The notes beneath the pieces are model-generated. The model saw nothing but the letters and a program-made list of their open reading frames with translations. It was not told the DNA's origin and ran no database searches. DNA of 64,000 nt from Hyaloraphidium curvatum (taxonomy: Eukaryota; Monoblepharomycota; Hyaloraphidiomycetes; Hyaloraphidiales; Hyaloraphidiaceae), in NCBI GenBank assembly GCA_025558095.1, contig JAIVFI010000018.1:1-64000 (forward strand), read 5' to 3'. A program made the position numbers and the translations under genes. The stretch's first letter is position 1. Each line of letters opens with the position of its first letter. Below are positions 1 through 64,000 of the stretch, one piece after another.

Positions 1-660
1 CCGGAGCGTTGACAGCGGCGGCTTCGGTGCACAGCTGAAGCCAGTGTTGGAGTTGGGCCGCGACGCCAAGAGCCCAGGCCACCGCGATCCGTTCGCGGAA
101 GCGCCGCACAAAACGAGAGTAAAGGCCATCGAGGTCCACGGGCTGCCCATCACGGCCGACGATCCCGGGATACTGGATGCGCCCCATCTCCGAGGAGAAG
201 CGCGAGAAAGTGTCAGAGACAGCGCTGTACGAATCAAAAGCAATCACGATCAGAGGGTAGAAGTTGGCGTTGAAGACGAAACGGGAGTAGTCCTTCCTGG
301 CGGCCTCGACCCGCCGTTCGACTGCGTGGCCCGGGACCGAGAAGACCAGGCCCGTGTGCAAATGGGCCATAGAGGTGAGGGTCTTGATCTCGAGCAACCA
401 CCGTTTCCGGGTTTCGCGGTGCGTGATGAGAACGTCTCCAAGGCGGCCTGCATCCGCAGGCGTGGGCGGGGTGACAGTCTCGTAGCCATGCGCAAGGAGG
501 TTTGGCGGCATGGGGTGCACGCGGAGGAGCGGGATGGAGCGAAGCGCCGCGCGGATGGCCGCGCAAATGTCGTCGTGACCAGGACTGAAGAGATCCCGGC
601 CATAGCAGCCCGAGAACGCGTGCTCCCCGTCAGCGAGAGCCGGCCTTCTCCGGCCTTCTC
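1..660 (-). CDS. Partial endonuclease-like ORF, possibly retroelement-derived
   Basis: An open minus-strand frame runs from a stop near 660 off the left edge of the window, about 215 codons. No clear start is visible, so an upstream exon or decay is possible. The translation reads as real protein. It contains GDVLITHRE, then a few residues later LLEIKTL, which resembles the D...ExK core of PD-(D/E)xK nucleases. A later stretch (AVERRVEAARKDYSRF, then YPLIVIAFDSY) resembles, from general memory, the C-terminal part of some retroelement or selfish-element proteins. The family is inference; it could be a host protein. It lies head to head with the first membrane-protein gene at 766. Confidence 0.45.
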
Positions 661-765
661 AGAACCCAGCAATCTCGGTGCCGTCCCTCACACCCCGGGA
701 AAAGATTGCGATCGTCTAAGCTTTCTGAGGTTGGACATATTGCTCTTCTCTGTTGCCGAACCGCG

Positions 766-2321
766 ATGGATCCCGCCGCGATTCCCGCCGGCGACGGCCT
801 GGCCACGCTCGGCGCGGCCGACTTCCTCGCCGTCTTCCCGCGCCCTCCGGCGCCCGACGCCCGAGTGCCCCGCGGCCTCCTTTCGCCTACGACGGACCCC
901 GCACTGCCGGCGCGTGAGGAGCGTCCCCTGACCCCCGAGTCAATGGTCGCATCTTTGAAGAACTTCCCACTCCAGCGCGCCCAGCTGGCCCTCCAGTTCG
1001 CCGTGCTCAAGCTCACCCGCGGCTACAAGTTGGCCTGGCTACACCAGTTTACACACACCGCTACGCTTGCCGCGGCGTTCGCCCTTGTCTTCCCGTTCAA
1101 CGACGGCACTTTCGGAACGCGGCACCTCGCGGTCGGGGCCGCAGCGTACTGGATCAACCTCTTTGGGTACACCTTGATCCATTTTCTCTCGGGAAGCTGG
1201 CGCCCCTCTGCCGACGGAACCGGCAATCCGCTGGACGGGCAGCTGGCTGCGGACCTCGTCAGATGGGCACAGTTGGTCGACACCGCAGGGGTTCCGGGCA
1301 CCGACAGGAAGCTGGAAGGCGGATCGGAGCCTTCTTTGCTCCTTGTGCACGACCCCGAGGACCCCTTGTGCCCATGTCCCAGGAAGGAGTGCGCGGGCGG
1401 TCTCCCCGAACGAAATGCCGCGCTCGCGGTTTTAACCAAGGTCTTCGCCATCCCCAGCTCCCTTTTATCCTGGAGCGTGCTTGGATTATGGACGGTTTGC
1501 GTAACTTTTGCTTCGCGTACCTGGGCCACGGGATGGGCGGCCTTCCTCGTCGTCATCGCGTTGCTGTGCCACGTTCTGTACGCGAGCATCACGATCGCCA
1601 TCTCAGTGGGCACATACGTGCCCCACGACTTCGACATCCAGAACCGGCTGCGGCGGCGCGTCATGACCATCGCGCTTTCGGACCTGGTGAAGAGGCTCGA
1701 GGGACCTTGGCAGCCGGGCGACGCAGCCGCAGCCCCTCCGCCAGCCGTGGAACCCTACACTTGGCTACATTCGTGGCTCGTTTCGGATTGGCAGCTGCAC
1801 CGGGTCTCCAGCGATGGGATCCGGAGGGTATTCGCCTTTGGTGTGCTGCTCGAGGTAGCTACGATCATGATCAGCGTGGTGCGTGAAGGCCGCAGCGTTC
1901 CACGAAGATCCCGCCCGCTGATTCCTTGCAGCTCGGCGCTTCCTGCGTCCCCGCATGGGCCATCTCCACCATGGCCGTCATCGCGTACTGCTTCCTCTCG
2001 AACCTCTACGCCGTCGCGGTGCAGAATGCCCACATCGACGGCACCGCTGCGCTCTACCTCGCGGCTGCGGACCGCATCTCTCTCCTCCTCCTACGCCCCG
2101 CCCCCGCGGGCACCGACAGGGATCTCGTCGCGCACCACGCCGTCGTCTTGCGAACGTACGCGGACCCGACGCGCTACAGGGCCAGATTCCTCGGCTTCGT
2201 CGTCACCTTCGGCGCCATCCGGACGCTGTTGCTCGCCGCGTTCACGGTCGCGGTCGGGCTGGTGGGACTGCTGCGTGGAGGAGGTGTCACCGTGACGCTG
2301 CAGAGCGTGTGCCCAGGGTGA
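766..2321 (+). CDS. Multi-pass membrane protein of unknown family, tandem copy 1
   Basis: Two exons, 766-1878 and 1932-2321, encode 500 residues. The 53-bp phase-0 intron (GTGCGT...TTGCAG) sits at the same place in all three copies. The N-terminal 60 residues are Pro-rich and almost identical in the copies. Hydrophobic segments lie near residues 95-113, 121-142, 225-250, 256-280, 356-371, 376-396 and 455-480, about seven membrane spans. A hydrophilic loop carries HDPEDPLCPCPRKEC with three cysteines, and the end of the protein is strongly conserved (RYRARFLGFVVTFGAIRTLL, GGGVTVTLQSVCPG). ATG 766 is chosen because it aligns with the other two copies. I recognise no family. Role unknown; membrane location is predicted only. 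Confidence 0.85.
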
Positions 2322-2592
2322 GGTGGGACGGACGGCCAAGAAGACGCGGGGGTCATGCGCAAGTAGATTCGTGCAATAGATCTATTTGCTGTGTTGAGCC
2401 ATCAAGATCGAGTTGCGCACAAAAGCCAATGCGGCTCTCTTCATCTCTTCGTGGGCGGGGCGGGTGGCGGGACAGCTCGTGAGCTGAGTCCGACTGTCCT
2501 GCACCCCGCCTGACGGCGCCGCAGTCGCCCTCGACACGCTTTCAAACAACCTCTAGAACAAATCGATCTATTCGTCGACCGCCCGGACCGCC

Positions 2593-4145
2593 ATGGAGCC
2601 CACGATCCCCGCCGGCGACGGCCTCGCGACGCTGGGCCCGGCCGACTTCCTCGCCGTCTTCCCGCGCCCCCCGGCGCCCGACCCCCGCGTGCCCCGCGGG
2701 CTCCTTCCTCCCACCGCGGACCCCGCCTTGCCTGCGCGTTCGGAGCGACCCCTGACTCCCGAGTAGATGCTGGCCTCGCTCGAAAGGTTCCCTCTCCAGC
2801 GCGCCCAGCTGGCCCTCCAGTTCATGGTGCTGAAGCTCACCGGCGGGTACAAACGCCCTTGGTTGCACCACTTGTCCTTTTCGGCGTCCCTCGCCGCGGC
2901 CTTTGCGCTCATCTTCCCGTTCAACGACGGCACGTTCGGGACGCGGCACCTCGCGGTCGGCGCCGCGGCGTTCTGGCTCAACGTTTTCGGATACACGCTC
3001 AATCATTTTCTGTCTGGAAGCTGGCGTCCGGCGGCCGACGAAGCCAGCAATCCCCTGGACGGCCACTTCGCCGCGGACCTCGTCAGATGGGCACAGCTGG
3101 TCGACGGTTCCGGAGCGACCGAAGCCGTGCGGAAGCTGGAGAACGGAACGGAAACCTCTCTGCTTCTTGTGCACGACCCAGAGGACCCGATGTGCCCCCG
3201 TCCCAGGAGGGAGTGCGCGGGCAGCGTCCCGGAGCGCAACGCCGCCTTCGCGTTCTTCTTCAAGGTCGTCGCCCTCTCCGGTCCCCTCCTATCCTGGACC
3301 GTCCTCGGCCTGTGGACGATCTACGTGACGTTCGCTCCTCGCACCTGGACCACGGGCTGGGCGGCCTTCCTCGTCGTTCTCGCCTTTCTGACCTCCCTGC
3401 TCTACTGTCCCGTGGTCACTTCCATCTCCACGGGCACGTACGTGCCAGGCGATTTCGACATCCAGAACCGGCTGCGGTGGCGCACCGTGTCCGTCGCGCT
3501 CTCCTATCTGGTGAGGCGGCTCGAGGCTCCCTGGAACCTCGGAGGCACGTCGACGGCGGCTCAGCCGGCCCCCGAGCCCTATACCTGGCTCCACTCATGG
3601 CTCGTGTCGGACTGGCGTATGTACCGCACCGTCGGCGACGGCATCCGGAGGACGTTCGCAATCGGCCTGATCATCGAGGCGGCGACAGTGGCGCTCAGCG
3701 TGGTGCGTGGTTCGCCTCCGCTCCCCCCGGAACCCGTTTCACGCTCCCTCCGCAGCTGGGCGCGTCCTGCGTTCCCGCATGGGCCATATCCAGCCTCGCC
3801 GTCATCGCGTACTTCCTTCTGTCCAACCTCTACGACGTCGCGGTGCAGAATGCCCACATTGACGGCATCGCGGCGCTCTACCTCGCGGCCGCGGACCGCA
3901 TCTCCCTCCTCCTCATCCGGCCGGCGCCCCCGGGTGCTGACAGGGAGCTCGTTGCGTACCACGCTTCGGTCCTGCGGACATACGCGGACCCGACGCGCTA
4001 CCGCGCGCGGTTCCTCGGCTTCGTCGTCACCTTCGGGGCCATTCGGACTCTGCTGCTGGCCGCGTTCACCGTCGCGGTCGGGCTGGTCGGGCTGCTGCGG
4101 GGCGGGGGGGTGACGGTGACGCTGCAGAGCGTGTGCCCGGGGTGA
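2593..4145 (+). pseudogene. Tandem copy 2 of the membrane protein family, interrupted by in-frame TAG
   Basis: Exons 2593-3702 and 3756-4145 match copy 1 throughout, including the 53-bp phase-0 intron. Cod­on 58 is TAG (2764-2766), where copy 3 has TCG and copy 1 TCA, both Ser. The frame is otherwise intact for 499 codons, with no indel and no further stop. An ATG follows the TAG directly at 2767, so a protein lacking the Pro-rich N-terminus but keeping every membrane span could still be made by reinitiation. No splice signals could remove the TAG. It may be a recent nonsense mutation, a base-call error or a functional shortened form. Confidence 0.8.
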
Positions 4146-5084
4146 GACACCGGGGCCGGCTCCAGCTCGGGACAGGCAGCATGCGCGGGGATCCGGAGCC
4201 GGGGGTGCCCGATTGGGACCATCCCGGGATATCCATACATGTGCTTTTGCGCGGAGCTTGCTTGCTTCATTCTCTTTGGGTGCGAAGCGCGGTAAACCCC
4301 GACTTGTCGGGCATCGTGTGAATCGGCTGCGCTCTTCGCTTCGACTGTCAGCTGCCACAAGGAGGGCAACGGGCCAGGTCGGGCGGGGTGCGGCACGGGA
4401 CCCGCCCGCAGTGCGGCCAGGGAGTCCGCAGGCCCAGGCCCGGCACGGACGAACAGTCCTTCCGCGGCCGGCCCTCACCCCGAGCGTCCCGAACCGCCGT
4501 CCGCGCATGCGGCGCCGCCGGAGCCCCGCCGGGCGGATCTTTGCGCGGCCCTGAGGCGGGCCCGCTCGGCGTATCGTCGCGCCGTTGCACCCGCGGGATG
4601 CCGAGGGGGGCATCGGGATGTCCGCTTCGCCGCCCGAGCCGCTTGAGGGGCCGAATGTGGCCGGCGAACCGGGTTGCCTTCCTACAACGTCCTGCTTCCG
4701 CATACCACGCTACCGGCCTGATTCGTGGCTCTGATTTTCAGATTAAGCAAGATCTTCCGGTGGCTCACGGCCGGAGGAGGAGCGGGAAGCTCTTGTGGAG
4801 ATTTCAGGGGATCGGCTAGGCGGCGTCCCAAACGCAATGCCACCACTCTGCTCTCCTTTCCCTCGGCGACAATCCGCCCTCGGGCGGGCAGCGATACCAG
4901 TGGCCGATTTCGTTCCGTTCTGGGCCGGTGACTCGCCCTCGATCGGGTGGCCGACGCGCTCGATCCAATTCCCGGGTCCGAGGCGGCGATTCGGAGGGCG
5001 GGGTCTGGGCCCCGTCGGCCGGCCTGAAGAGGCAGAGCGGGACGCAAACATCCGAGCGCAAAACTCCACCGACAGCGACCCGCG
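4146..5084. other. Gene-poor interval between copy 2 and the PP1-motif gene
   Basis: There are only overlapping GC-rich open frames with low-complexity translations and no recognisable domain. Near-antisense long frames here are expected from the base composition. It presumably holds the 3' end of copy 2 and the promoter of the gene at 5085. Confidence 0.5.
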
Positions 5085-5822
5085 ATGGGAGTCGAGCGCC
5101 CGCGCACCGCGCCGATGCCGCCGCCGCGCCTCGCGTGGCCGCCGCCGCGCTCCGAGCCGCTCCGCGCCGAGAGGGAGAACAGCGCCGCCGGGCCCCCCCG
5201 CGCCGCCGACCCCACCGGCCTGCGCACGCCGCCGCCCACGCCGACGCCCGAGGGCGCGTGCTGGGGCTGCCTGTCGGGGGCGTGCTGCGGCTGCGACGAC
5301 GCAGGCTGGGAGACCGCGAGCGCCGGGACCTCGACGACTTCGGCGTCCTCGGCCGCAGGCGACTCCTCGGCATCGGAGGTTTCGGAATCGACAAACAGGA
5401 CTGGCTTCCGGCACATCGGGGCGTCGAGCCTGCGCAGCGTCGCCAGCACAGCGAGCACAAAGAGCGTGCGGTTCGCCGACGCCGTGGAGGTCTTCTCCGA
5501 CGACTGCGAGGACGCTGGCGCCTCGGGGGACCTTGAGGACGACGAGGACGACGACCGGCCCGCCACTGCTGGCGCCGAGCAGCCCCGCTGGACCCAACCG
5601 GACCTCGGCGTGCCGCGGCCCGACGCCGTCAACGCATGGGCGGCGCACCTCGGCGCCCTCCTTGCCGGCCCGGAGCATACGCTTCCCGAGGGCGGGGCGT
5701 CGCAGCTGCGGGCGGCATGGCCGGCGTTGCTGCACGGCCAGTCAGCGGAGCTTATTGACTTTGGGGTCAAGCCGGCGGAGGGTGCGGGGAGACTGCCGGA
5801 CCTGAGGGCCTTTTGGCGGTGA
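5085..5822 (+). CDS. Disordered acidic protein with a PP1-docking-like motif
   Basis: A single exon of 245 residues. The first half is Pro/Ala-rich with a short cysteine cluster (ACWGCLSGACCGC near residues 58-70). The middle contains KSVRFADAVEVF, which fits the K/R-x-V/I-x-F docking consensus for protein phosphatase 1, followed by a long Asp/Glu run. The last 70 residues look more ordered, ending in LPDLRAFW. In fungi an xVRFxDxVEV block of this kind is common in PP1-associated or stress-regulatory proteins, so a phosphatase-targeting role is plausible but inferred from one motif. It sits inside the tandem membrane-protein array, which it does not resemble. Confidence 0.65.
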   Translation: MGVERPRTAPMPPPRLAWPPPRSEPLRAERENSAAGPPRAADPTGLRTPPPTPTPEGACWGCLSGACCGCDDAGWETASAGTSTTSASSAAGDSSASEVSESTNRTGFRHIGASSLRSVASTASTKSVRFADAVEVFSDDCEDAGASGDLEDDEDDDRPATAGAEQPRWTQPDLGVPRPDAVNAWAAHLGALLAGPEHTLPEGGASQLRAAWPALLHGQSAELIDFGVKPAEGAGRLPDLRAFWR

Positions 5823-6329
5823 TTGGCTATGGACGGATCGTGCCGGTGCCTTGGCCCCGTCCGATTGACGAACTGTACATAGTGCTAGAGATGAGAGGTA
5901 CCCGTTCGGTTAGCCGTTACTTCCAGTGCCGATCATGTGCTTCGCCGCGAGTCAGAGCGCAACCACAATGTTCCCGGTTTGGCCTGTGCCCTTCTCTGAA
6001 GCGAGTACGTCACAAAGGAGCTCCCAAAGTCTAGTAGACGCTTCGCATTCACGAATTTGTCACTGGAGCTTTCAATGTCCGTCGGAGCCGAAGCGAGGCT
6101 TCCTCCTGTCACGATTCCAATGTAGCGTTCCTTCGGCTTTGCTCTTTACGTGGTGTTGTGCAAATCAGGGCTTATGTGTGGCATGGTATCCTCGCGAGCA
6201 AGAAAGGGCTGAGCGGCACTCGGCGTGCCCACCTGTGTTCCCCGCAACCACTGACCTGCCCGGCCCAGCCTCCGCGTCTGAAGAGAAAGAGCTGCTATCG
6301 GACTTTGTCTTTCAACGTCCCGAAACGCA
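5823..6329. other. Intergenic interval upstream of copy 3
   Basis: About 500 bp, less GC-rich than the flanking genes, with no convincing reading frame. It probably holds the promoter of copy 3. Confidence 0.5.
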
Positions 6330-7890
6330 ATGGACCACGCGATTCCCGCCGGCGACGGCCTCGCGACGCTCGGCCCGGCCGACTTCCTCGCCGTCTTCCC
6401 GCGCCCCCCGGCGCCCGACGCCCGCCTGCCCCGCGGCCTCCTTCCGCCCACGGCGGACCCCGCGCTACCGGCGCGTGAGGAGCGACCCTTGACGCCCGAG
6501 TCGATGCTCGCCGCGCTGGGGAAGTTCCCGCTCCAGCGGGCCCAGCTTGCGCTGCAGTTCGACGTGCTCAAGCTCACAGGCGGCTACAAGCTGCCGTGGC
6601 TCCATCATTTCGTCTTCTGTACGGCCAACGTCGCGGTGTTCTGCCTCATTTTTCCTTTCAACGACGGCACGTTCGGGTCGCGGAACCTCGCGACTGGGGC
6701 CGCGGCAGTCTTCTTCAACGCCTTTTCATACACTGTGGTCCATTTTCTGTCTGGCAGCTGGCGGCCGGCCGGCGACAAGGCCAACAATCCTCTGGACGGT
6801 CACTCGGCCGCGGACCTCGTCCGATGGGCGCAGCTGGTCGATGCTGCTGGCGGAGCCACCGAAGTCGAGCGGAAGCTGGAGACTGGACCAGAATCTTCTC
6901 TTCTTCTGGCTCACCATCCCGAGGACCCTCTGTGCCCTTGCTCCAAGAAAGAGTGTGTAGGTGTCATCCCGGAAACCAACGCCATGTTGGCTTTTGTAAC
7001 CAAGCTGGTGGTCTCTATCCTTGGCCCTCTTGTGTCCTGGAGCGTTCTGGGACCGTGGACGATCTACATCACGTTTGCTTCGCGCACTTGGTCGACGCCC
7101 TGGGCAGCTTTTCTCGCCGTCGCTGCTTTGCTCCTGCATCTGCTCTACTGTATCACGCTCGCTTCCCTCTCCACGGGCACATATGTACCCTACGACTTCG
7201 AGGTCCAAAATCGGCTGCGGCGGCGCACCATGTCCATCGCGTTATCGGATTTGGTGAATCGGCACGAGGCAAATTGGAAGGGGGGCGAGTCCGCTTCAAC
7301 GCCCCCACCTGCCGGCGAACCCTACACTTGGCTCCATTCATGGCTCGTTTCGGATTGGCAAATTCACCGTATCATCAGCGACGGCATCCGGAGAGTTTGG
7401 ACCTTTGGTGTGCTGATCCAAGTCGGGACAATCATCATCAGTGTGGTGGGTACGCCGTCGGCGCTTCCAGCGGAGATGGTCTTACACCCCAGCATCGCAG
7501 ATCGGTGCCTCCTGCGTTCCCGCATGGATCATTTCCGCCATGATTCTCATCACGTTCGGCTTCCTCTCCAGCCTGTATGCGGTCGCTGTGCAGAACCACC
7601 ACATCGACGGCACCGCGGCGCTCTACCTCGCGGCCGCGGACCGCATCTCCCTCCTCGTGCTGCGTCCCGCCCCGGCGGGCACCGACAGGGAGCTCGTCGC
7701 GCACCACGCAACAGTCTTGCGTACCTATGCCGACCCGACGCGCTACCGGGCCCGGTTCCTCGGGTTCGTAGTCACCTTCGGGGCCATCCGGACGCTTCTG
7801 CTCGCGGTGTTCACCGTCGCTGTGGGATTGGTCGGGCTGCTGCGGGGAGGAGGTGTCACGGTGACGCTGCAGAGCGTGTGCCCGGGGTGA
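6330..7890 (+). CDS. Multi-pass membrane protein of unknown family, tandem copy 3
   Basis: Exons 6330-7445 and 7501-7890 encode 501 residues. The 55-bp intron (GTGGGT...CATCGCAG) is at the same phase-0 position as in copies 1 and 2. Domain layout is as in copy 1: a Pro-rich N-terminus, about seven hydrophobic segments, a loop with CPCSKKEC, and the conserved C-terminal block from the RYRARF motif to CPG. Differences from copies 1 and 2 are spread mainly through the middle, while both ends are nearly unchanged, which suggests purifying selection or gene conversion at the ends. The frame is fully intact, so this copy and copy 1 are the likely functional genes. Confidence 0.85.
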
Positions 7891-8279
7891 CGGGGGGGCC
7901 TTTTCCTTAGCGGCGCGACGCAGGAGATTTGGAGTCCTTTTCGCGGACATCATGTACTGTATTGCATTGCGGAGCGAACTCGTGGATCCCACATCTCCAT
8001 TGACATGAATCGCGCATAGAGCGGATCTCAACTGCAAAGCTTGAAGGATCACGATGGCGCGCTTTTCAATCCCTATACCCCAGCGCGCCGCACCCACCCG
8101 CATCCGTCACCCATTCGCCTGACGTCGGCTGTGCTCGATAGAGACCGACCGGCGATCTCGAATGAAGGAAAAAAGGAAAGGACACGCCGAGATAAAGGAA
8201 AGGCAAGAGATGAACTTGCGTTTTGACACTTCGAACGGCCACGCGAGCGCCACACGGCTAATCCCAAACCGACATCCGC
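7891..8279. other. Intergenic interval, convergent gene ends
   Basis: It lies between the 3' end of copy 3 and the 3' end of the CoA-transferase gene. Nothing but short random frames is seen; terminator/polyadenylation signals are presumably here but I cannot pinpoint them. Confidence 0.5.
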
Positions 8280-10187
8280 TCACAGCCTCGCCGCGTCCCC
8301 CTTCCACTCGTCCTTCTCCCTCTTCCCCACGAACCTGAACCCCCGACCCTCAGGCACCACGTCCTCGACCTCCTCCAGCGGCAGGAACTCGGGCACCTTG
8401 TCGAACCCGAACGGGCGCGAGGAGAGGCGGTACCGCACGGGCGTCTCGGAGAGCTGCAGCGCGGGGCCGACGAAGGAGACGGTGTGGCCGGGGGGGAGCC
8501 AGGGGCAGTCCTTGACGGAGAACATGAACTCGGGCTTGTAGGCGTCGGGGAAGCCGGCGCGGAAGTGCCTGTGGGAAGAGGCAGGTTGCACACTGTCAGT
8601 GACCGCAATCACAGACGCAACAGCGTTCCACCCACGTGTTCTGGAACAGCGCAAAGTAGGCGAAGCACCCCCCGCCGAACGCCCTCTCCGGGTCCAGGTC
8701 CGACGGCTCGGGCTGGTACGCCTCCCAGCACTTTTCCACCGTCGCCGCGTCGTGCAGCCCCAGCCTCTGCATCATCATCCCCACCTGCAGCAGGCTCGTC
8801 CTCACCCTGTACGACCCCCCCTCCCTCGCCCTCCGACGCAGCGCCTCGATCACGCCCATGGCGAGCGAGTGCCCCGTGGAGATGTCGAGCACGTTGATGG
8901 GCACGGGCGCGGGCCGGTCGTGCTGCGGGCCGTCGGTGTACCGGTGGTGCTGACCCTGGACGGCCCCGATGCCGGCGAGGAAGTGCGCGAGGTGCTCGTA
9001 GCCCGCGGCCGAGGCGAGGGGCCCGGAGAAGCCGAAGGCGTTGGCCTCGGCGTAGACGACGCCGCGGGGGCGGCCGGCGACGAGGGAGAGGACGTCGTCG
9101 TAGCCGACGCCGAGCTTTTCGGGGACGCCGAGCGCGTTGCTGTGCCGGGCAATGGTGAGGTTGGCTGTCGGATCGCCCTGCCGCGAACAACCCACTTGGA
9201 CAGGAACACGTCGCAGTCGGCGACCATCTTCCTGAACCTCGCCATGTCGTTCGGGTTCTTGAAGTCCACGTGGATCGACCTCTTCCCCGCGTTGGTGTCC
9301 AGCGCAAGCCCGTCATCGATGAAGGGCGACGTCACCCTGATCACCGTCGCTCCCAGCGCGGCCAGCAGGCACCCCCCGCGCGGCCCGAGCAGCACGCGCG
9401 TGAGCTCGAGCACCTTCACTCCGTCGAGAATGCCGGCGGCCCGGGGCTCCCCGATGCGGGTCCACGGCACGGGCGCCCACCCCTCGCGGCGCTCGATCCC
9501 GACGGTGGGCCACGTGGCCGCGAGCTTCCCGTGCTCCGAGGCGGCAAAGTCCTCGGGCCGCTGGCCTACGATGCACGCCGTGGCGTTCTTGGCGATCATG
9601 TTGCGCTCGAGCTCGGCGCTGTCCCACTCGGCGATCCGGGCCGAGACGCGCTCGGCGTACTCCTTCCTGCCTTCGGGGTAGTCCAGCTTGGGCGCGAGCT
9701 CCTTGATCTCCTCGGGGGAGAAGCCAAACGCATCCAGCAACCGCTCGGGACCGTCGAATGGGCGAAGGTAGATCAGGATGTAGCGGCCATCCCGGCAGCG
9801 GAAGCTCGAGTTCATGACGGCGCGGTGCCACCTGTACGGGTCCTCCCCGCCCAGGTGTGCGGCAACGAAGCCGATCGACTCCAGCGCGCCCATGTCGTCG
9901 ACGGTGAACGAGAAGTGCGACGTCAGGCTGGAGGCCGCGTGCGCGACGTCGACGGCCAGCCGCTGCGGCTTCCCGAGCCGCTCCCGCGAGATGAGGCTGC
10001 ACAGCGCGCCGACGGCGGTGTTTATCCCGGCGATCAGCTCCGCGGGCTTGAACGGCGTCGGCACGAAGGGCGCCGCCGGCGCGGTGATGTCCGCCGCGGC
10101 CACGTCGGCCCGCGCGTCGGCGAGCTCGGCGGGCGACAGCAGCTGGGTCAGGTAGCGCAGGGAAACGTCGCGGACAGCGGCCTCCAT
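8280..10187 (-). CDS. Family III CoA-transferase (CaiB/BaiF type)
   Basis: About 600 residues in three exons: roughly 9195-10187, 8636 to about 9180, and 8280-8568. The 67-bp intron 8569-8635 is clear (GTGGGT...CCACAG, phase 2). Family features are ILDGVKVLELTRVLLGPRGG, LGATVIRVTSP, TNAGKRSIHVDFKNPND, LGVGYDDVLSLVAGRP and INVLDISTGHSLAMGVIEAL. These enzymes move CoA between carboxylic acids in the cytosol, mitochondria or peroxisomes; the substrate cannot be read from the sequence. Between DVFLSKW and NLTIARHSNALG the frame changes with no room for a normal intron (see findings). The gene is divergent from the dehydrogenase at 10655, about 470 bp apart. Confidence 0.85.
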
Positions 10188-10654
10188 TTCGGCGGGAGGG
10201 TGGGGGAAGGGCCGCGGGGGACAGTCGTCGGTCCTCTGCGCCGAGGATGTTGCCACCGCCGGCCGCTTGACTTGCCCCCTCCGGTGAAAACGCGGCGAAC
10301 TTTGCCAAAGGCCACACAATCCCCTACAGGGAGAGCAATCCGATCTGTGGCACCTAGTATCTGCCACTGACGAAGGCTGTATTGCAACGAATCCGGACAC
10401 ATTGGCTAGGGCCGCACATTCGAACGCTTGTACCGCCACGCAACCATCACAAAGCAAGCCTAGTCAACCAAGTGCCCCATCTCCTTGAGCGGCGATTTCT
10501 TAGAAACTGCTCGGCTTCTCGTTTGCCTGTCTGTGTAACTGTCCGAGACGGATTCCCTCTCTTCCGTGCGTCCCTGCCGTCCCGGCGACGCCGTCTGTCT
10601 CCCATAAACATCTCCCATCGTCGTCGGCAACACACACACCCTCACCCCGCAAAA
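10188..10654. promoter_or_regulatory. Divergent promoter region
   Basis: A 467-bp gap between the start codons of the CoA-transferase (minus) and the hydroxyacid dehydrogenase (plus). No protein-like frame is seen. The head-to-head arrangement of two acyl/organic-acid enzymes suggests, but does not show, co-regulation. Confidence 0.4.
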
Positions 10655-11799
10655 ATGAGCTCCGACCCCTCCCCCCCGCTTCTCCGCGTCGGCTGGCTGG
10701 GCCTCGGCGCGATGGGCCACCCCCAGGCCAAGAACATCCTCGCCCGATACCCCCCGCTCGCGCTGCTGACCTGCTACGACGTCGACGCGGGCAAGGCCGC
10801 GGCGTTCCGCGATGCGTGCGCCGCGGTTCAGCGTGCTGCGGAGGCGGAGGTCCGCATGGCGTCGTCGCCGGGGGAGGTGGTGGACGCGTCTGACGTCGTG
10901 TTCACGATGCTCCCGTCGCCGGCCGTCAGCAGGGAGGTCTACGCGTCCGTGCTGGGGAACGCGAGGCCGGGGCAGGTGTTTGTCGAGTGCTCGACGGTGG
11001 GGCCCAAGGTCGTCGCAGAGATCGCGGCGATGCTGGAGGGCAAGGGGGCGGCGCTGGTGGATTCGCCCGTCAGCGGGGGTGATTGCATGCCTTTGCCGGA
11101 AGTCGTGCCGCGCGCGCTCATGGGTTTGTGGTTGGCAGGCGTGCAGGGCGCCGAGCAGGCGACGCTGACCTTCATCGTGGGCACCGCGGACTCGCCGTCG
11201 CTGGAGGAACGGTCGCGGCTGGCGCTGGACCAAATGGTGACCTTCAGCACCCCCGAGCTGGACAGGATCAGGCCGCTTCTGCAGACCATGGGGAAGAACA
11301 TCTTCCACTGCGGGCCGATCGGTGCCGGCCAGGTGAGCCGCCTCCCCCCCCTGCGCGGCCGAAGGTGCCCGACCCGACCCCGACCCAGGTCGCCAAGCTC
11401 GCCAACAACAACCTCATCTACACGCACGTCCTCGCCCTCTCCTACTCCCTCATCAGTGGCTCCCGGCACGGCGTCCCCCCGCCGCTCCTCTCGGCCATAA
11501 TCAACACCAGCACCGGTCGCTCCTTCATGTCCACGCACTGGAACCCCGACCCGGGGTCGACGCCGGAGGTGAACTCGCCGGCCAAGAACGGGTACGTGAT
11601 ACCCCCCGGGTTCCCCGTAGTGGGGGCGGTCAAGGACGTGAGCCTTGGCCTGGAGATGGGGGAGCTGGTGGGGGTGGACAACCAGCTGGTGAAGGAGACG
11701 TTGAGGGTGTTCAAGGAGGCGAGCAAGGATGCGGAGTACGCGGGGTTGGACTTTTCGGTGGTGTACAAGTGGCTGCTGGAGAACCTGAACAAGCTGTGA
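10655..11799 (+). CDS. 3-hydroxyisobutyrate dehydrogenase-like beta-hydroxyacid dehydrogenase
   Basis: Exons 10655-11078, 11139-11332 and 11389-11799 encode 342 residues, close to the family norm of about 300. The N-terminal Rossmann motif is GWLGLGAMGHPQAKNI. Splicing of the first intron (60 bp) restores the substrate-binding signature DSPVSGGVQGAEQATLTFIV, and splicing of the second (56 bp) gives GPIGAGQVAKLANNNLI, the catalytic Lys/Asn region. The enzyme oxidises a beta-hydroxyacid with NAD(P); valine breakdown in mitochondria is the classic role, but no strong targeting peptide is seen and related enzymes act on other substrates. Confidence 0.9.
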
Positions 11800-11906
11800 G
11801 GGGCGTCGCCGACGAACTTGACCCCAACGAGTTTCGGACCGGTCCGGCACATTTGCTACCGCAGGCCGCGCGCTCCGACGCCTTCCGGGGTGCCGACCAC
11901 GGGCCC

Positions 11907-12387
11907 TCAGAACGCCAGCCTGGTCTTGTACCCCATCTCCTTGAGCGCCTCTCCCAGCTCGTTCGCCGCCCCCACCGCCGCGCGCTTTCTCTCGGGATCG
12001 GCCCCGATCTCGGCGTCCGTCCTGGCGAGCACCTTGGCCCACACGGACTTCATCTTCCTGGCGACCAGTGTCGCAGAACCAGAAGTCGAGCTGCATCCCC
12101 ACGAGCGCCGTCCCCAGCACCGAGACGAACGCGTCGTGCCACTCGCCCTTCTTGATGCTGGTTTCGGCGCGCTTCAGCTCGTCCAGCAGCGTGTCCATGG
12201 CGGCGTAGGACGACGACGTGGTGGTCGTCATGAACCCGGAATCGTCGCCGTCCTCGTCGTCCGAGCCGTCCCCCGTGCCGGCGCGGATCCTCGCGGCGAG
12301 GGCGTCGAACTTGGCCGCGTCCCCGGGGCGCAGGAAGGCGACCCGGATCGCGTCGTCCTTCTGGCGCGGGGCATTTTTCGACACCAT
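11907..12387 (-). CDS. Small protein of unknown function
   Basis: Two exons, 12103-12387 and 11907-12053, give 143 residues. The proposed 49-bp intron has donor GTGGGG and an AAG acceptor, both weaker than average, so the junction is uncertain. The protein has a basic N-terminus, a short Asp/Glu-Ser/Thr-rich stretch, then helical segments (MDTLLDELKRAETSIKKGEW, AAVGAANELGEALKEMGYK). I recognise no domain. It shares a 133-bp promoter interval with the APSES gene at 12521. Confidence 0.6.
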
Positions 12388-12520
12388 TTTGCAAGGGCGG
12401 AGGGGATTTGGAGGCTTTCTTATTGCGAGTGTCGATGGATGGAGAGGAGGGGCGGGACGGCGGTCGCGTTTCTTCGCCTCCACTGACCTGCACACTCCAG
12501 CGCGTGCAGCGGGGCACAAA
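12388..12520. promoter_or_regulatory. Short bidirectional promoter interval
   Basis: Only 133 bp separate the ATG of the small minus-strand gene from the ATG of the APSES gene, so both must share upstream sequence or overlap in their 5' UTRs. Confidence 0.4.
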
Positions 12521-13833
12521 ATGGACAACCCGCCGCTCGGCACATTCAACCCGGCGATGGACGTGTCGGCAGCGGGGGCGCAGGCGGGGGCCGGGCACGG
12601 CGGACCGCTGCCGCCCATCCCGATGCCGCCGCTGCAGGTCGCGCCGGTGCAGCTGCCGCCGATGTTCGGCGCGGCCCCCGCGGCCCACGACTACGCGCTG
12701 CCGGGCGTGGCGCAGCAGCTGGGATACGTGATGGACCCGCCGCGCGCCGGCACGCCCGAGAACAGGCTGGGCCGCCCGCAGCGCGCCGCCGCGCAGGCCG
12801 CCGCCGCGCAGCTCCCCGCGCTGCTGATGGACGAGGACGCGCCGGCAAACAAGCAAACACACCGCGCGCCCGCCCAGGCCGCGCAGGACGCCTACGTGCC
12901 GCCGGGCACGGTGTCGGCCTCGCCCGCGCCCGCCGGCGTGCCCGCCGTGCAGCTCACGTCGACACACAACGCGCAGGTCGGCATCGCAGTCGACGAGGCC
13001 ACGTGGCTCGCCGCCGTCGACGCGCATCTGGCCTCGCTGGCCGACCCCGCGACCCCGAGGCCCCGCCCGATCCCGCAGCTCACCCTCGACACGTACCCGC
13101 CCCGCGCCGGGCGCAGGCCGCCGCCGGGGGAGCAGGACGGCATGCACACGGACAGCTACCAGCTCGAAAGCCACGTCGAGGGCGAGATGCCGATCCTGCG
13201 GCGGCGGGACACGGACTACGTCAACGGCACCAAGCTGCTGCGCCTGATCCCGGTGGGTCCTCCCGCGCCGCCCGTACCGCTCCCTGCTGACGCGGCGTGC
13301 CAGCACTCGATGACCAAGGGCGTCCGCGACAACATCCTCCGCGGCACCGCCAACCGCGACGCCTTCGTCCCCCCCGGCCTGCTCCGCGCCGGCATGTCCG
13401 TCGCCGAGGCGACCAAGAACCTCCCGCGCAAGTACCAGGGCGTGTGGTGGGTCCCCATCGGGTTGCACGCGGTCGTTGCGGGCTAACCTGCTCCTTCCGG
13501 GTGGGAAGGATCCCGCTGGCCAACGCCCGCGCCCTCGCCATCCGGTTCGACCTCCTCCCCTACGCCCGCACGCTGCTCGCCCCCGACCCCACCGAATTCC
13601 TCGTCCCCCCCTCCCCCCAGCCCTCCCCCGGCCCCGAAGCCAGCGACACGGAATCGGAGGGCTCCCTCGGGCTGGGCCTGGACGCGGACGCGCCAGACCC
13701 GGACGACGTGCTCAGGGGGTGGCGGTACGAGCGGCCGGCGCGGGACAGCCTGGCGGAGAAGCCGTACGGGTGGGTGCGGATGTCGAGGGAGATGGCGGCG
13801 GGCAACAGGGGGAGGGTGGGGAGGATCACTTGA
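12521..13833 (+). CDS. APSES/KilA-N-type DNA-binding protein
   Basis: Exons 12521-13252, 13304-13446 and 13509-13833 encode 399 residues. The first 200 are Pro/Ala-rich and disordered. The APSES-like domain spans about residues 220-320: ILRRRDTDYVNGTKLLRL, MTKGVRDNILRGT, then MSVAEATKNLPRKYQGVW joined by splicing to IPLANARALAIRFDLLPYA. This order (a beta hairpin with YVN-T, helices, and a W-(I/V)-P-x-xxA-xxLA end) is typical of fungal APSES regulators of the StuA/Mbp1/Xbp1 group. Acidic and Ser-rich residues follow. The first intron is a multiple of three and easily missed. The gene probably regulates transcription in the nucleus; targets unknown. Confidence 0.85.
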
Positions 13834-14232
13834 GGCGGAGTCGACCAAGGCCGGATGGACGATCGTGGGCCTCTGCAACATTGTCGAGCTGGTTCATTCC
13901 CTGTACTTGTTCGTGCTCCGCGTCTCCTTCGGCGAGGCGGGATCCGAAGCACCTGCACCGCCCGCCCCGTCGCCTTCCATCCCGGTGTCCGCGTGGCTGC
14001 ACCCCTTGCTCCCCGCCTCCAGGGAAAGCGGCTGACTCTGCATCGGTCGAGCTCCAGAGACGGCCATCGATAGCCCGAGCCAGCACATCCGCACCACGAC
14101 CGACGGCTTGAGGGTCTCATGGACAAGTTCGAGGGTATGCTGGTCTACTAGATGTACCTGTGCGGGAGGGTCCCACCTTCCCCGCACCGATCCTCCGCCG
14201 CCTCGGCCCTCCTTGGCCGCCGGCACCGCCGC
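13834..14232. other. Intergenic interval, convergent gene ends
   Basis: About 400 bp between the 3' ends of the APSES gene and the SH3 protein gene. Short frames on both strands have no protein-like character. Confidence 0.5.
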
Positions 14233-16121
14233 TCACGGGGCCGCGAGGTTGGTCAGCGGCACGTACCCCCTCCTCCCCGTCTTCACGTTCGTCGCGAACC
14301 CCCACGCGTCGTCGAACCTGTCCGGGACCGCGTCAGCCTCCCCGCACCCCGGGCCGCCGGGGCACACCCACGCCTGCTCGACCCGCAACACGTCCCCGAC
14401 CCGGATCGGCATCTCGTCCTGCATCCTCGGCGCGTACGGCTGGATCACGCGGAGCGCCCGGCCGCCCAGGCCCGCGAGGTCGACCTGCGCGGCGGTGGGG
14501 ATGACCAGGGGGGGCAGCGAGCCCCGCGCGGCGTTGAGCGGGGCAACGCCGAGCGGCGCGGTGGGGATGCCAGGAACGGGCTCGGTGTAGGAAGGCGAGA
14601 AGGGCCGGGGTTGTGTGCCGTGGGCGGGGAAGGCGGTGGCCGCGGAGGGCGGAGGCACCGTCCCCTCGGCCGGGAGCTCCAGGATCGGCGGGGGGGCGTT
14701 GCTCCCCTCGAGCGGGGCGAGCTCGACCGGCTTGGTGTAGAGCGGCGCCGCAACGTTGGCCGGCGCCGCCACCGGCACCCCGGCCGTGGACACCCTCGCG
14801 GCGCGCACCCTGTTTGCCTTGCTCCGGCGCCTGGCACAGATAGCGATGCCGACCAGCGCGATCGCCGCCAGCAGCCCGCCGACGACGCATCCGATGATCA
14901 GCCCGAGGTTGGGCGGGGCCGCCGCGGGGGCCGCTGGAGGCGCCGTCGCCGATCCGCCTGCGGACCAGGAGGTGGCGCCGTCCGCCTCGCACTGCCCGAC
15001 GTACAGGTCGTGCCGGAGGCAGTTGCCCCCGTCCGGCGACGAGACGGCCGACTGGAGATGCGAAAGACCGCCACTGCCGGGGATCGAGCGGAGGGACCAG
15101 AAGGCGGGGAGGATGCCCTGCCGGCGGATGAGGCTCACCGGGGCGGCGGCTTTCTCGGCAGGGCGAACGAAGGACATGCTGAAACGCGCGGCGAGGCGGG
15201 CGAGGAGTGATCGACGGCGCTGCGGCACCAGGAAGTCGCCCGTCTGGCAGTCGGCAAGCAGCACTGCGAGGGAACAGGCCACGGCGGGGCGGGGAACTCA
15301 GAAAGCGGCCATCGAGCAGCACGGCGGGGCGGCTCACAGGTGCCCAGGTTTGCGAGACACGCGGACGAGTTGCCCGGCAGGACCAGCTTGTACTCCGAAC
15401 AGTTGGGCGCCCCGTGGCAGTCCACGATCCAGTCGGAACCCCTCGTGTCGGGTTCCAGGAAGCACAACCCCGAGTCGGCGTTGCACTGCACGCCGCAGGT
15501 GCTGCGGCACGGGGCCAGGGGTGACTCGCTGTCTGTGAAGACGTTCAGGAAGTTGCCGTTGCCCGCGAAGAGCACGATGGGGGTGCCTGTCGGCCCCGGA
15601 AGGAGGGAGCCGGAGCTGGTGCTCGTAGTGGTATCGGAGTAGTCAGTGGCGGTGGAAGCTTCGGTGGTTGGCAACGTGGCCTCGACGGTGGTGGAGGAGG
15701 CTTCCGCAGCGGTCGGCGTGGGGCGGGAGGTGCGCCTGGAGCGGGTTCGGGTGGTCGTCGGGGAGTCCGTGTGCGCCGTCCCCGTGTCGGAAGACGAGCC
15801 GGTCGCCGCCGGCGCCTCGCCGGAGATCGCCGGGGTTTCGGTGGTCAGGAGCGATGCCGGCTTTGCCACGCACCGCCCGCGCGAGCACCGCTGCGCGAGC
15901 AGGCAGCCGACGGCGCACGCGCCGCAGTTTGCCGAGTCGCCGTCCGTGTCGACGCACTCGCCGGCGCACCGCGTGAGGCCGAGAGCGCAGCGCTGCGCGG
16001 CGGCGCGATCCGTGTGAGCGAGGAGCGCCAACGCCGCCGCCGCAAGGACGCGGCCGCGGGGTGCCGTCCCTCCCGCGGCCCGCGTGGGGCGCCGCTGCGA
16101 TGCGGTCCTCGCCATTCCCAT
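14233..16121 (-). CDS. Single-pass surface protein with cytoplasmic SH3 domain
   Basis: Exons 15338-16121 and 14233-15263 (74-bp intron, GTGAGC...CTCGCAG, phase 1) encode 604 residues. In order: a signal peptide (VLAAAALALLAHTDRAAA), a Cys-rich block of the NCGxC type (ECVDTDGDSANCGACAVGC), a Ser/Thr-rich stretch likely O-glycosylated, a second Cys-containing region, one transmembrane helix (LGLIIGCVVGGLLAAIALVG followed by RRRSK), a Pro/Ala-rich cytoplasmic linker, and a C-terminal SH3 domain (ALRVIQPYAPRMQDEMPIRV, later GRRGYVPLTNL). The layout suggests a wall or environment sensor coupled to an intracellular SH3 platform, as for Sho1-like proteins, although Sho1 has four spans. Ligands unknown. 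Confidence 0.8.
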
Positions 16122-16551
16122 TTTGCGCGCGCGCTACTTCGCTCAATACCGGCGAGGCCGGCGCGGTGCCGCTGTCCCAAAGCAGTCAGGAGAAGCCACC
16201 GTAGCCGTAAAACACAACACAAAGCCCACCCTGTGCGTCTAGCTAGCCGCTGATTATGCCCGACGACGATGACACTTCACTCCGGCGGTCACGCCGCGAG
16301 GTAAAGGACAGGGAGCCTGATGCCCAGGAGGGACCCCAAGGGCGGGCGCGTGGATCGCGTTCTCGTCAGGTTCGGTCGGGGAAGATCTCTCCATTCTCCC
16401 CATGGAGCTCCCCGAGGACTCCGACGGTGAGCCCGAGGACTATGTCCCCGTTCTGAGCACCGGCGCGTGACACGGCGCTCAGCATCCGGGCCGTTTGCGG
16501 TCTCGTGGCGATCGAGCCGTGTGTGGTACGTCTGCAGCTTGTTCGGGTTCG
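16122..16551. other. Intergenic interval upstream of the SH3 gene
   Basis: It holds the likely promoter of the SH3 protein gene and the 3' flank of the kinase gene. A 66-codon plus-strand frame at 16256 is rich in Arg and Pro and looks accidental. Confidence 0.45.
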
Positions 16552-18830
16552 CTACCCCACCTCCCAATCTTCCCCCCTGCCGCTCCCCTCGGGCGACCTG
16601 CTCGCGCTCTTGCGCCTCTCGTGCCTCTCCCAGTGGTCCAGCGCCTGCGTCCCCAGGATGCCCACGGCCCTCCGGAGCTCGTTCCGCTCCCTCTTCTTCC
16701 TGCTCTCGTCCACCAGCCCGCTCAGGCTGCGCGTGAGCGGGTTGTGCACGAAGATGTCCCGCAGCGCCGCCGACAAGGCCGAGGCGGACGGGGTGGGCTG
16801 CTCGAGGAAGGGGTGCAGCAGCGCGGCCGAGGAGGCGATGCGGGTGGCGGGGTCGCGGGTGAGCATGAGCTGGAGGAGGTCGACGGCGTCGGGGTCCGCG
16901 CGGGGGCCTTCGGGGACTGCATGGGTGCGGGGTGCGTCAGCACGATCGGCTTCCGGCGGGGAAGGAGCATAGGATGCCCACCGACGAGGTCCCCGTTCAG
17001 GATGTGGTCTTCCAGCGCCTCTTCCGTCGGCCCGTTGAAGGGAAACTGCTCAAACACCAGCGCAAACACTGCGCGTCAAAGTCAGCACGTCGACACCCTC
17101 CCCGTTGCGCATCGGACCCACGGATCACCCCCACGGCCCATACGTCCGCCTCCCTCCCGTCGAACCCAGAATACATCGCCGGCGCCACGACCTCGGGCGC
17201 CATGTACCTTGGCGTGCCGTACCGGAACTCGGGCTCCGCGCCCTCGGCCTTGGGCTCGGGGACGACGGTCGCGAAGCCGAAGTCGGTGAGCTTGACGCGG
17301 AGGGTGTCGCCGGGGAGGGCGATCGATGGCGCGGGGGAGGAAGCGCGCGGGGAGGAGGGGCGGGGGGATGAGGAGGGGAAGAGGAAGTCGGAGGGGGTTG
17401 TGGCGGCGCGGGCTGCCGAGAGCGGGGAGGACGCGTCGGGGTCGTCGTCGCCGGCCGAGTCGCGGCGCGAGGGTTCGGAAAAGGTGATTTCGGGGAAGGT
17501 CTGCACCTTGGGTGCGATACGCGGGGAGCGCGACCGCGAGCCGCGCATATTCGACCCCTTTGGAGGGGTCGCCGGCGAGACGGTGAGGCCCGGCGACGCC
17601 GAGCGCGCCCTGTCCGTCCCCTGGCCGTCGACGGCCGAGAGCGAGGAGCTCCGCGGGGGAATGGCGACGGGCGGGAGCTCCAGCACCGTTCCGTCCACCT
17701 CGACCCTGGTGGCGGGCAGGATCCGTGGGCTCCCCGACGGCGACCTGTCGCGGCCCCGGCGGCCGCGGTCCTCCTCCTCGTCCTCCTCTTCCGGGCCCGC
17801 CACGAGCACGTTCTGGAGCTTCATGTCCCGGTGGGCGACGTGCCGGTCGTGCAGGTAGGCGAGGGCCTCCAGGATCTGCCGCACCACATGGCGGACGTGG
17901 TCGATGGGGAGGGGGGTGCCAAGGTGCCGGAGGTGCGAGAGTAGGTCCCCGCCCGAACAGCTGTCCCGGGGCACACCGAATGTCAAGGAACAACACAAAT
18001 CAATTCCAAGGGCTCCACCCACTATTCCGCAATGAAGTAGACCTCGCCGTAGCTCTCGAGGACGTCGTAAAGCTGCGCGATGTTGGGGTGGCGCAGCTCG
18101 CTCTGCAGGAACGTCTCGTTCAAGAGGCTGGCGAGAAAGGCGTGGTCCGTGACGTGGGCCTTGGGGATCGTCTTCATGGCGTACAGCGTCCCCGGGGCCA
18201 CGTACTGAAAGAATCACGGGTAAGGAAGCGAGCCGTTTGGGCCAAAGAAGTCGGGCTACCCACTTCGGCAGGCTCCGGGAAGCGCTTTCTCCTATAGTAT
18301 CCGCGCCTGACTCGGACCAGATCCACATCGCCGCTCATGCCGCTGGATTCGACAACACGAGGGCAAACCGCCCGCGGTTCACCTTGTCAGCCCGGCAGCC
18401 GGCACCGGGACGGCCCGACGCACCTGCCCAGCCTCCTCACGACCTCGAACATATCGTCCAGGTCCACGATGTCCGCCTTTTTCCGCGCGGCCTCGTGGAG
18501 TTCGGCGTCCGTGATCTCCCTGTTGCTGAAGTCGAGCCGCACGGCGAGCCGGTGGCGCCGCTCCCGGAGCTCCGCCATGGACGCGTGGGTGAGTGAGCGG
18601 CGGGATCGCTCGACGGCGGGGGAGAGCGATTTGCGCCGGCCGGTGCCGCCCCAGACGGAGGACGGCCGGCGCCGGCCGAGCGAGTCGGGTTCGGACGCGT
18701 CCGCATCGCCGTCGTCCGAGGCCAGGAACTCGTCCAGGAGGTTCGTGTGGAACTGAATGTGAGCAAGGCGCGGATCCTCGTCGGGAGGACGCGTCGGCGG
18801 CGACGGTGTTGGAGACCCGGTCGCCGCCAT
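16552..18830 (-). CDS. CAMK-like Ser/Thr protein kinase with a large insert before the DFG motif
   Basis: Six exons: 18424-18830, 18312-18342, 18023-18204, 17122-17960, 16982-17068 and 16552-16916; the lengths add to 1911 nt, 636 residues. The 31-nt second exon completes the glycine-rich loop (RRLGSGMSGDVDLVR). Other kinase motifs are TLYAMKTIPK, HPNIAQLYDV, EYCSGGDLLSHL, HRDMKLQNVL, LTDFGFA, YGTPRYMAPEV, ADVWAVGVILFALVF and LMLTRDPATRI. About 170 Ser/Pro/Arg-rich residues lie between HRDMKLQNVLV and LTDFG, where kinases usually have about ten. All catalytic residues (K, E, HRD, DFG, APE) are present, so activity is likely. The Ser-rich N-terminus and insert are probable phosphorylation targets. 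Confidence 0.9.
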
Positions 18831-19253
18831 TGTGTTGGGAGCGGCGGTGACGCGATGCCGCGTCGAGTACGTCCGCGACCAACGATCGACCTTCGAAGGC
18901 GGGTCTCACTGACAAAAGCCAGCAGCTTCATGAAACAGAATGCTCTTCCAGAGGACGATTGGCCGATCTGAGGGCGGGATCCGGATTGCGGTGCGTGTCA
19001 CGTATCGGCAGTGGCCTTGAACGAGTTTTCACTCGCCGGCAATGCCAAGAACAGCGCCTTCCTCATGCGTCCATCAAACGCCGTTTAGGATGATCTTCTC
19101 GATATCGCTTCCGACGGATGCTCGGCAAAGCATGGCGATTGTTGGTGGTGGGATCGGCGATCCGCACCGGGCGGCGGGCGCGGGGACGGCAACACAGCGT
19201 CCCAAAGCTGACTCCTCGCTTCTTGACACTCCGTTCCTGCAACCGCGACGGAA
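18831..19253. promoter_or_regulatory. Divergent promoter region
   Basis: A 423-bp gap between the ATG codons of the kinase gene and the secreted-protein gene at 19254. No coding potential is seen. Confidence 0.4.
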
Positions 19254-20755
19254 ATGAGGGAAGGCCTCATCTTCGTCGCCCTTCTCGCCCTCCTGCTGGC
19301 GACGGACCGCGCCGCGGAGGCGCAAAAGTGCCCCGCCGTGACTTCATGGCGGACGCGGACCGTCTTCCGGACACGCACCGTCCTCCGCGGGTGCGCAACA
19401 TCCCCGCGGCGTCCGACAACTGCGAAGCGGCGCACCACGAGCGCATTGCGGCGCACGTCGGCGAGGTCCTCGGCACCGCCGCCCACGACGGCAAAGCTCC
19501 CCGCAACCACGAGGCCGCCGGTGCCCCCGCCGCCCGCGGGCATCGTCTCCCTCCAGAACATCAGGTACAAGGGCACCGCCCTGCTTCCGACCTTCGCCGC
19601 GGGGGCCTCGACGGGCTACGCCCCCGGGATGCTGGCCGTCCGCCTCCATCCGTCCTCTGGATCGCTCTTCTTCTACTCCGACACACACATCTACAGCAAC
19701 GGGGCCGTCTACGAGTTTACCGTGCCCTCCTTCTCAGCCACCGCGCCGTACCCGGCGGCCAACGTGACCAACGAGTTCGGCATCGCCGCGCTGTACGGGG
19801 CCCGCAGGCTCGACGAGGCGCTGCGGCCCTTCGGCGCCGGGGGGTGCAACGTCAACGGGTTGCACTATGACGACGTGCTCGGCGGGCTCTTCTGGGTTTA
19901 CTCGGAGCCGTACTCGACGGGGAACAAGGGGGCTCCCACGCTGGGCTTCACGCCCCTGTCGGTGTCCCCGAGCGGCCCGGCTTCGGGCCTCGGAACCCCG
20001 CAGGGACCGTGGAAGGTGCATCCTAACATCCATTGGGTCCGCGGTGGCATCGCATCCGTGCCGCACGGCTACGCCGCGCGCATGGATCCCGCCCTGCGGC
20101 TCGCGGTCGGTTTCGGAGGCACCTACTCGATCGTCGCCGGCGCGTCGTGGGGTCCCGCCATGACCCTCGTGAACCCCGCGAACCCGGGCTCGTCGCCGCG
20201 CACGGTGCTCGGGTTCGACGAGGCCGCGGGGTCGCGGTGCCCCCGGCCCGGGGACTACTGGATCGCCGATCCAGGGTGGCTCGGGACCGACCCAGTCAAC
20301 GGCACGGGGACCTGGACGGGCTCCGACGTGATTGGGTGGGAGACGGGGGCGGGATCGGCGGTGTGGACAGACGCGGGGGCGCTGCGGGGAGTGCTCTTCT
20401 GGACGTCGCAAGGCACGGGACGCATCGCGTACGAGGTTCGTAGCTGCCTTTGCGTCGCACGGGCTCTGTTTAACGGCCAGCGCCGCAGAACGGCGGCATC
20501 CAGCAGGCCGGCCGCACCAACAGGCTGTACATCTTCGACCCCGAGGACCTCGTCGCCGCGCACGGCGGTGCGTCGATCCGGGTCCGGCCGCGGTGGTACG
20601 GCGACTTCCCCATGCCGCCCGGGTTCGCCGAGGGGCAGTTTGCCGGCATCGCGCGCGACCCGAGCGACCCGGCGGCGTTCTACGCCGTGCAGACGGGCGC
20701 CGCCCGGGAGGGGTTGGAGTGGCACCCCGTGCTGCACCGCTTCCGCATCGAATGA
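19254..20755 (+). CDS. Secreted protein of unknown family
   Basis: Exons 19254-20435 and 20489-20755 (53-bp intron GTTCGT...CCGCAG, phase 0) encode 482 residues. A signal peptide (LIFVALLALLLATDRAAEA) is followed by a Thr/Arg/Pro-rich linker to about residue 100. The rest is a globular region rich in short beta-like segments and aromatic/Gly motifs (HPSSGSLFFYSDTHIY, GCNVNGLHYDDVLGGLFWVY, RTNRLYIFDPEDL), reminiscent of beta-propeller proteins, but I cannot name a family. The protein is probably exported or cell-wall bound. Its stop codon lies only 26 bp from the convergent F-box gene end. Confidence 0.75.
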
Positions 20756-20781
20756 GATCAATCGGGATTGGATTGCCTCTG

Positions 20782-21640
20782 TCAACACATGTGCCAGTCG
20801 TCGGGCTCGCTTTCTCCCTCGACGTCTCCGTCCTCCCATTCTCCCCTAACGTCGCTGTCCGTCGTGTCCCGCGATTCGAAGGCAGACAGCTCGGCCCCCA
20901 CGTCCGACGGCAGATCGTCGGTCGGGGGGAGCACCCAGCCCGGGTAATACCCGTCGTATCTCAGGCCGTGCCGGTCCATCGTCGCCACGCGGAACCTGCA
21001 TACGTGGCCGTTGGCGTACCACCCGGTCCCGTCGACGATCAGCTTCAGGATGTCCTCGAGCAGCTGGTCGCGCTCCGGGTCGGCCAGCGGCTCCTCGCTG
21101 ATGGCAGGTACGTTGTCGAGACTGCGGTTCAGGTACCCAAGCTTGACGACGATCTCGTCTTGTTCGCGAACCATCGATGTCCTCGCTTTCGGGGAACCAT
21201 CCTCCACGGGCGTCGACAAGTCCACGGAGCTCGGCGGCGGTGACGCGCAAACCGCGAAGAAACTCTGTCAGCGCGTCCAACGTATGCAGCAGATGTCTCG
21301 CAATGATGGGAACCAGAGTACCGTCCGCCGGAAGTCCCGTGCTCCGAACAAGACACCCGAGCGAAAAGTCGACCATGGCCTCCTCGTCTCGCGCGCGAAT
21401 GAGGTCAACTTCGCGGCAGAACGGCCCCGGCAGCTTAAGGGCCGCGAGCAGGTGCTTTGTGGAAGCGAGAAACGCGGCGGACGCGACAGGCCGCACGCGC
21501 TTGCAGGCCCGTCGCAGCTCGTAGAGGGCCGAGAGCGGGACGTAACGGCACATCTCCGCGAGCAGCTCGTCCGGCATGCCCTCAAGAGACGGCACGGGCT
21601 TGCCAACATGATCTTCGGCAGCCGGAATCGGGCCTTCCAT
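20782..21640 (-). CDS. F-box-like protein
   Basis: Exons 21208-21640 and 20782-21158 encode 269 residues. Start 21640 is preferred; an in-frame ATG at 21697 is an alternative. A likely F-box lies at residues 22-60 (GMPDELLAEMCRYVPLSAL, YELRRACKRVRPVAS). The middle is helical (LLHTLDALTEFLRGLRVTAA). The end is acidic (residues 230-269). The proposed 49-bp intron uses donor GTGGAG and an AAG acceptor, so the junction is less sure, but both exons are in frame and strongly protein-like. F-box proteins recruit substrates to SCF ubiquitin ligases; the substrate is unknown. Confidence 0.65.
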
Positions 21641-22139
21641 GGCGGGATTCGGCCTGGAGGGTGGTTCGATGTGGGAAGACCGGGACGGTCGTCGCACACG
21701 CGTGCAATCAGATCTGGAATCGGCTCATGGCCTAACAGCTGGAATCGCGAAGGAAACAGCAAGCGAGCAGTGCCACGGTGATCGAGGTCATTGCATTGCC
21801 TCCTTCACCCGAATCAAGGAACGGTCCTACACTGCAAGATGGAGAGCCTTACATACGTGTTCCTCGTCGTCAGCATCCTCTTCATTTCCACCGTCATCCA
21901 TTTACCTCGTTCCCCTCAATGTCCTCCGCACCTTCGTAACCGTGCTCGTCGTTCAGGTTGGCGCTGCCATCCGAGGCCGCCAAGTCCCTGGGGCCTACGG
22001 TAGACTCGCGGTGGATGTCCAGTACGTCCGATAGAATCCGCAAGGCTTCCAAGGATCCTCTTCTTAGTTCGAAATAGGTTACACCTGACAACCATGCTCG
22101 TGCACGCCGGGTCCACCCTCTGACCCGGATCAACAACCC
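21641..22139. other. Intergenic interval with a weak minus-strand frame
   Basis: It lies between the F-box gene start and the trypsin gene end. A minus-strand frame at 21894-22136 has a fairly protein-like, acidic end (residues such as DIHRESTVGPRDL) but no start, domain or partner exon that I can support. It may be a relic. Confidence 0.35.
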
Positions 22140-23158
22140 CTACCGTCTTCCCGGCACGGTCGTCGTCCTCCTCCTCGACGTCGTCCTCCCCGCCCGTGGC
22201 AGCACCTGCGGCGCGTACACCCTCAGCACCGAGTCCACCCACGGCGCCACCGCCGATACCCGAGAATACGCCCCGTATATGAAGTCCGGCGACGCGCACG
22301 TGCCTTCCGCGCCCCAGCTCACGATGCCCACGAGCACCTGCGTCCCGTTGACCGTGGCGAACAGCGGCCCGCCCGAATCGCCGTTGCACGCGTCCACCCC
22401 TGGCGCACCGGCGCAGATCATCGTGCCGGGATAGTACTGCCCCCCCAGATAGTACCCGCACTCGTCGTTCGAGGCCACGGGGAACCCGGCGCGCTGCAGG
22501 ATCCGGGGGAACCCCGCGGCCTCGCCCAGCTTGCCCCACCCGAGCACCGTCGTCCTCGTTCCCGCCCGTGGGAACGCCGGGTTCCGGTTTATCGCGATCC
22601 AGCGCGGGGTGAATGCCGCGCGGCCGTACCGCGTCGGCGGGCCGAGGACGAGGACAGCCGCATCCCATTGGAGGGTGAAGGAGTCGAAGCGGGGGTGGAC
22701 CAAGGCGAGGCGAGGGCGGTAGTCGGTGCCGCCTTCGCGGGAGGAGGAGAGGGAGATGTTGCGCCGGTACGTCGAGGCTAGCCATTCGGAGGCTTGCGTG
22801 CCGCGGACGCAGTGCCCTGTCAAGACGCCGTCAGCAAACAGGGGCCGTTTCGCCGGCCGGGGTGGGGCCCACCTGCCGTCAGGACGACGTTGGGCGCGAT
22901 CATGGTGCCGCCGCACGACCAGCCCCGGTAGGAGTTGACGAGGCGGACCATCCAAGGGAAGACATATTGGGCAAGAACGGGGGAGCCTCCGACCACGTTG
23001 GGCACCAGCGCCCCGAGCGTCACGTTCCGGCCCATTAGTTGCCCGGAAGTAGAGCCGGGATCCGGGTCGGCAAAGGCGCCAGCGAGGGCAGAAAGCAGCG
23101 CGGCGGCGCAAAGAAGCCCGAAGCCCGGCCGCGGCCGTCGCGGTCCCGGGGGCCGCAT
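22140..23158 (-). CDS. Secreted trypsin-like serine protease (S1 family)
   Basis: Exons 22873-23158 and 22140-22816 (56-bp intron) encode 320 residues. A signal peptide (GFGLLCAAALLSALAGAFA) is followed by a short propeptide and the domain start VVGGSPVLAQYVFPWMVRL. Splicing creates the catalytic histidine motif VLTAGHCV. The catalytic Asp is in TLQWDAAVLVL and the catalytic Ser in DACNGDSGGPLF. Asp six residues before the Ser predicts cleavage after Lys/Arg. The core ends at APWVDSVLRVY, followed by a basic tail. ATG 23158 is chosen because it directly precedes the signal peptide; an in-frame ATG lies at 23338. Probably an extracellular digestive protease. Confidence 0.92.
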
Positions 23159-23812
23159 CGCCGCCGCGGAGCCGTCCTCGCGGCGGTTAGAGCGGTGGAG
23201 GAAGTGCGAGGAGGCAGATTCGGGCACGGATCCCGGTTCCCGGGGTGCGCTCTGAGGGAGTTTGGAATCCGCTGCGGCGGGGGTGCCGCTGACTCCACCC
23301 GCTGCCGCCGGAGGGCACCCCTCGGCGCTCGGAGCCACCTCGAATCACAATGGGCAAAAAAAGAGTATTGAGACCAACGAATCACCATCTGATCTGCTTC
23401 GCGAAGCTTATGCGGAGAGTTCCTCGTGAGCTGCTCCATTCGGGAAGGCCCCTCTTCGGTTAGCCGGTATTCGCCAACAAGACCCGAAACCGACAGAGAT
23501 TGATGTGACAAGAGGGACGCTGTCCCATGCCATGTCGTCTCCTCGGGCTGATTGTGGCAGCCCAGGCCACCTGGAAGACGATCCGCGACGAGGGTAAGTC
23601 AAGGTATCCCATCTACCGACCCCGAATCGCCAAGACGCCGTGCGGATCAACATTTCCTCGATGCTTCGGGGTGGATTATTAGAGGCCGACTGCGGATGAT
23701 CCCGCCAACGGCGGTCTGTGATGGGCAGGACGCAAAGGCCCCAATGCAGGCCGGCGGCCCGACGGCGACTCGGGCATTCACCCGGCCCCGTGACCCCCGG
23801 AACGGCCCCGCG
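23159..23812. promoter_or_regulatory. Divergent promoter region
   Basis: A 654-bp gap between the start codons of the trypsin gene and the seven-exon F-box gene. Frames on both strands are composition artefacts. Confidence 0.4.
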
Positions 23813-25774
23813 ATGAGCGCCGGCGCCGACGCGGCCCGCATCGACTCGGCCATCGCGCTGGACGACGACGCGTGCGCGTGCGGCGCGGCGGGCGGCGGCG
23901 GCTGCGGGGGGCTCTGCGCGGCCGCCGGCGAAACCGCGCGCCGCGACAAGGGGAAGGGCAAGGCGCCCGAACCGCAGGTCGCCGACATCGGTGGGCATTT
24001 TATTGGAGGCCGGACTGTTCCGGGGCCCGTTTCTCCCATACAGGCGGAGGTCTGACTCCCGTCTCCCAGTCTCCGAGGTGCCCTTCGAGATCGCCCTGCG
24101 CATCGCCTACTGGCTGCTGCCGAAGCACGTCGAGAACGGCGGTCTGCGCGATTTGATGGAGTTTGGCGCCGCCTGGTGGGCCCGCCCGTCTCGGGGCTTC
24201 GGGCCGGAGTGCTCACTCGCGGGCCCTTCTCGGCACGCCATCTCCCCCTTATAGTCGCTACTTCCGCCTGGTCGCCTACGACGAGTCGGTCTGGCGCGAG
24301 GCATACGCCCGCCTGCTGATCGGCAAGCAGCTGGCGCCGCACTGCCCGCCGCCCGCGCAGCTGCACCACCTGTGCTCGTTCGCCGCCCGGCCGCACCTCA
24401 TCGAGCGGATGACGGACCACGAGCTGCGCGTGTTTTGCATCGAGCGCCACAACAGACGTGGGTTTTGGCGGCCGGGAGGAAGTCGCCATCGATCTGACTG
24501 ACCCAACTGTGACTGCCTCGTCTTCTTTCGGAACCGATCCGGCTCGCCGCCGATTTGCAGGCCTGGTCGTCATCCCCGACGTCCCCTTCGGCATTCCCCT
24601 CCCCACCGACCCGGACGCGCCCCCGAGTGACCGCGACCGGCCCCGGCGCCGCTTCCTCGCCTCGGACGTTCGCCCGCAGGACACCCCCGACTCCTTCTTC
24701 CTCCCCCCCGACGTGACCAACGTCCCCTCGGCCATCTCGCACCTCGCCCGCTCCGACCTCGTCGAGCTCGCCACCCGCCGGGTGTACCTCTCCCCCGCGA
24801 TCCCGGACGCCCTGCCGTTCGCGAGCAGGTTCCAGCTCGCGTACGCGACCGCCCTGCGTGACGCCAGGCGGACCTTCCTCACGGAGCACGAGCTGGTCAA
24901 CATGCGCTGGAGCGTGAGGTTCAGGGATTCGAGCTGGTTCGGGTGGGGGAGCGGCGGGAGGGTGTGGGCGAGGCACGAGAGGGGCGGCGGGATGCAGGTG
25001 GGTGTTAAAAGGGCGATCGAACGTCGCGTCAGGCGTTAACTCCGTTGTTCTTGATTCCGACCCACAGCTCGGCGACATGCTCTTCCACTGGCGCTTCCTC
25101 GGCGACCCCGACGGCGAGGTGCGCCCGAGCTTCCCCCCCGCGCGCGGCCCGTCGCACCGCGTGCACGGCGCAGGCTACGTGAGCGCCGAGCGAGCCAGGT
25201 GGAAGAACGCCGACATCCTCAACAGGCGGAGGCTGGTGCAGGTGCGTCGTCGGGCGCCGTCGGATGCTCGCTGCTTCTGACGCATTTCGTATGGGATGGA
25301 CGCACAGTGCGAGCGCTACGCCCCCAAGACGGTCCGCCGCACCCCCGACTGGGGCTGGACCCTCAAGAACCCCAACGTCAAGTACACCTCCCTCTCGCAG
25401 GAGGACCCGCCCGCCTCTTCCTCCTCCGGTCCTGGGCAGCCCGGCGCGCCGACCCCGGCCCCTACGCCGACCCCGACTCTCGCGATGGCGCCGGCCGCCG
25501 CGCAGCAGCTGGTGGCGATCCTGACGTCGCCGCTGGGGTACGGGTTCGTGCAGATGGGGGGGCAGGAGGAGGAGGAGGAGGAGGAGGAGGACGATGACGG
25601 GGAGATGGCGGAAGAGGACGGTGCGTTCCCATGGCGGTTTGGTCGATCATTGGTCTGACGTACGTCCCCTTGTTCGAACGCGCAGACATGAGCGACCAGG
25701 AGCGCGACGACGAGGAGACCAGGATCCTGCAGGAGCACCGCTGGATCGCCGGCTCCGCGTTCGGCAGCGACTAA
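23813..25774 (+). CDS. F-box-like protein, seven exons
   Basis: Exons 23813-23990, 24070-24175, 24255-24457, 24561-24997, 25068-25241, 25308-25620 and 25686-25774 add to 1500 nt, 499 residues; all six introns (65-103 bp) have GTG donors and AG acceptors. After a Cys/Gly-rich disordered start, residues about 60-115 form an F-box-like domain (SEVPFEIALRIAYWLLP, RYFRLVAYDESVWREAYARL). The central part has no family I know. Near the end a (GGA)n tract at about 25564-25591 encodes a poly-Glu run. The exact frame agreement across seven exons supports a functional gene. It is probably an SCF substrate adaptor. Confidence 0.8.
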
Positions 25775-26135
25775 AGGACCACCGGGTACCGCACGCCGCG
25801 GGGACGGATCGCTTTGGGACCGGAAGGGAGTAGAGCGGAGCCGGACCGGGAGCAGCACGTCAAGTGTCGGAACAGTCAGTTTTGGGAATAACCATCTCCA
25901 GTTGCCGTACTCTGCGCCCCCTCCCGACCGTCGTCGAGGACGGCATCTCCCGTGTCCGAGGACTTTGGGACTCGGGTCCGGACTGACTGATTCCGTGCCA
26001 CTGACAGTCGCCGAACTTCATTGCGAAGACATTGCCACACACGACCAAGCCAATTCCCCATTCCTGACTGTACAACCCGGCGGCGACCGTCCTTGCTGGT
26101 CAGCCGGAAACCCCGCTATCGTCCTCGGAGCCCTT
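25775..26135. other. Intergenic interval, convergent gene ends
   Basis: It lies between the ends of the F-box gene and the four-unit surface protein gene. No coding signal is seen. Confidence 0.5.
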
Positions 26136-29100
26136 TCAGCGCTTCGCAGTGACCGTCTTGAAGATCGTCGACCTGATGGTTGTTTTCGCGATCTGGGTGG
26201 GAAGGGCAGTGAGTGACCGGCAGAGCGGCGCCGCGAGGGTGGGCCCGACGCACCGTAACTTTGACCGTCGCCGTAATCGTCGATTTGATCGTCGTTTTCA
26301 CCGTGACCTGCAGCAAAGGGGTTCAGGTTCCTCGAGGATCGGCCCGCGCGCCCGCAACCCACCTTGGAGGTCGACACCTGGGTCGAGGTGGCCACCTTGG
26401 TGGTCGTACGGATCGTCGTGGCCGTTTTCGTTGCGGTCACAGTGATTTTGGCGAGGCTGGTGGTCTTGGTCCGCGTCGAGAAGATCGTGGTGGGCTGGAT
26501 CGAGGTCAGCGTGGCAAAGACCGTCGTCGTCGTCGGCACGGTCAGGGTCGAGGAGATTGTGACGGGCGCCGGGGGAGGGAGGGTGACGGTTGAGGTAGAG
26601 ACCAGAGTGGTCGTGACCTGCAGCGTGGCCGTGCCGCCGGGGAGGGTGGTCGTCGAGACGGACGTGACCGTTGCCGTGCTGACAGCCGTCTGCGTCGAGA
26701 CAGAGACGACGGTGCTCGTCTGCAGCAGGGTGCTCGTTTGCACCAGGGTGCTGGTCTGGACCAGGGTGGCAGTGGTCGTGACGGTCTGGATCGGAACCAG
26801 ATGAGCGCGGGAAGCAGCTCTGGTGCGGAAGGGGGCCTTACCAGGGTTTCGGTCGGCAGAAGCGTCGGCGTCTCCGTCGTCTGCGTGGTTGCGGCCGTGA
26901 ACGGGTTCTGCTCGTCCACGCGCAGGGGCGACGAGTCGAGCCGGCCGCACGTTTGCACCCCGTGCGGGGCGAAGCACGTGTAATTGGGGCCGTTCGTGCA
27001 TCCGGGCTCCACGTCGATGATGTACGAGAAGATGAAGGGCACAAGGTCCGACGGTACGAGCACCGAGTCCGTGCAGTGGTCCGCCCCGTCCGACCAGACT
27101 GTGTTCCCGAAGCCGTCCTGCTGCCAGCGCAGCTCTTGCCTGAAATCCACTGCTCGAAGATGGGCAATGCGGCCGCGAGCGTCAGTCACCGTCCACAGCA
27201 CCGCGCTGGCGCAAACACCCACGGGCCTTGACGCTGTCGGGCAACCACTCGACGGACATGACGCCGTCCACGCCCACTGGGATCGCGTCCACGTAGAACT
27301 TCTTGGCCCTCACCAGGCTCCTTCCCCGCAGCTTTTGGGGACCGTACTCGTCGCACGACGCCTGCTCGTAGGTCGCGGGCCACTCATTGGGCCGCGTGCC
27401 CGGGATGAAAGCCACATTGATCGATGTCAAGTTGCCCGAGCCCACTGAGCAGGAGACGGAGAAAAGAGCCATCAAGACCTGGAAGACGGGTTGACCGCCC
27501 AAGCCACGCACCGTTCGCCGCGTCCGCGCAGGTGTCCGTAGGCGAGAAGAAGAAGCCGACCGAGTAGAACCCGGGAGCAGGCGTGGGGCTCGGTCCCCAC
27601 GTTTCGGTCAGCGTGGCCGTCCCTGTAGGGAACTCGGTGGCAGTCCCCGTGGGGAACTCAGTGGTTGTGCCCTGTGTGCGGGGGAGAGATCGTTAATCCA
27701 CGAGCCGCGTTCGCTGGCGGCGCACCCACCGTCGGCGTCGCCTCCTTCCACCCGATCCTGATGGGCGAGTCCTGCAGCGGCCCGCACCAATCCACTTCGG
27801 ACATGCCGGCGTTGGTGTACCTGCAGTAGGGCTCCGAGCCGTTGTACGGGCTCGAGCACGACCTCACCAGCTACGTGCGATCCGTCAGCCCAGCCGCCTG
27901 GTCGGCCAGCAGCGATCCAGCAACCCACTTGGAACTCCACCGAGTTGACGTTGCCGAGCTCCAGCGGGTCCCAGCACCGCCCAATGAACCCGATCTTCTG
28001 CATGATGAGGGCTGCTCCCACGTCAGCCGCGCTCCTATCCGTCGCGTTCAGCCTACTCACGATTGCTCTTGACCGACGCCGGGAACCAGCTCTCCATGCC
28101 GATGATCCCCTCGGCCGACACGCCCGCGGCCTCGGTGGAGAAGTAGGTCTTGTACCTGTAGTTCAGCCCGCCCGTGCCGCCCTGGCAGGAGGCGTCGGAG
28201 AAGGAGTTGGGCGGGGGAGCGGCGTTGTCGCCAAAGTAGTAGCTGGCGACCGCAAGGTCGAGGGTGTCGCTGCGCTGCAGCGCGGCGGGGTCGAACACTG
28301 CGGCACAGGGCGATCAGCCACGGCCCGGACCTGCGCGCCGCGTAAGCCCACCTTCCGCCTCGGTCTCGCAAGTCGAGTACGCGGCGGTCGACCACCTCCA
28401 GAAGGCGTACCTGGGCGTCGCCGGCCCCGTGGGCTGCGCGGTGCCCGTAAGCGTCGGCGTCGGCGTTAGCGACGGCCCGACGGGCTCCTGCGAAATCGTC
28501 CGTCAGCGTCGTGCCGGATTGAGGGGACGGAGCCTCACCGTCGTGGTCGCGAACCCGGTCGTCGTGCCCGATCCGTTGGGATCCACGCCGAGCCGGAGCG
28601 GGGACGAGGCCAGCTGGCCGCAGTACCCGACCTCGTAGCCAAACATCCCTTGGAAACACGAGTACGACTCGAGCGTGGCGCAGGACACGAGCGACTGCAG
28701 CCCGCGGGGTGAGGTCCCGGTGCGCGGAACTGGCGAGGATGCACCCACGTCGAAGCGGATCTGAACGATCTTGGGGACGTCCTCCGTTGTGAGCGCCCTG
28801 TTGCACGGGTCCACCCCCGCGCCAAACGTGACGCGTTGGTAGATGCGCGCTGGTGGCCGCCCGATCAGATCCCTGGAGGCACGGGAACGTTGCGCGGGGT
28901 TCACCCACGTTTGGTCTTGACGTCCGCCGGGATCCACGGCTCCAGCCCAATAATCCCTTCGGGTGACACGTCCCACGCCTGCTGCTGGAAGGTGAAGTGC
29001 CTCGAGAAGTACTGGGCGCCACCGCCGCCAGGGTAGTCCGTGCAGGACGTCCCCGTGAAGGTCGACAGGTTGGAAGAGTAGAAGGCGTTGGGCTCGGAGA

Positions 29101-30259
29101 AGTACTCGGCCGAGGCGAGGGAGAGGAAGCCGGACGCGGGATGGTCGACCGAGAAGACTGCAGGGATGGGGACGAGGTAAGCTTCAGCACACAAATGGAG
29201 GTGCACAACTCGTACTCGAAGACGAGTTCTCGCAGGTGGAGTGGAACTCCTTCTTCCACGCCCAGACGGCCTGGCGGCGGAACGGAGTACTCGTCGGGGA
29301 GGTGCCCGTGCCAGTGCCCGTCGGTGATTCCGTCGTCGCCGGCTGCGTTTCCTGCATCTGAGGTGTCAGCCGCCGAGCAAGTACGGGGACGCCGCAAACC
29401 CACAATTGACCCCGTCGTGGTCGTTGCTGTTGTCCCCCCTTGATCGATCCTCAGCGGGGACGAGGCAAGCGGGCCACAGTACGACACTGTAGGCCCGTCG
29501 ATGTCGAACGCGCTGCAGTAGGTCAGCGCGGGGGAGCAGCTCGGCGCGCGCTGCGGATCGGCGTGAGCGTGCTCCGGGCGGGCGCTATAAGGAAGACCCA
29601 CGGCGAAGCGGACCCTGCGGATGTTGGGCAGGTCGGCGGCGACGAGGGCGCGGTTGCAGGGGTTGACGCCGTCGGCGAAGATGATCTGCTGCTGCATCGT
29701 TGCTGGACAAGCGGTTGGGACAGTGAGCTGCGGCGCCGAGTCCGCGGTGGGAGACCCACCGAGCGTCTTGACCGAGTCCGGGAAAAAGGACTCCATGCCA
29801 ATGATGCCCTCGGCCGAGACCGGCCAGCCGTCGCGCCCGAAATAGTACTGCTTGTTCCATGCGTCCCCGCCTTGTGTGCAGGGCGCGTCGGCGAACGGCA
29901 GCGCCGAGATGCCGTCGTTGATGTACCACGGCAGGGCGGTGGAGTTGACGTAGGTGACGTACTCGCGGGCGCTGACGGCGGCGTCCCCGGGCGGCACCGA
30001 GAAGACTGCGTTTTGTGGTCAGCGGCGCGGGGGCCGTGCAGCGGGCGGGCGCACCTCCGTCCCCGGCCGGGCACGCCGAGTGCGGCGGCGACCAGAAGTA
30101 CCATATTGCCGTGAAGTTGGACTGCGTGTCGCGCGGCGCGAGGGCGTGGGGCGCGGGGGCGTGCGGCGCGGGGTGCGCGGGGTGCGCGGCAGCGGGCGAT
30201 GCGAGGAGCGCGGCGGCCGCGAGCGCCGCGACGCGGAGGACGCCGCTGGCGGGCGGCAT
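26136..30259 (-). CDS. Secreted surface protein with four tandem copies of an undescribed Cys-containing unit and a Thr-rich tail
   Basis: Sixteen exons: 30055-30259, 29760-30005, 29404-29702, 29210-29351, 28909-29157, 28539-28849, 28352-28487, 28061-28297, 27929-28011, 27730-27870, 27512-27671, 27223-27444, 26842-27149, 26363-26785, 26254-26307 and 26136-26192, giving 3273 nt and 1090 residues. A signal peptide (LAAAALLASPAAAHP) is followed by four units of 199-250 residues. Each unit has an exon ending in a W...HSxC motif, one ending in EGIIGMES-W/F-FP-SVK, and one with CNRAL...CGPLASSPLRI; intron phases repeat 0-1-1-0. The last 177 residues are Thr/Val/Ser repeats (STLVQTSTLLQTSTVV) without a GPI signal or membrane helix. 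It is likely a wall-associated or adhesin-like protein; function unknown. Confidence 0.85.
26842..27671 (-). repeat. Unit 4 of the four-unit surface protein
   Basis: Exons 27512-27671, 27223-27444 and 26842-27149 (residues 684-913). It is the most divergent unit: VGFFFSPTDTC, VDGVMSVEWLPDSVKA, HCTDSVLVPSDLVPF and TCGRLDSSPLRV. The intron phases are still as in units 1 and 2. Confidence 0.75.
27730..28487 (-). repeat. Unit 3 of the four-unit surface protein
   Basis: Exons 28352-28487, 28061-28297, 27929-28011 and 27730-27870 (residues 485-683). Motifs YAFWRWSTAAYSTC, SAEGIIGMESWFPASVKSN and WCGPLQDSPIRI. Its third exon is split by an extra 58-bp phase-0 intron, and the CNRAL motif has diverged. 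Confidence 0.75.
28539..29351 (-). repeat. Unit 2 of the four-unit surface protein
   Basis: Exons 29210-29351, 28909-29157 and 28539-28849 (residues 251-484). It opens with a Thr/Pro linker, then AVWAWKKEFHSTC, SPEGIIGLEPWIPADVKTK, VDPCNRALTTEDVPKI and YCGQLASSPLRL. Confidence 0.8.
29404..30259 (-). repeat. Unit 1 of the four-unit surface protein
   Basis: Exons 30055-30259, 29760-30005 and 29404-29702 (residues 1-250). Motifs AIWYFWSPPHSACP, SAEGIIGMESFFPDSVKTL, VNPCNRALVAADLPNI and YCGPLASSPLRI. It includes the signal peptide. Confidence 0.8.
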
Positions 30260-31729
30260 TTCGGGGAGTGGGCGGCGCCGGTAGATCGGCGCGTTTCGTG
30301 GGTGGAACGGGAAGTTCAGTGGTGACTAGCGAGTCTGACTGCTCGGGGGGATTGGCTGGTCGTGGCGCAGGGGATGACGTAGCTCGAGTCAAATTTCCAT
30401 CGTCGGCCGCCTTGTCCCGCCGTAGCGAGTTGCAAAAGGCAAGGAAACTGCAAATCGCGGCTTTTGACGCCCCTGTCCCCGGCCCCCGCGGCTTCGACAA
30501 GCGGGGCGCGCTCTCCCGCACCGCATCTGGACACTTGGGGAGAGGCCTAGGCACTCGCTACAAGCTCCTCACGCTCCGCAGACAGACAACGGGGAAGAAT
30601 CGTGCATTTCGAACAAATCAACGATTTCCACGAATCCTGACCCCGGTCCAGAGGTTCGGACCGTCGCGGCCGTTTGATCCCCCATCCTCGACCGACGGGC
30701 CCCGCCGAAGGCGCCCGCGGCTGGTCCACACAGCCGTGCCCATTTCATTGCCCTTTTCCATTTCTGCAGATCCAGCACGAGAACCCAGCGCGGGTCAATG
30801 TCCTGTTCCGGCCCACCATCGCGGTATTCCATGCGGGTGCCGTTTGCTGACCGACCCTCGACACCTCGGAGCCGAATTTTCGCTGCGGTCCCACCGGAGC
30901 GCACTCCGGGGCCACATTGTTTCGGACGAGGCCCTTCGAGAACGGTCGCAGTCGACGGCGCCAAATCGGATGGACCCCCTGTGATGTGGCTCGATTCTCG
31001 GGGTCCGGGGGACACCAGTAATTCCCGCCTCCATGCTGCCGTCCTCGGGACCGACTGTAGGTCAGATGGCGAGGCCAGGAAGAACCGGAGCCTCCGGAAT
31101 TCCCCGAGGTGTGACCGGCAGAGGCGATTCCGGAGGTGCCGCGTGGCGTTGGTAGCGCAAATGTTGGAGGCGCCCGCCATCTCCACAAAGATGAATAACG
31201 GAGAATGCCGTGATTCGGTCTGACCAGCGCCCGGGGGCCAGGGGCCCGAACCGCCGCCTTTTCCGCCCGCCACCGGCCGGTGCGTCCCTCGAGCACCAAC
31301 CCGCCCGTCCCTCAACCGCGCCGGCGCGAGCTCCCCGGCGGCGAGCCGGAGGCAGGCCGGAACTCCGAGCCGCGGGCTTTCGCTGGGCCGGAGGAACTCC
31401 CTACGGCCGCTGGACCCGAAGGTTTGCGGCTGCGGGGCGGCGGGCGGCGGCACGGCTGGTGCGTCCCAGGGATGGCCTCGACGCTCCCCCGCGACCTGTG
31501 CGCCGGCTGGTGCCAAGACGGGTGGCCGTGGAGGGAGTCCACCATAAGGAGAACAGACCCGTGCATCAGCTGCCCCCGCGGTGCGACGGCGGGGCTTGGG
31601 GAAGGACCGATTTGCCTTCTTGTGACTAATAGTCATCCGCCTGGACCGCGCCGTTCCGCCGGACCGAAACCCACCGGCCACAGAGAAAATACAGCCTGCG
31701 TACCGCGGAACCAGCAGCGCACCGCCGCT
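30260..31729. other. Long interval without a supported gene
   Basis: About 1.5 kb between the starts of two divergent genes. It holds long GC-driven frames on both strands but no domain. I searched in particular for a Zn2Cys6 exon that could belong to the downstream transcription factor and saw no CxxCRxRKxKC pattern. Confidence 0.5.
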
Positions 31730-33844
31730 ATGCCCGTGCTCGCCACCGGCGGGCGCCCGCCGGGCCGCTCCGCGGAGCCCGACGCCGACGACGACAGCAA
31801 CGACTGGGGCAGTCTCGTGCAGCGCGCCGAGGCGTACGCCCACGCGGACGACGCCGACGAGGAGGAGGACGACCGCGACAGCGCCGTGTCGCTGCACTCC
31901 GGCGGGGGCACCGGCCGCCGCGGCCGCGGCGCGCACTACGTGCCGGCAAAGTGGGGTGCCGCCGACGTCGACGGCCACGCGAGCCTGCCGTCGGCCGCGG
32001 GCTCGGTGATCAGCCTGGCCAAATTGCCGCTGGCGAAATTGGGCGCCGGCAGTGGGCCGGTCTCCCCGAACTCGTGCTCCTCCGAGGCGTTCCTGCCCTC
32101 CCCCGGCCACCCCCGGGACGTGCACGTGCACCGCAGCATGTCGGACCCCGGCTTCCCGATCGGCTGGAGCACCGACCGCGAGCCGCCCTTCTCGGCGTAC
32201 GGCCCCGCCTTCCCCATGCCGACGCAGTCGCGCTCCGCCGCGCTGGCCGTGGCCGACGCCCCCGCGATCTCGGACCTGCTGCTGCCCTCGCTCACGGGCT
32301 ACTTTGCGCACTTCCACCGCCTGTTCCCGCTGCTGCACCGGCCCACCTTCGAGCGCGCGTTCCGCAGCGGCGCATCGGCCTACGGCAACAAGCGGCCGCT
32401 CGCCCTGACCTACGCCGCCGCGGCCGTCGGCGCCGCCGAGATCGAGGACGTCCCGGACGCCCAAAAAATCGCCTACACGCGGTGGTGCTGCAACCGCGCG
32501 AGGGACCTGCTGCTTGCACAGGGTGCCGCGGACCTCGAATCCGCGCAGGCGCTCTGCCTGCTGATGGACGTGATGCTCAGGGCGGGGGAGCCCGCGAGCA
32601 TGCTGCCGCTGGTGCAGCGCGCGGCGCTGATCGTGGACAAGCTGTACCTGAGCATGCCGCCCGGGTTCCCTCCCGACGCCGAGTCGTGGGCCATCCGCGA
32701 GATGGTGCTGCGGCTGCGCATCTACGTGGCCGCCTACGACGTCGGCACCGCCTCGACGACAGGCAAGCCCACCATCGGGCACTACTGGCACGCGCACAAG
32801 TTCCCCATCCCCGCCACCGAGGCCGAGTTCGACTCGCCGGATCCCGAGGCGGCGCACATGACGGCCGAGGCGCGGTACGACGCCGGACTGGAGCCCACCG
32901 TGGACTTTGGCAAGTCCGACTACGCCTCCATCTCCTCGGCCATGCGCATCCTCGCCGGCGCGCCGTTCGGCGGCGGCGGCTCGGTGCTTTCGATGCTCCA
33001 TCTTGCCAACTACGCCTCCCACATCCGGGACTCGCTCCTCTCCTCCGCACCCGGCCCATCGGGAACCGACCGCCGGCACAAAACCGCCGTGCAATCCGCC
33101 CTCTGGGACGCCACCACGGGCGCGCTGCCCCCCGACATCTGCAAGGGCCTCGCCCGCGGCGACGCCGGCCCCCTCCTGCGCGGGTGGAAGGCCTACTTCC
33201 CCGACCCCGCGCACGCCCACGCCGCGCTGCAGTCCTTCCTCCTCGCCAAGCGCGCGGCGATCGAGGTGTTTGCCCGCTCGGGCTTCGTCGCCGCCGCCGT
33301 CTCGCGGTGCTCGCGCTTCGTCCGCACCCTCGACTCGACCATCAAGCACGACCCCGCGCTGCCGTACTGCCACTCCGGGCTGGCGAGCCCGGCGGCGGCG
33401 GTGGGGAGGATGCTGATCGACGAGGCGAGGCAGCTGCAGGACCACCCGGGGCCGTTCGAGACGCCCGAGGAGCGGACGGAGAGGGAGAGGCGGAAGGAGG
33501 AGCTGATCATGCAGGCGAGGATATGTTGCCGCGTACTGGGGAGGCTGGGCGCCGTGTACGGCCTGAACTGTGGGTGTCTGGCCGGCGCTGCGGTTCTCGA
33601 TCGCAATATGTTGACGCAGGCCCCCCTTACAGTGAGACAGGCGGCCAAGGGCTACCACGCCGAGATGGTCGCCGCCGGCTGGGCCTCGGCCACGTGCCCG
33701 TCGGCGTCGCTGAACGACCTGTCGGAGGAGGAGGCCGAGTTCCGCTCGGACGTGGGGAGCCACGGGCACACGGAGGAGTTCGGGGGGTCGACGGTGCTGT
33801 TTGCCGAGGAGAAGATGGCGAGAGGGGTCGTCGGGGCGGCTTGA
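31730..33844 (+). CDS. Fungal-specific transcription factor domain protein without visible zinc cluster
   Basis: Exons 31730-33569 and 33633-33844; the 63-bp intron (GTGGGT...TTACAG) is a multiple of three and could be missed. The product is 683 residues. Residues 1-170 are disordered with acidic and Ser-rich patches. The fungal_trans middle-homology region starts at LLPSLTGYFAHFHRLFPLLH followed by RPTFERAF, and continues through YAAAAVGAAEIEDVPDA and LCLLMDVMLRAGEPASMLPL, typical of Zn2Cys6 regulators. No CxxC zinc cluster precedes it. It may act as a cofactor, or its DNA-binding exon may be unrecognised upstream. A helical, charged segment (ERTERERRKEELIMQARIC) follows. Confidence 0.8.
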   Translation: MPVLATGGRPPGRSAEPDADDDSNDWGSLVQRAEAYAHADDADEEEDDRDSAVSLHSGGGTGRRGRGAHYVPAKWGAADVDGHASLPSAAGSVISLAKLPLAKLGAGSGPVSPNSCSSEAFLPSPGHPRDVHVHRSMSDPGFPIGWSTDREPPFSAYGPAFPMPTQSRSAALAVADAPAISDLLLPSLTGYFAHFHRLFPLLHRPTFERAFRSGASAYGNKRPLALTYAAAAVGAAEIEDVPDAQKIAYTRWCCNRARDLLLAQGAADLESAQALCLLMDVMLRAGEPASMLPLVQRAALIVDKLYLSMPPGFPPDAESWAIREMVLRLRIYVAAYDVGTASTTGKPTIGHYWHAHKFPIPATEAEFDSPDPEAAHMTAEARYDAGLEPTVDFGKSDYASISSAMRILAGAPFGGGGSVLSMLHLANYASHIRDSLLSSAPGPSGTDRRHKTAVQSALWDATTGALPPDICKGLARGDAGPLLRGWKAYFPDPAHAHAALQSFLLAKRAAIEVFARSGFVAAAVSRCSRFVRTLDSTIKHDPALPYCHSGLASPAAAVGRMLIDEARQLQDHPGPFETPEERTERERRKEELIMQARICCRVLGRLGAVYGLNCGCLAGAAVLDRNMLTQAPLTVRQAAKGYHAEMVAAGWASATCPSASLNDLSEEEAEFRSDVGSHGHTEEFGGSTVLFAEEKMARGVVGAA

Positions 33845-34187
33845 AGGTTGATGTTGTGTGTATTGTGTTCTGTGCCGGGGAACCGTCGCTTGCTCTCCAA
33901 CCGTGAAGGGATGGATGGGTCCATCGAAGTCATCGAGGTCGGGGTGGGGCGCCTCCCCCCAATCCCGCATCCACGTGCCGGACGGCGGATCTGCCATCAA
34001 CAGCACCGAATCCCTCCACATCACACAATTTCGGGCCTGTCCAAGCACGTATTGCCGGGGGATGGGGATGGGGACGGGCTGACTCGCTGGTTGCCGCAGC
34101 GCTTTCCACCGCCGCCCGCGCAAGGCCGCCGGGATCCCCACCCGCACAACCCCCCCTTCTGACCCGGATCCGGCCTCAAGTTCCGCG
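33845..34187. other. Intergenic interval
   Basis: It lies between the transcription factor stop and the coiled-coil gene start, both on the plus strand. No coding signal is seen; it is the probable promoter of the coiled-coil gene. Confidence 0.45.
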
Positions 34188-37090
34188 ATGTCCGCCAACG
34201 GCCGGCTGGCGACGCCGCCCGAGTCGCCGCCGAAGGGCGCGCGGGGCGGCGACGGCTCCCCCTCCGCCCCCGCGCCCGGCAAGGTCACCGGCCTGTGGGC
34301 CGCCGTCGACGCGCACATCGCCACGATCAAACAAAGGGACGCCCGCATATTGGCGCTGGAGGCGCAGTTCGCCGCCGAGCAGGCCGCCGTGGCGAACCAC
34401 CTCGGCCACATCGAGCGGCTCGAGAGGGAGAATGGGGTGCTGAGGGCCGACCTCAACGCGGCGCTGGAGCGCGAGGCGTCGCTCGATGACGGTGCCGGGG
34501 CCTCGAAGCGCGATGCCAACCTTGCCAGGCGGGCCGCCGCGGACGCAAAGAAGGAGGCCGAGATGCGGGACGCCGCGCTGACCGAGAGAGACGCCCGGAT
34601 CAACGAGCTGACCAACGGCAACACCGCCGCGAGGGCGAAAATCCAGCAGCTCCAGAAGGAGCTGGCCGACAAGGACGCCAAGCTGGCGGCGATGGCCGGC
34701 AAGGTCGCCGAGGCCGAGCGGGCCGCCGGGGCCGCCCGGGAAGCGCTCTCGGAAAAGACCACCCTCCTCGCCGAAAGCACTTCCAAAAGAACACTGCTGG
34801 AGGTGACTGTCGGCAAGCTGGAAGGCAAGGTCGCGAAGCTTGAGGACGCCGCCGCCGAGTCGGCCAACACCATCGCCGGGCTCCGGGCCGGTTCTGCGGA
34901 AAAGGATGGGCGCATCTCGGCACTGGAGAGCGACCTGGCTTCCCGCGACGCCAAAACGGACGAGCTATCGTCCGATCTGCGCGTTGCGAAGGACGAAATC
35001 GGCCGCCTGGCCGGGGAGCTCGACTCGCTCCGCCGGCAGGCCTCCTCGGAGCGGGCCGCCCTCGAATCGGACCTCTCCGCCGCCCGCGAGCGTGCCGGCC
35101 AGCTCGATTCCGAATCATCGGACCTCCGCTCCAAACTTGCCGCCTCCGAATCCCGCGCCGCGGGCCTGGACTCGGACCTCGCCGCCCTCCGCGCGGACCT
35201 CGCCGCCTCCCAGTCCTCCCTCGCGGAAACCAGAACCTCGCTCTCGGAAGCGCAATCCGCCCTCGAAGCCGCTGAGAAGAAAGTGGCGGTGCTCGAAGGC
35301 GTGCTAAAGGGCGCCAACGAGGCCAACGACGAGCTCGAGGCGGCGGTGGCGAAGCTCGAAGGCGAGCTCGAGGGGGAGCGCAAGGCCGTCGAATCCGAGC
35401 GCGCGGCGAAGGGTGCGGCCGAGAAAAAGGGCGAAGAACTCGACCGGGAGCTCGCGGCCGCCAACGCCGCCCTGCTCGCCTCGGAATCGCGGGCCAACGA
35501 GCTCGACGCGGACCTCGCGCGGCTGAGGGAGGTGCTCGCCGCCTCGGAGAGCGGGACGGCGGAATTGAGGGAGCTCCACGACGCCGCGGGAGACCGGATC
35601 GCGGCTCTGGAGGGGGAGCTGGCCAAGGCGAAGGAGGGGGAGGAGGGGCTGAAGGGGGAGCTGGAGAGGGCAAAGGGGGAGGCGGAGGAGAGGGGGACGG
35701 AGGTGGAGGCGGCGCGGAAGGAGGCGGAAGGGCTGAAGGCGGAGCTGGAAAAGGCCCGTGGGGAAGCCGAGGCCGTGCGCGTGGAGCTCGCCGACTCCAA
35801 AGCCGCCGCCGCGGGCGAGGCCGAGGGACTGGCGGCGCAGTTGGACAAGGCGCGCGAGGAAGCCGAGGCCGCGCGGAAGGAGGTCGAGGCGAGCAAGGCG
35901 GAAAGCGAGGAGCTGAAGGGGCAGCTGGAAGCCGCGGAGGGAGAGGCGGAGGGCCTGAGCAAGCGCGCGAAGGAGGGGGAGGCCAGGATCGGGGAGCTGG
36001 AGGCCAAGAGCGCAGAGCTGGAGGCCAAGGCAAACGAGCTGGAGGCCAAGGCGGCAGAGTTGCAGGCCAAGATCGGCGAGCTCGAGGTATCCGTCAGCGC
36101 CGTGGAGGCCGAGCGCGACGCGGCGTCCGCCAAGGTCGCCGAGCAGGAAGCCAAGGTCGCGGAGCTGCAGAGCACGACGGAATCGGCGGCGGCCGAGATC
36201 GGGGACAAGGTCGCGCGCGCCGAGAAGGAACTCGAGGAATTGCGGGCGGCACTGGCTGCCACGGAGGAGGCCAAGGAAGCAGCTGCCGCCCGCACCGCAG
36301 AACTGGAATCGATCGTCGAGGCGGCGACCAAGGACAAGGCGGACCTGGAAGCCAAGGCCGGCGACCTCGAGGCGCGGATCGCGGGCCTGGACGCTGAGCT
36401 CGCGCAGCTCCGCGAGGTCCTCTCCTCCTCCGAATCCTCGCGTTTGGAGCTGCAGGAAAAGGCCGACGCGGCCGCGGACCGGATCGCCGCGCTCGAGGCC
36501 GAGCTCGCTGCGGCCCCGAAGAACGCGGCGCCGCCGGCCGAGATGGAGGCCGAGCTGGGGACGCTGAGGAAGAAGTCGACCAAGGCCGAGAAGCAGCTCG
36601 CGGACATGAAGGAGCAGGAGGCGCAGCTGCAGGATTGGCTCAAGCACGGGGCCGAGGTGATCGAGGAGCTCGAGGGGGTGGTGGCGCAGTACGGCAGGCA
36701 GATTGCAAAGTGGGTTCCTTGCCGCATTGCCGGGCACGCCGTCCTGATCTCCCGAGCCGCAGGTCGAACGCGCTCATCAAGGTCGCCGTGGACCGGATGC
36801 GCAACCGCGCCCAGGTGATCCGCGTCGCACCCCGCGGACAGAACGGCGGCGGCAACGCCGACGACAAGGCCGACAAGCTCGGGCTGAACCTGCCCAACAA
36901 GGACTGGGCGCACGCGGACCACGAGGCCGCGATCAAGGAGAACGAGGCGCAGCTCGCGGCCCTGGAAAAGGCGGCCGAGAACGCCGACAAGCTGGAGCTG
37001 GACGTCAGCGGGAGGGACCAGGGGACGGTGGCGCAGGACGTCGTGGCGGCGTTCAAGAAGAGGCTGGGGGGGAAGAAGGACAAGGCTTGA
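34188..37090 (+). CDS. Long coiled-coil protein
   Basis: Exons 34188-36709 and 36763-37090 (53-bp intron, phase 2) encode 949 residues. After about 35 disordered residues the protein is almost entirely heptad-rich Ala/Glu/Lys/Leu coiled coil to about residue 840, with repeated motifs such as ELEAKSAELEAKANELEAKA. The C-terminal 110 residues are less repetitive (NALIKVAVDRMRNRAQVIRV, ending in a Lys-rich tail). There is no motor, signal peptide or membrane helix. Long coiled coils of this kind act as cytoskeletal, centrosomal or Golgi tethers; which one cannot be told from sequence alone. The composition creates a spurious giant open frame on the opposite strand. Confidence 0.85.
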
Positions 37091-37220
37091 ACGGCCCGTT
37101 CGGCATTATTGGCGACATTTCACCGGGGAATCTTGTTCATTCACTAGTTGGAAAGCATGCACACCTTTCTATAGAGAACATTCAAGCAACGAAAGTGAAA
37201 GAGTGAAGAAGAGTCTAGCT

Positions 37221-38123
37221 TCACAGCTCATTCGTTTTAGCGTCCCCCGCGCGGGCAGCAAGCTCGCCAAGCTCCTTGATCCACTGGTCGAGCCATTCAC
37301 GGTCCGTGAAGGCCTTGGTCGGCAGGATCGGCGTGCCCGACTGCCCGAACATGGCCCCCTTGTGCGCGGCGAGCTCTGGCGCGAGCAGCAGCGGCACCAC
37401 GTTCTCGGCGTACCTCTCGGGCGAGATGCTGAAAAAGCCGATCAGCTTCTCCGAAAGCCACCCCGTCCAGCTGGCCCCCTCCCCGCCGTGGTAGTTGTCC
37501 CTGATCCCCGTCCTGATAAGGCCCGGGTTGAGCCCGTACGCGGCGAGCCCGCGGTCTTTCCAGTAGTGCACCAGGGCCTCGTTGGCGGCGACGGTGTTGA
37601 GGTGCACCTGGCCCATGCCGCCAGAGTACGAGACGTCAGAGTTGAGGTCGCCCAGGACGCCCTTTTCGCCCGAGCCGGGGAACCCCATGATCCACACGCG
37701 GGCTTTGGGCTGGCCGAGCAGGCGCGGGCCGAGCTCCTCGAGGATGAGGTAGCGCGACAGGGCGCTGACGGCCATGTCCTTCTCGATCCCCTCGGCCGTC
37801 ACCTCGCGCACGGTCTTGGCCATGATGCCGGTGGTGAAGACGTAGCCGTCGAGGTCGGCGGGAAGCTCATTCCCGACCCTCTTGGCCTCGCTCATGAGGC
37901 TCAGGTCGGCCTTGAGGAACGAGATGCCCTTGACGCCCTCGTCGCGGAAGGTGCGGCCAACGACGGTGACGGCGGCGCCCTTGGCGGCGAGCAGCTTGGC
38001 GATGGCCCGGCCGAGGCCATCGGTGCCGCCGACGACGGCGAAGCGCTTGCCGCCAAAGTCCAGCGACGAAACCGCGGCCTTGTTGAGCTTGACAGAGGGG
38101 TCGGTGCCGCCGAAGATGGACAT
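37221..38123 (-). CDS. Short-chain dehydrogenase/reductase-like protein
   Basis: A single exon of 300 residues. The cofactor-binding motif is AVVGGTDGLGRAIAKLLAAK near residues 29-48, a variant of TGxxxGxG. The NAG-equivalent region reads YVFTTGIMAK. Where classical SDRs have YxxxK the sequence reads YSGGMGQVHLNTVAANEAL (residues 166-184), so the Lys four residues after the Tyr is missing. LNPGLIRTGI corresponds to the usual PGxxxT block. It is either a divergent oxidoreductase subgroup or a non-catalytic member. Cytosolic location is likely; no targeting signal is seen. Confidence 0.85.
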   Translation of the reverse strand: MSIFGGTDPSVKLNKAAVSSLDFGGKRFAVVGGTDGLGRAIAKLLAAKGAAVTVVGRTFRDEGVKGISFLKADLSLMSEAKRVGNELPADLDGYVFTTGIMAKTVREVTAEGIEKDMAVSALSRYLILEELGPRLLGQPKARVWIMGFPGSGEKGVLGDLNSDVSYSGGMGQVHLNTVAANEALVHYWKDRGLAAYGLNPGLIRTGIRDNYHGGEGASWTGWLSEKLIGFFSISPERYAENVVPLLLAPELAAHKGAMFGQSGTPILPTKAFTDREWLDQWIKELGELAARAGDAKTNEL

Positions 38124-38494
38124 GGCGGTGGGAGGGAAGAGGAGTAGACGCGAGGTGTCTGCGGAGCTGACGCGAGGCTGACGATGCGAGCCTTTATGTA
38201 GCCTTGTCGTCGCCTTGCGTGGGCTCCGTGTTTCGAAAGAATCGGAAAATCGGCGTAGGGAGTAGGGCTAGTGCGACCAGGATTCGGATCGAGGACGTTC
38301 TCCGACTTTCCGCCACGCCGAAATCGGCAACACACAACCATCTCTACAATTCCTCGGGCTCGCATTCGCAAGACGACGCTGCCGCGGCGAGTTTCCGCCC
38401 GTACTTCCTCCGAAAATCCTACGTGATGTCAGAACCTCGCCTTCCTCCTCTCCTCCCCAAGGCCTTGGTACAAGGGCGGCAGCTGGGTACCGGG
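38124..38494. other. Intergenic interval
   Basis: About 370 bp between the SDR start and the monooxygenase stop, both on the minus strand. Nothing coding is seen; it is the likely SDR promoter. Confidence 0.45.
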
Positions 38495-40337
38495 TTAGTT
38501 GGCACTTTCGGTAACGGACCACGTCTGTCCCACGTATGCGGCCATGGGGTCGGTCCAGGTGCCGGTCCTGTTTGTCCTGCACCCCATGTCTTTGAGAAGC
38601 TCCTCGACGTATGCGACGTAGTGAAGCATGTACTGCAGCGGGCAGCGAGTCAGCGCACTGGGACCGCTAGAGCTTAAACTCAACCTACCATGGATCCCAT
38701 CAGGTCGGCGCGGCGCTCGGTGGGGTACATCTTGCGCTGCCATTCGATGATGGCGTCGATCTCCCGGTTCTGCTCCTCCGCAGGGGGCAGGGCGACGTTG
38801 CCCTGGAAGAGGGACGAGACCCAATGGGCGCCGACCTCCGACGCTGTGTTGCAGTGACGGCGGCCGGCTCAGACCAAAGGACTCGCAACGAGACGGCGGC
38901 ACTCACTGAGGGAGTTCATGATGGACCTAACGAAGCCGTTGAAAGCGATCCCGCGGACTCCAACGGGCGCGATTCCGCGGTAGAGCCTGTAGGGCATGTC
39001 GCCGTGGGGAAGCCCGAGGTCGGCGGCCAGCTCCGGGGAGAGGTACGAGAAGGATGCCTTCCAGCCCGTGCACTGGACGACACAGTCCACGTCCAGGATC
39101 TGGGCTCCCTCTTCCGCGCCGCGGAGGGAGAGGGAGTTAGGGCCGACGAAGGCGAGCTCCATGTCGCGGTCGACGACCACGCGGATGGTTCCGTCGCGCA
39201 CGCGATCGAACAGGCCGGAGCTTGCTACGGGGATCGAAGAGTCTTGGAAGATGCCGAGGGAGGGATTTGGCCTGATCTCGGGGGCTGCGCATGGATAACC
39301 ATCAGGTCAAGGTTGTGCGCCGCTTGCGTATGCACCCACGTATGTTCTGAACCATGCCCCAGGAAATCAGGTCGCGGACCAGGCCTGCAATCCACGAGCC
39401 CAGTTTCGTGCCGTGAAGGTACGAGGACTGCTCGCCCCTCCAGTGCGGCACGAGCCACGCGAAACCCTTGCGGAGGACGGGCACCATGTCCTTGTTGTGG
39501 ATTTCGACAAAGTACCGGTTCTGCCTGCTGAGCATGGTCACGGGCTCCCCGGCCGCGCCGCCCGCCTTCCTGTGGTTCGCAAGCAAGGTGCAGACGTCGG
39601 CAGCCGACTTGGAGCAGCCGACGACGGCCACCCTCCCGGAAGCCAGGACCTTCTCCAGCACCGCGGGATCGCCGAGCTCCGAGGAATGAGCGACGAGGCC
39701 GCGGAATCGCTCCCGTCCCGGGATCGGGACGGGCATCGGGTCGCTGTGCAGGCCCGTGCAGACGGCGAGGAAAGTGCACGTCGCCTGGCGGGTTTCCTTT
39801 TCGCCGCCGATCCGGTACGTGACGGTCCACCGCGGCGAGGGCAGGTCGGAGAGCTCGCCGACCGGTTCGATGCTTAAGACGTCGGCATCGAGCAGGATCC
39901 TGGGACCGGAGGGCCCCCGTTATCTTCGCCTCGCCTCCTTCCTGCGCCGTCTGCTGACTCACCGCTCCATGCCGACGCGCGACTCGGCGAACCTCTCCAG
40001 CGCATCCTGCACCTCCTCCCTCCGGAGGCACACCTCGTCGGCGTGCTCCTCCCTCTCGAACGGGAAGTCCGAGAACCGGTACGACCCGCGCGGGTTGTTG
40101 GACCTCAGCCCGGGGTACCCGCGTCCCGCGGCCCAGACGCCGCCGACGCGGCCGTGCTTCTCCAGCACGAGGACGTCGCGGAAGCCGTCCCGGAGGAGGA
40201 CGCTGGCGGTGCTGCATGCGGTGCCGTCAGCGGCGGCGTCGGCCGGGGGTCGGCCGGGCCCACATGAGCCCCGTGAGGCCGGCGCCCAGCACGACCACGG
40301 GTTCGTCGAAGACTCCGGCTGGCGCGGGGCGCTCCAT
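38495..40337 (-). CDS. Flavin-containing monooxygenase-like enzyme
   Basis: Six exons: 40264-40337, 39963-40211, 39340-39899, 38907-39284, 38689-38843 and 38495-38632, adding to 1554 nt and 517 residues. The first junction rebuilds the FAD-binding motif VVVLGAGLTGLITASVLL. Next come LVLEKHGRVGGVW, the FMO signature-like FRGLVAHSSEL (FxGxxxH), and the NADPH-binding VAVVGCSKSAADV. CVVQCTGWKASF is the usual late Rossmann block. Such enzymes use NADPH and O2 to oxygenate N-, S- or carbonyl-containing small molecules; the substrate is unknown. ATG 40337 opens directly before the FAD motif, as usual in the family. Confidence 0.88.
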
Positions 40338-41091
40338 GGGTGCCTGAAGCTGTTCAGAAAGAGGAGATAGGCGCCCTGGCTGTGGAGGTTGCCGAGGTCG
40401 GGACCGCCCATTGTTGCGGACGGACGTGCGGCAACCCTGCACAGCAATTGTCCGCTGCCAATGCGATGATCTGGAATCGGATTTGGCGAAGTGGGGGCAC
40501 AATAGCGCTATTGCAACCGCGGAGCATTGAACACCATGCGACTACTTCCCGCCGACGTCCGCGCATGCATGTCCAAATTTGATGCCAAGGCGGGGACCAA
40601 AGAAAATGCAGACTCTGAGCGCGAGTGGTGCGTCGGTGTAGATGAAAAGGGCTAGTACGAAGCGAGAAATGCCTTGGTTAGGTCGGATAGACTGGGACGG
40701 CCGCTCTTGGTGTCTAAATCTGAAAGGACCAGTCCAGATGCGAAGGCAGGGACAAGAACGTGATCCCGAGCGCGGATCGTGCGAAGAGGCTAATGGGAAT
40801 GCCTTGGAAAAATCCGATCAGATGGGGACGCTGCGCTCGGCGCGCCGATTGTGACTGCTGCCCAGCGGCGTCCCCGATCGCGGTTGCGCTCACACGCCCA
40901 AAGATTCGTCTCGCAACTGGAAGAGTCGACCGGATCAGGGTACTCAAGCCCTGATGATCGCGACTCTGAGCGGCAACGAGCTCTGCAGCAGCGACGAACG
41001 ATGTCGGGCAGGATCCGTAAAGCAGGCCGTCCGTCCGCCACGACGATTCGCGCTCGATTCCACCCAGGGCACACGGTGACACGCCCTCGCC
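40338..41091. other. Intergenic interval
   Basis: About 750 bp upstream of the monooxygenase, AT-richer than the genes. No reading frame of protein-like composition is seen. Confidence 0.5.
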
Positions 41092-41574
41092 CTACATCCT
41101 CCACTTGGGATCGCGGCTCGCACCGCCGGCTTTCATCGACGCCTCCACCCCGTCTCCATCCTCCGGATCGCCCATCACGCGACCGGCGCCGGTGATCCTC
41201 CACCCCTCCTTGAACCTCTGCAGGAAGTACAGCCCCGTCTCCCTGAACGTCTCCCTCCCCCCGGCGTCGGAGAACTTCCACAGCACCGTCGCGACGGCCG
41301 TGTTGGGCCCGTGCAGATCCACCCTGATGTCCAGGGGGGAGATGTCCTTTGCCGGCACGGGGGCGGTCTTTGCCACGGCGTCGAACACCGCGTGGGCTTC
41401 CTCCAGCGACCTCAGGGTGGTGGTGGGGAACGAGACGTCGGAGAGGTAGACGGGGAACGCAAAGTACTTGGAGACGTCGCCGCGTGCGAGGACGCAGGGG
41501 ATGTACTCGCGGAGGAAGGTGTGGATCTCGGCGCGGACGGCGTCCTTGTCGTAGATGGATCCGGCGGGCGGCAT
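41092..41574 (-). CDS. NTF2/SnoaL-like small protein
   Basis: A single exon of 160 residues from ATG 41574; an in-frame ATG at 41712 would add 46 residues of low-complexity sequence. Helical start (DKDAVRAEIHTFLREYIPCV), then beta-rich segments ending VLWKFSDAGGRETFRETGLY followed by FLQRFKEGWRITGAG. This arrangement of an N-terminal helix bundle and a curved sheet with a WRI strand is typical of the NTF2-like fold. Members are isomerases, cyclases or ligand-binding proteins. The gene is divergent from the alpha/beta hydrolase (165 bp). Confidence 0.75.
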   Translation of the reverse strand: MPPAGSIYDKDAVRAEIHTFLREYIPCVLARGDVSKYFAFPVYLSDVSFPTTTLRSLEEAHAVFDAVAKTAPVPAKDISPLDIRVDLHGPNTAVATVLWKFSDAGGRETFRETGLYFLQRFKEGWRITGAGRVMGDPEDGDGVEASMKAGGASRDPKWRM

Positions 41575-41739
41575 CGCGGTGGGAGATGGGATGCCGAGTT
41601 GGGGGACGCTAATTGGAGGGCGGGCGGCGGGGATTTGCTTCCGGTGTCTCCCACAGAAGTCGGTGCAGGCGGATGTGAGGGCGGCGGCCGTGAGCGCGTC
41701 CTCCCCAAACACCCCACGAGCGCGTCATCCAGCGGAAAT

Positions 41740-42702
41740 ATGGCGCTCTATCTGCTCGTCGGCGCGCCCCTGGCCGCGGCCGCCGCCCTCGCCGCGCTGC
41801 GCCTGCTCCTCCCCTCGACGTCCTCGCGGTTCGTCGACCCCGCCGCCCCCGCCCGCACGCTGCAGCTCCCCGGCGGCCGCACCCTCGGCTACGCGTGCAC
41901 CGAGCCCTCCGATGGTGGGCCCGTGCGCCGCGTGGCGCTGCACTTCCACTGCCTCCCCGGCTCGCGGCTCTCCCTCCCGCCGGGCCCCGCGCCCCCCGGC
42001 ACCCTCCTCGTGTGCGTCGACCGCCCCGGCGTGGGCCTGTCCTCCACGTGGCACGCACCCCCCTCCTTCCGCTCCTTCGCCGCCGACGTCTCGCGCCTCG
42101 TCGACGCCGTGCTGCCCCCCGGCGCGGAACTCGTCGCCACCGGCCACTCGGCGGGGTGCCTGCACGCGCTCGCGCTGGCGGCCACCGACGCCCGCGTCTC
42201 CCGCGTCGCGCTGTTCGGGCCCATCGTGACGCCCTGGGTCGTCGGCGTCCCCGAGTTCGACTGGAAATCCGGGATGCGGCCCGCGAGCGCGGGCATGACG
42301 GAGATGCTGCGGGACCGCCCGGGCTTGGCGCGGTGGATCGTCTGGGCGCTGGCGCCGTTCCTTGTCGATCCGGAGGGGTCGGTCAAGGACATCGACGCGA
42401 CGGAGAAGCTGGCGCCGGAGGTGGCGGAGGGGGTAAGGAGGGCGGCGGCGGAGTGTTTCCGGCAGGGCGTCGCGGGGATGGCTGCCGATCTGGTGCTGTG
42501 CGGGTCGGGGCGGTGGGACTTCTTCCCCGGGGACGTGGGCTGCCCCGTCGCTATTGTTGTTGGGGAGAAGGACGCGTTCACGCCGCCTGCGATGGCAAGG
42601 TGCCTCGCCGGGGTGCTGCCGGACGCCAGCCTGGAGGTGGTGCAGGGGCAGGGGCACTTCGGGCTGTTTTTCGGGCAGTACATGTCTGCCATCGCCGGCT
42701 AG
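41740..42702 (+). CDS. Alpha/beta hydrolase
   Basis: A single exon of 320 residues. A hydrophobic N-terminal segment (LLVGAPLAAAAALAALRLLL) suggests a membrane anchor or signal. The core has CVDRPGVGLSS (residues 88-98), the nucleophile elbow GHSAG (about residue 134), a candidate acid in VVGEKDAFTP and the catalytic His in GQGHFGLFF. The triad is complete, so hydrolytic activity is likely; substrate unknown. It ends 114 bp from the convergent GT31 gene and is divergent from the NTF2-like gene. Confidence 0.88.
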   Translation: MALYLLVGAPLAAAAALAALRLLLPSTSSRFVDPAAPARTLQLPGGRTLGYACTEPSDGGPVRRVALHFHCLPGSRLSLPPGPAPPGTLLVCVDRPGVGLSSTWHAPPSFRSFAADVSRLVDAVLPPGAELVATGHSAGCLHALALAATDARVSRVALFGPIVTPWVVGVPEFDWKSGMRPASAGMTEMLRDRPGLARWIVWALAPFLVDPEGSVKDIDATEKLAPEVAEGVRRAAAECFRQGVAGMAADLVLCGSGRWDFFPGDVGCPVAIVVGEKDAFTPPAMARCLAGVLPDASLEVVQGQGHFGLFFGQYMSAIAG

Positions 42703-42816
42703 ACGTCATGGCGCTGGGTGTGCCCGGGTTCCATCGTCAATATTATTGACGTCGACGCGATGCTGCCAGTGCGTTCCGGGGCACCGGCCGCAGCACCCGA
42801 ACCGCGGGGCCGCCCT

Positions 42817-43776
42817 TCAATCCTCCACCACCCGTGTCCGCAGCAGGAAGTACGTCACCCTCATCAGCCGGGGCTCCAGCCTGTGGAACAGCACCGGCTC
42901 CATGCTGCAGCACCCCTCCCCTGGCTCGAGGTTGTACGACTGCAGCCGGTACCACTTCAGCGTCGCGATCAGCTTCCCGTCAAACAGCTCGTCCGGCCTC
43001 AAATAGGAGAACCGCTCCCTGCCCATCGCGTCGCGGGTGTCTTCGGGTAGGATCCCGCGCTGCGCGAGGCACCGCGCCACCAGCACGTCCTCGAACCCGT
43101 GCTGGAGGCAGGAATGGTGGCCCTGCGCCACGGCGGCGGCGAACTCGCGCAGCGCGGCGCGGTTCAGCGCGTAGCCCGAGCCGGTGTTGTAGTGGTGCGC
43201 GGGCATCCCGGCGAACTTGAGGCGGCGCCCGACGTACCGCGGCACGCCCGGGTCGGGGAAGTGGCCGCGCACGTAGGCGCGGAAGTTGCCCGCGAGGAGC
43301 AGCGAGTCGTCGTCCAGCTTGAGGAACCAGTCGGCGACGGAGGCGTATTGCCGGGCGGCAAGGAGCAGCGCGGCGCGGACGTTGGCGAACAGCGCAATGC
43401 GGTCCTCTTTCGCGGCCCGCGGCAGCACGATGAAGCGGTCGCCGTGCGGCGTGCCCGCTAAACCCTGCGCCGGGTCGGCGCCGGACGCGTTGGGCGACGA
43501 CACCACGAAGCGCAGCACGTCGCAGTCGCGCCCCCACGTGTCCTCGACCGCCGCTCGCTTGGCCGCCGACTCGGCGGAGAGCTGCGAGAGCACGAGGCAC
43601 ATCAGCCGCGGCGTGCGGGGCGGCAGGGGCGACAGCGCGGGCGCAGGGGCGGCCGGCGGTGCCAAGTTTGCGAGAGCGTCCTCGACGCCCAGACCGCCCG
43701 AGAGGTGCAGCGCCGCGAGCAGAGTCAGATTAAAGGCCAAGAGGAAGGCGACCAGGCCCGCCACCGACGCGCCCAT
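42817..43776 (-). CDS. Beta-1,3-galactosyltransferase-like glycosyltransferase (GT31)
   Basis: A single exon of 319 residues with type II topology: a short cytoplasmic start, then a membrane anchor (VAGLVAFLLAFNLTLLAAL), an Ala/Pro stem and a luminal catalytic domain. Family blocks are AAVEDTWGRDCDVLRFVVSS, DWFLKLDDDSLLL with the metal-binding DxD, YVGRRLKF, YNTGSGYALNRAALREF and GFEDVLVARCLAQRG. These resemble core-1 type beta-1,3-galactosyltransferases. The probable site is the Golgi, extending O- or N-linked glycans. It is transcribed divergently from a GT32 gene with only 166 bp between starts. Confidence 0.88.
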   Translation of the reverse strand: MGASVAGLVAFLLAFNLTLLAALHLSGGLGVEDALANLAPPAAPAPALSPLPPRTPRLMCLVLSQLSAESAAKRAAVEDTWGRDCDVLRFVVSSPNASGADPAQGLAGTPHGDRFIVLPRAAKEDRIALFANVRAALLLAARQYASVADWFLKLDDDSLLLAGNFRAYVRGHFPDPGVPRYVGRRLKFAGMPAHHYNTGSGYALNRAALREFAAAVAQGHHSCLQHGFEDVLVARCLAQRGILPEDTRDAMGRERFSYLRPDELFDGKLIATLKWYRLQSYNLEPGEGCCSMEPVLFHRLEPRLMRVTYFLLRTRVVED

Positions 43777-43942
43777 CGCAGGCACGCGTCGGCGCGTCCC
43801 CAGTCTCGGCGGCGAGGGATTGCTTTCCGCCCCTTCGATTGTTTTAGTGGCCAGCGGCGGTTTATCCGCAAGCCCGCCCGCCCCCCAGGATCTCCATTCG
43901 GGCGGACGGACGCCGGCGCAGGGCGGGTGACGGCGGGGAGGC
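43777..43942. promoter_or_regulatory. Shared promoter of two glycosyltransferase genes
   Basis: A 166-bp gap between divergent GT31 and GT32 start codons, small enough that both promoters must overlap. Confidence 0.45.
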
Positions 43943-44989
43943 ATGTCGCGGCGGGTGCGGCCGGCGGCGCTGGGTGCGGCGCTGGGCCTGGCCGTGTCCC
44001 TGGTCCTCACAGGGACGACCGGCGGGCTGTGGCTCGCGCGGCTCCAAAAGTGCCCGGACGGCGACGCGGCCGCCGTCGCGCTCGGGGGCGTCCCCGCCAA
44101 CTCGTCGTCCCGCGCACCGTGCCCCTTCCTGCCGCGCATCCCGCGCGTGGTGCACCACGTCTTCGGCCTCGCGCCGGACTTCAGCGGCACGCCGTTCAAC
44201 GCGCTGCACGCCGCATCGATCCTCTCGGCCCGCAGGCACCTGCGCCCGACGCAGGCGCTCTTCCACCACACCTTCGAGCCCTCGGGCCCGCTCTGGGACC
44301 TCGTCAAGCCGCACCTGACCCTAGTCACGGTGGCCAACTTCTCGCACATCTTCGACCGCCCCGTCGACGTGGTCGCGCACAAGGCCGACTGGGTCCGCCT
44401 GAACGCGCTGCTCGAGCACGGCGGCGTGTACCTGGACATGGACACCATCGTCCTCCGCGACATGGACGAGTTCCTTGAGCTCGACGCGCTCTCCTCCTCC
44501 TCCCTCCGATCACCGGACCCCTCCGCCCCCGCGGCGTGCGAAAAGACGCACCAGTTCGTCATTGCCAAGGAGGGCACCTGGGGCGCCGCCAACGCCGTGA
44601 TGCTCTCGGCGCGCAACGCGACCTTCCTCCGCGCGTGGCGGCTGCTGTACCAGTTCTTCAACGACTCGGTGTGGGCGGACCACTCGGTCTACCAGCCGCG
44701 CAAGCTGGCCGAGCAGCTCCCCGAACAGGTCACTCTGCTGGAGCAGGGCGCGTTCCTGGACCCCCTGTTCGGCCCGCAGGATCTGGACAGGGTGTATGCC
44801 AAGGGCAGCGCGCACGACTGGCCGAGGTGGCAGTACGCGTACCACGGGTGGGAATCCCGCGCGGCGGCGCGCTACAACTTCTCGGAGATCTTCGAGCCGC
44901 GGTACGTGATGAAGGTGGACAGCGCGATCAACAGGCTGGTAAGGCCGTACATGGAGGAGCTGGTGGGACAGGGTCTCAAGGTGGGATAG
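43943..44989 (+). CDS. GT32-type glycosyltransferase (DXD sugar-binding family)
   Basis: A single exon of 348 residues with a type II membrane anchor (LGAALGLAVSLVLTGTTGGL). The stem contains NSS. The catalytic domain starts PRIPRVVHHVFG and has the hallmark ADWVRLNALLEHGGVYLDMD followed by TIVL, where D-M-D binds the metal and nucleotide sugar, and WADHSVYQPRKLAE later. The family includes Och1-type mannosyltransferases and alpha-1,4-galactosyl/GlcNAc transferases; donor specificity is not clear. It is a probable Golgi enzyme of the glycoprotein or glycolipid pathway, paired with the GT31 gene. Confidence 0.88.
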   Translation: MSRRVRPAALGAALGLAVSLVLTGTTGGLWLARLQKCPDGDAAAVALGGVPANSSSRAPCPFLPRIPRVVHHVFGLAPDFSGTPFNALHAASILSARRHLRPTQALFHHTFEPSGPLWDLVKPHLTLVTVANFSHIFDRPVDVVAHKADWVRLNALLEHGGVYLDMDTIVLRDMDEFLELDALSSSSLRSPDPSAPAACEKTHQFVIAKEGTWGAANAVMLSARNATFLRAWRLLYQFFNDSVWADHSVYQPRKLAEQLPEQVTLLEQGAFLDPLFGPQDLDRVYAKGSAHDWPRWQYAYHGWESRAAARYNFSEIFEPRYVMKVDSAINRLVRPYMEELVGQGLKVG

Positions 44990-45004
44990 CGGGGCTGGAG
45001 GCCG

Positions 45005-45378
45005 GTGGCCCGGGGGTGGGGGCACGTCGTGTCCTTCTGCCGCACGAAGCTCCTCCCGCACGCCGATCCGTCGAACCTGCTCCTCGCCTGCCGCGACACG
45101 CACACCATCGGGCAGTCCGTCTCGTGCCGAATTTCGTTCCTGATCACGATCTACGGCACGAAGCACGTCGGCGAGGGCATGGCGTGCTGGCTCGGTCTCT
45201 TGACCGGTGACGCGGCGTCTTCCGCCGGGCCGGAACGGTGCCCCACTACATGCAAGACTGCCCGATCGCGGGGCGCGGACTGGCCAGGAGGATGGCGGGA
45301 AGTCGGGATGGTGAGCGGAAAACGGCGTGGGAGGAGTACGAGAACGGCCTCGGACGCAGGGGGCCTCCGGAGGAGTAG
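45005..45378 (+). pseudogene. Relic of an F-box/ankyrin-like gene with an internal deletion
   Basis: The first part translates as HADPSNLLLACRDTHTIGQS, CRISFLITIYGTKHVGEG and MACWLGLLTGD, matching residues near the N-terminus of the gene at 50383-52844. After a frame change the match goes on (VFRRAGTVPHYM), then jumps to that gene's extreme C-terminus (GLARRMAGSRDGERK, TAWEEYENGL). The middle of about 600 residues is absent and there is no start codon. This is a decayed copy with a large internal deletion, on the opposite strand to its relative about 5 kb away and just downstream of the GT32 gene. Confidence 0.75.
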
Positions 45379-45408
45379 TGTCTAAACATCTCGATTGATC
45401 TCAAGGAG

Positions 45409-48059
45409 CTATAGGCCCTCGAGAATCCTCTTCAACTCGTCCGCCACGTCGCCGAACCGCGGCCTTGCGGCTGCATCCGACTGCCAGCACCTCTGCATCA
45501 GCATCCACGTGGCGTCCGGGCAGCGATCCGGCCTCTGCGGGCGGAACAAAGGGTCGCCTAGTATCCGGGCGCCGAAAGCGTCCAGGTCCACGCCCCGCCC
45601 GTGGAGGAACTTGTTGGCCTCGTGGATCTCGTCGGCCAGAGGGATGTCTCCCTCGGAGAGGAGCTCCCACATGGTCATGCCGAAAGCGTAAACGTCCGTA
45701 GCCGTGCCCGGTGTCGGCTGGGGCTTCTTGAACGCTGAGACCAATGACGCACCAGGTTACACTGTCGCTCATATGCGTCCGCTGCCGATCACTCACTCTC
45801 CGGCGCCATGTACGAAGGCGTCCCGCCTCCCCGGTTCGTCGCGCGCAGCGAGGCCGTGGTCCTGATCTTGGCCAGGCCAAAGTCCGAGACCTTGGCCACG
45901 CCGTTCTCGTCCACGAGGATGTTCTCGGCCTTGAGGTCCAGGTGGAGGATCGGCGTCGGCAGCGAATGGAGGTGGTTCATCCCGCGGGCGACCTGGAACA
46001 GCAGCTGGTGCACCGCACGCGCTTCGTACGCCTTCGGCTTCAGCCCGCTGAGGTACTTCTTGGCGGTGCCGCCTGCCATGAACAGCGTGACCAGACACAG
46101 CGGCTCGCGACACCATCCCATCAGAGGCAAAACTACGGAGCGGTGCGTCAGACGATTCTTTACGAGCAGTTTGCCAAGGCTTCCCTCACCGTTGACATGG
46201 TAAGGCAAACGCGACCAGACGTCCATCTCCCGTTCGAGCTCCGCAACGGCCTTGTCGAGCTGCTTGCCGGTCGGGGTGGAGCCGTTGATCACCTTGAGCG
46301 CGACCTTGGTGTGCCTTTGGTAGGTTGCCTCGAACACCGTCCCGAAGCCTCCCGCTGCAATGAATCGACCTTGCTCCAGGTGATTCGAGTCGATCTCGTG
46401 GCTGCTCCTGGAGATCCGCCCGCCGCCGTCGGGAGGGATTGGTTCCGCCGCGGGGTGCGGCGCGATTGCCCCCTCGTATCCACTGTCGCCACGGGCCTGC
46501 TTCGCGCCCTCCTCGGCGATCCTGCGCTCGAATTCCAGCTCCCGCAGCCGTAGCTCCTCCATGCGCCGCGCGAGCTCGGCTTGTTGCTCCGCAGCGGCCC
46601 TGGCGCGCTCCTGGGCCTCGCGGCCCTCGCGCTCGAGCCGCTCCGCCTCGAGGCGCTGTTGGGCAAGCTTCCTCGCGAGCTCCGCCTCCTCCTGCTCACG
46701 CCGGAGCTTCGCCGCGGCCCCGAGCTCCGCAGCCGCCCTTGCGCGCTCCTCGGCCTAGCGGCGCTCGCGCTCGAGCCGTTCCGCCTCGAGGCGCTGCTGG
46801 GCAAGCTTCCGCGCGGCCTCCGCCTCCTGCTCGCGTCTGAGCTTCGCAGCGGTCTCGAGCTCCTGCAGCCGCTTGCGCTCGCGCTCCTCCTGCACCCGCT
46901 GTCGCTCGAGCGCGGCCCGCTCCTCGGCCCTGCGCCGATCCTCGAGCTTCTTGCGCTCCCGGAGCGCCCTTTCCTTCCGAGCCGGGTCCTTGAGTGCATT
47001 CTTGATTTGTTCAGACACCCCACCAAGCTCAATGAGCGAATGGTTGAACTCGAGAGCGGAAAGGAGAGCGCGCTCGCCCTCCTCCGAGACCTTACCAAGA
47101 TCTAGCGTGGTAAGAGTGGTGTTCACCTTAAGCCCCTCGGCAAGCGCACGAGCTCCATCGTCCCCGATTCCACAAATTAGCGAAAGGTGAGTCAACGTTG
47201 AGTTCTCCTTCAGGGCATCCCCGAACGAACGTGTACCAGCGTCCTCCAGGTAATCACAAATCCATTCGCCATCTCCGTCATTGTAGTTGGCGTCGAGATA
47301 AAGGTATTTTAGGGTCGAGTTGGCCCTCAGCCCTTCAGCAAGGGCTCGCGCACCTTCCGCTCCAATCACGCAGTTGCTCAGGTTCACAGTGATCAGTACA
47401 CGATTCCTCTTCAGAACTTCTCCCAGCGCACGTGCTCCTTCGTCCTCTATCGCATTGTACTCCAGGCTCAGGCTGGTCAGCGTGGAGTTGACCAACAGTG
47501 CTTTTCCCAACGCCCGTGCGCCATCAGGCCCGACACCGTTTGCCGAAAGCTCCAAATCTTTGAGCGTTGAGTTGACCTTTAAAGTGTCCGCGAGCGCCCG
47601 CGCGCCCTCGTCCCCGATTGTGTTCACCTGCCATTGCCTCAGATTCGGATTGTGCCTCCCCTGCTCTCCAATTCCAAGCCAGAGCGTTGTCAGTGTGGCG
47701 TTCACTTTGAGTGCCTCCGCAAGGGCCAGAGCAGCCTCAGGCTCGAGGCAGTTGATGTATCGCAGGTTCAGGGTCGAGACGGTCGAGTTGTGCTTGAGCG
47801 CGTCCGCGAGCGCTCGGGCACCAACAGTTCTGGCGTAGCAGCCTTCAAAGTCCAGCTCCTTGACAGTATTGTTCTTCTTGAGCGCCTCCGAAAGAGCGCG
47901 CCACGCGTCCTCGTCGATGAAGTATTTCCCACCGAAGTTAAGAGGCTGCTCCACCCGTGTCTGCCCCGCCAACTTGCGACGCCAGTAGGCCGGGTCCTCC
48001 TCCGGTTTCGACGCATCGGGCCGCTTCGCGCCAAAGGCCGCGAGGACCTTCTTCATCAC
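45409..48059 (-). pseudogene. LRR - coiled coil - tyrosine-kinase-like kinase, interrupted by in-frame TAG
   Basis: Exons 46190-48059, 46133-46189 removed as a 57-bp in-frame intron, 45797-46132, and 45409-45734. If read through, the product is 843 residues: ribonuclease-inhibitor-like LRRs (repeats of the type GDEGARALADTLKVNSTLKD), an Arg/Glu-rich coiled coil containing a tandem duplication of about 45 residues, then a kinase domain (AAGGFGTVFEATY, VALKVI, HLDLKAENILVD, VSDFGLAK, GGGTPSYMAPE, DVYAFGMTMWELL). TAG at 46755-46757 stands where the sister coiled-coil repeat has Glu (GAG). No splice sites can remove it. Either the gene is newly broken, or two products are made, LRR-coil and kinase. 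HLD replaces the usual HRD. Confidence 0.75.
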
Positions 48060-48359
48060 CAGCGACGGAGCGCGGGCCGGGGCGCGCCGTGGCGCACAGG
48101 TGCTTCACGGTTTGACTGACTGACTGACTTCCGCCGCGGGCCCGGGACCGATATCGGGGACTCGCGCCCTCCCCAGATCCCAACGAATCCAGCTTTTGAA
48201 GCTAATCGACTACTTTCGGAGCATCACGATGACCCCTTTCCATCCCCTCGAAGCCAGTCATTTACCTCCGCTCCGGGCCCTCGGTGACTGGGGGTCACGT
48301 GACCCCCCACCTGCTGTCTGCAAACGCGACGCCATCCGCCCTGCCCGCGCCATCCCGCG
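48060..48359. promoter_or_regulatory. Divergent promoter region
   Basis: A 300-bp gap between the LRR-kinase start and the mitochondrial uS15 start. It includes a short TGAC tetranucleotide repeat near 48112-48129. No coding signal. Confidence 0.4.
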
Positions 48360-49543
48360 ATGGACGCCAGCGGGCACCTCCTCTCCGCGCTTCGCGGCCT
48401 GCGCATCTCCTGCGTGGTGCCCCCGCGGCCGTTTGCCTCACCCGGCGCCCGCGCCTTCCGCGCGTCGCCGCCCGCGCAGGCGCTGGTCCCGTGGGTCGCG
48501 CGCCCCGGCCGCGTCCGCAGAGCGCCGCCGGCAAAGGCGCTCAAGGCAAACCCGCGGCTGGCGCGGTCGGAGGAGAAACGCAAGGCCGCGGGGCGCAGCT
48601 GGCCGACGGTCGAGTCGACGGGCATCCTCATCAAGCGGGGCGACCGCTCGGAGCCGCCGCCGGTGCGGTGGCTGGATTGGCGGGGGAGCATGGGCCTCGG
48701 TGGGATGCCTCGTCGAGGAAGCGGGATCCGGTCTAATTGGTGGTCTTCTCCGCTACCGACGTGCTTCTTCTCGCGGCACGACTTGATCCTCCTCAAAACC
48801 TGAATCGGCGGCAATCTATCGTCTGGGCATCGTTTCCCGCAACAGCAACAGCAAGTTCCGAAACGCAGGACGCCGCCGCCCTCCGCGCCGCCAACGCCGC
48901 CCTCCGCGAGGAGCTCCTCTCCCCCTCCCCCTCCGTCCGGCTAGGCCGCGCCCTCGACCCCGTCGACCCCGCCAAGCTCCCCTCGGTCCCCGCCGCAGGC
49001 CCCTACTTCCACTCGGCGGTGACCCCGGCCGAGATCGCCTTCGCGACGGAGGAGGCGCCGAAAGCGCTGGGCGGGGATCCGCAGGAGCTCGAGGACAGGG
49101 CGGAGATGGTGCGGCGGGCGGCGAGCCTGGAGAACGCGTCGATGAGGCAGGTGGCGGCGTTCAACCGGGCGAGGATGGTGGGGTTGTTTGGGCGGAGGGA
49201 GGGGGATACGGGGTCGTCCGAGGTCAAGGGTGGGTTTGCCGCCGTGTTCCGAGGGTTGCCGCAAGCTGACCTGCTTGGAAGCCGCCGTCTGGACCGCCCG
49301 GATAAAAGCCATCCGGGAGCACCTCGAGTCGTGCGGATACAAGGATAAGCACGCGCGGCGTCGGCTCGCGATGCTCGAGTCGAGGAGGGCAAAGGAGCTG
49401 CTCTACCTGCGGCGCAAGGTGGGCGTACCGGCGGCTGCAGTTGCCGGCATCGGACTGATCCGCTTCCCGCACAGAACCTGAAGCAGTTCGTCGAGGTCAG
49501 CAAGGCGCTGGGCGTGGACCCCGGCCGGTTCGTCGGGCTGTAG
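48360..49543 (+). CDS. uS15m: Mitochondrial ribosomal protein uS15
   Basis: Exons 48360-48699, 48852-49229, 49282-49418 and 49475-49543 encode 307 residues. The uS15 core is rebuilt by splicing: GRREGDTGSSEVKAAVWTAR, IKAIREHLESCGYKDKHARR, RLAMLESRRAKELLYLRRKN, LKQFVEVSKALGV, matching the conserved DTGSxExQ...H...R...L.YL...Y pattern. The first 110 residues are basic and free of acidic residues at the start, fitting a mitochondrial targeting sequence. The long N-terminal extension is usual for fungal mitochondrial members. The first intron (about 152 bp) is longer than the others and its ends are the least certain. The protein binds small-subunit rRNA in the mitoribosome. Confidence 0.88.
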
Positions 49544-49660
49544 GCATCGCGGGACCTGGCGCGACGATTCGCCTCGGAATAGAGGGCGAGGATCTGGATT
49601 CGGCACACACACGCGTGGCGGTCCGAGAACATCGATCTTGTCCGGGATCGGTACACGGAA

Positions 49661-50215
49661 TCACACCTTGGGCTTGACCGGCGTCTGCTGGAGGAACTCG
49701 ACCCTGGCAGCGCCAACGAACGGTCATTCTCAAGTCCGCTGCCCTTGACCCGGCATGCCGCAACCCACCAGTTCCCATCCGGGTCCTCGACGATGCTGAT
49801 CCTGATCCCGGGCCTGAAATCCACCGGCTTGACCCTCACCGGCGCCCCGCCCGCCTCGGCCTGCTTCGTCACGGCGTCGACATCCTTGACGGTGATGGTG
49901 AAGTACCGCATCCCCGTCGCCGCGGCCATCCCGCCGGGCGGGTTCGAGCCGGCGGGGAGCTTGCCCTGCGTGACGAGCTTGAGCACCGTGGTGCCGATCA
50001 GGATGCGGTCCATCTTGCCGCCGCCGGCCATGGGGAGGGTGCCTTCGAGCGGGAGGCCGAGGGTGTCCTTGTAGAAGGCCAGCATCTGGGATTCGGGCGG
50101 GGGGACGGGCGTGGGTGACATTCGGCGGCGGGAGCGGAGACGGGTGCACCTTGGGCCCGTCGCGGACGACGATGCCGAGGTCGATCGAGTCCTTGGCCAC
50201 CTGCAGGGCCGGCAT
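49661..50215 (-). CDS. Glyoxalase/VOC-fold protein
   Basis: Exons 50150-50215, 49769-50085 and 49661-49703 encode 141 residues. Domain features are DLGIVVRDGPKMLAFYKDTL, GLPLEGTLPM, MRYFTITVKDVDAVTKQAEA and, created by the last splice, SIVEDPDGNWVEFLQQ, the standard metal-ligand Glu region of VOC proteins. It is the size of a single-domain glyoxalase, dioxygenase or resistance-type VOC protein. Which reaction it performs is not clear. Without splicing of the 64-bp and 65-bp introns the domain ends are lost. Confidence 0.85.
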
Positions 50216-50382
50216 CTTTGCGGGCGCGGCGGGGAAGAAGTGTCGCGGGAAACGGACGAACGAGCCGACGCGTCGAAGCGCGGAGTAACCCCGCGGTAGA
50301 CCGTCTTCATGTCAAGCCCGATCTGCCCTAAAGGCCTCCATTTACTGATTTCAAGCATCAAGACATTTCCCTAGCCGTAAGA

Positions 50383-52844
50383 TCACCTCCTGACACCGGC
50401 CTCCGAGAACTTGTCCTCGTACTCCTCCCACGCCGCCTTCCACTCGCCTCCTCGGCTCTCCGCCATCCTCCTGGCCAGCCGGGGCCCCGAGATCATATCC
50501 TTCTGCGTCGCCGCCTGCGCGAGGAGCTTCTTGAACATCCCCGGCCCCCGCTTCTCGTTTGGCTTGGTCATGCTCCCCCGCACGGCGTCGCTCGTGACCT
50601 TGGGGCGTTTGCCGCGCTCCGGGGCGAGCAGCCAGCCCACCAGCAAGGAGTCGCCCCTGCGCACGGCCCACGTAAGCACGTCGGAGAGCGACCCGGTGTT
50701 GTCGTTCGCGAGCTCGAGGAAGGCAATGATGGTGTCGTTGGTGGGGTACCGATTCGCGTCCTTGCCGAGGAACTCGCGGACAAAGTCGTGCACAGTGAAC
50801 GCACCGGTACCGGCTCTGGTAGCACCGCCTCCGAGTGGTATCAGCTTGCGGATGTCCTGGAATCGAAGGCACTTTGCTCAAGTCTGCGAGATCAGGGCCA
50901 GCAAGCAACAAACCTCGACGTTGCCGGCATCGATCGCAGCCCTGATGTCGTACGCAACGACGTCATCGACCGCGGAATGGTTCGGAATAAACGCGCGGTT
51001 GGTGGTGTTGCTCAGGGCGGTCCTGTTCCGGACGAGTTCCTCGGCGGTCCCGAGGTGCGGCCGGATGACGTCCCGCCTTGCCTTGTCGCCCGCGAACCAC
51101 TGCAGGAGCTGCTTCTTGCCCGTTTTGTCTTTCCACAGGTGCGAGTACGCGTCGAGCGCCGCCTTGAGGAGATCGGGCTGGGCGCCAGCCGCGGTCGGGG
51201 CCCGGAAGAGCGACGAAAGGACCGACAGGGCGTGCTCCCGCGAGAGCTCGACCTTCTCGACGACGAAAATACGCGTTCGGAGGGAGAGGGTGGCGTCGAG
51301 GATCAGGAAAACCGCGTCGGGGGCGCCAATCGTGGCCCCGGCCTTCATGAGCTGGCGCGCAGAAGCCACGTCGTTCGCCTTGATGGCCGCCAGCAGGTTC
51401 TGGTCGTCTTCAGTCATGGTGCTAGTGGTACCCGCGGTGTACCGCTGGATCACCTTGACCAGCTGCGGCTTCTCGGTCTTGATGCACATCTGTCGACGCC
51501 GGGAGGTTCAGGCAACAAATTGGCACGGCAGGGAAAGCCCACCTCGAGGTACCGCTCCACTTTGACCCTGGCATCGTCCGTAAAGAACCAGCCGTCCGCG
51601 AGTCGTTGATTGAGCAGCGCGGCAAGGGCGTCCTCCGTGGACTGGTTGGGGCCGTGGCAGCAAATGGCTGCCCACACAGCGTCCAGCACGTCCGGGTTAT
51701 CCTTCGTCGCATTGCTGTTGTAGGGCACGCGGGCACCCGCGTGAACGACAACTCTAAAGGAAGTGCGAAGAAGCGTAAGGTTCGACGGCCTGCGCTGGCG
51801 GCCTCGCACCTACTGGTAAGCCAGGGCCGTGGTAGTTGGCACGTAGGTGAGCTCGACTTCGGGTAGAGCTTGCGGATCGGCGGAAATGACTTTGTTCAGC
51901 AGAATCCTGCTGAGGCTGCGCGCGGTCTTGGATCGCCGGTCCTGTTCGGAGTAGGGCTCCCGCTCTGGAGGTAGCTCCGACGACAGCAGCTCCCGGGCGC
52001 GCGCCGATTCCCAGAAGAAGTTGCCCTCGCTGGCATCCACCTGCACGCCCAGCTCGAGAAGACGATTGATTGCTCCGACAGCATTGCGGCTGACGGCCTC
52101 AACGAGGAGCATGTGGCCGCCGTTGAGTGCCTCGATCCCCATGTCGGCACCGTGCACGCACAGGGGCGCGCGACCTCTCGCCGAGTAATCCTCAAACGCG
52201 TCCCTGAAGTTGCGACCGCTGGTGGAGAGACCGGCGACGGAAAAATTGGGATCGAACAAGAATTGGTGCCGCAAGGCCCCCACAGCGATCGCGACGTCGT
52301 CCGTCCCCGCCACGCCGATACGCTTGCCTTCCTTGACCAAGTACAGAAGCTCCGAAGGCACCTTAGACCCTTCCAGCTTGACCAGCGCCCTGAACGAGAC
52401 CTCGTCGTTCGCGGAAAACGGGTCGAACCCCGTCCCCGGATCTCGCCCCGGCGGCCAGAGCTCGAGCCCAAAGCGCAGCACCGGCACCAGCAGCTCTGGC
52501 CTCTCCCCATTTGCGAATCTCCTGTAGAGCCTTTGCAGCACGTAACGGGGCACCGTTCCGGCCCGGCGGAAGACGCCCTCGACCACGTCAGCGGTCAAGA
52601 GACCGAGCCAGCACGCCATTCCCTCCCCGACGTGCCGGGTGCCGTACACCGTGACCAGAAACGAAATCCGGCACGAGATCGATTGCCCGATGGCGTGCAT
52701 GTCGCGGCAAGTGCGGAGGAGGTTCGACGGGTCGCCGTGCGGGTGGAGCTTCGTGCGGCCCGAGAAGGACACGACGTGCTCGAGGCACTCGGGCGGGAGA
52801 GCGAAGAGCGGAGACTGCGGCTGCGGGCGGCTGGCGAGCGGCAT
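50383..52844 (-). CDS. F-box/ankyrin-like protein of unknown function
   Basis: Exons 51814-52844, 51543-51753, 50914-51489 and 50383-50856 encode 763 residues; an in-frame ATG at 52943 is an alternative start. The N-terminus resembles an F-box-type motif (FALPPECLEHVVSFSGRTKL, then DPSNLLRTCRDMHAIGQS). The rest has ankyrin-like helix pairs separated by irregular spacers (HMLLVEAVSRNAVGAINRLL, LLAAIKANDVASARQLMKAG, LTWAVRRGDSLLVGWLL). It ends MAESRGGEWKAAWEEYEDKF. A broken copy lies at 45005-45378 on the other strand. Probably an intracellular protein-interaction protein; the ankyrin assignment is tentative. Confidence 0.8.
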
Positions 52845-53007
52845 CGTTGGAGACGAAAGGGAAAGAGACGGGTGGGAAAAGCCGAAAAAGAACGACGGAG
52901 AGACGAATCGCAGGGATGATGACTCGCGGGCGTGTCTCGCCAATTCATTATGCCAGCGTCGAAGTAGATATAGATCCGATTATCCTCTACATAATAGCAG
53001 CGCGCCA

Positions 53008-55013
53008 TCATGGACCGCAGTGGAACTTGTCGGTCGCCTTGTACTTTCTCCTCGTTGCCCTGCTCGAGTTCCGGTGGCTCCACCCGAGGTCCAGGCCGCA
53101 GTCGGTCTGCACGTTCTTCATCCCGTACAGATCGACGAGGCCCGCGGCGTGGGCGAGGAAGGCGCCGGTGTAGTCCTGCGCGGGCTCGGTGTAGGTGTAG
53201 TTCCTTTGTCCGGGCGGGGCGTCAGAAGTCGATCTCGCCGCCCCCGGGAAAGCCCCACCAGTGGTCGTCCACGACCGTGTCGTCAGGCAACGGCCCGCCC
53301 AGCAGCGCCCCGTATGCGATGAACTGATTCTTGTGGTTCCACTTGCCGACGCCCTGCAGCACAAAGTCGCGCTGGATGATGCCGAGCTTCTGCCCGCGAA
53401 GGGGAAAGTCGATGAACGAGTTGTAGGACGAGATGTGGGAGGGGTACTGGGGCCAGGAGCCCTTGCCGAAGCCCACGAGGAAGGAGAACGGCTTCTTGAG
53501 GCCCGGCTTGCCCTTGTTGTCGCCGAGCTGCACGCGGAGGGTCAGCGCGGATGTCGGATAGGAGCCACAGGATGCCCACGATGTAGTTCGCCTGCGTCAC
53601 CGCCCAATTCGCCAGCTTCGTCGCGTACGCGTCCGCAGGATCAAACGTCCTCAGGAACTTGGCGTGCCGCAGCGCGAGGAAAGCCGCGTGCGAGGCGCCG
53701 CCCAGCGCACCCCAGTTGGGGCCCCTCGCAAGGCCGCGCGGCGTATAGAAGCAGCAGGGGCAGTTTCTGTTGTACCCGGGCGGATCGGGCATCGCCGGGT
53801 CCGGGTTCACGGGATTGGGCTTGCAGTTGCCATACAGCTTGGGGCAGTCGGGCATCCACAGGTCCAGATTCCGCTTGACCTCCGCGGCGTACTTTGAGGT
53901 CTTGTTGTTGTCGATGACCGCGAGGAGGTGGCTGAGGGGCTGGAACTTGTTCTCCCAGTCGAAGTACTGCAGGCCGCGGGGGTGCGCTCCGGCCAGGCGG
54001 AGGAAGCGGGCGTCCTCGAAGTCCCAGGCCTGACGGGCGCGGTCGAGGTAGGCGGCCTCGTTGGTGGCGAGGTAGAGGAAGATGGCCGCGATGCCGATCT
54101 CGTCCTCGTACGAAGTGGAAGGGTAGTACTGGGCTGCAAACGAGGGCAACTGTTAGAGCAGCTCCAACGTTCGCTGCGGGAGTAACTCACCGTGAGACTT
54201 GAACGCGGCGGTCTTGTTTCCCCAGGCCATGTAGGTTCCCGGGTACTTGGTCGCAAAGTCGTACAGGTCCTTCGCCGATTGCAGGCACCTCGCTGCAAAC
54301 GCCGCGTCCGTGCTCCTCAGGGTGAGGTACGCCAGCGACATTCCCGCCGACGCAGCGCCGATGATCTCGGAACTCGGGTGCTGCGGGGTGATGTACCCCG
54401 AGAACTTGGGCCCAGCGCGCCTGAAGCCCATCGCCGACACCCACTCCTCCGGCGGCCCCTGGTACAGGAAATCCACCCCCTCCCCGACTCCCATCATCCC
54501 GATGAACTTGTACTTGGCCACGTGCGCCTTCAGCGTGTACTCGGCCCCAATCCGCACCCAGTCCCTGGCCTCGGTGACCTCGCCGATCCCCGTTAGCGCA
54601 GCCTCGTGTGCGTACAGCGCCCAGCCCATCATCCAGTGTGTGTGCGCGAACGGGCCTCCGAACTTGAGCGCGTTGGTCGCCTCGTACCACCCGCCCGACA
54701 TGTCCTCGCCCGCCGGCCCTTTGCAGTCCATGCAGCTGTCCCCGCGCCACGCGAGCCTCTGGTACGGCAGCTTTCCGCTGCGCTGGCCCCAGAAGTAGAG
54801 GTACGACAGGTGTACGGCCCGGGAGTAGTCGTACTTGGGGAGGCGGGGAGTGGGTGGGGGGATGGCCTGCCTCTTTGCTAGGCGCGAGTCGGCGGCGTCC
54901 GCTTCCGGCGCCCGGGGGGCGGCAGCGGCCTCCCAGGGGGCCGCAAGTAGCAGTACGAGTGCCAGTAATGCGCCGTGCCGCGCGATGGCCCGCGCACGCG
55001 CGCAGAATGCCAT
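53008..55013 (-). CDS. Secreted GH9-like glycoside hydrolase with altered catalytic residues
   Basis: Exons 54191-55013, 53580-54133, 53259-53527 and 53008-53203 encode 613 residues. A signal peptide (GALLALVLLLAAPWEAAAAP) is followed by a GH9 layout: YDYSRAVHLSYLYFWGQRSG, LAWRGDSCMDCKG, GGWYEATNALKFGGPFAHTH, then NYILGDNKGKPGLKKPFSFL, VGFGKGSWPQYPSHIS, and a C-terminal YTEPAQDYTGAFLAHAAGL carrying the Glu expected as proton donor. In active GH9 enzymes the second block reads YDAGDHVKF with two essential Asp; here they are Glu111 and Asn114. Endoglucanase activity is therefore doubtful. The last intron uses an AAG acceptor. It is perhaps a binding or processing protein for beta-glucans. Confidence 0.82.
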
Positions 55014-56415
55014 TTTGCCGAATGCGGCGGGGAGGCGGCGAATGGCGAGAGAAGTCTGTCGGCCGCGCCCCTGGCGTCCGAATCCGCCTGTGAGCCCGCC
55101 AAAGGACTCCCCCGACGCCGATGGGACACTGAAGGAGCGGCAAGGGCGCGGAAGGGTGCCGCAGGCGGAATGCCGCTTTCGGGGACGCCGTTGGGTCGCC
55201 GTTGGGCTCGCGTGGCGGAGCGGCTGCGGCTCTCTCCTAAACCTTGCCGTCACGCCAAAACCCCCCGATCAGCTTTCTTATCTGCAGTTTCCCGGCAAGG
55301 CAAAGGTGACATCCTGCACCTCCACGGTCATCAAGTCTGGAACCGCTTCGACCGGAACAGTTGAGCGGGTTGTGGACGTGCCTCACCTCTTGTATGGCCC
55401 TCCTGCGAGGCACTCCCCATCATCACGGAGGACAGCGGCATCCCAGCGAGGCTTCTGCGGGGGGCATGCTCTGCTTTGTGGCGTGGATGTCGGTACGAGC
55501 AAGCAAACTTCCATTCGGTATTGACCTTCGATGTACGCGCTGATGTCGGAATGTGGAGGACACGATCTTCCTCCGCCCATGAAGCACCGCAAAATGTCCG
55601 GTTCGTCCAAACTGATCTACTAGTTCCGCAGGGGAACACTATGGCGCTGTGGGATTCATCCTCGTGCACCCTGCGAGCTCTCGCCTCGCGTCCGCCTCCA
55701 GCGCCTCGCTTGGGTCCGAGGCGCTGTAGTGTCCCTTCCTTGGACGTTAACGTTGTCGGGGAGAGGAGCCGGAGGCGAGTACGCTCCCTCGGACCGGGGC
55801 ACGGGCGTCTGGGTGTGGGCGGCGGCGAGGACCGGGCGGATGGTGCTGGAGCGCCGCTCGTCTAATGTGGCGGCGCGGGGGGCCGCAGGAGGCGAGGCGG
55901 CGGTGGTGACCCTCTGGGCGTCCGCGGCTTTGCTGAAGAAGGAAGCGACGAGCAAGGCGATAAGTGGGGCGGTCTCCATGCTCTAACTGGGCTGCGTTTG
56001 CGCTGGCGGTGTTCGGCGTCTGGTCGTCTGCGGACGCTGCTTTCGGAGCTCGTTGACCCGCGCTCAGCGACCACCGATTATGTACCCCGTGCGGTGCAGC
56101 GGGATTTCGGCCGAACGGAGGGCGAAGTGCTGACGGGGCGCAGCGGTCCGCGGAAGCGTCCCTCGGACGAACCGCGGAACGTCCTTGGCGGGTCTGGACT
56201 CGGGGCCCTAGAGGACCCCTTCTCAAATCCGACGCACTGTGGGGCCCGTACCGTGCTCCGGCGGCTTTCAAATGAGCTCCTTTATCAACGGACGGAGTGC
56301 CGTCGGCTTGGGAGGTCGCGCGTTCGCTGGCGAGCGGTATTCGCCGGGCGGCCGACCGGGTTCTGGAGAAGAGCGGCGGAGTGGGAGAGGCACAGCGGTC
56401 CTTCCATATAAGCGG
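55014..56415. other. Gene-poor interval with one tentative small gene
   Basis: 1.4 kb between the GH9-like gene start and the small secreted ORF at 56416. Apart from the tentative gene listed at 55383-55979 I see nothing. Confidence 0.4.
55383..55979 (-). CDS. Tentative small secreted protein
   Basis: From ATG 55979 the frame opens with a good signal peptide (PLIALLVASFFSKAADA) and runs into low-complexity Arg/Ala/Thr sequence to 55656. A second protein-like frame, with five cysteines (CPPHSDISAYIEGQYRMEVC as its best part), covers 55383-55610. An intron of GTGCAC...GATCAG type between about 55610 and 55670 could join them, but I cannot fix the phase. Either half could be accidental. Confidence 0.3.
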
Positions 56416-57039
56416 ATGTCGCCGCCCTCCTCGGAACAGTCGCCACCGACCGACACAGTGCGCCGCACCGCAGCCCTCGTACTCGCCGCCCTCCTTGCCC
56501 TCGCTTCGCCCGCCCGGGCCTTCTGTATCTACAACGAAGGCAGCCGGGCCATCCTGGTCGTCGACCGGATCCGCACCGCCGTCAACAACAACGACGCTAC
56601 CATCCTGCCTCCCTTTGCCGCGGACGTCCCCTTAAGCACCTGCTCAGTCAACACCGAGCTCTTCCTCGCAGATCGGCCGGGGGCCAAGCAGTGCCGTTTC
56701 CAAGGAGGCACGGGCTCCTACATTTATTATGCAATTCTGCTGGCTGCTGATATCATATGGTTGAAGCCGTCAATGCAAACTATCGATACGCAGTTCGATC
56801 GTGATTACGCGAGTCGTCTGAGCCTGAGCAAACCCTTCCGGCGCCCGGGCGAAGTCAGGTCGCGGTGCTGCCGCCGCCTCGCCGCCTTCGTCCCCGCTCT
56901 TGAACACACATTTGCCCTGTGTCGCGTCGCAGACGGCGCGGAATCGTCTCGTCGGAGCTCTTCGGCCGCCGCTGCTCCCGAGACTCCGTGTGGCGCTTTC
57001 ACAGGACAACTCACTTCGTCCTTCGCGGTGCTCTGCTGA
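56416..57039 (+). CDS. Candidate small secreted protein
   Basis: A single open frame of 207 residues from ATG 56416. It begins with a hydrophobic signal (ALVLAALLALASPARA) and a plausible mature start FCIYNEGSRAILVVDRIRTA, with cysteines at intervals (STCSVNTELF, KQCRF). From about residue 105 the character changes and codon use looks less coding, so an unrecognised intron or decay is possible. A TATA-like stretch (CATATAAG) lies just before the ATG. I recognise no family. Confidence 0.4.
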   Translation: MSPPSSEQSPPTDTVRRTAALVLAALLALASPARAFCIYNEGSRAILVVDRIRTAVNNNDATILPPFAADVPLSTCSVNTELFLADRPGAKQCRFQGGTGSYIYYAILLAADIIWLKPSMQTIDTQFDRDYASRLSLSKPFRRPGEVRSRCCRRLAAFVPALEHTFALCRVADGAESSRRSSSAAAAPETPCGAFTGQLTSSFAVLC

Positions 57040-57191
57040 GGTCCCGGGATTTCAGAGACCGCCGCGCGTTTCGCTCCGTGGCTTCCTGCGCGGCGCGTGC
57101 GGCCTCGGTTTTCCTCGTGTCGGCTCCTCAGGTACCCACAGCCTTTGGTGGCGCGCTCTCGGACTCAAGCTGGGCGCCACCGTGGCAGCCG

Positions 57192-58946
57192 ATGGAGACC
57201 ATTGATGCGACCTACTGGCGCGTGAGGCTCTTTGGCAAGACGGAGCTGGACGCCGGCTCCGAGAGAATAGGAGACCGCGGCGCCCGCGCGCTCGCCCAGG
57301 CGCTGGCGGAGAACTCCACTCTGACCTCCTTGCGGCTGAGGAATCAGGGGCTCGGGCCCGAAGGGGCACGCGCACTCGCCGAAGCGCTTAGGAAGAACTC
57401 GACCCTGGCCATCTTAGGCCTCCAGGATAATGGCATTGGAGACAGCGGCGCCAGCGCTCTTGCTGGGGCCCTCCTGAAGAATTCGGCCCTGACAAAACTT
57501 CACCTGGAAGGCAATGGTATTGGCAAGGCGGGCATCCGCAAGCTCCTTGGCGCGCTGGACACGAATTCCAGCCTGAGGGAGCTAACATTGGACAAGAAGG
57601 ATGACATCCCCAATCTCCCTCGGTTCATTGAGTCAGCACTCCAAAATCCAGACAGACTACGGCGGCAAGAGCAACAGAAGACGCTGCCGAACATTGGCAA
57701 AGCTAATCTCGAGAACCGCACCCGACATGAGACAGCAGAGGATCCATCAACCGCTGACGAGCACACCACTGTCGAAGGGGAATCGACACCGAAGTGGACG
57801 GCGGAGCTCTGTCCGCCTCCAAGAATGGAGTTGTTGATGGTCCCGGGAATTAATCCACTTCCACTTCCTTCGTCCGTGGCAACAGCCAATTCACGATGGA
57901 CTGCTGGGTTTCCAAGCCGGGCGCTGAGCCTACCGGAGAAGCGCAGCACGGCGTTGCTTGGCTCCCCTGCTGTGAACAGGACCATCTACGAAATTGATCC
58001 GTTGCACCTGAGACAAGGCAACTACCTCGGGTCGGGGGCTTTTGGTATTGTAGTGGACGGGATGTACCAGAAGCACACCAAGGTCTCCCTCAAGCTCATC
58101 AAAGGCTCGGATCTCATTGGAAGGCAGCTCGAAGAGGCAGTCAAGGAGCTGGAATGCGAGATGGAGGTGTGGTTGCGGCTGCCATACCACACCAACGGTG
58201 GGAAGCATGACGGGGCAGTCGTGACCTCTCTGATGCAAGTCGGTTTCAGTTCTTCCTCTGTTGGGCTGGTGTCGCGAGCCGTTGTGCCTGGTGACGCTCT
58301 ACATGACCGGCGGAACAGCCAGGAAGTACCTCGGTGCGCTGCAACCGAGCCCTTCGAAGCGCGCGCCGTGCACCGCATCCTCTTCCCAGTTGCGGTGGGG
58401 ATGACGCACCTTCACTCCCTCCCAACGCCGATCTTGCACCTCGACATCAAGGGAGACAACATCCTTGTGGACGAGGGGGGGGTCGCCAAGATCGCGGACT
58501 TTGGGCTGTCCAAGATCAGGGAGACGGCTTCGCTGCACACGACGCTGAAGGGGGGAGGAACGCCCATGTTCATGGCGCCCGAGGGTGGGTCAGTCAGCGC
58601 GGCGGGCCGTGACCTGATCCGCATCATGACGACGCGCACCGACCTCAGCTTTTGCCAAGCCCAAGCCGAACCCGGCACCGCGACCGACGTCTACGCCTTC
58701 GGTATGACCATGTGGGAGCTCCTTTCCCGGGGCCAGAAACCGCTCTGGAGTGCGCTGCAGGCCTACGGCGCCGAGGCGTTCGGGGAGCGCGTCCGGACGG
58801 ACCCCAAGTTCCGCCCGCCGCGACCGTACGCGTGCCCGGATGCAACGTGGGACCTGATCACGAGGTGCTGGGCGATGGACGCGGCGGCACGGCCGAGGTT
58901 CGAGGAGATTGCGGACGAGCTGAAGGCCATCCTCGACGGCATGTGA
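57192..58946 (+). CDS. LRR - tyrosine-kinase-like kinase, second copy, with a frameshift
   Basis: Exons 57192-58197, 58250-58584 and about 58660-58946. The protein has four ribonuclease-inhibitor-like LRRs (GPEGARALAEALRKNSTLAI), an unstructured linker, and a kinase domain (LGSGAFGIVVDGMY, SLKLIKG, HLDIKGDNILVD, IADFGLSK, GGGTPMFMAPE, DVYAFGMTMWELLSRGQ). The intron at 58198-58249 sits at exactly the same codon as in the copy at 45409-48059, giving LPYHTNVLPLLGWCREPL. Between LGALQP and FEARAVHRIL (about 58345-58357) the frame shifts by one base with no normal intron available, so the kinase is either interrupted or a base is missing in the assembly. HLD replaces HRD, as in the relative. It lacks the coiled coil. 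Confidence 0.75.
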   Translation: METIDATYWRVRLFGKTELDAGSERIGDRGARALAQALAENSTLTSLRLRNQGLGPEGARALAEALRKNSTLAILGLQDNGIGDSGASALAGALLKNSALTKLHLEGNGIGKAGIRKLLGALDTNSSLRELTLDKKDDIPNLPRFIESALQNPDRLRRQEQQKTLPNIGKANLENRTRHETAEDPSTADEHTTVEGESTPKWTAELCPPPRMELLMVPGINPLPLPSSVATANSRWTAGFPSRALSLPEKRSTALLGSPAVNRTIYEIDPLHLRQGNYLGSGAFGIVVDGMYQKHTKVSLKLIKGSDLIGRQLEEAVKELECEMEVWLRLPYHTNGGKHDGAVVTSLMQVGFSSSSVGLVSRAVVPGDALHDRRNSQEVPRCAATEPFEARAVHRILFPVAVGMTHLHSLPTPILHLDIKGDNILVDEGGVAKIADFGLSKIRETASLHTTLKGGGTPMFMAPEGGSVSAAGRDLIRIMTTRTDLSFCQAQAEPGTATDVYAFGMTMWELLSRGQKPLWSALQAYGAEAFGERVRTDPKFRPPRPYACPDATWDLITRCWAMDAAARPRFEEIADELKAILDGM

Positions 58947-59137
58947 GCCGTCTCGCGAGTAATAGAGCTCTGCGCATCCGGCCTGCTGTCGATTCCTTCG
59001 CATGCATCGTCTTCCATGCCGATCACAGCTTCTTGTCGATCCAGTAGATCACCTGCCTGCCGACCAGCAACGGGATCCCGCCACTCTTTGGCCAAACGCT
59101 GCCGGCGCGGGACGGTCAGCCGGGTCGATCGGGTAGA

Positions 59138-60126
59138 TCACCGCTCGGAAGTACCCACGTCATCTGGAACTTGCTCAGCCTCCCGCTCCTTACCGTCGTC
59201 GTCTGCTGCTGCCTCAACCAACCCCCCTCGCACTCCCCCGGCAGCCGGACAAAAAGTCACCCTCAGCGTCGCCGTCCCCGCGAACCTGTTCACCCCCGAT
59301 CCCGGCTTCAACTGCGGCGCCACCACGCCCTGGAGGAAATCCTCCGTGGCGAAGATGTGGTCCGCGAAGAAGGCGAGCATGGGCCAGGTCACGGGCCCGT
59401 CGAACCCGGCGAAGCGGACGAACTTGGGGTCGTCGCCCAGCAAGGGGTGCGAGGTTTCGTGGATGCCTCGGTTGCCGCCGGCGGGCTCGAGGCACTCGAA
59501 GTGGCGGAAGTACCCGTGGCCGCCCGGCACCACCGCCGCCCGCTCCATCACCCTGATGGCCGTGTGCGGTTCCCCCGCGGGGGGGCCGGGGTGGTCGTCC
59601 GGCAGCGCCAGCTCTTCGACACTTGCGGCGTGCGGGAGGCCGAGGAGTTCGCCGGGGCGCGGGACCGCGGGGAGGGCGGCGAGGAGGGCGGTGGCGGTCG
59701 TGTGCAGGGCGTGCAGGGGCGCGGCGGAGCGCACGTCGACGCGGGCAAAGGAGAGGGCGCCGCCGGTCTAAAGTCAAGCGCAATCAGCCCTCCGTGTGCG
59801 GAACGCCGGTCCGTGCGGCCCACCTTCATCGGGCGGATCGTAATCTCCAGCTCGGCCCCCCTCGGCGGGCTCGACAGGTACTCGACCCCCATATCAGCCG
59901 GCCTGATCTTGGCCCCGGCGCCCTCGTCCGCCCCCGCCCCGTTGAAATGGTCCATAAGCGCGCGGACGATGAGCGAGAGCAGCACCGCCCCCGGCACCGC
60001 GCCGAACGCTGACACCCATTCCGGGTCGACCTTGGCGCGGTAGACCGACTCGGCCGAGGGGGCCGCGCGGGGGGACGTGCGGGTGACCGCCGTGAGGCGG
60101 TCGAAGAGGCTCGGCGGGGAAGGCAT
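59138..60126 (-). CDS. Thioesterase-like (hot-dog fold) protein
   Basis: Exons 59824-60126 and 59138-59767 (56-bp intron GTGGGC...CTTTAG, phase 0). The first exon has AFGAVPGAVLLSLIVRALMD, IRPADMGVEYLSSPPRGAEL and EITIRPMK; splicing gives MKTGGALSFARVDVRSAAPL. The second has VMERAAVVPGGHGYFRHFEC and FAGFDGPVTWPMLAFFADHI. The length and order (an N-terminal acyl-thioesterase half with a TGGALSFARV strand, then a C-terminal half) fit the fungal thioesterase-like superfamily related to TesB. The C-terminus is uncertain: after CPAAGG the frame runs into low-quality sequence, and a further intron may lead to VIYPIDPADRPAP in another frame near 59125-59100. Confidence 0.72.
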
Positions 60127-60470
60127 CGTCGCGGGCGAGGGCAAGTGGAAGTCGGGGAAGGAGCTCGTCAGCCAGTCGGGGCGATCCTGGGAATGTTCCG
60201 CGGTTCCATGCACCGTCGTCCTCGTCCCTAACGCGGTTCAACTGCCTGGTCGGGGAGCGCCTGCCACATGATTGGCACCTCTTGCTCTCCACAGGCATCT
60301 AGGTGGGATTTTGGTTCCGTAGGGCGGGTCACCGCTGCGGGAATGCGGAAGAACCAGGGAAAGTCGGGCCCGGATTTGTTGCCGTTATGCATGCATTCCC
60401 CAGCAGATAGATAACGATGTTTTGCCGCTCTCCAGCTCTAACTGGTCTCTTCTCAGATCGCCGTCCCAAC
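60127..60470. other. Intergenic interval
   Basis: About 340 bp between the thioesterase-like gene start and the DUF7918-like gene stop, both on the minus strand; no coding signal. Confidence 0.45.
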
Positions 60471-61530
60471 TCAGTCAATGATCACCATCCCGCCCTCCTC
60501 CTTCACGCCCTCCGGCATCGCGACCCTCCGGACCGGCTCCGGCTTGGGCCGGCCGTAGTAGACCTTGAAGAAGGCGATGACATCACTGATCTCGCCCCGG
60601 TCGACACATTCCATCTCAGGCCCCTGGGCTGCGGGCTCGGCGTCGGGAAGGGGCTGTTCGTCGGCTTCGCTCTCCTCGGTCTCGGAGTCAGTGGATGCAT
60701 CGCTGTCGGAATCCATGGATTCGTCCGAGTCCGAGTCGTCGGATGATATGTCCACGTCTTCGTTGTACCTTCGCAATGGCAGCGTCAGACGCCAGGACAT
60801 CCCGTCCCGCTTGGCGGCAAGGCGCTCACCTGGTGCTGAAGAAGGGGGAGTCCCTCGTCTTGGCCTTGGGCACGATGCCGTCCGAATGCATGAGCTTTTC
60901 GACCCCGGAGGCCCTGTCCTGGAGCTGCTTGGGCACGAGCTCCTCGTGCGTCTTCCAGAAGAGGCAGACCCTCACGGCGATGGTGCCCATCGCACCGTGG
61001 ATCGCGGCCGCCTTGCTGCGCTCGGCGGGATCCAACCCGGCCGTGGGCTGGAAATCCACGAGGCCGAACCTGATGCGCCTGGTCCGGCCGGCGGCGTCCT
61101 CGTACTGCCCGCCGCCGATCATCCAGCCGGTCACTCACCCGCATTGCCATGATGCGGGCCCAACGCAAGCACCTACCGAATCCACCACCAGCTCCTCGCC
61201 CAGTTCCACTACGGGGGTCCCGACGATGCGGCCGTCGATGTGCACGTCGAAGACGACCGAGGGCGCATCTCCCGCGTCCCACGGCACCCTTCCCCGGGCC
61301 GTGGTCTTGAGCACCAGGCTGAGCCGCGGGCCGGGCCCCTCGCCGCGCAGACACTCGAGTAGCGGGGCGACGGGAATGGAAGCCGACGCCGAGGTGCCCC
61401 TTGCGGCGATCTCTTCGAGGGGCAGGGCGCGCGGGGCGCCGCCGCGGGAGACCTTGACGGCGAGCGTGTGCACGAGGGGCACTTCCTCCCGGTCGACGCG
61501 GGCGGTGTTGATGCGAAGCACGGTCGGCAT
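60471..61530 (-). CDS. DUF7918-like protein with acidic C-terminus
   Basis: Exons 61177-61530, 60830-61104 and 60471-60768 encode 308 residues. The first intron (72 bp) is a multiple of three and removes a TGA. The N-terminal part has VVFDVHIDGRIVGTPVVELG, then RIRFGLVDFQPTAG and AIHGAMGTIAVRVCLFWKTH, resembling the fungal DUF7918 pattern in which a beta-rich domain ends with a GTIxVxV strand; I am only moderately sure. The C-terminal 90 residues hold an Asp/Ser/Glu run (SSDDSDSDESMDSDSD) and a helical end (ISDVIAFFKVYYGRPKPEP). Function unknown. The second intron ends in AAG. Confidence 0.68.
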
Positions 61531-61875
61531 CGCGTCGTTGGTGGCCGTGGGTGTGTTCTGTGATGATATCCCGGGGGTTCCTCGCTGGGTGTTTATGTAC
61601 TCGGCGCGACCGCGCCGCGCCGGCGCGACCACACCCGCGCAAAACGGGCACCGTGCGGAACCCGTCCAGCCAATCGCATCCGACAGAACCCGAAGCAGTC
61701 CCGCATGGGGCCGAGATCCCAAGACCGAAGGGCCGGTGCTGGCGAAACCATCCCACCGTATCCATCCGCCTTTTCATCCGACGGACCAGGGCCTGGCAAA
61801 CCTTCCTATTCCGGGCGCGCCGCGCTGGCTGCCCTTCACATTGCCCTTCTATCCACATCTCCGTGCTCTCGCTGC
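61531..61875. other. Intergenic interval
   Basis: 345 bp between the DUF7918-like gene start and the GT14 gene stop; nothing recognisable. Confidence 0.45.
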
Positions 61876-63033
61876 CTACCGCACCGGCTCCCCGTACGCC
61901 AGCGTCTTCTCCACCGCCCACCTCATCCTCCGCACCGCGTTCCGCCTCGCCCTCCCCCTCTCCTCGGCCGACATCCCGTCCACCGCGTCGAGCAGCGGGC
62001 TGCCCTCGGGGAACTTGCGCGCGAACGCCGCGCCGGCCTCCACCGCCGCCTCCAGCTGCTCCCGCCTGGTCATGGGGGCGGGATGCTGCGACAGCGGCGG
62101 GAAGTCGAAGAACCGCAGCGCGTCCGGCGCCACGGTGGCGTTCAGCTGCAGCCCGGCCTGGGTCCAGCGAATCCAGGCCTGGAAAAAGTGCTCCGCCGGG
62201 GAGGGCACGGTGGAGAAGAAGGCCAGGAGGCGGCGGAGTTCCCTCCCGTTCCTGAAGAGCGAGGCGCAGAAGGCGCGGGAGAGGATGACCCACGCGTCGC
62301 CGTGCGGCACGGGCACCGCGGGCTCGAAAGGGTAGGGTATCACGCCGTCGTACGGGTACGGGAGGGGGGAGAACTCCATCCCGGGCTGCCAGATGGAGCC
62401 GTGGGTCGCGTTTCCCGACAACGCGGGGTCGAGGGAGAGCATCTTCCACCGCAACACCGGGTCCCAGAACGAGACGAAGGAGACGTCCAGGGGTGCGCCG
62501 GCGGAGGAGACCGAGGCCTCGGCGAGGGCGGCGGCGAGGTCCCCCGGGAGGAGGAGGGGGTAGCAGTTGCCCGAGAGGTTGACGAAATGCGTCCAGTCGC
62601 GCGACCACAGGAGCATGTGCTCGATGGCGTCCACGGTGTTGAGCACCATGGACACGCCGCGGTAGGTGATTTGGGCGGGGGAGAGGAAGCGCACGTTGCC
62701 AAACTCGGGGCCGCGCAGCAGGCGGCGGAGCTCGGCGTCGCCGCGTTTGCCGACGGCGTTGGTGTCCAAATGAATGAGGTAGAAGTCCTCCGGGCGGTGG
62801 ATCGCGCGGAGCAGCCGCGGCACGAGCGGCAGCGACGCGTTGGATATCTGCAGGAAGTAGGCCACGCGCACTTGGCGGGCGCGCGCGGAGGGCGACGGCG
62901 CGGCGTCCGGTGCCGGCGGAGCGTCGGGCGGCCTCTTTCGGCGCGGCTCGTGGAGCGGCCGGAGCAGGAGAAAAGCGAGCACCAAACACACGGCGACGAA
63001 GGCCCGCCGCCGACGGTACCACGGCGGGCGCAT
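61876..63033 (-). CDS. GT14 branching-enzyme/xylosyltransferase-like glycosyltransferase
   Basis: A single exon of 385 residues from ATG 63033; an in-frame ATG at 63159 would add 42 residues ahead of the membrane anchor and is less likely. Type II topology: basic start, anchor AFVAVCLVLAFLLLRPL, then the Branch domain: DFYLIHLDTNAVGKRGDAE, ITYRGVSMVLNTVDAIEHML, DWTHFVNLSGNCYPLLLPGD, DVSFVSFWD and AWVILSRAFCASL. These match core-2/I-branching GlcNAc transferases and peptide xylosyltransferases. A probable Golgi enzyme that adds GlcNAc or xylose. Confidence 0.88.
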   Translation of the reverse strand: MRPPWYRRRRAFVAVCLVLAFLLLRPLHEPRRKRPPDAPPAPDAAPSPSARARQVRVAYFLQISNASLPLVPRLLRAIHRPEDFYLIHLDTNAVGKRGDAELRRLLRGPEFGNVRFLSPAQITYRGVSMVLNTVDAIEHMLLWSRDWTHFVNLSGNCYPLLLPGDLAAALAEASVSSAGAPLDVSFVSFWDPVLRWKMLSLDPALSGNATHGSIWQPGMEFSPLPYPYDGVIPYPFEPAVPVPHGDAWVILSRAFCASLFRNGRELRRLLAFFSTVPSPAEHFFQAWIRWTQAGLQLNATVAPDALRFFDFPPLSQHPAPMTRREQLEAAVEAGAAFARKFPEGSPLLDAVDGMSAEERGRARRNAVRRMRWAVEKTLAYGEPVR

Positions 63034-63504
63034 TCCGCCGCCCCGCGGACGCCGGGAGCGCCCGCACAAGATCGTGCCCCGCGGCGGGCCCGGACACGGG
63101 GGAGCGGTGTGTGCGGAGTTTTCGTAGGTGGGGCCGGTCGGCCGGCGCGCACAAGTCAACTAACCCCTCCCCTCTTCCCCGAATTCAATGTATATGGCGT
63201 GACGTGATGTATCGGGGTTGGGGGGCGCTCAGCGCCTGTGATAGAGATCTGACGTGATGCGCCTTTGCCCGCGCCTCCCCATTTCCGATCCCGCCCTGGC
63301 CAAAAGCTCCAAGGCGCCGACGATCCATCCGCATCCCTCGTCACGTGGTGCGCCTTTGCCCGCGCCTCCCCATTTCCGATCCCGCCCCGGCCAAAAGCTC
63401 CAAGACGCCGACGATCCATCCGCACCCCTTGTCACCTACCCCCACACCCACGACCTTCCCCTTTGTTCGACCCTCTCCGTCCGCCAGCTTGTGCCCTCCG
63501 GCGA
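63034..63504. other. Intergenic interval containing a 91-bp direct repeat
   Basis: The interval lies between the GT14 gene start and the stop of the minus-strand gene at 63505. Its main feature is the repeat listed separately; no coding signal. Confidence 0.5.
63252..63433. repeat. Two tandem copies of a 91-bp sequence
   Basis: Copy 1 spans about 63252-63342 and copy 2 about 63343-63433. Both contain GCGCCTTTGCCCGCGCCTCC, then CATTTCCGATCCCGCCC, GGCCAAAAGCTCCAAG and GACGATCCATCCGCA; only a handful of positions differ. It lies just upstream of the GT14 gene and downstream of the gene at 63505. Confidence 0.9.
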
Positions 63505-64000
63505 TCACGCCCCGAACCCCTCCCACTCCCACACCCCTCCCTCCCCCTCGCCCCAATCGTCGTCCGAGTCCTCCTCCGAGGAGCTGCACGCGCCCAGGCT
63601 CCGCCGCACGCGGGCCGCGACGGCTTTGGCGGTCCTGGGCTGCCTGCGGGGCGGGGCGGCGGCCTCCGAGGACGCCGGCGCCCGCCCCGTCCCTCGCGAA
63701 GCGGTGCCGAGCGCCGTCCGGACCTCGGCAAACTCGAACGCCGCGTCCCTCCAACCCCTCGGTCCCACGCCCTCCCTCGCCGCTTCGGAGCTGCTCCACA
63801 CGAACCCCCTTTCCCTCTCCCTCTGCCCGCGGTGCTCCGAGGGATGGTGGAACCCGGAAGAGATGGGTGAGAATGCGTGGCGCAGGGCGTCCCAGGGAGT
63901 CGTCTGCTGCGCGGGGCGCGCAGGGCGGTCCGAGGTCGGGGAGGTGGCTTCTCGCGCGGGGTCGGGAGAGTGGGGGGAGCGGCGGTGCGCGCGGGGCGCG
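63505..64000 (-). CDS. C-terminal part of an unknown gene, cut by the window end
   Basis: An open minus-strand frame without stop runs from the right edge to a TGA at 63505, about 165 codons. The translation has tryptophans and an acidic end typical of real proteins (TTPWDALRHAFSPISSGFHH, SLGACSSSEEDSDDDW, then GVWEWEGFGA). No domain is recognised. The start lies outside the window. GC-rich sequence also opens the other frames, so confidence is moderate. Confidence 0.5.
   Translation of the reverse strand, partial: APRAHRRSPHSPDPAREATSPTSDRPARPAQQTTPWDALRHAFSPISSGFHHPSEHRGQRERERGFVWSSSEAAREGVGPRGWRDAAFEFAEVRTALGTASRGTGRAPASSEAAAPPRRQPRTAKAVAARVRRSLGACSSSEEDSDDDWGEGEGGVWEWEGFGA

Follow-up and report, generated by a model that had tools for sequence, protein, structure and literature searches.

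The window analysed here, a stretch of 64,000 nucleotides from Hyaloraphidium curvatum, contains on its minus strand (30259 to 26136) one gene, whose exons join in frame into one predicted secreted protein that carries four homologous copies of a six-cysteine module. The module, of about 175 residues, has six copies in the genome: besides units 1-4 of this protein, two more genes, C4 and C34, carry one unit each. Because the module is also found in these two other genes, we take it to be no one-off oddity but, probably, a family of extracellular modules for binding that is still uncharacterised. From the N-terminus, the protein is formed by a signal peptide, the four units on Thr-rich linkers, and a Thr/Val/Lys tail. 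We have high confidence in this description of the gene and its modules. In early-diverging fungi the annotation of extracellular proteins is poor, and lineage-specific Cys-rich modules are common in the proteins that fungi secrete.

The preferred gene model has 18 exons that encode 1054 amino acids (Table 1), with all of its 17 junctions, predicted from the DNA, in frame. The first-pass annotation had proposed 16 exons and 1090 residues; joining those exons reproduces exactly 1090 residues in frame, but it is the longer exon list that we prefer. A simple gene-finding Viterbi procedure was trained on the codon and splice usage of the four-unit gene itself, hence it is partly circular; on the strand of the gene it recovered the same exons, bar one acceptor that was 3 nt off. 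The four-unit gene scored 481, while the other strand reached 82 and none of 20 Markov-shuffled versions exceeded 33; the gene is no chance pattern. At two joints the model may be off by a few residues: intron 5 has three candidate donors, of which 29215 is one, and for the acceptor of intron 14 there is an alternative 3 nt further in (27149). Moreover, units 1-4 are homologous to each other, with pairwise local alignment scores 10 to 47 SD over those of shuffled sequences. The original proposal of one gene with four units holds. All 24 cysteines of the predicted protein lie inside the units, six in each, and the signal peptide, the linkers and the tail have none. As read from the translation, this placement of the cysteines supports the gene model independently.

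Table 1. Exons and selected introns of the four-unit gene, in window positions, and dynein heavy chain loci of the genome.
Feature	Position	Strand	Description
Exon 1	30055..30259	-	ATG, signal peptide, His/Pro/Ala-rich spacer, unit 1 W exon; ends in phase 1
Exon 2	29760..30005	-	EGIIGMES exon of unit 1, phase 1 to 1
Exon 3	29602..29702	-	First part of unit 1 CNRAL exon; ends in phase 0
Intron 3 (unit 1)	29551..29601	-	51 nt, no stop, multiple of three; exon in the first-pass annotation
Exon 4	29404..29550	-	CGPLASSPLRI part of unit 1 and Thr linker
Exon 5	29216..29351	-	Linker and unit 2 W exon
Exon 6	28909..29157	-	EGIIGLEP exon of unit 2
Exon 7	28749..28849	-	First part of unit 2 CNRAL exon
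Intron 7 (unit 2)	28695..28748	-	54 nt, no stop, multiple of three; exon in the first-pass annotation
Exon 8	28539..28694	-	CGQLASSPLRL part of unit 2 and linker
Exon 9	28352..28487	-	Linker and unit 3 W exon
Exon 10	28061..28297	-	EGIIGMES exon of unit 3
Exon 11	27929..28011	-	First part of unit 3 third exon
Intron 11 (unit 3)	27871..27928	-	"Gained" intron of the first-pass annotation; same site as introns 3 and 7, and same phase
Exon 12	27730..27870	-	CGPLQDSPIRI part of unit 3 and linker
Exon 13	27512..27671	-	Linker and unit 4 W-type exon
Exon 14	27223..27444	-	DGVMSVEW exon of unit 4
Exon 15	26842..27152	-	Unit 4 third exon without internal intron, and linker
Exon 16	26363..26785	-	Thr/Val-rich tail
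Exon 17	26254..26307	-	Thr/Lys tail
Exon 18	26136..26192	-	Conserved tail end IAKTTIRSTIFKTVTAKR and TGA stop; gene C4 ends similarly
Dynein heavy chain loci	L034 (C38), L035 (C4), L036 (C16)

Introns 3 and 7 can be read as coding sequence since they are free of stops and their lengths are multiples of three. Both have the form GTGGGT...CAG, lie in phase 0 and fall in the same alignment column as intron 11 of unit 3, which places the joint at column 175 in units 1-3. Once they are removed, units 1-3 align at that joint without gaps with unit 4 and the C34 copy, both intronless there, and the spacing to the next cysteine is the same as in these two copies. In addition, the C4 paralogue must splice at this position, as its intron, read on the sequence, holds a stop and shifts the frame; the intron is likely of the GC-AG kind, after LSFILIE (C4:875769-875703, L017). 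The shared joint, the cysteine spacing and the splicing of C4 argue for introns 3 and 7 being true introns. The first-pass annotation had attributed an intron gain to unit 3, and this must be withdrawn, because units 1 and 2 (and C4) have an intron at the same column and phase.

Intron positions coincide between units at columns 36 and 129 (128 in unit 4) besides column 175. In all six units, as read on the sequence, a phase-1 joint follows both the W exon and the EGIIG-type exon, and the boundaries between units of the four-unit gene are phase 0 at matching alignment columns. The 0-1-1-0 pattern of phases that had been described for the exon triplets is therefore confirmed. The phase-0 boundaries also make possible the duplication of a whole unit without breaking the frame, as was claimed for the whole triplet. 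The C34 unit is without flanking introns of the phase-0 boundary kind found in the four-unit gene.

In the four-unit alignment the other units are 28-37% identical to unit 1, with conserved strips at about 25-37%. Twelve columns are invariant in the six units (C20, C68, G92, P101, C123, C146, C166, G167, L169, S172, P173 and R175), and every copy has six cysteines at matching places together with the strip C-G-x-L-x-x-S-P-x-R. The fifth cysteine is present in every unit, but its position shifts by one residue between copies. Having six cysteines in each unit and none elsewhere would fit three disulfides per unit. Both halves of the unit are found together in six out of six copies, never apart, thus we treat it as one module; the idea of a domain pair, put forward at the first reading, finds no support.

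The profile search with the aligned units that the first-pass annotation had suggested gave no known-domain match above cut-off, and neither did any other search of Pfam-A, NCBIfam and PDB sequences, whether done with the full protein, with single units or with four- and six-unit profiles. In the per-unit scan the only Pfam model that scored was DUF7140 (PF23601), with unit 3 at an E value of 0.031; we judge this a chance match, since it covers 20 residues, reaches 14.6 bits against a cut-off of 27 and concerns one of six members. SPARC_Ca_bdg (E 0.07) and TIGR03006 (E 0.21), which match one member each, are also judged to be chance. When units 1-3 were used to scan viral contigs and the genomes of prokaryotes, no relative was confirmed, and a literature search found no paper on the module family. 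The description of the module as undescribed holds for Pfam-A, NCBIfam, PDB and the prokaryotic and viral collections, which are what these negatives cover; they do not imply that the family is new to fungi or scarce in them, where unnamed homologues may well exist. The module is also shared with the C4 and C34 genes.

Structure prediction of one unit, also suggested earlier, gave a weak model. The AlphaFold input consisted of unit 1 and exact single-stretch translations of window and locus DNA, mostly single exons, amounting to 12 mostly fragmentary rows, in which one row reads through intron 7 (18 intron-coded residues) and a few fragment ends are misaligned. The mean pLDDT was 55 and the pTM 0.44; only residues from about 100 to 180 reach a pLDDT of 70-86, with short helices and four strands. 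Foldseek gave no meaningful match with this model, the best E values being 2.2 in the PDB and 0.39 among viral models. A second-look structural alignment against the PDB gave, at best, faint matches to GPIHBP1, a three-finger protein, with Z 2.9 over 67 residues and Z 2.7 over 66. Three-finger (Ly6/uPAR) domains such as that of GPIHBP1 resemble the predicted unit in being beta-rich and disulfide-rich, but the Z is within the noise range, the unit is twice as long, and a match of the cysteine patterns would be hypothetical. The absence of a structural match does not show that the fold is new, and a model this weak lends support neither to a fold nor to a ligand.

Of the two relatives in the genome, C4 is a one-unit protein and C34 a predicted large mosaic. 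The C4 gene, assembled by eye, has an ATG and a signal peptide-like stretch, then a single unit followed by a Thr/Ser/Val tail, and its tail end, KITIAKTTIFKTVA, is close to that of the four-unit protein, IAKTTIRSTIFKTVTAKR. In the C34 region (L015), a genuine unit copy, closest to unit 4, lies within one open frame between other extracellular modules, with its W exon at 98218-98117, its exon 2 at 98056-97865 and its exon 3 from 97803. Unlike in the four-unit protein, the unit is embedded there among other Cys-rich modules: its W exon is fused to those upstream, and its third exon, which lacks the third intron, continues intronless into the first of several repeated ones. Downstream there are matches to a teneurin-type NHL propeller and to Peptidase_M8 (leishmanolysin-type). 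Only the simple gene finder joins the unit, the NHL-type and the Peptidase_M8 regions into one predicted mosaic gene. Across C34:91001-109000 (L015, L016) we observed repeated Cys-rich modules without Pfam match and copies of the NHL-type propeller, and the Peptidase_M8 region contains the motif HEMGHVLGIG. Several repeats of about 402 bp in C34 are nearly identical, which at sequence level suggests recent duplication.

In a tree of the six units, unit 4 and the C34 copy group together (support 0.95) and away from units 1-3, and C4 falls between the two groups. The third, phase-0 intron splits the subfamilies as well: units 1-3 and C4 have it, unit 4 and C34 lack it, a distribution that fits one putative loss or gain on the unit 4/C34 branch. 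Units 1-3 are tandem copies. Given its grouping with C34 and the shared absence of the third intron, unit 4 represents an old subfamily that was brought into the same protein. It is the most divergent unit, as had been noticed from the start, but the cause is this affiliation; unit 4 as a locally decayed copy was considered and rejected on account of the grouping.

The N-terminus of the four-unit protein has a hydrophobic stretch typical of a signal peptide, in line with the secretion proposed originally, and the protein sequence has eight N-glycosylation sequons. The Thr/Val tail of the first-pass annotation is likewise recovered; it measures 177 residues, including 66 Thr and 15 Lys/Arg and no Asp or Glu. 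The label "surface protein" is a deduction: the signal peptide-like N-terminus is visible, but a GPI-type hydrophobic C-terminus is absent from the protein sequence. Predicted secretion and modularity follow from the sequence, and we infer the disulfides, the O-glycosylation, the extracellular or wall location and the binding of a ligand. In the mechanism that we propose, the signal peptide would be followed by the four modules, probably with three disulfides each, separated by Thr/Ser/Pro linkers that are probably O-mannosylated. The repetition of modules would most likely give multivalent, adhesin-like attachment at the wall or the extracellular matrix, and the basic Thr/Val tail may hold the protein to wall polymers. 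This reading, of a multivalent binding protein that is secreted and associated with the wall or the surface, is the one that we prefer, and we give it about even odds. Fungi have modular adhesins, such as flocculin- or Als-type wall proteins, with which it shares a secretion signal, folded modules, Ser/Thr-rich linkers or stalks and a possible multivalent display. In contrast to them, the four-unit protein has no sequence match and no GPI signal, and it repeats whole disulfide domains instead of short Thr repeats.

Other explanations have to be weighed against this one. The protein might be a structural wall glycoprotein with no specific ligand, its units serving just for crosslinking or packing. 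The Thr-rich linkers and a basic Thr/Val tail without GPI signal would agree with that, but the good conservation of six cysteines and of long strips (about 25-37% identity) speaks for a folded domain under selection, and we consider this explanation possible, on the unlikely side. A catalytic module, that is, a secreted hydrolase or inhibitor-like enzyme whose activity is multiplied by four copies, is quite improbable in our opinion, even if the C34 copy has other extracellular modules around it and a leishmanolysin-type peptidase in the same region, and a trypsin-family gene is nearby in the window. The module matches no enzyme family, and no Asp, Glu or His is identical in the six copies; one position beside the EG/DG (EGIIG-type) motif is always acidic (Glu or Asp). 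Because conservation falls on structural residues (Cys, Gly, Pro and the C-G-x-L-x-x-S-P-x-R strip) and no Asp, Glu or His is invariant, we read the module as binding or scaffolding, not as an enzyme. More than one gene, for example one with units 1-3 and another with unit 4 plus the tail, could be imagined from the fact that unit 4 belongs to another subfamily and that the joints are predicted from DNA. This is highly improbable: all joints are in phase, the linkers resemble one another, the stretches between units have no stop, no start and no signal peptide, and the C4 unit, of the other subfamily, carries the same type of tail.

A further matter is the novelty of the module. The unit could be a very divergent member of a known domain family, for instance a carbohydrate-binding beta-sandwich or a three-finger-like disulfide domain, beyond recognition by profile searches. 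We take this as a serious possibility that falls short of probable, considering that the profiles were built on six sequences only, that the C-terminal half of the unit is predicted to be beta-rich and has many cysteines, and that there is the faint structural match to GPIHBP1. On the other hand, the sequence libraries gave no notable match, the best Pfam hit staying under its cut-off, the Foldseek E values were poor, and a Z under 3 is within noise. The most far-reaching interpretation sees in the unit an extracellular domain family of its own, whose disulfide-rich fold would be new and which would belong to one early-diverging lineage of fungi. Within that lineage, phase-compatible exon sets would have been duplicated and shuffled, carrying the unit into mosaic proteins that are adhesin-like or contain a protease. 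We consider this interpretation rather unlikely. If the family were restricted to one genus and had a known fold, it would be an ordinary case. A six-copy family whose subfamilies are dated by an intron can seed the alignment of a new Pfam-type entry, and it allows exon-set duplication to be put to the test in a fungus. Moreover, introns 3 and 7 illustrate how gene models can be misled by stop-free introns with lengths that are multiples of three.

The GC-rich genome also gives indications about the lineage. One search found three dynein heavy chains (Table 1), one of them cytoplasmic and two axonemal of the outer-arm kind, with best matches to the DNAH9/17-type and the DNAH5-type; the same search found no inner-arm or IFT (DYNC2) chain, which is no proof of absence. 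The axonemal dyneins, by which the fungus retains genes for a swimming tail, combined with a gene in the window that has a fungal-specific transcription factor domain, point away from the Dikarya and to a fungus that is zoosporic by lineage or closely related to such a lineage. The transcription factor gene (31709-33814, plus strand) points away from the four-unit gene across about 1.45 kb. The trypsin-family serine protease frame occupies 22152-22778 on the minus strand (Pfam E 1.8e-27). Elsewhere in the window, positions 751-7796 hold three copies of a long unit, spaced by 1824 and about 3740 bp and 71-85% alike, probably a tandem gene family of membrane-type proteins, and two adjoining 91-nt copies, 95% alike, are found at 63252-63433.
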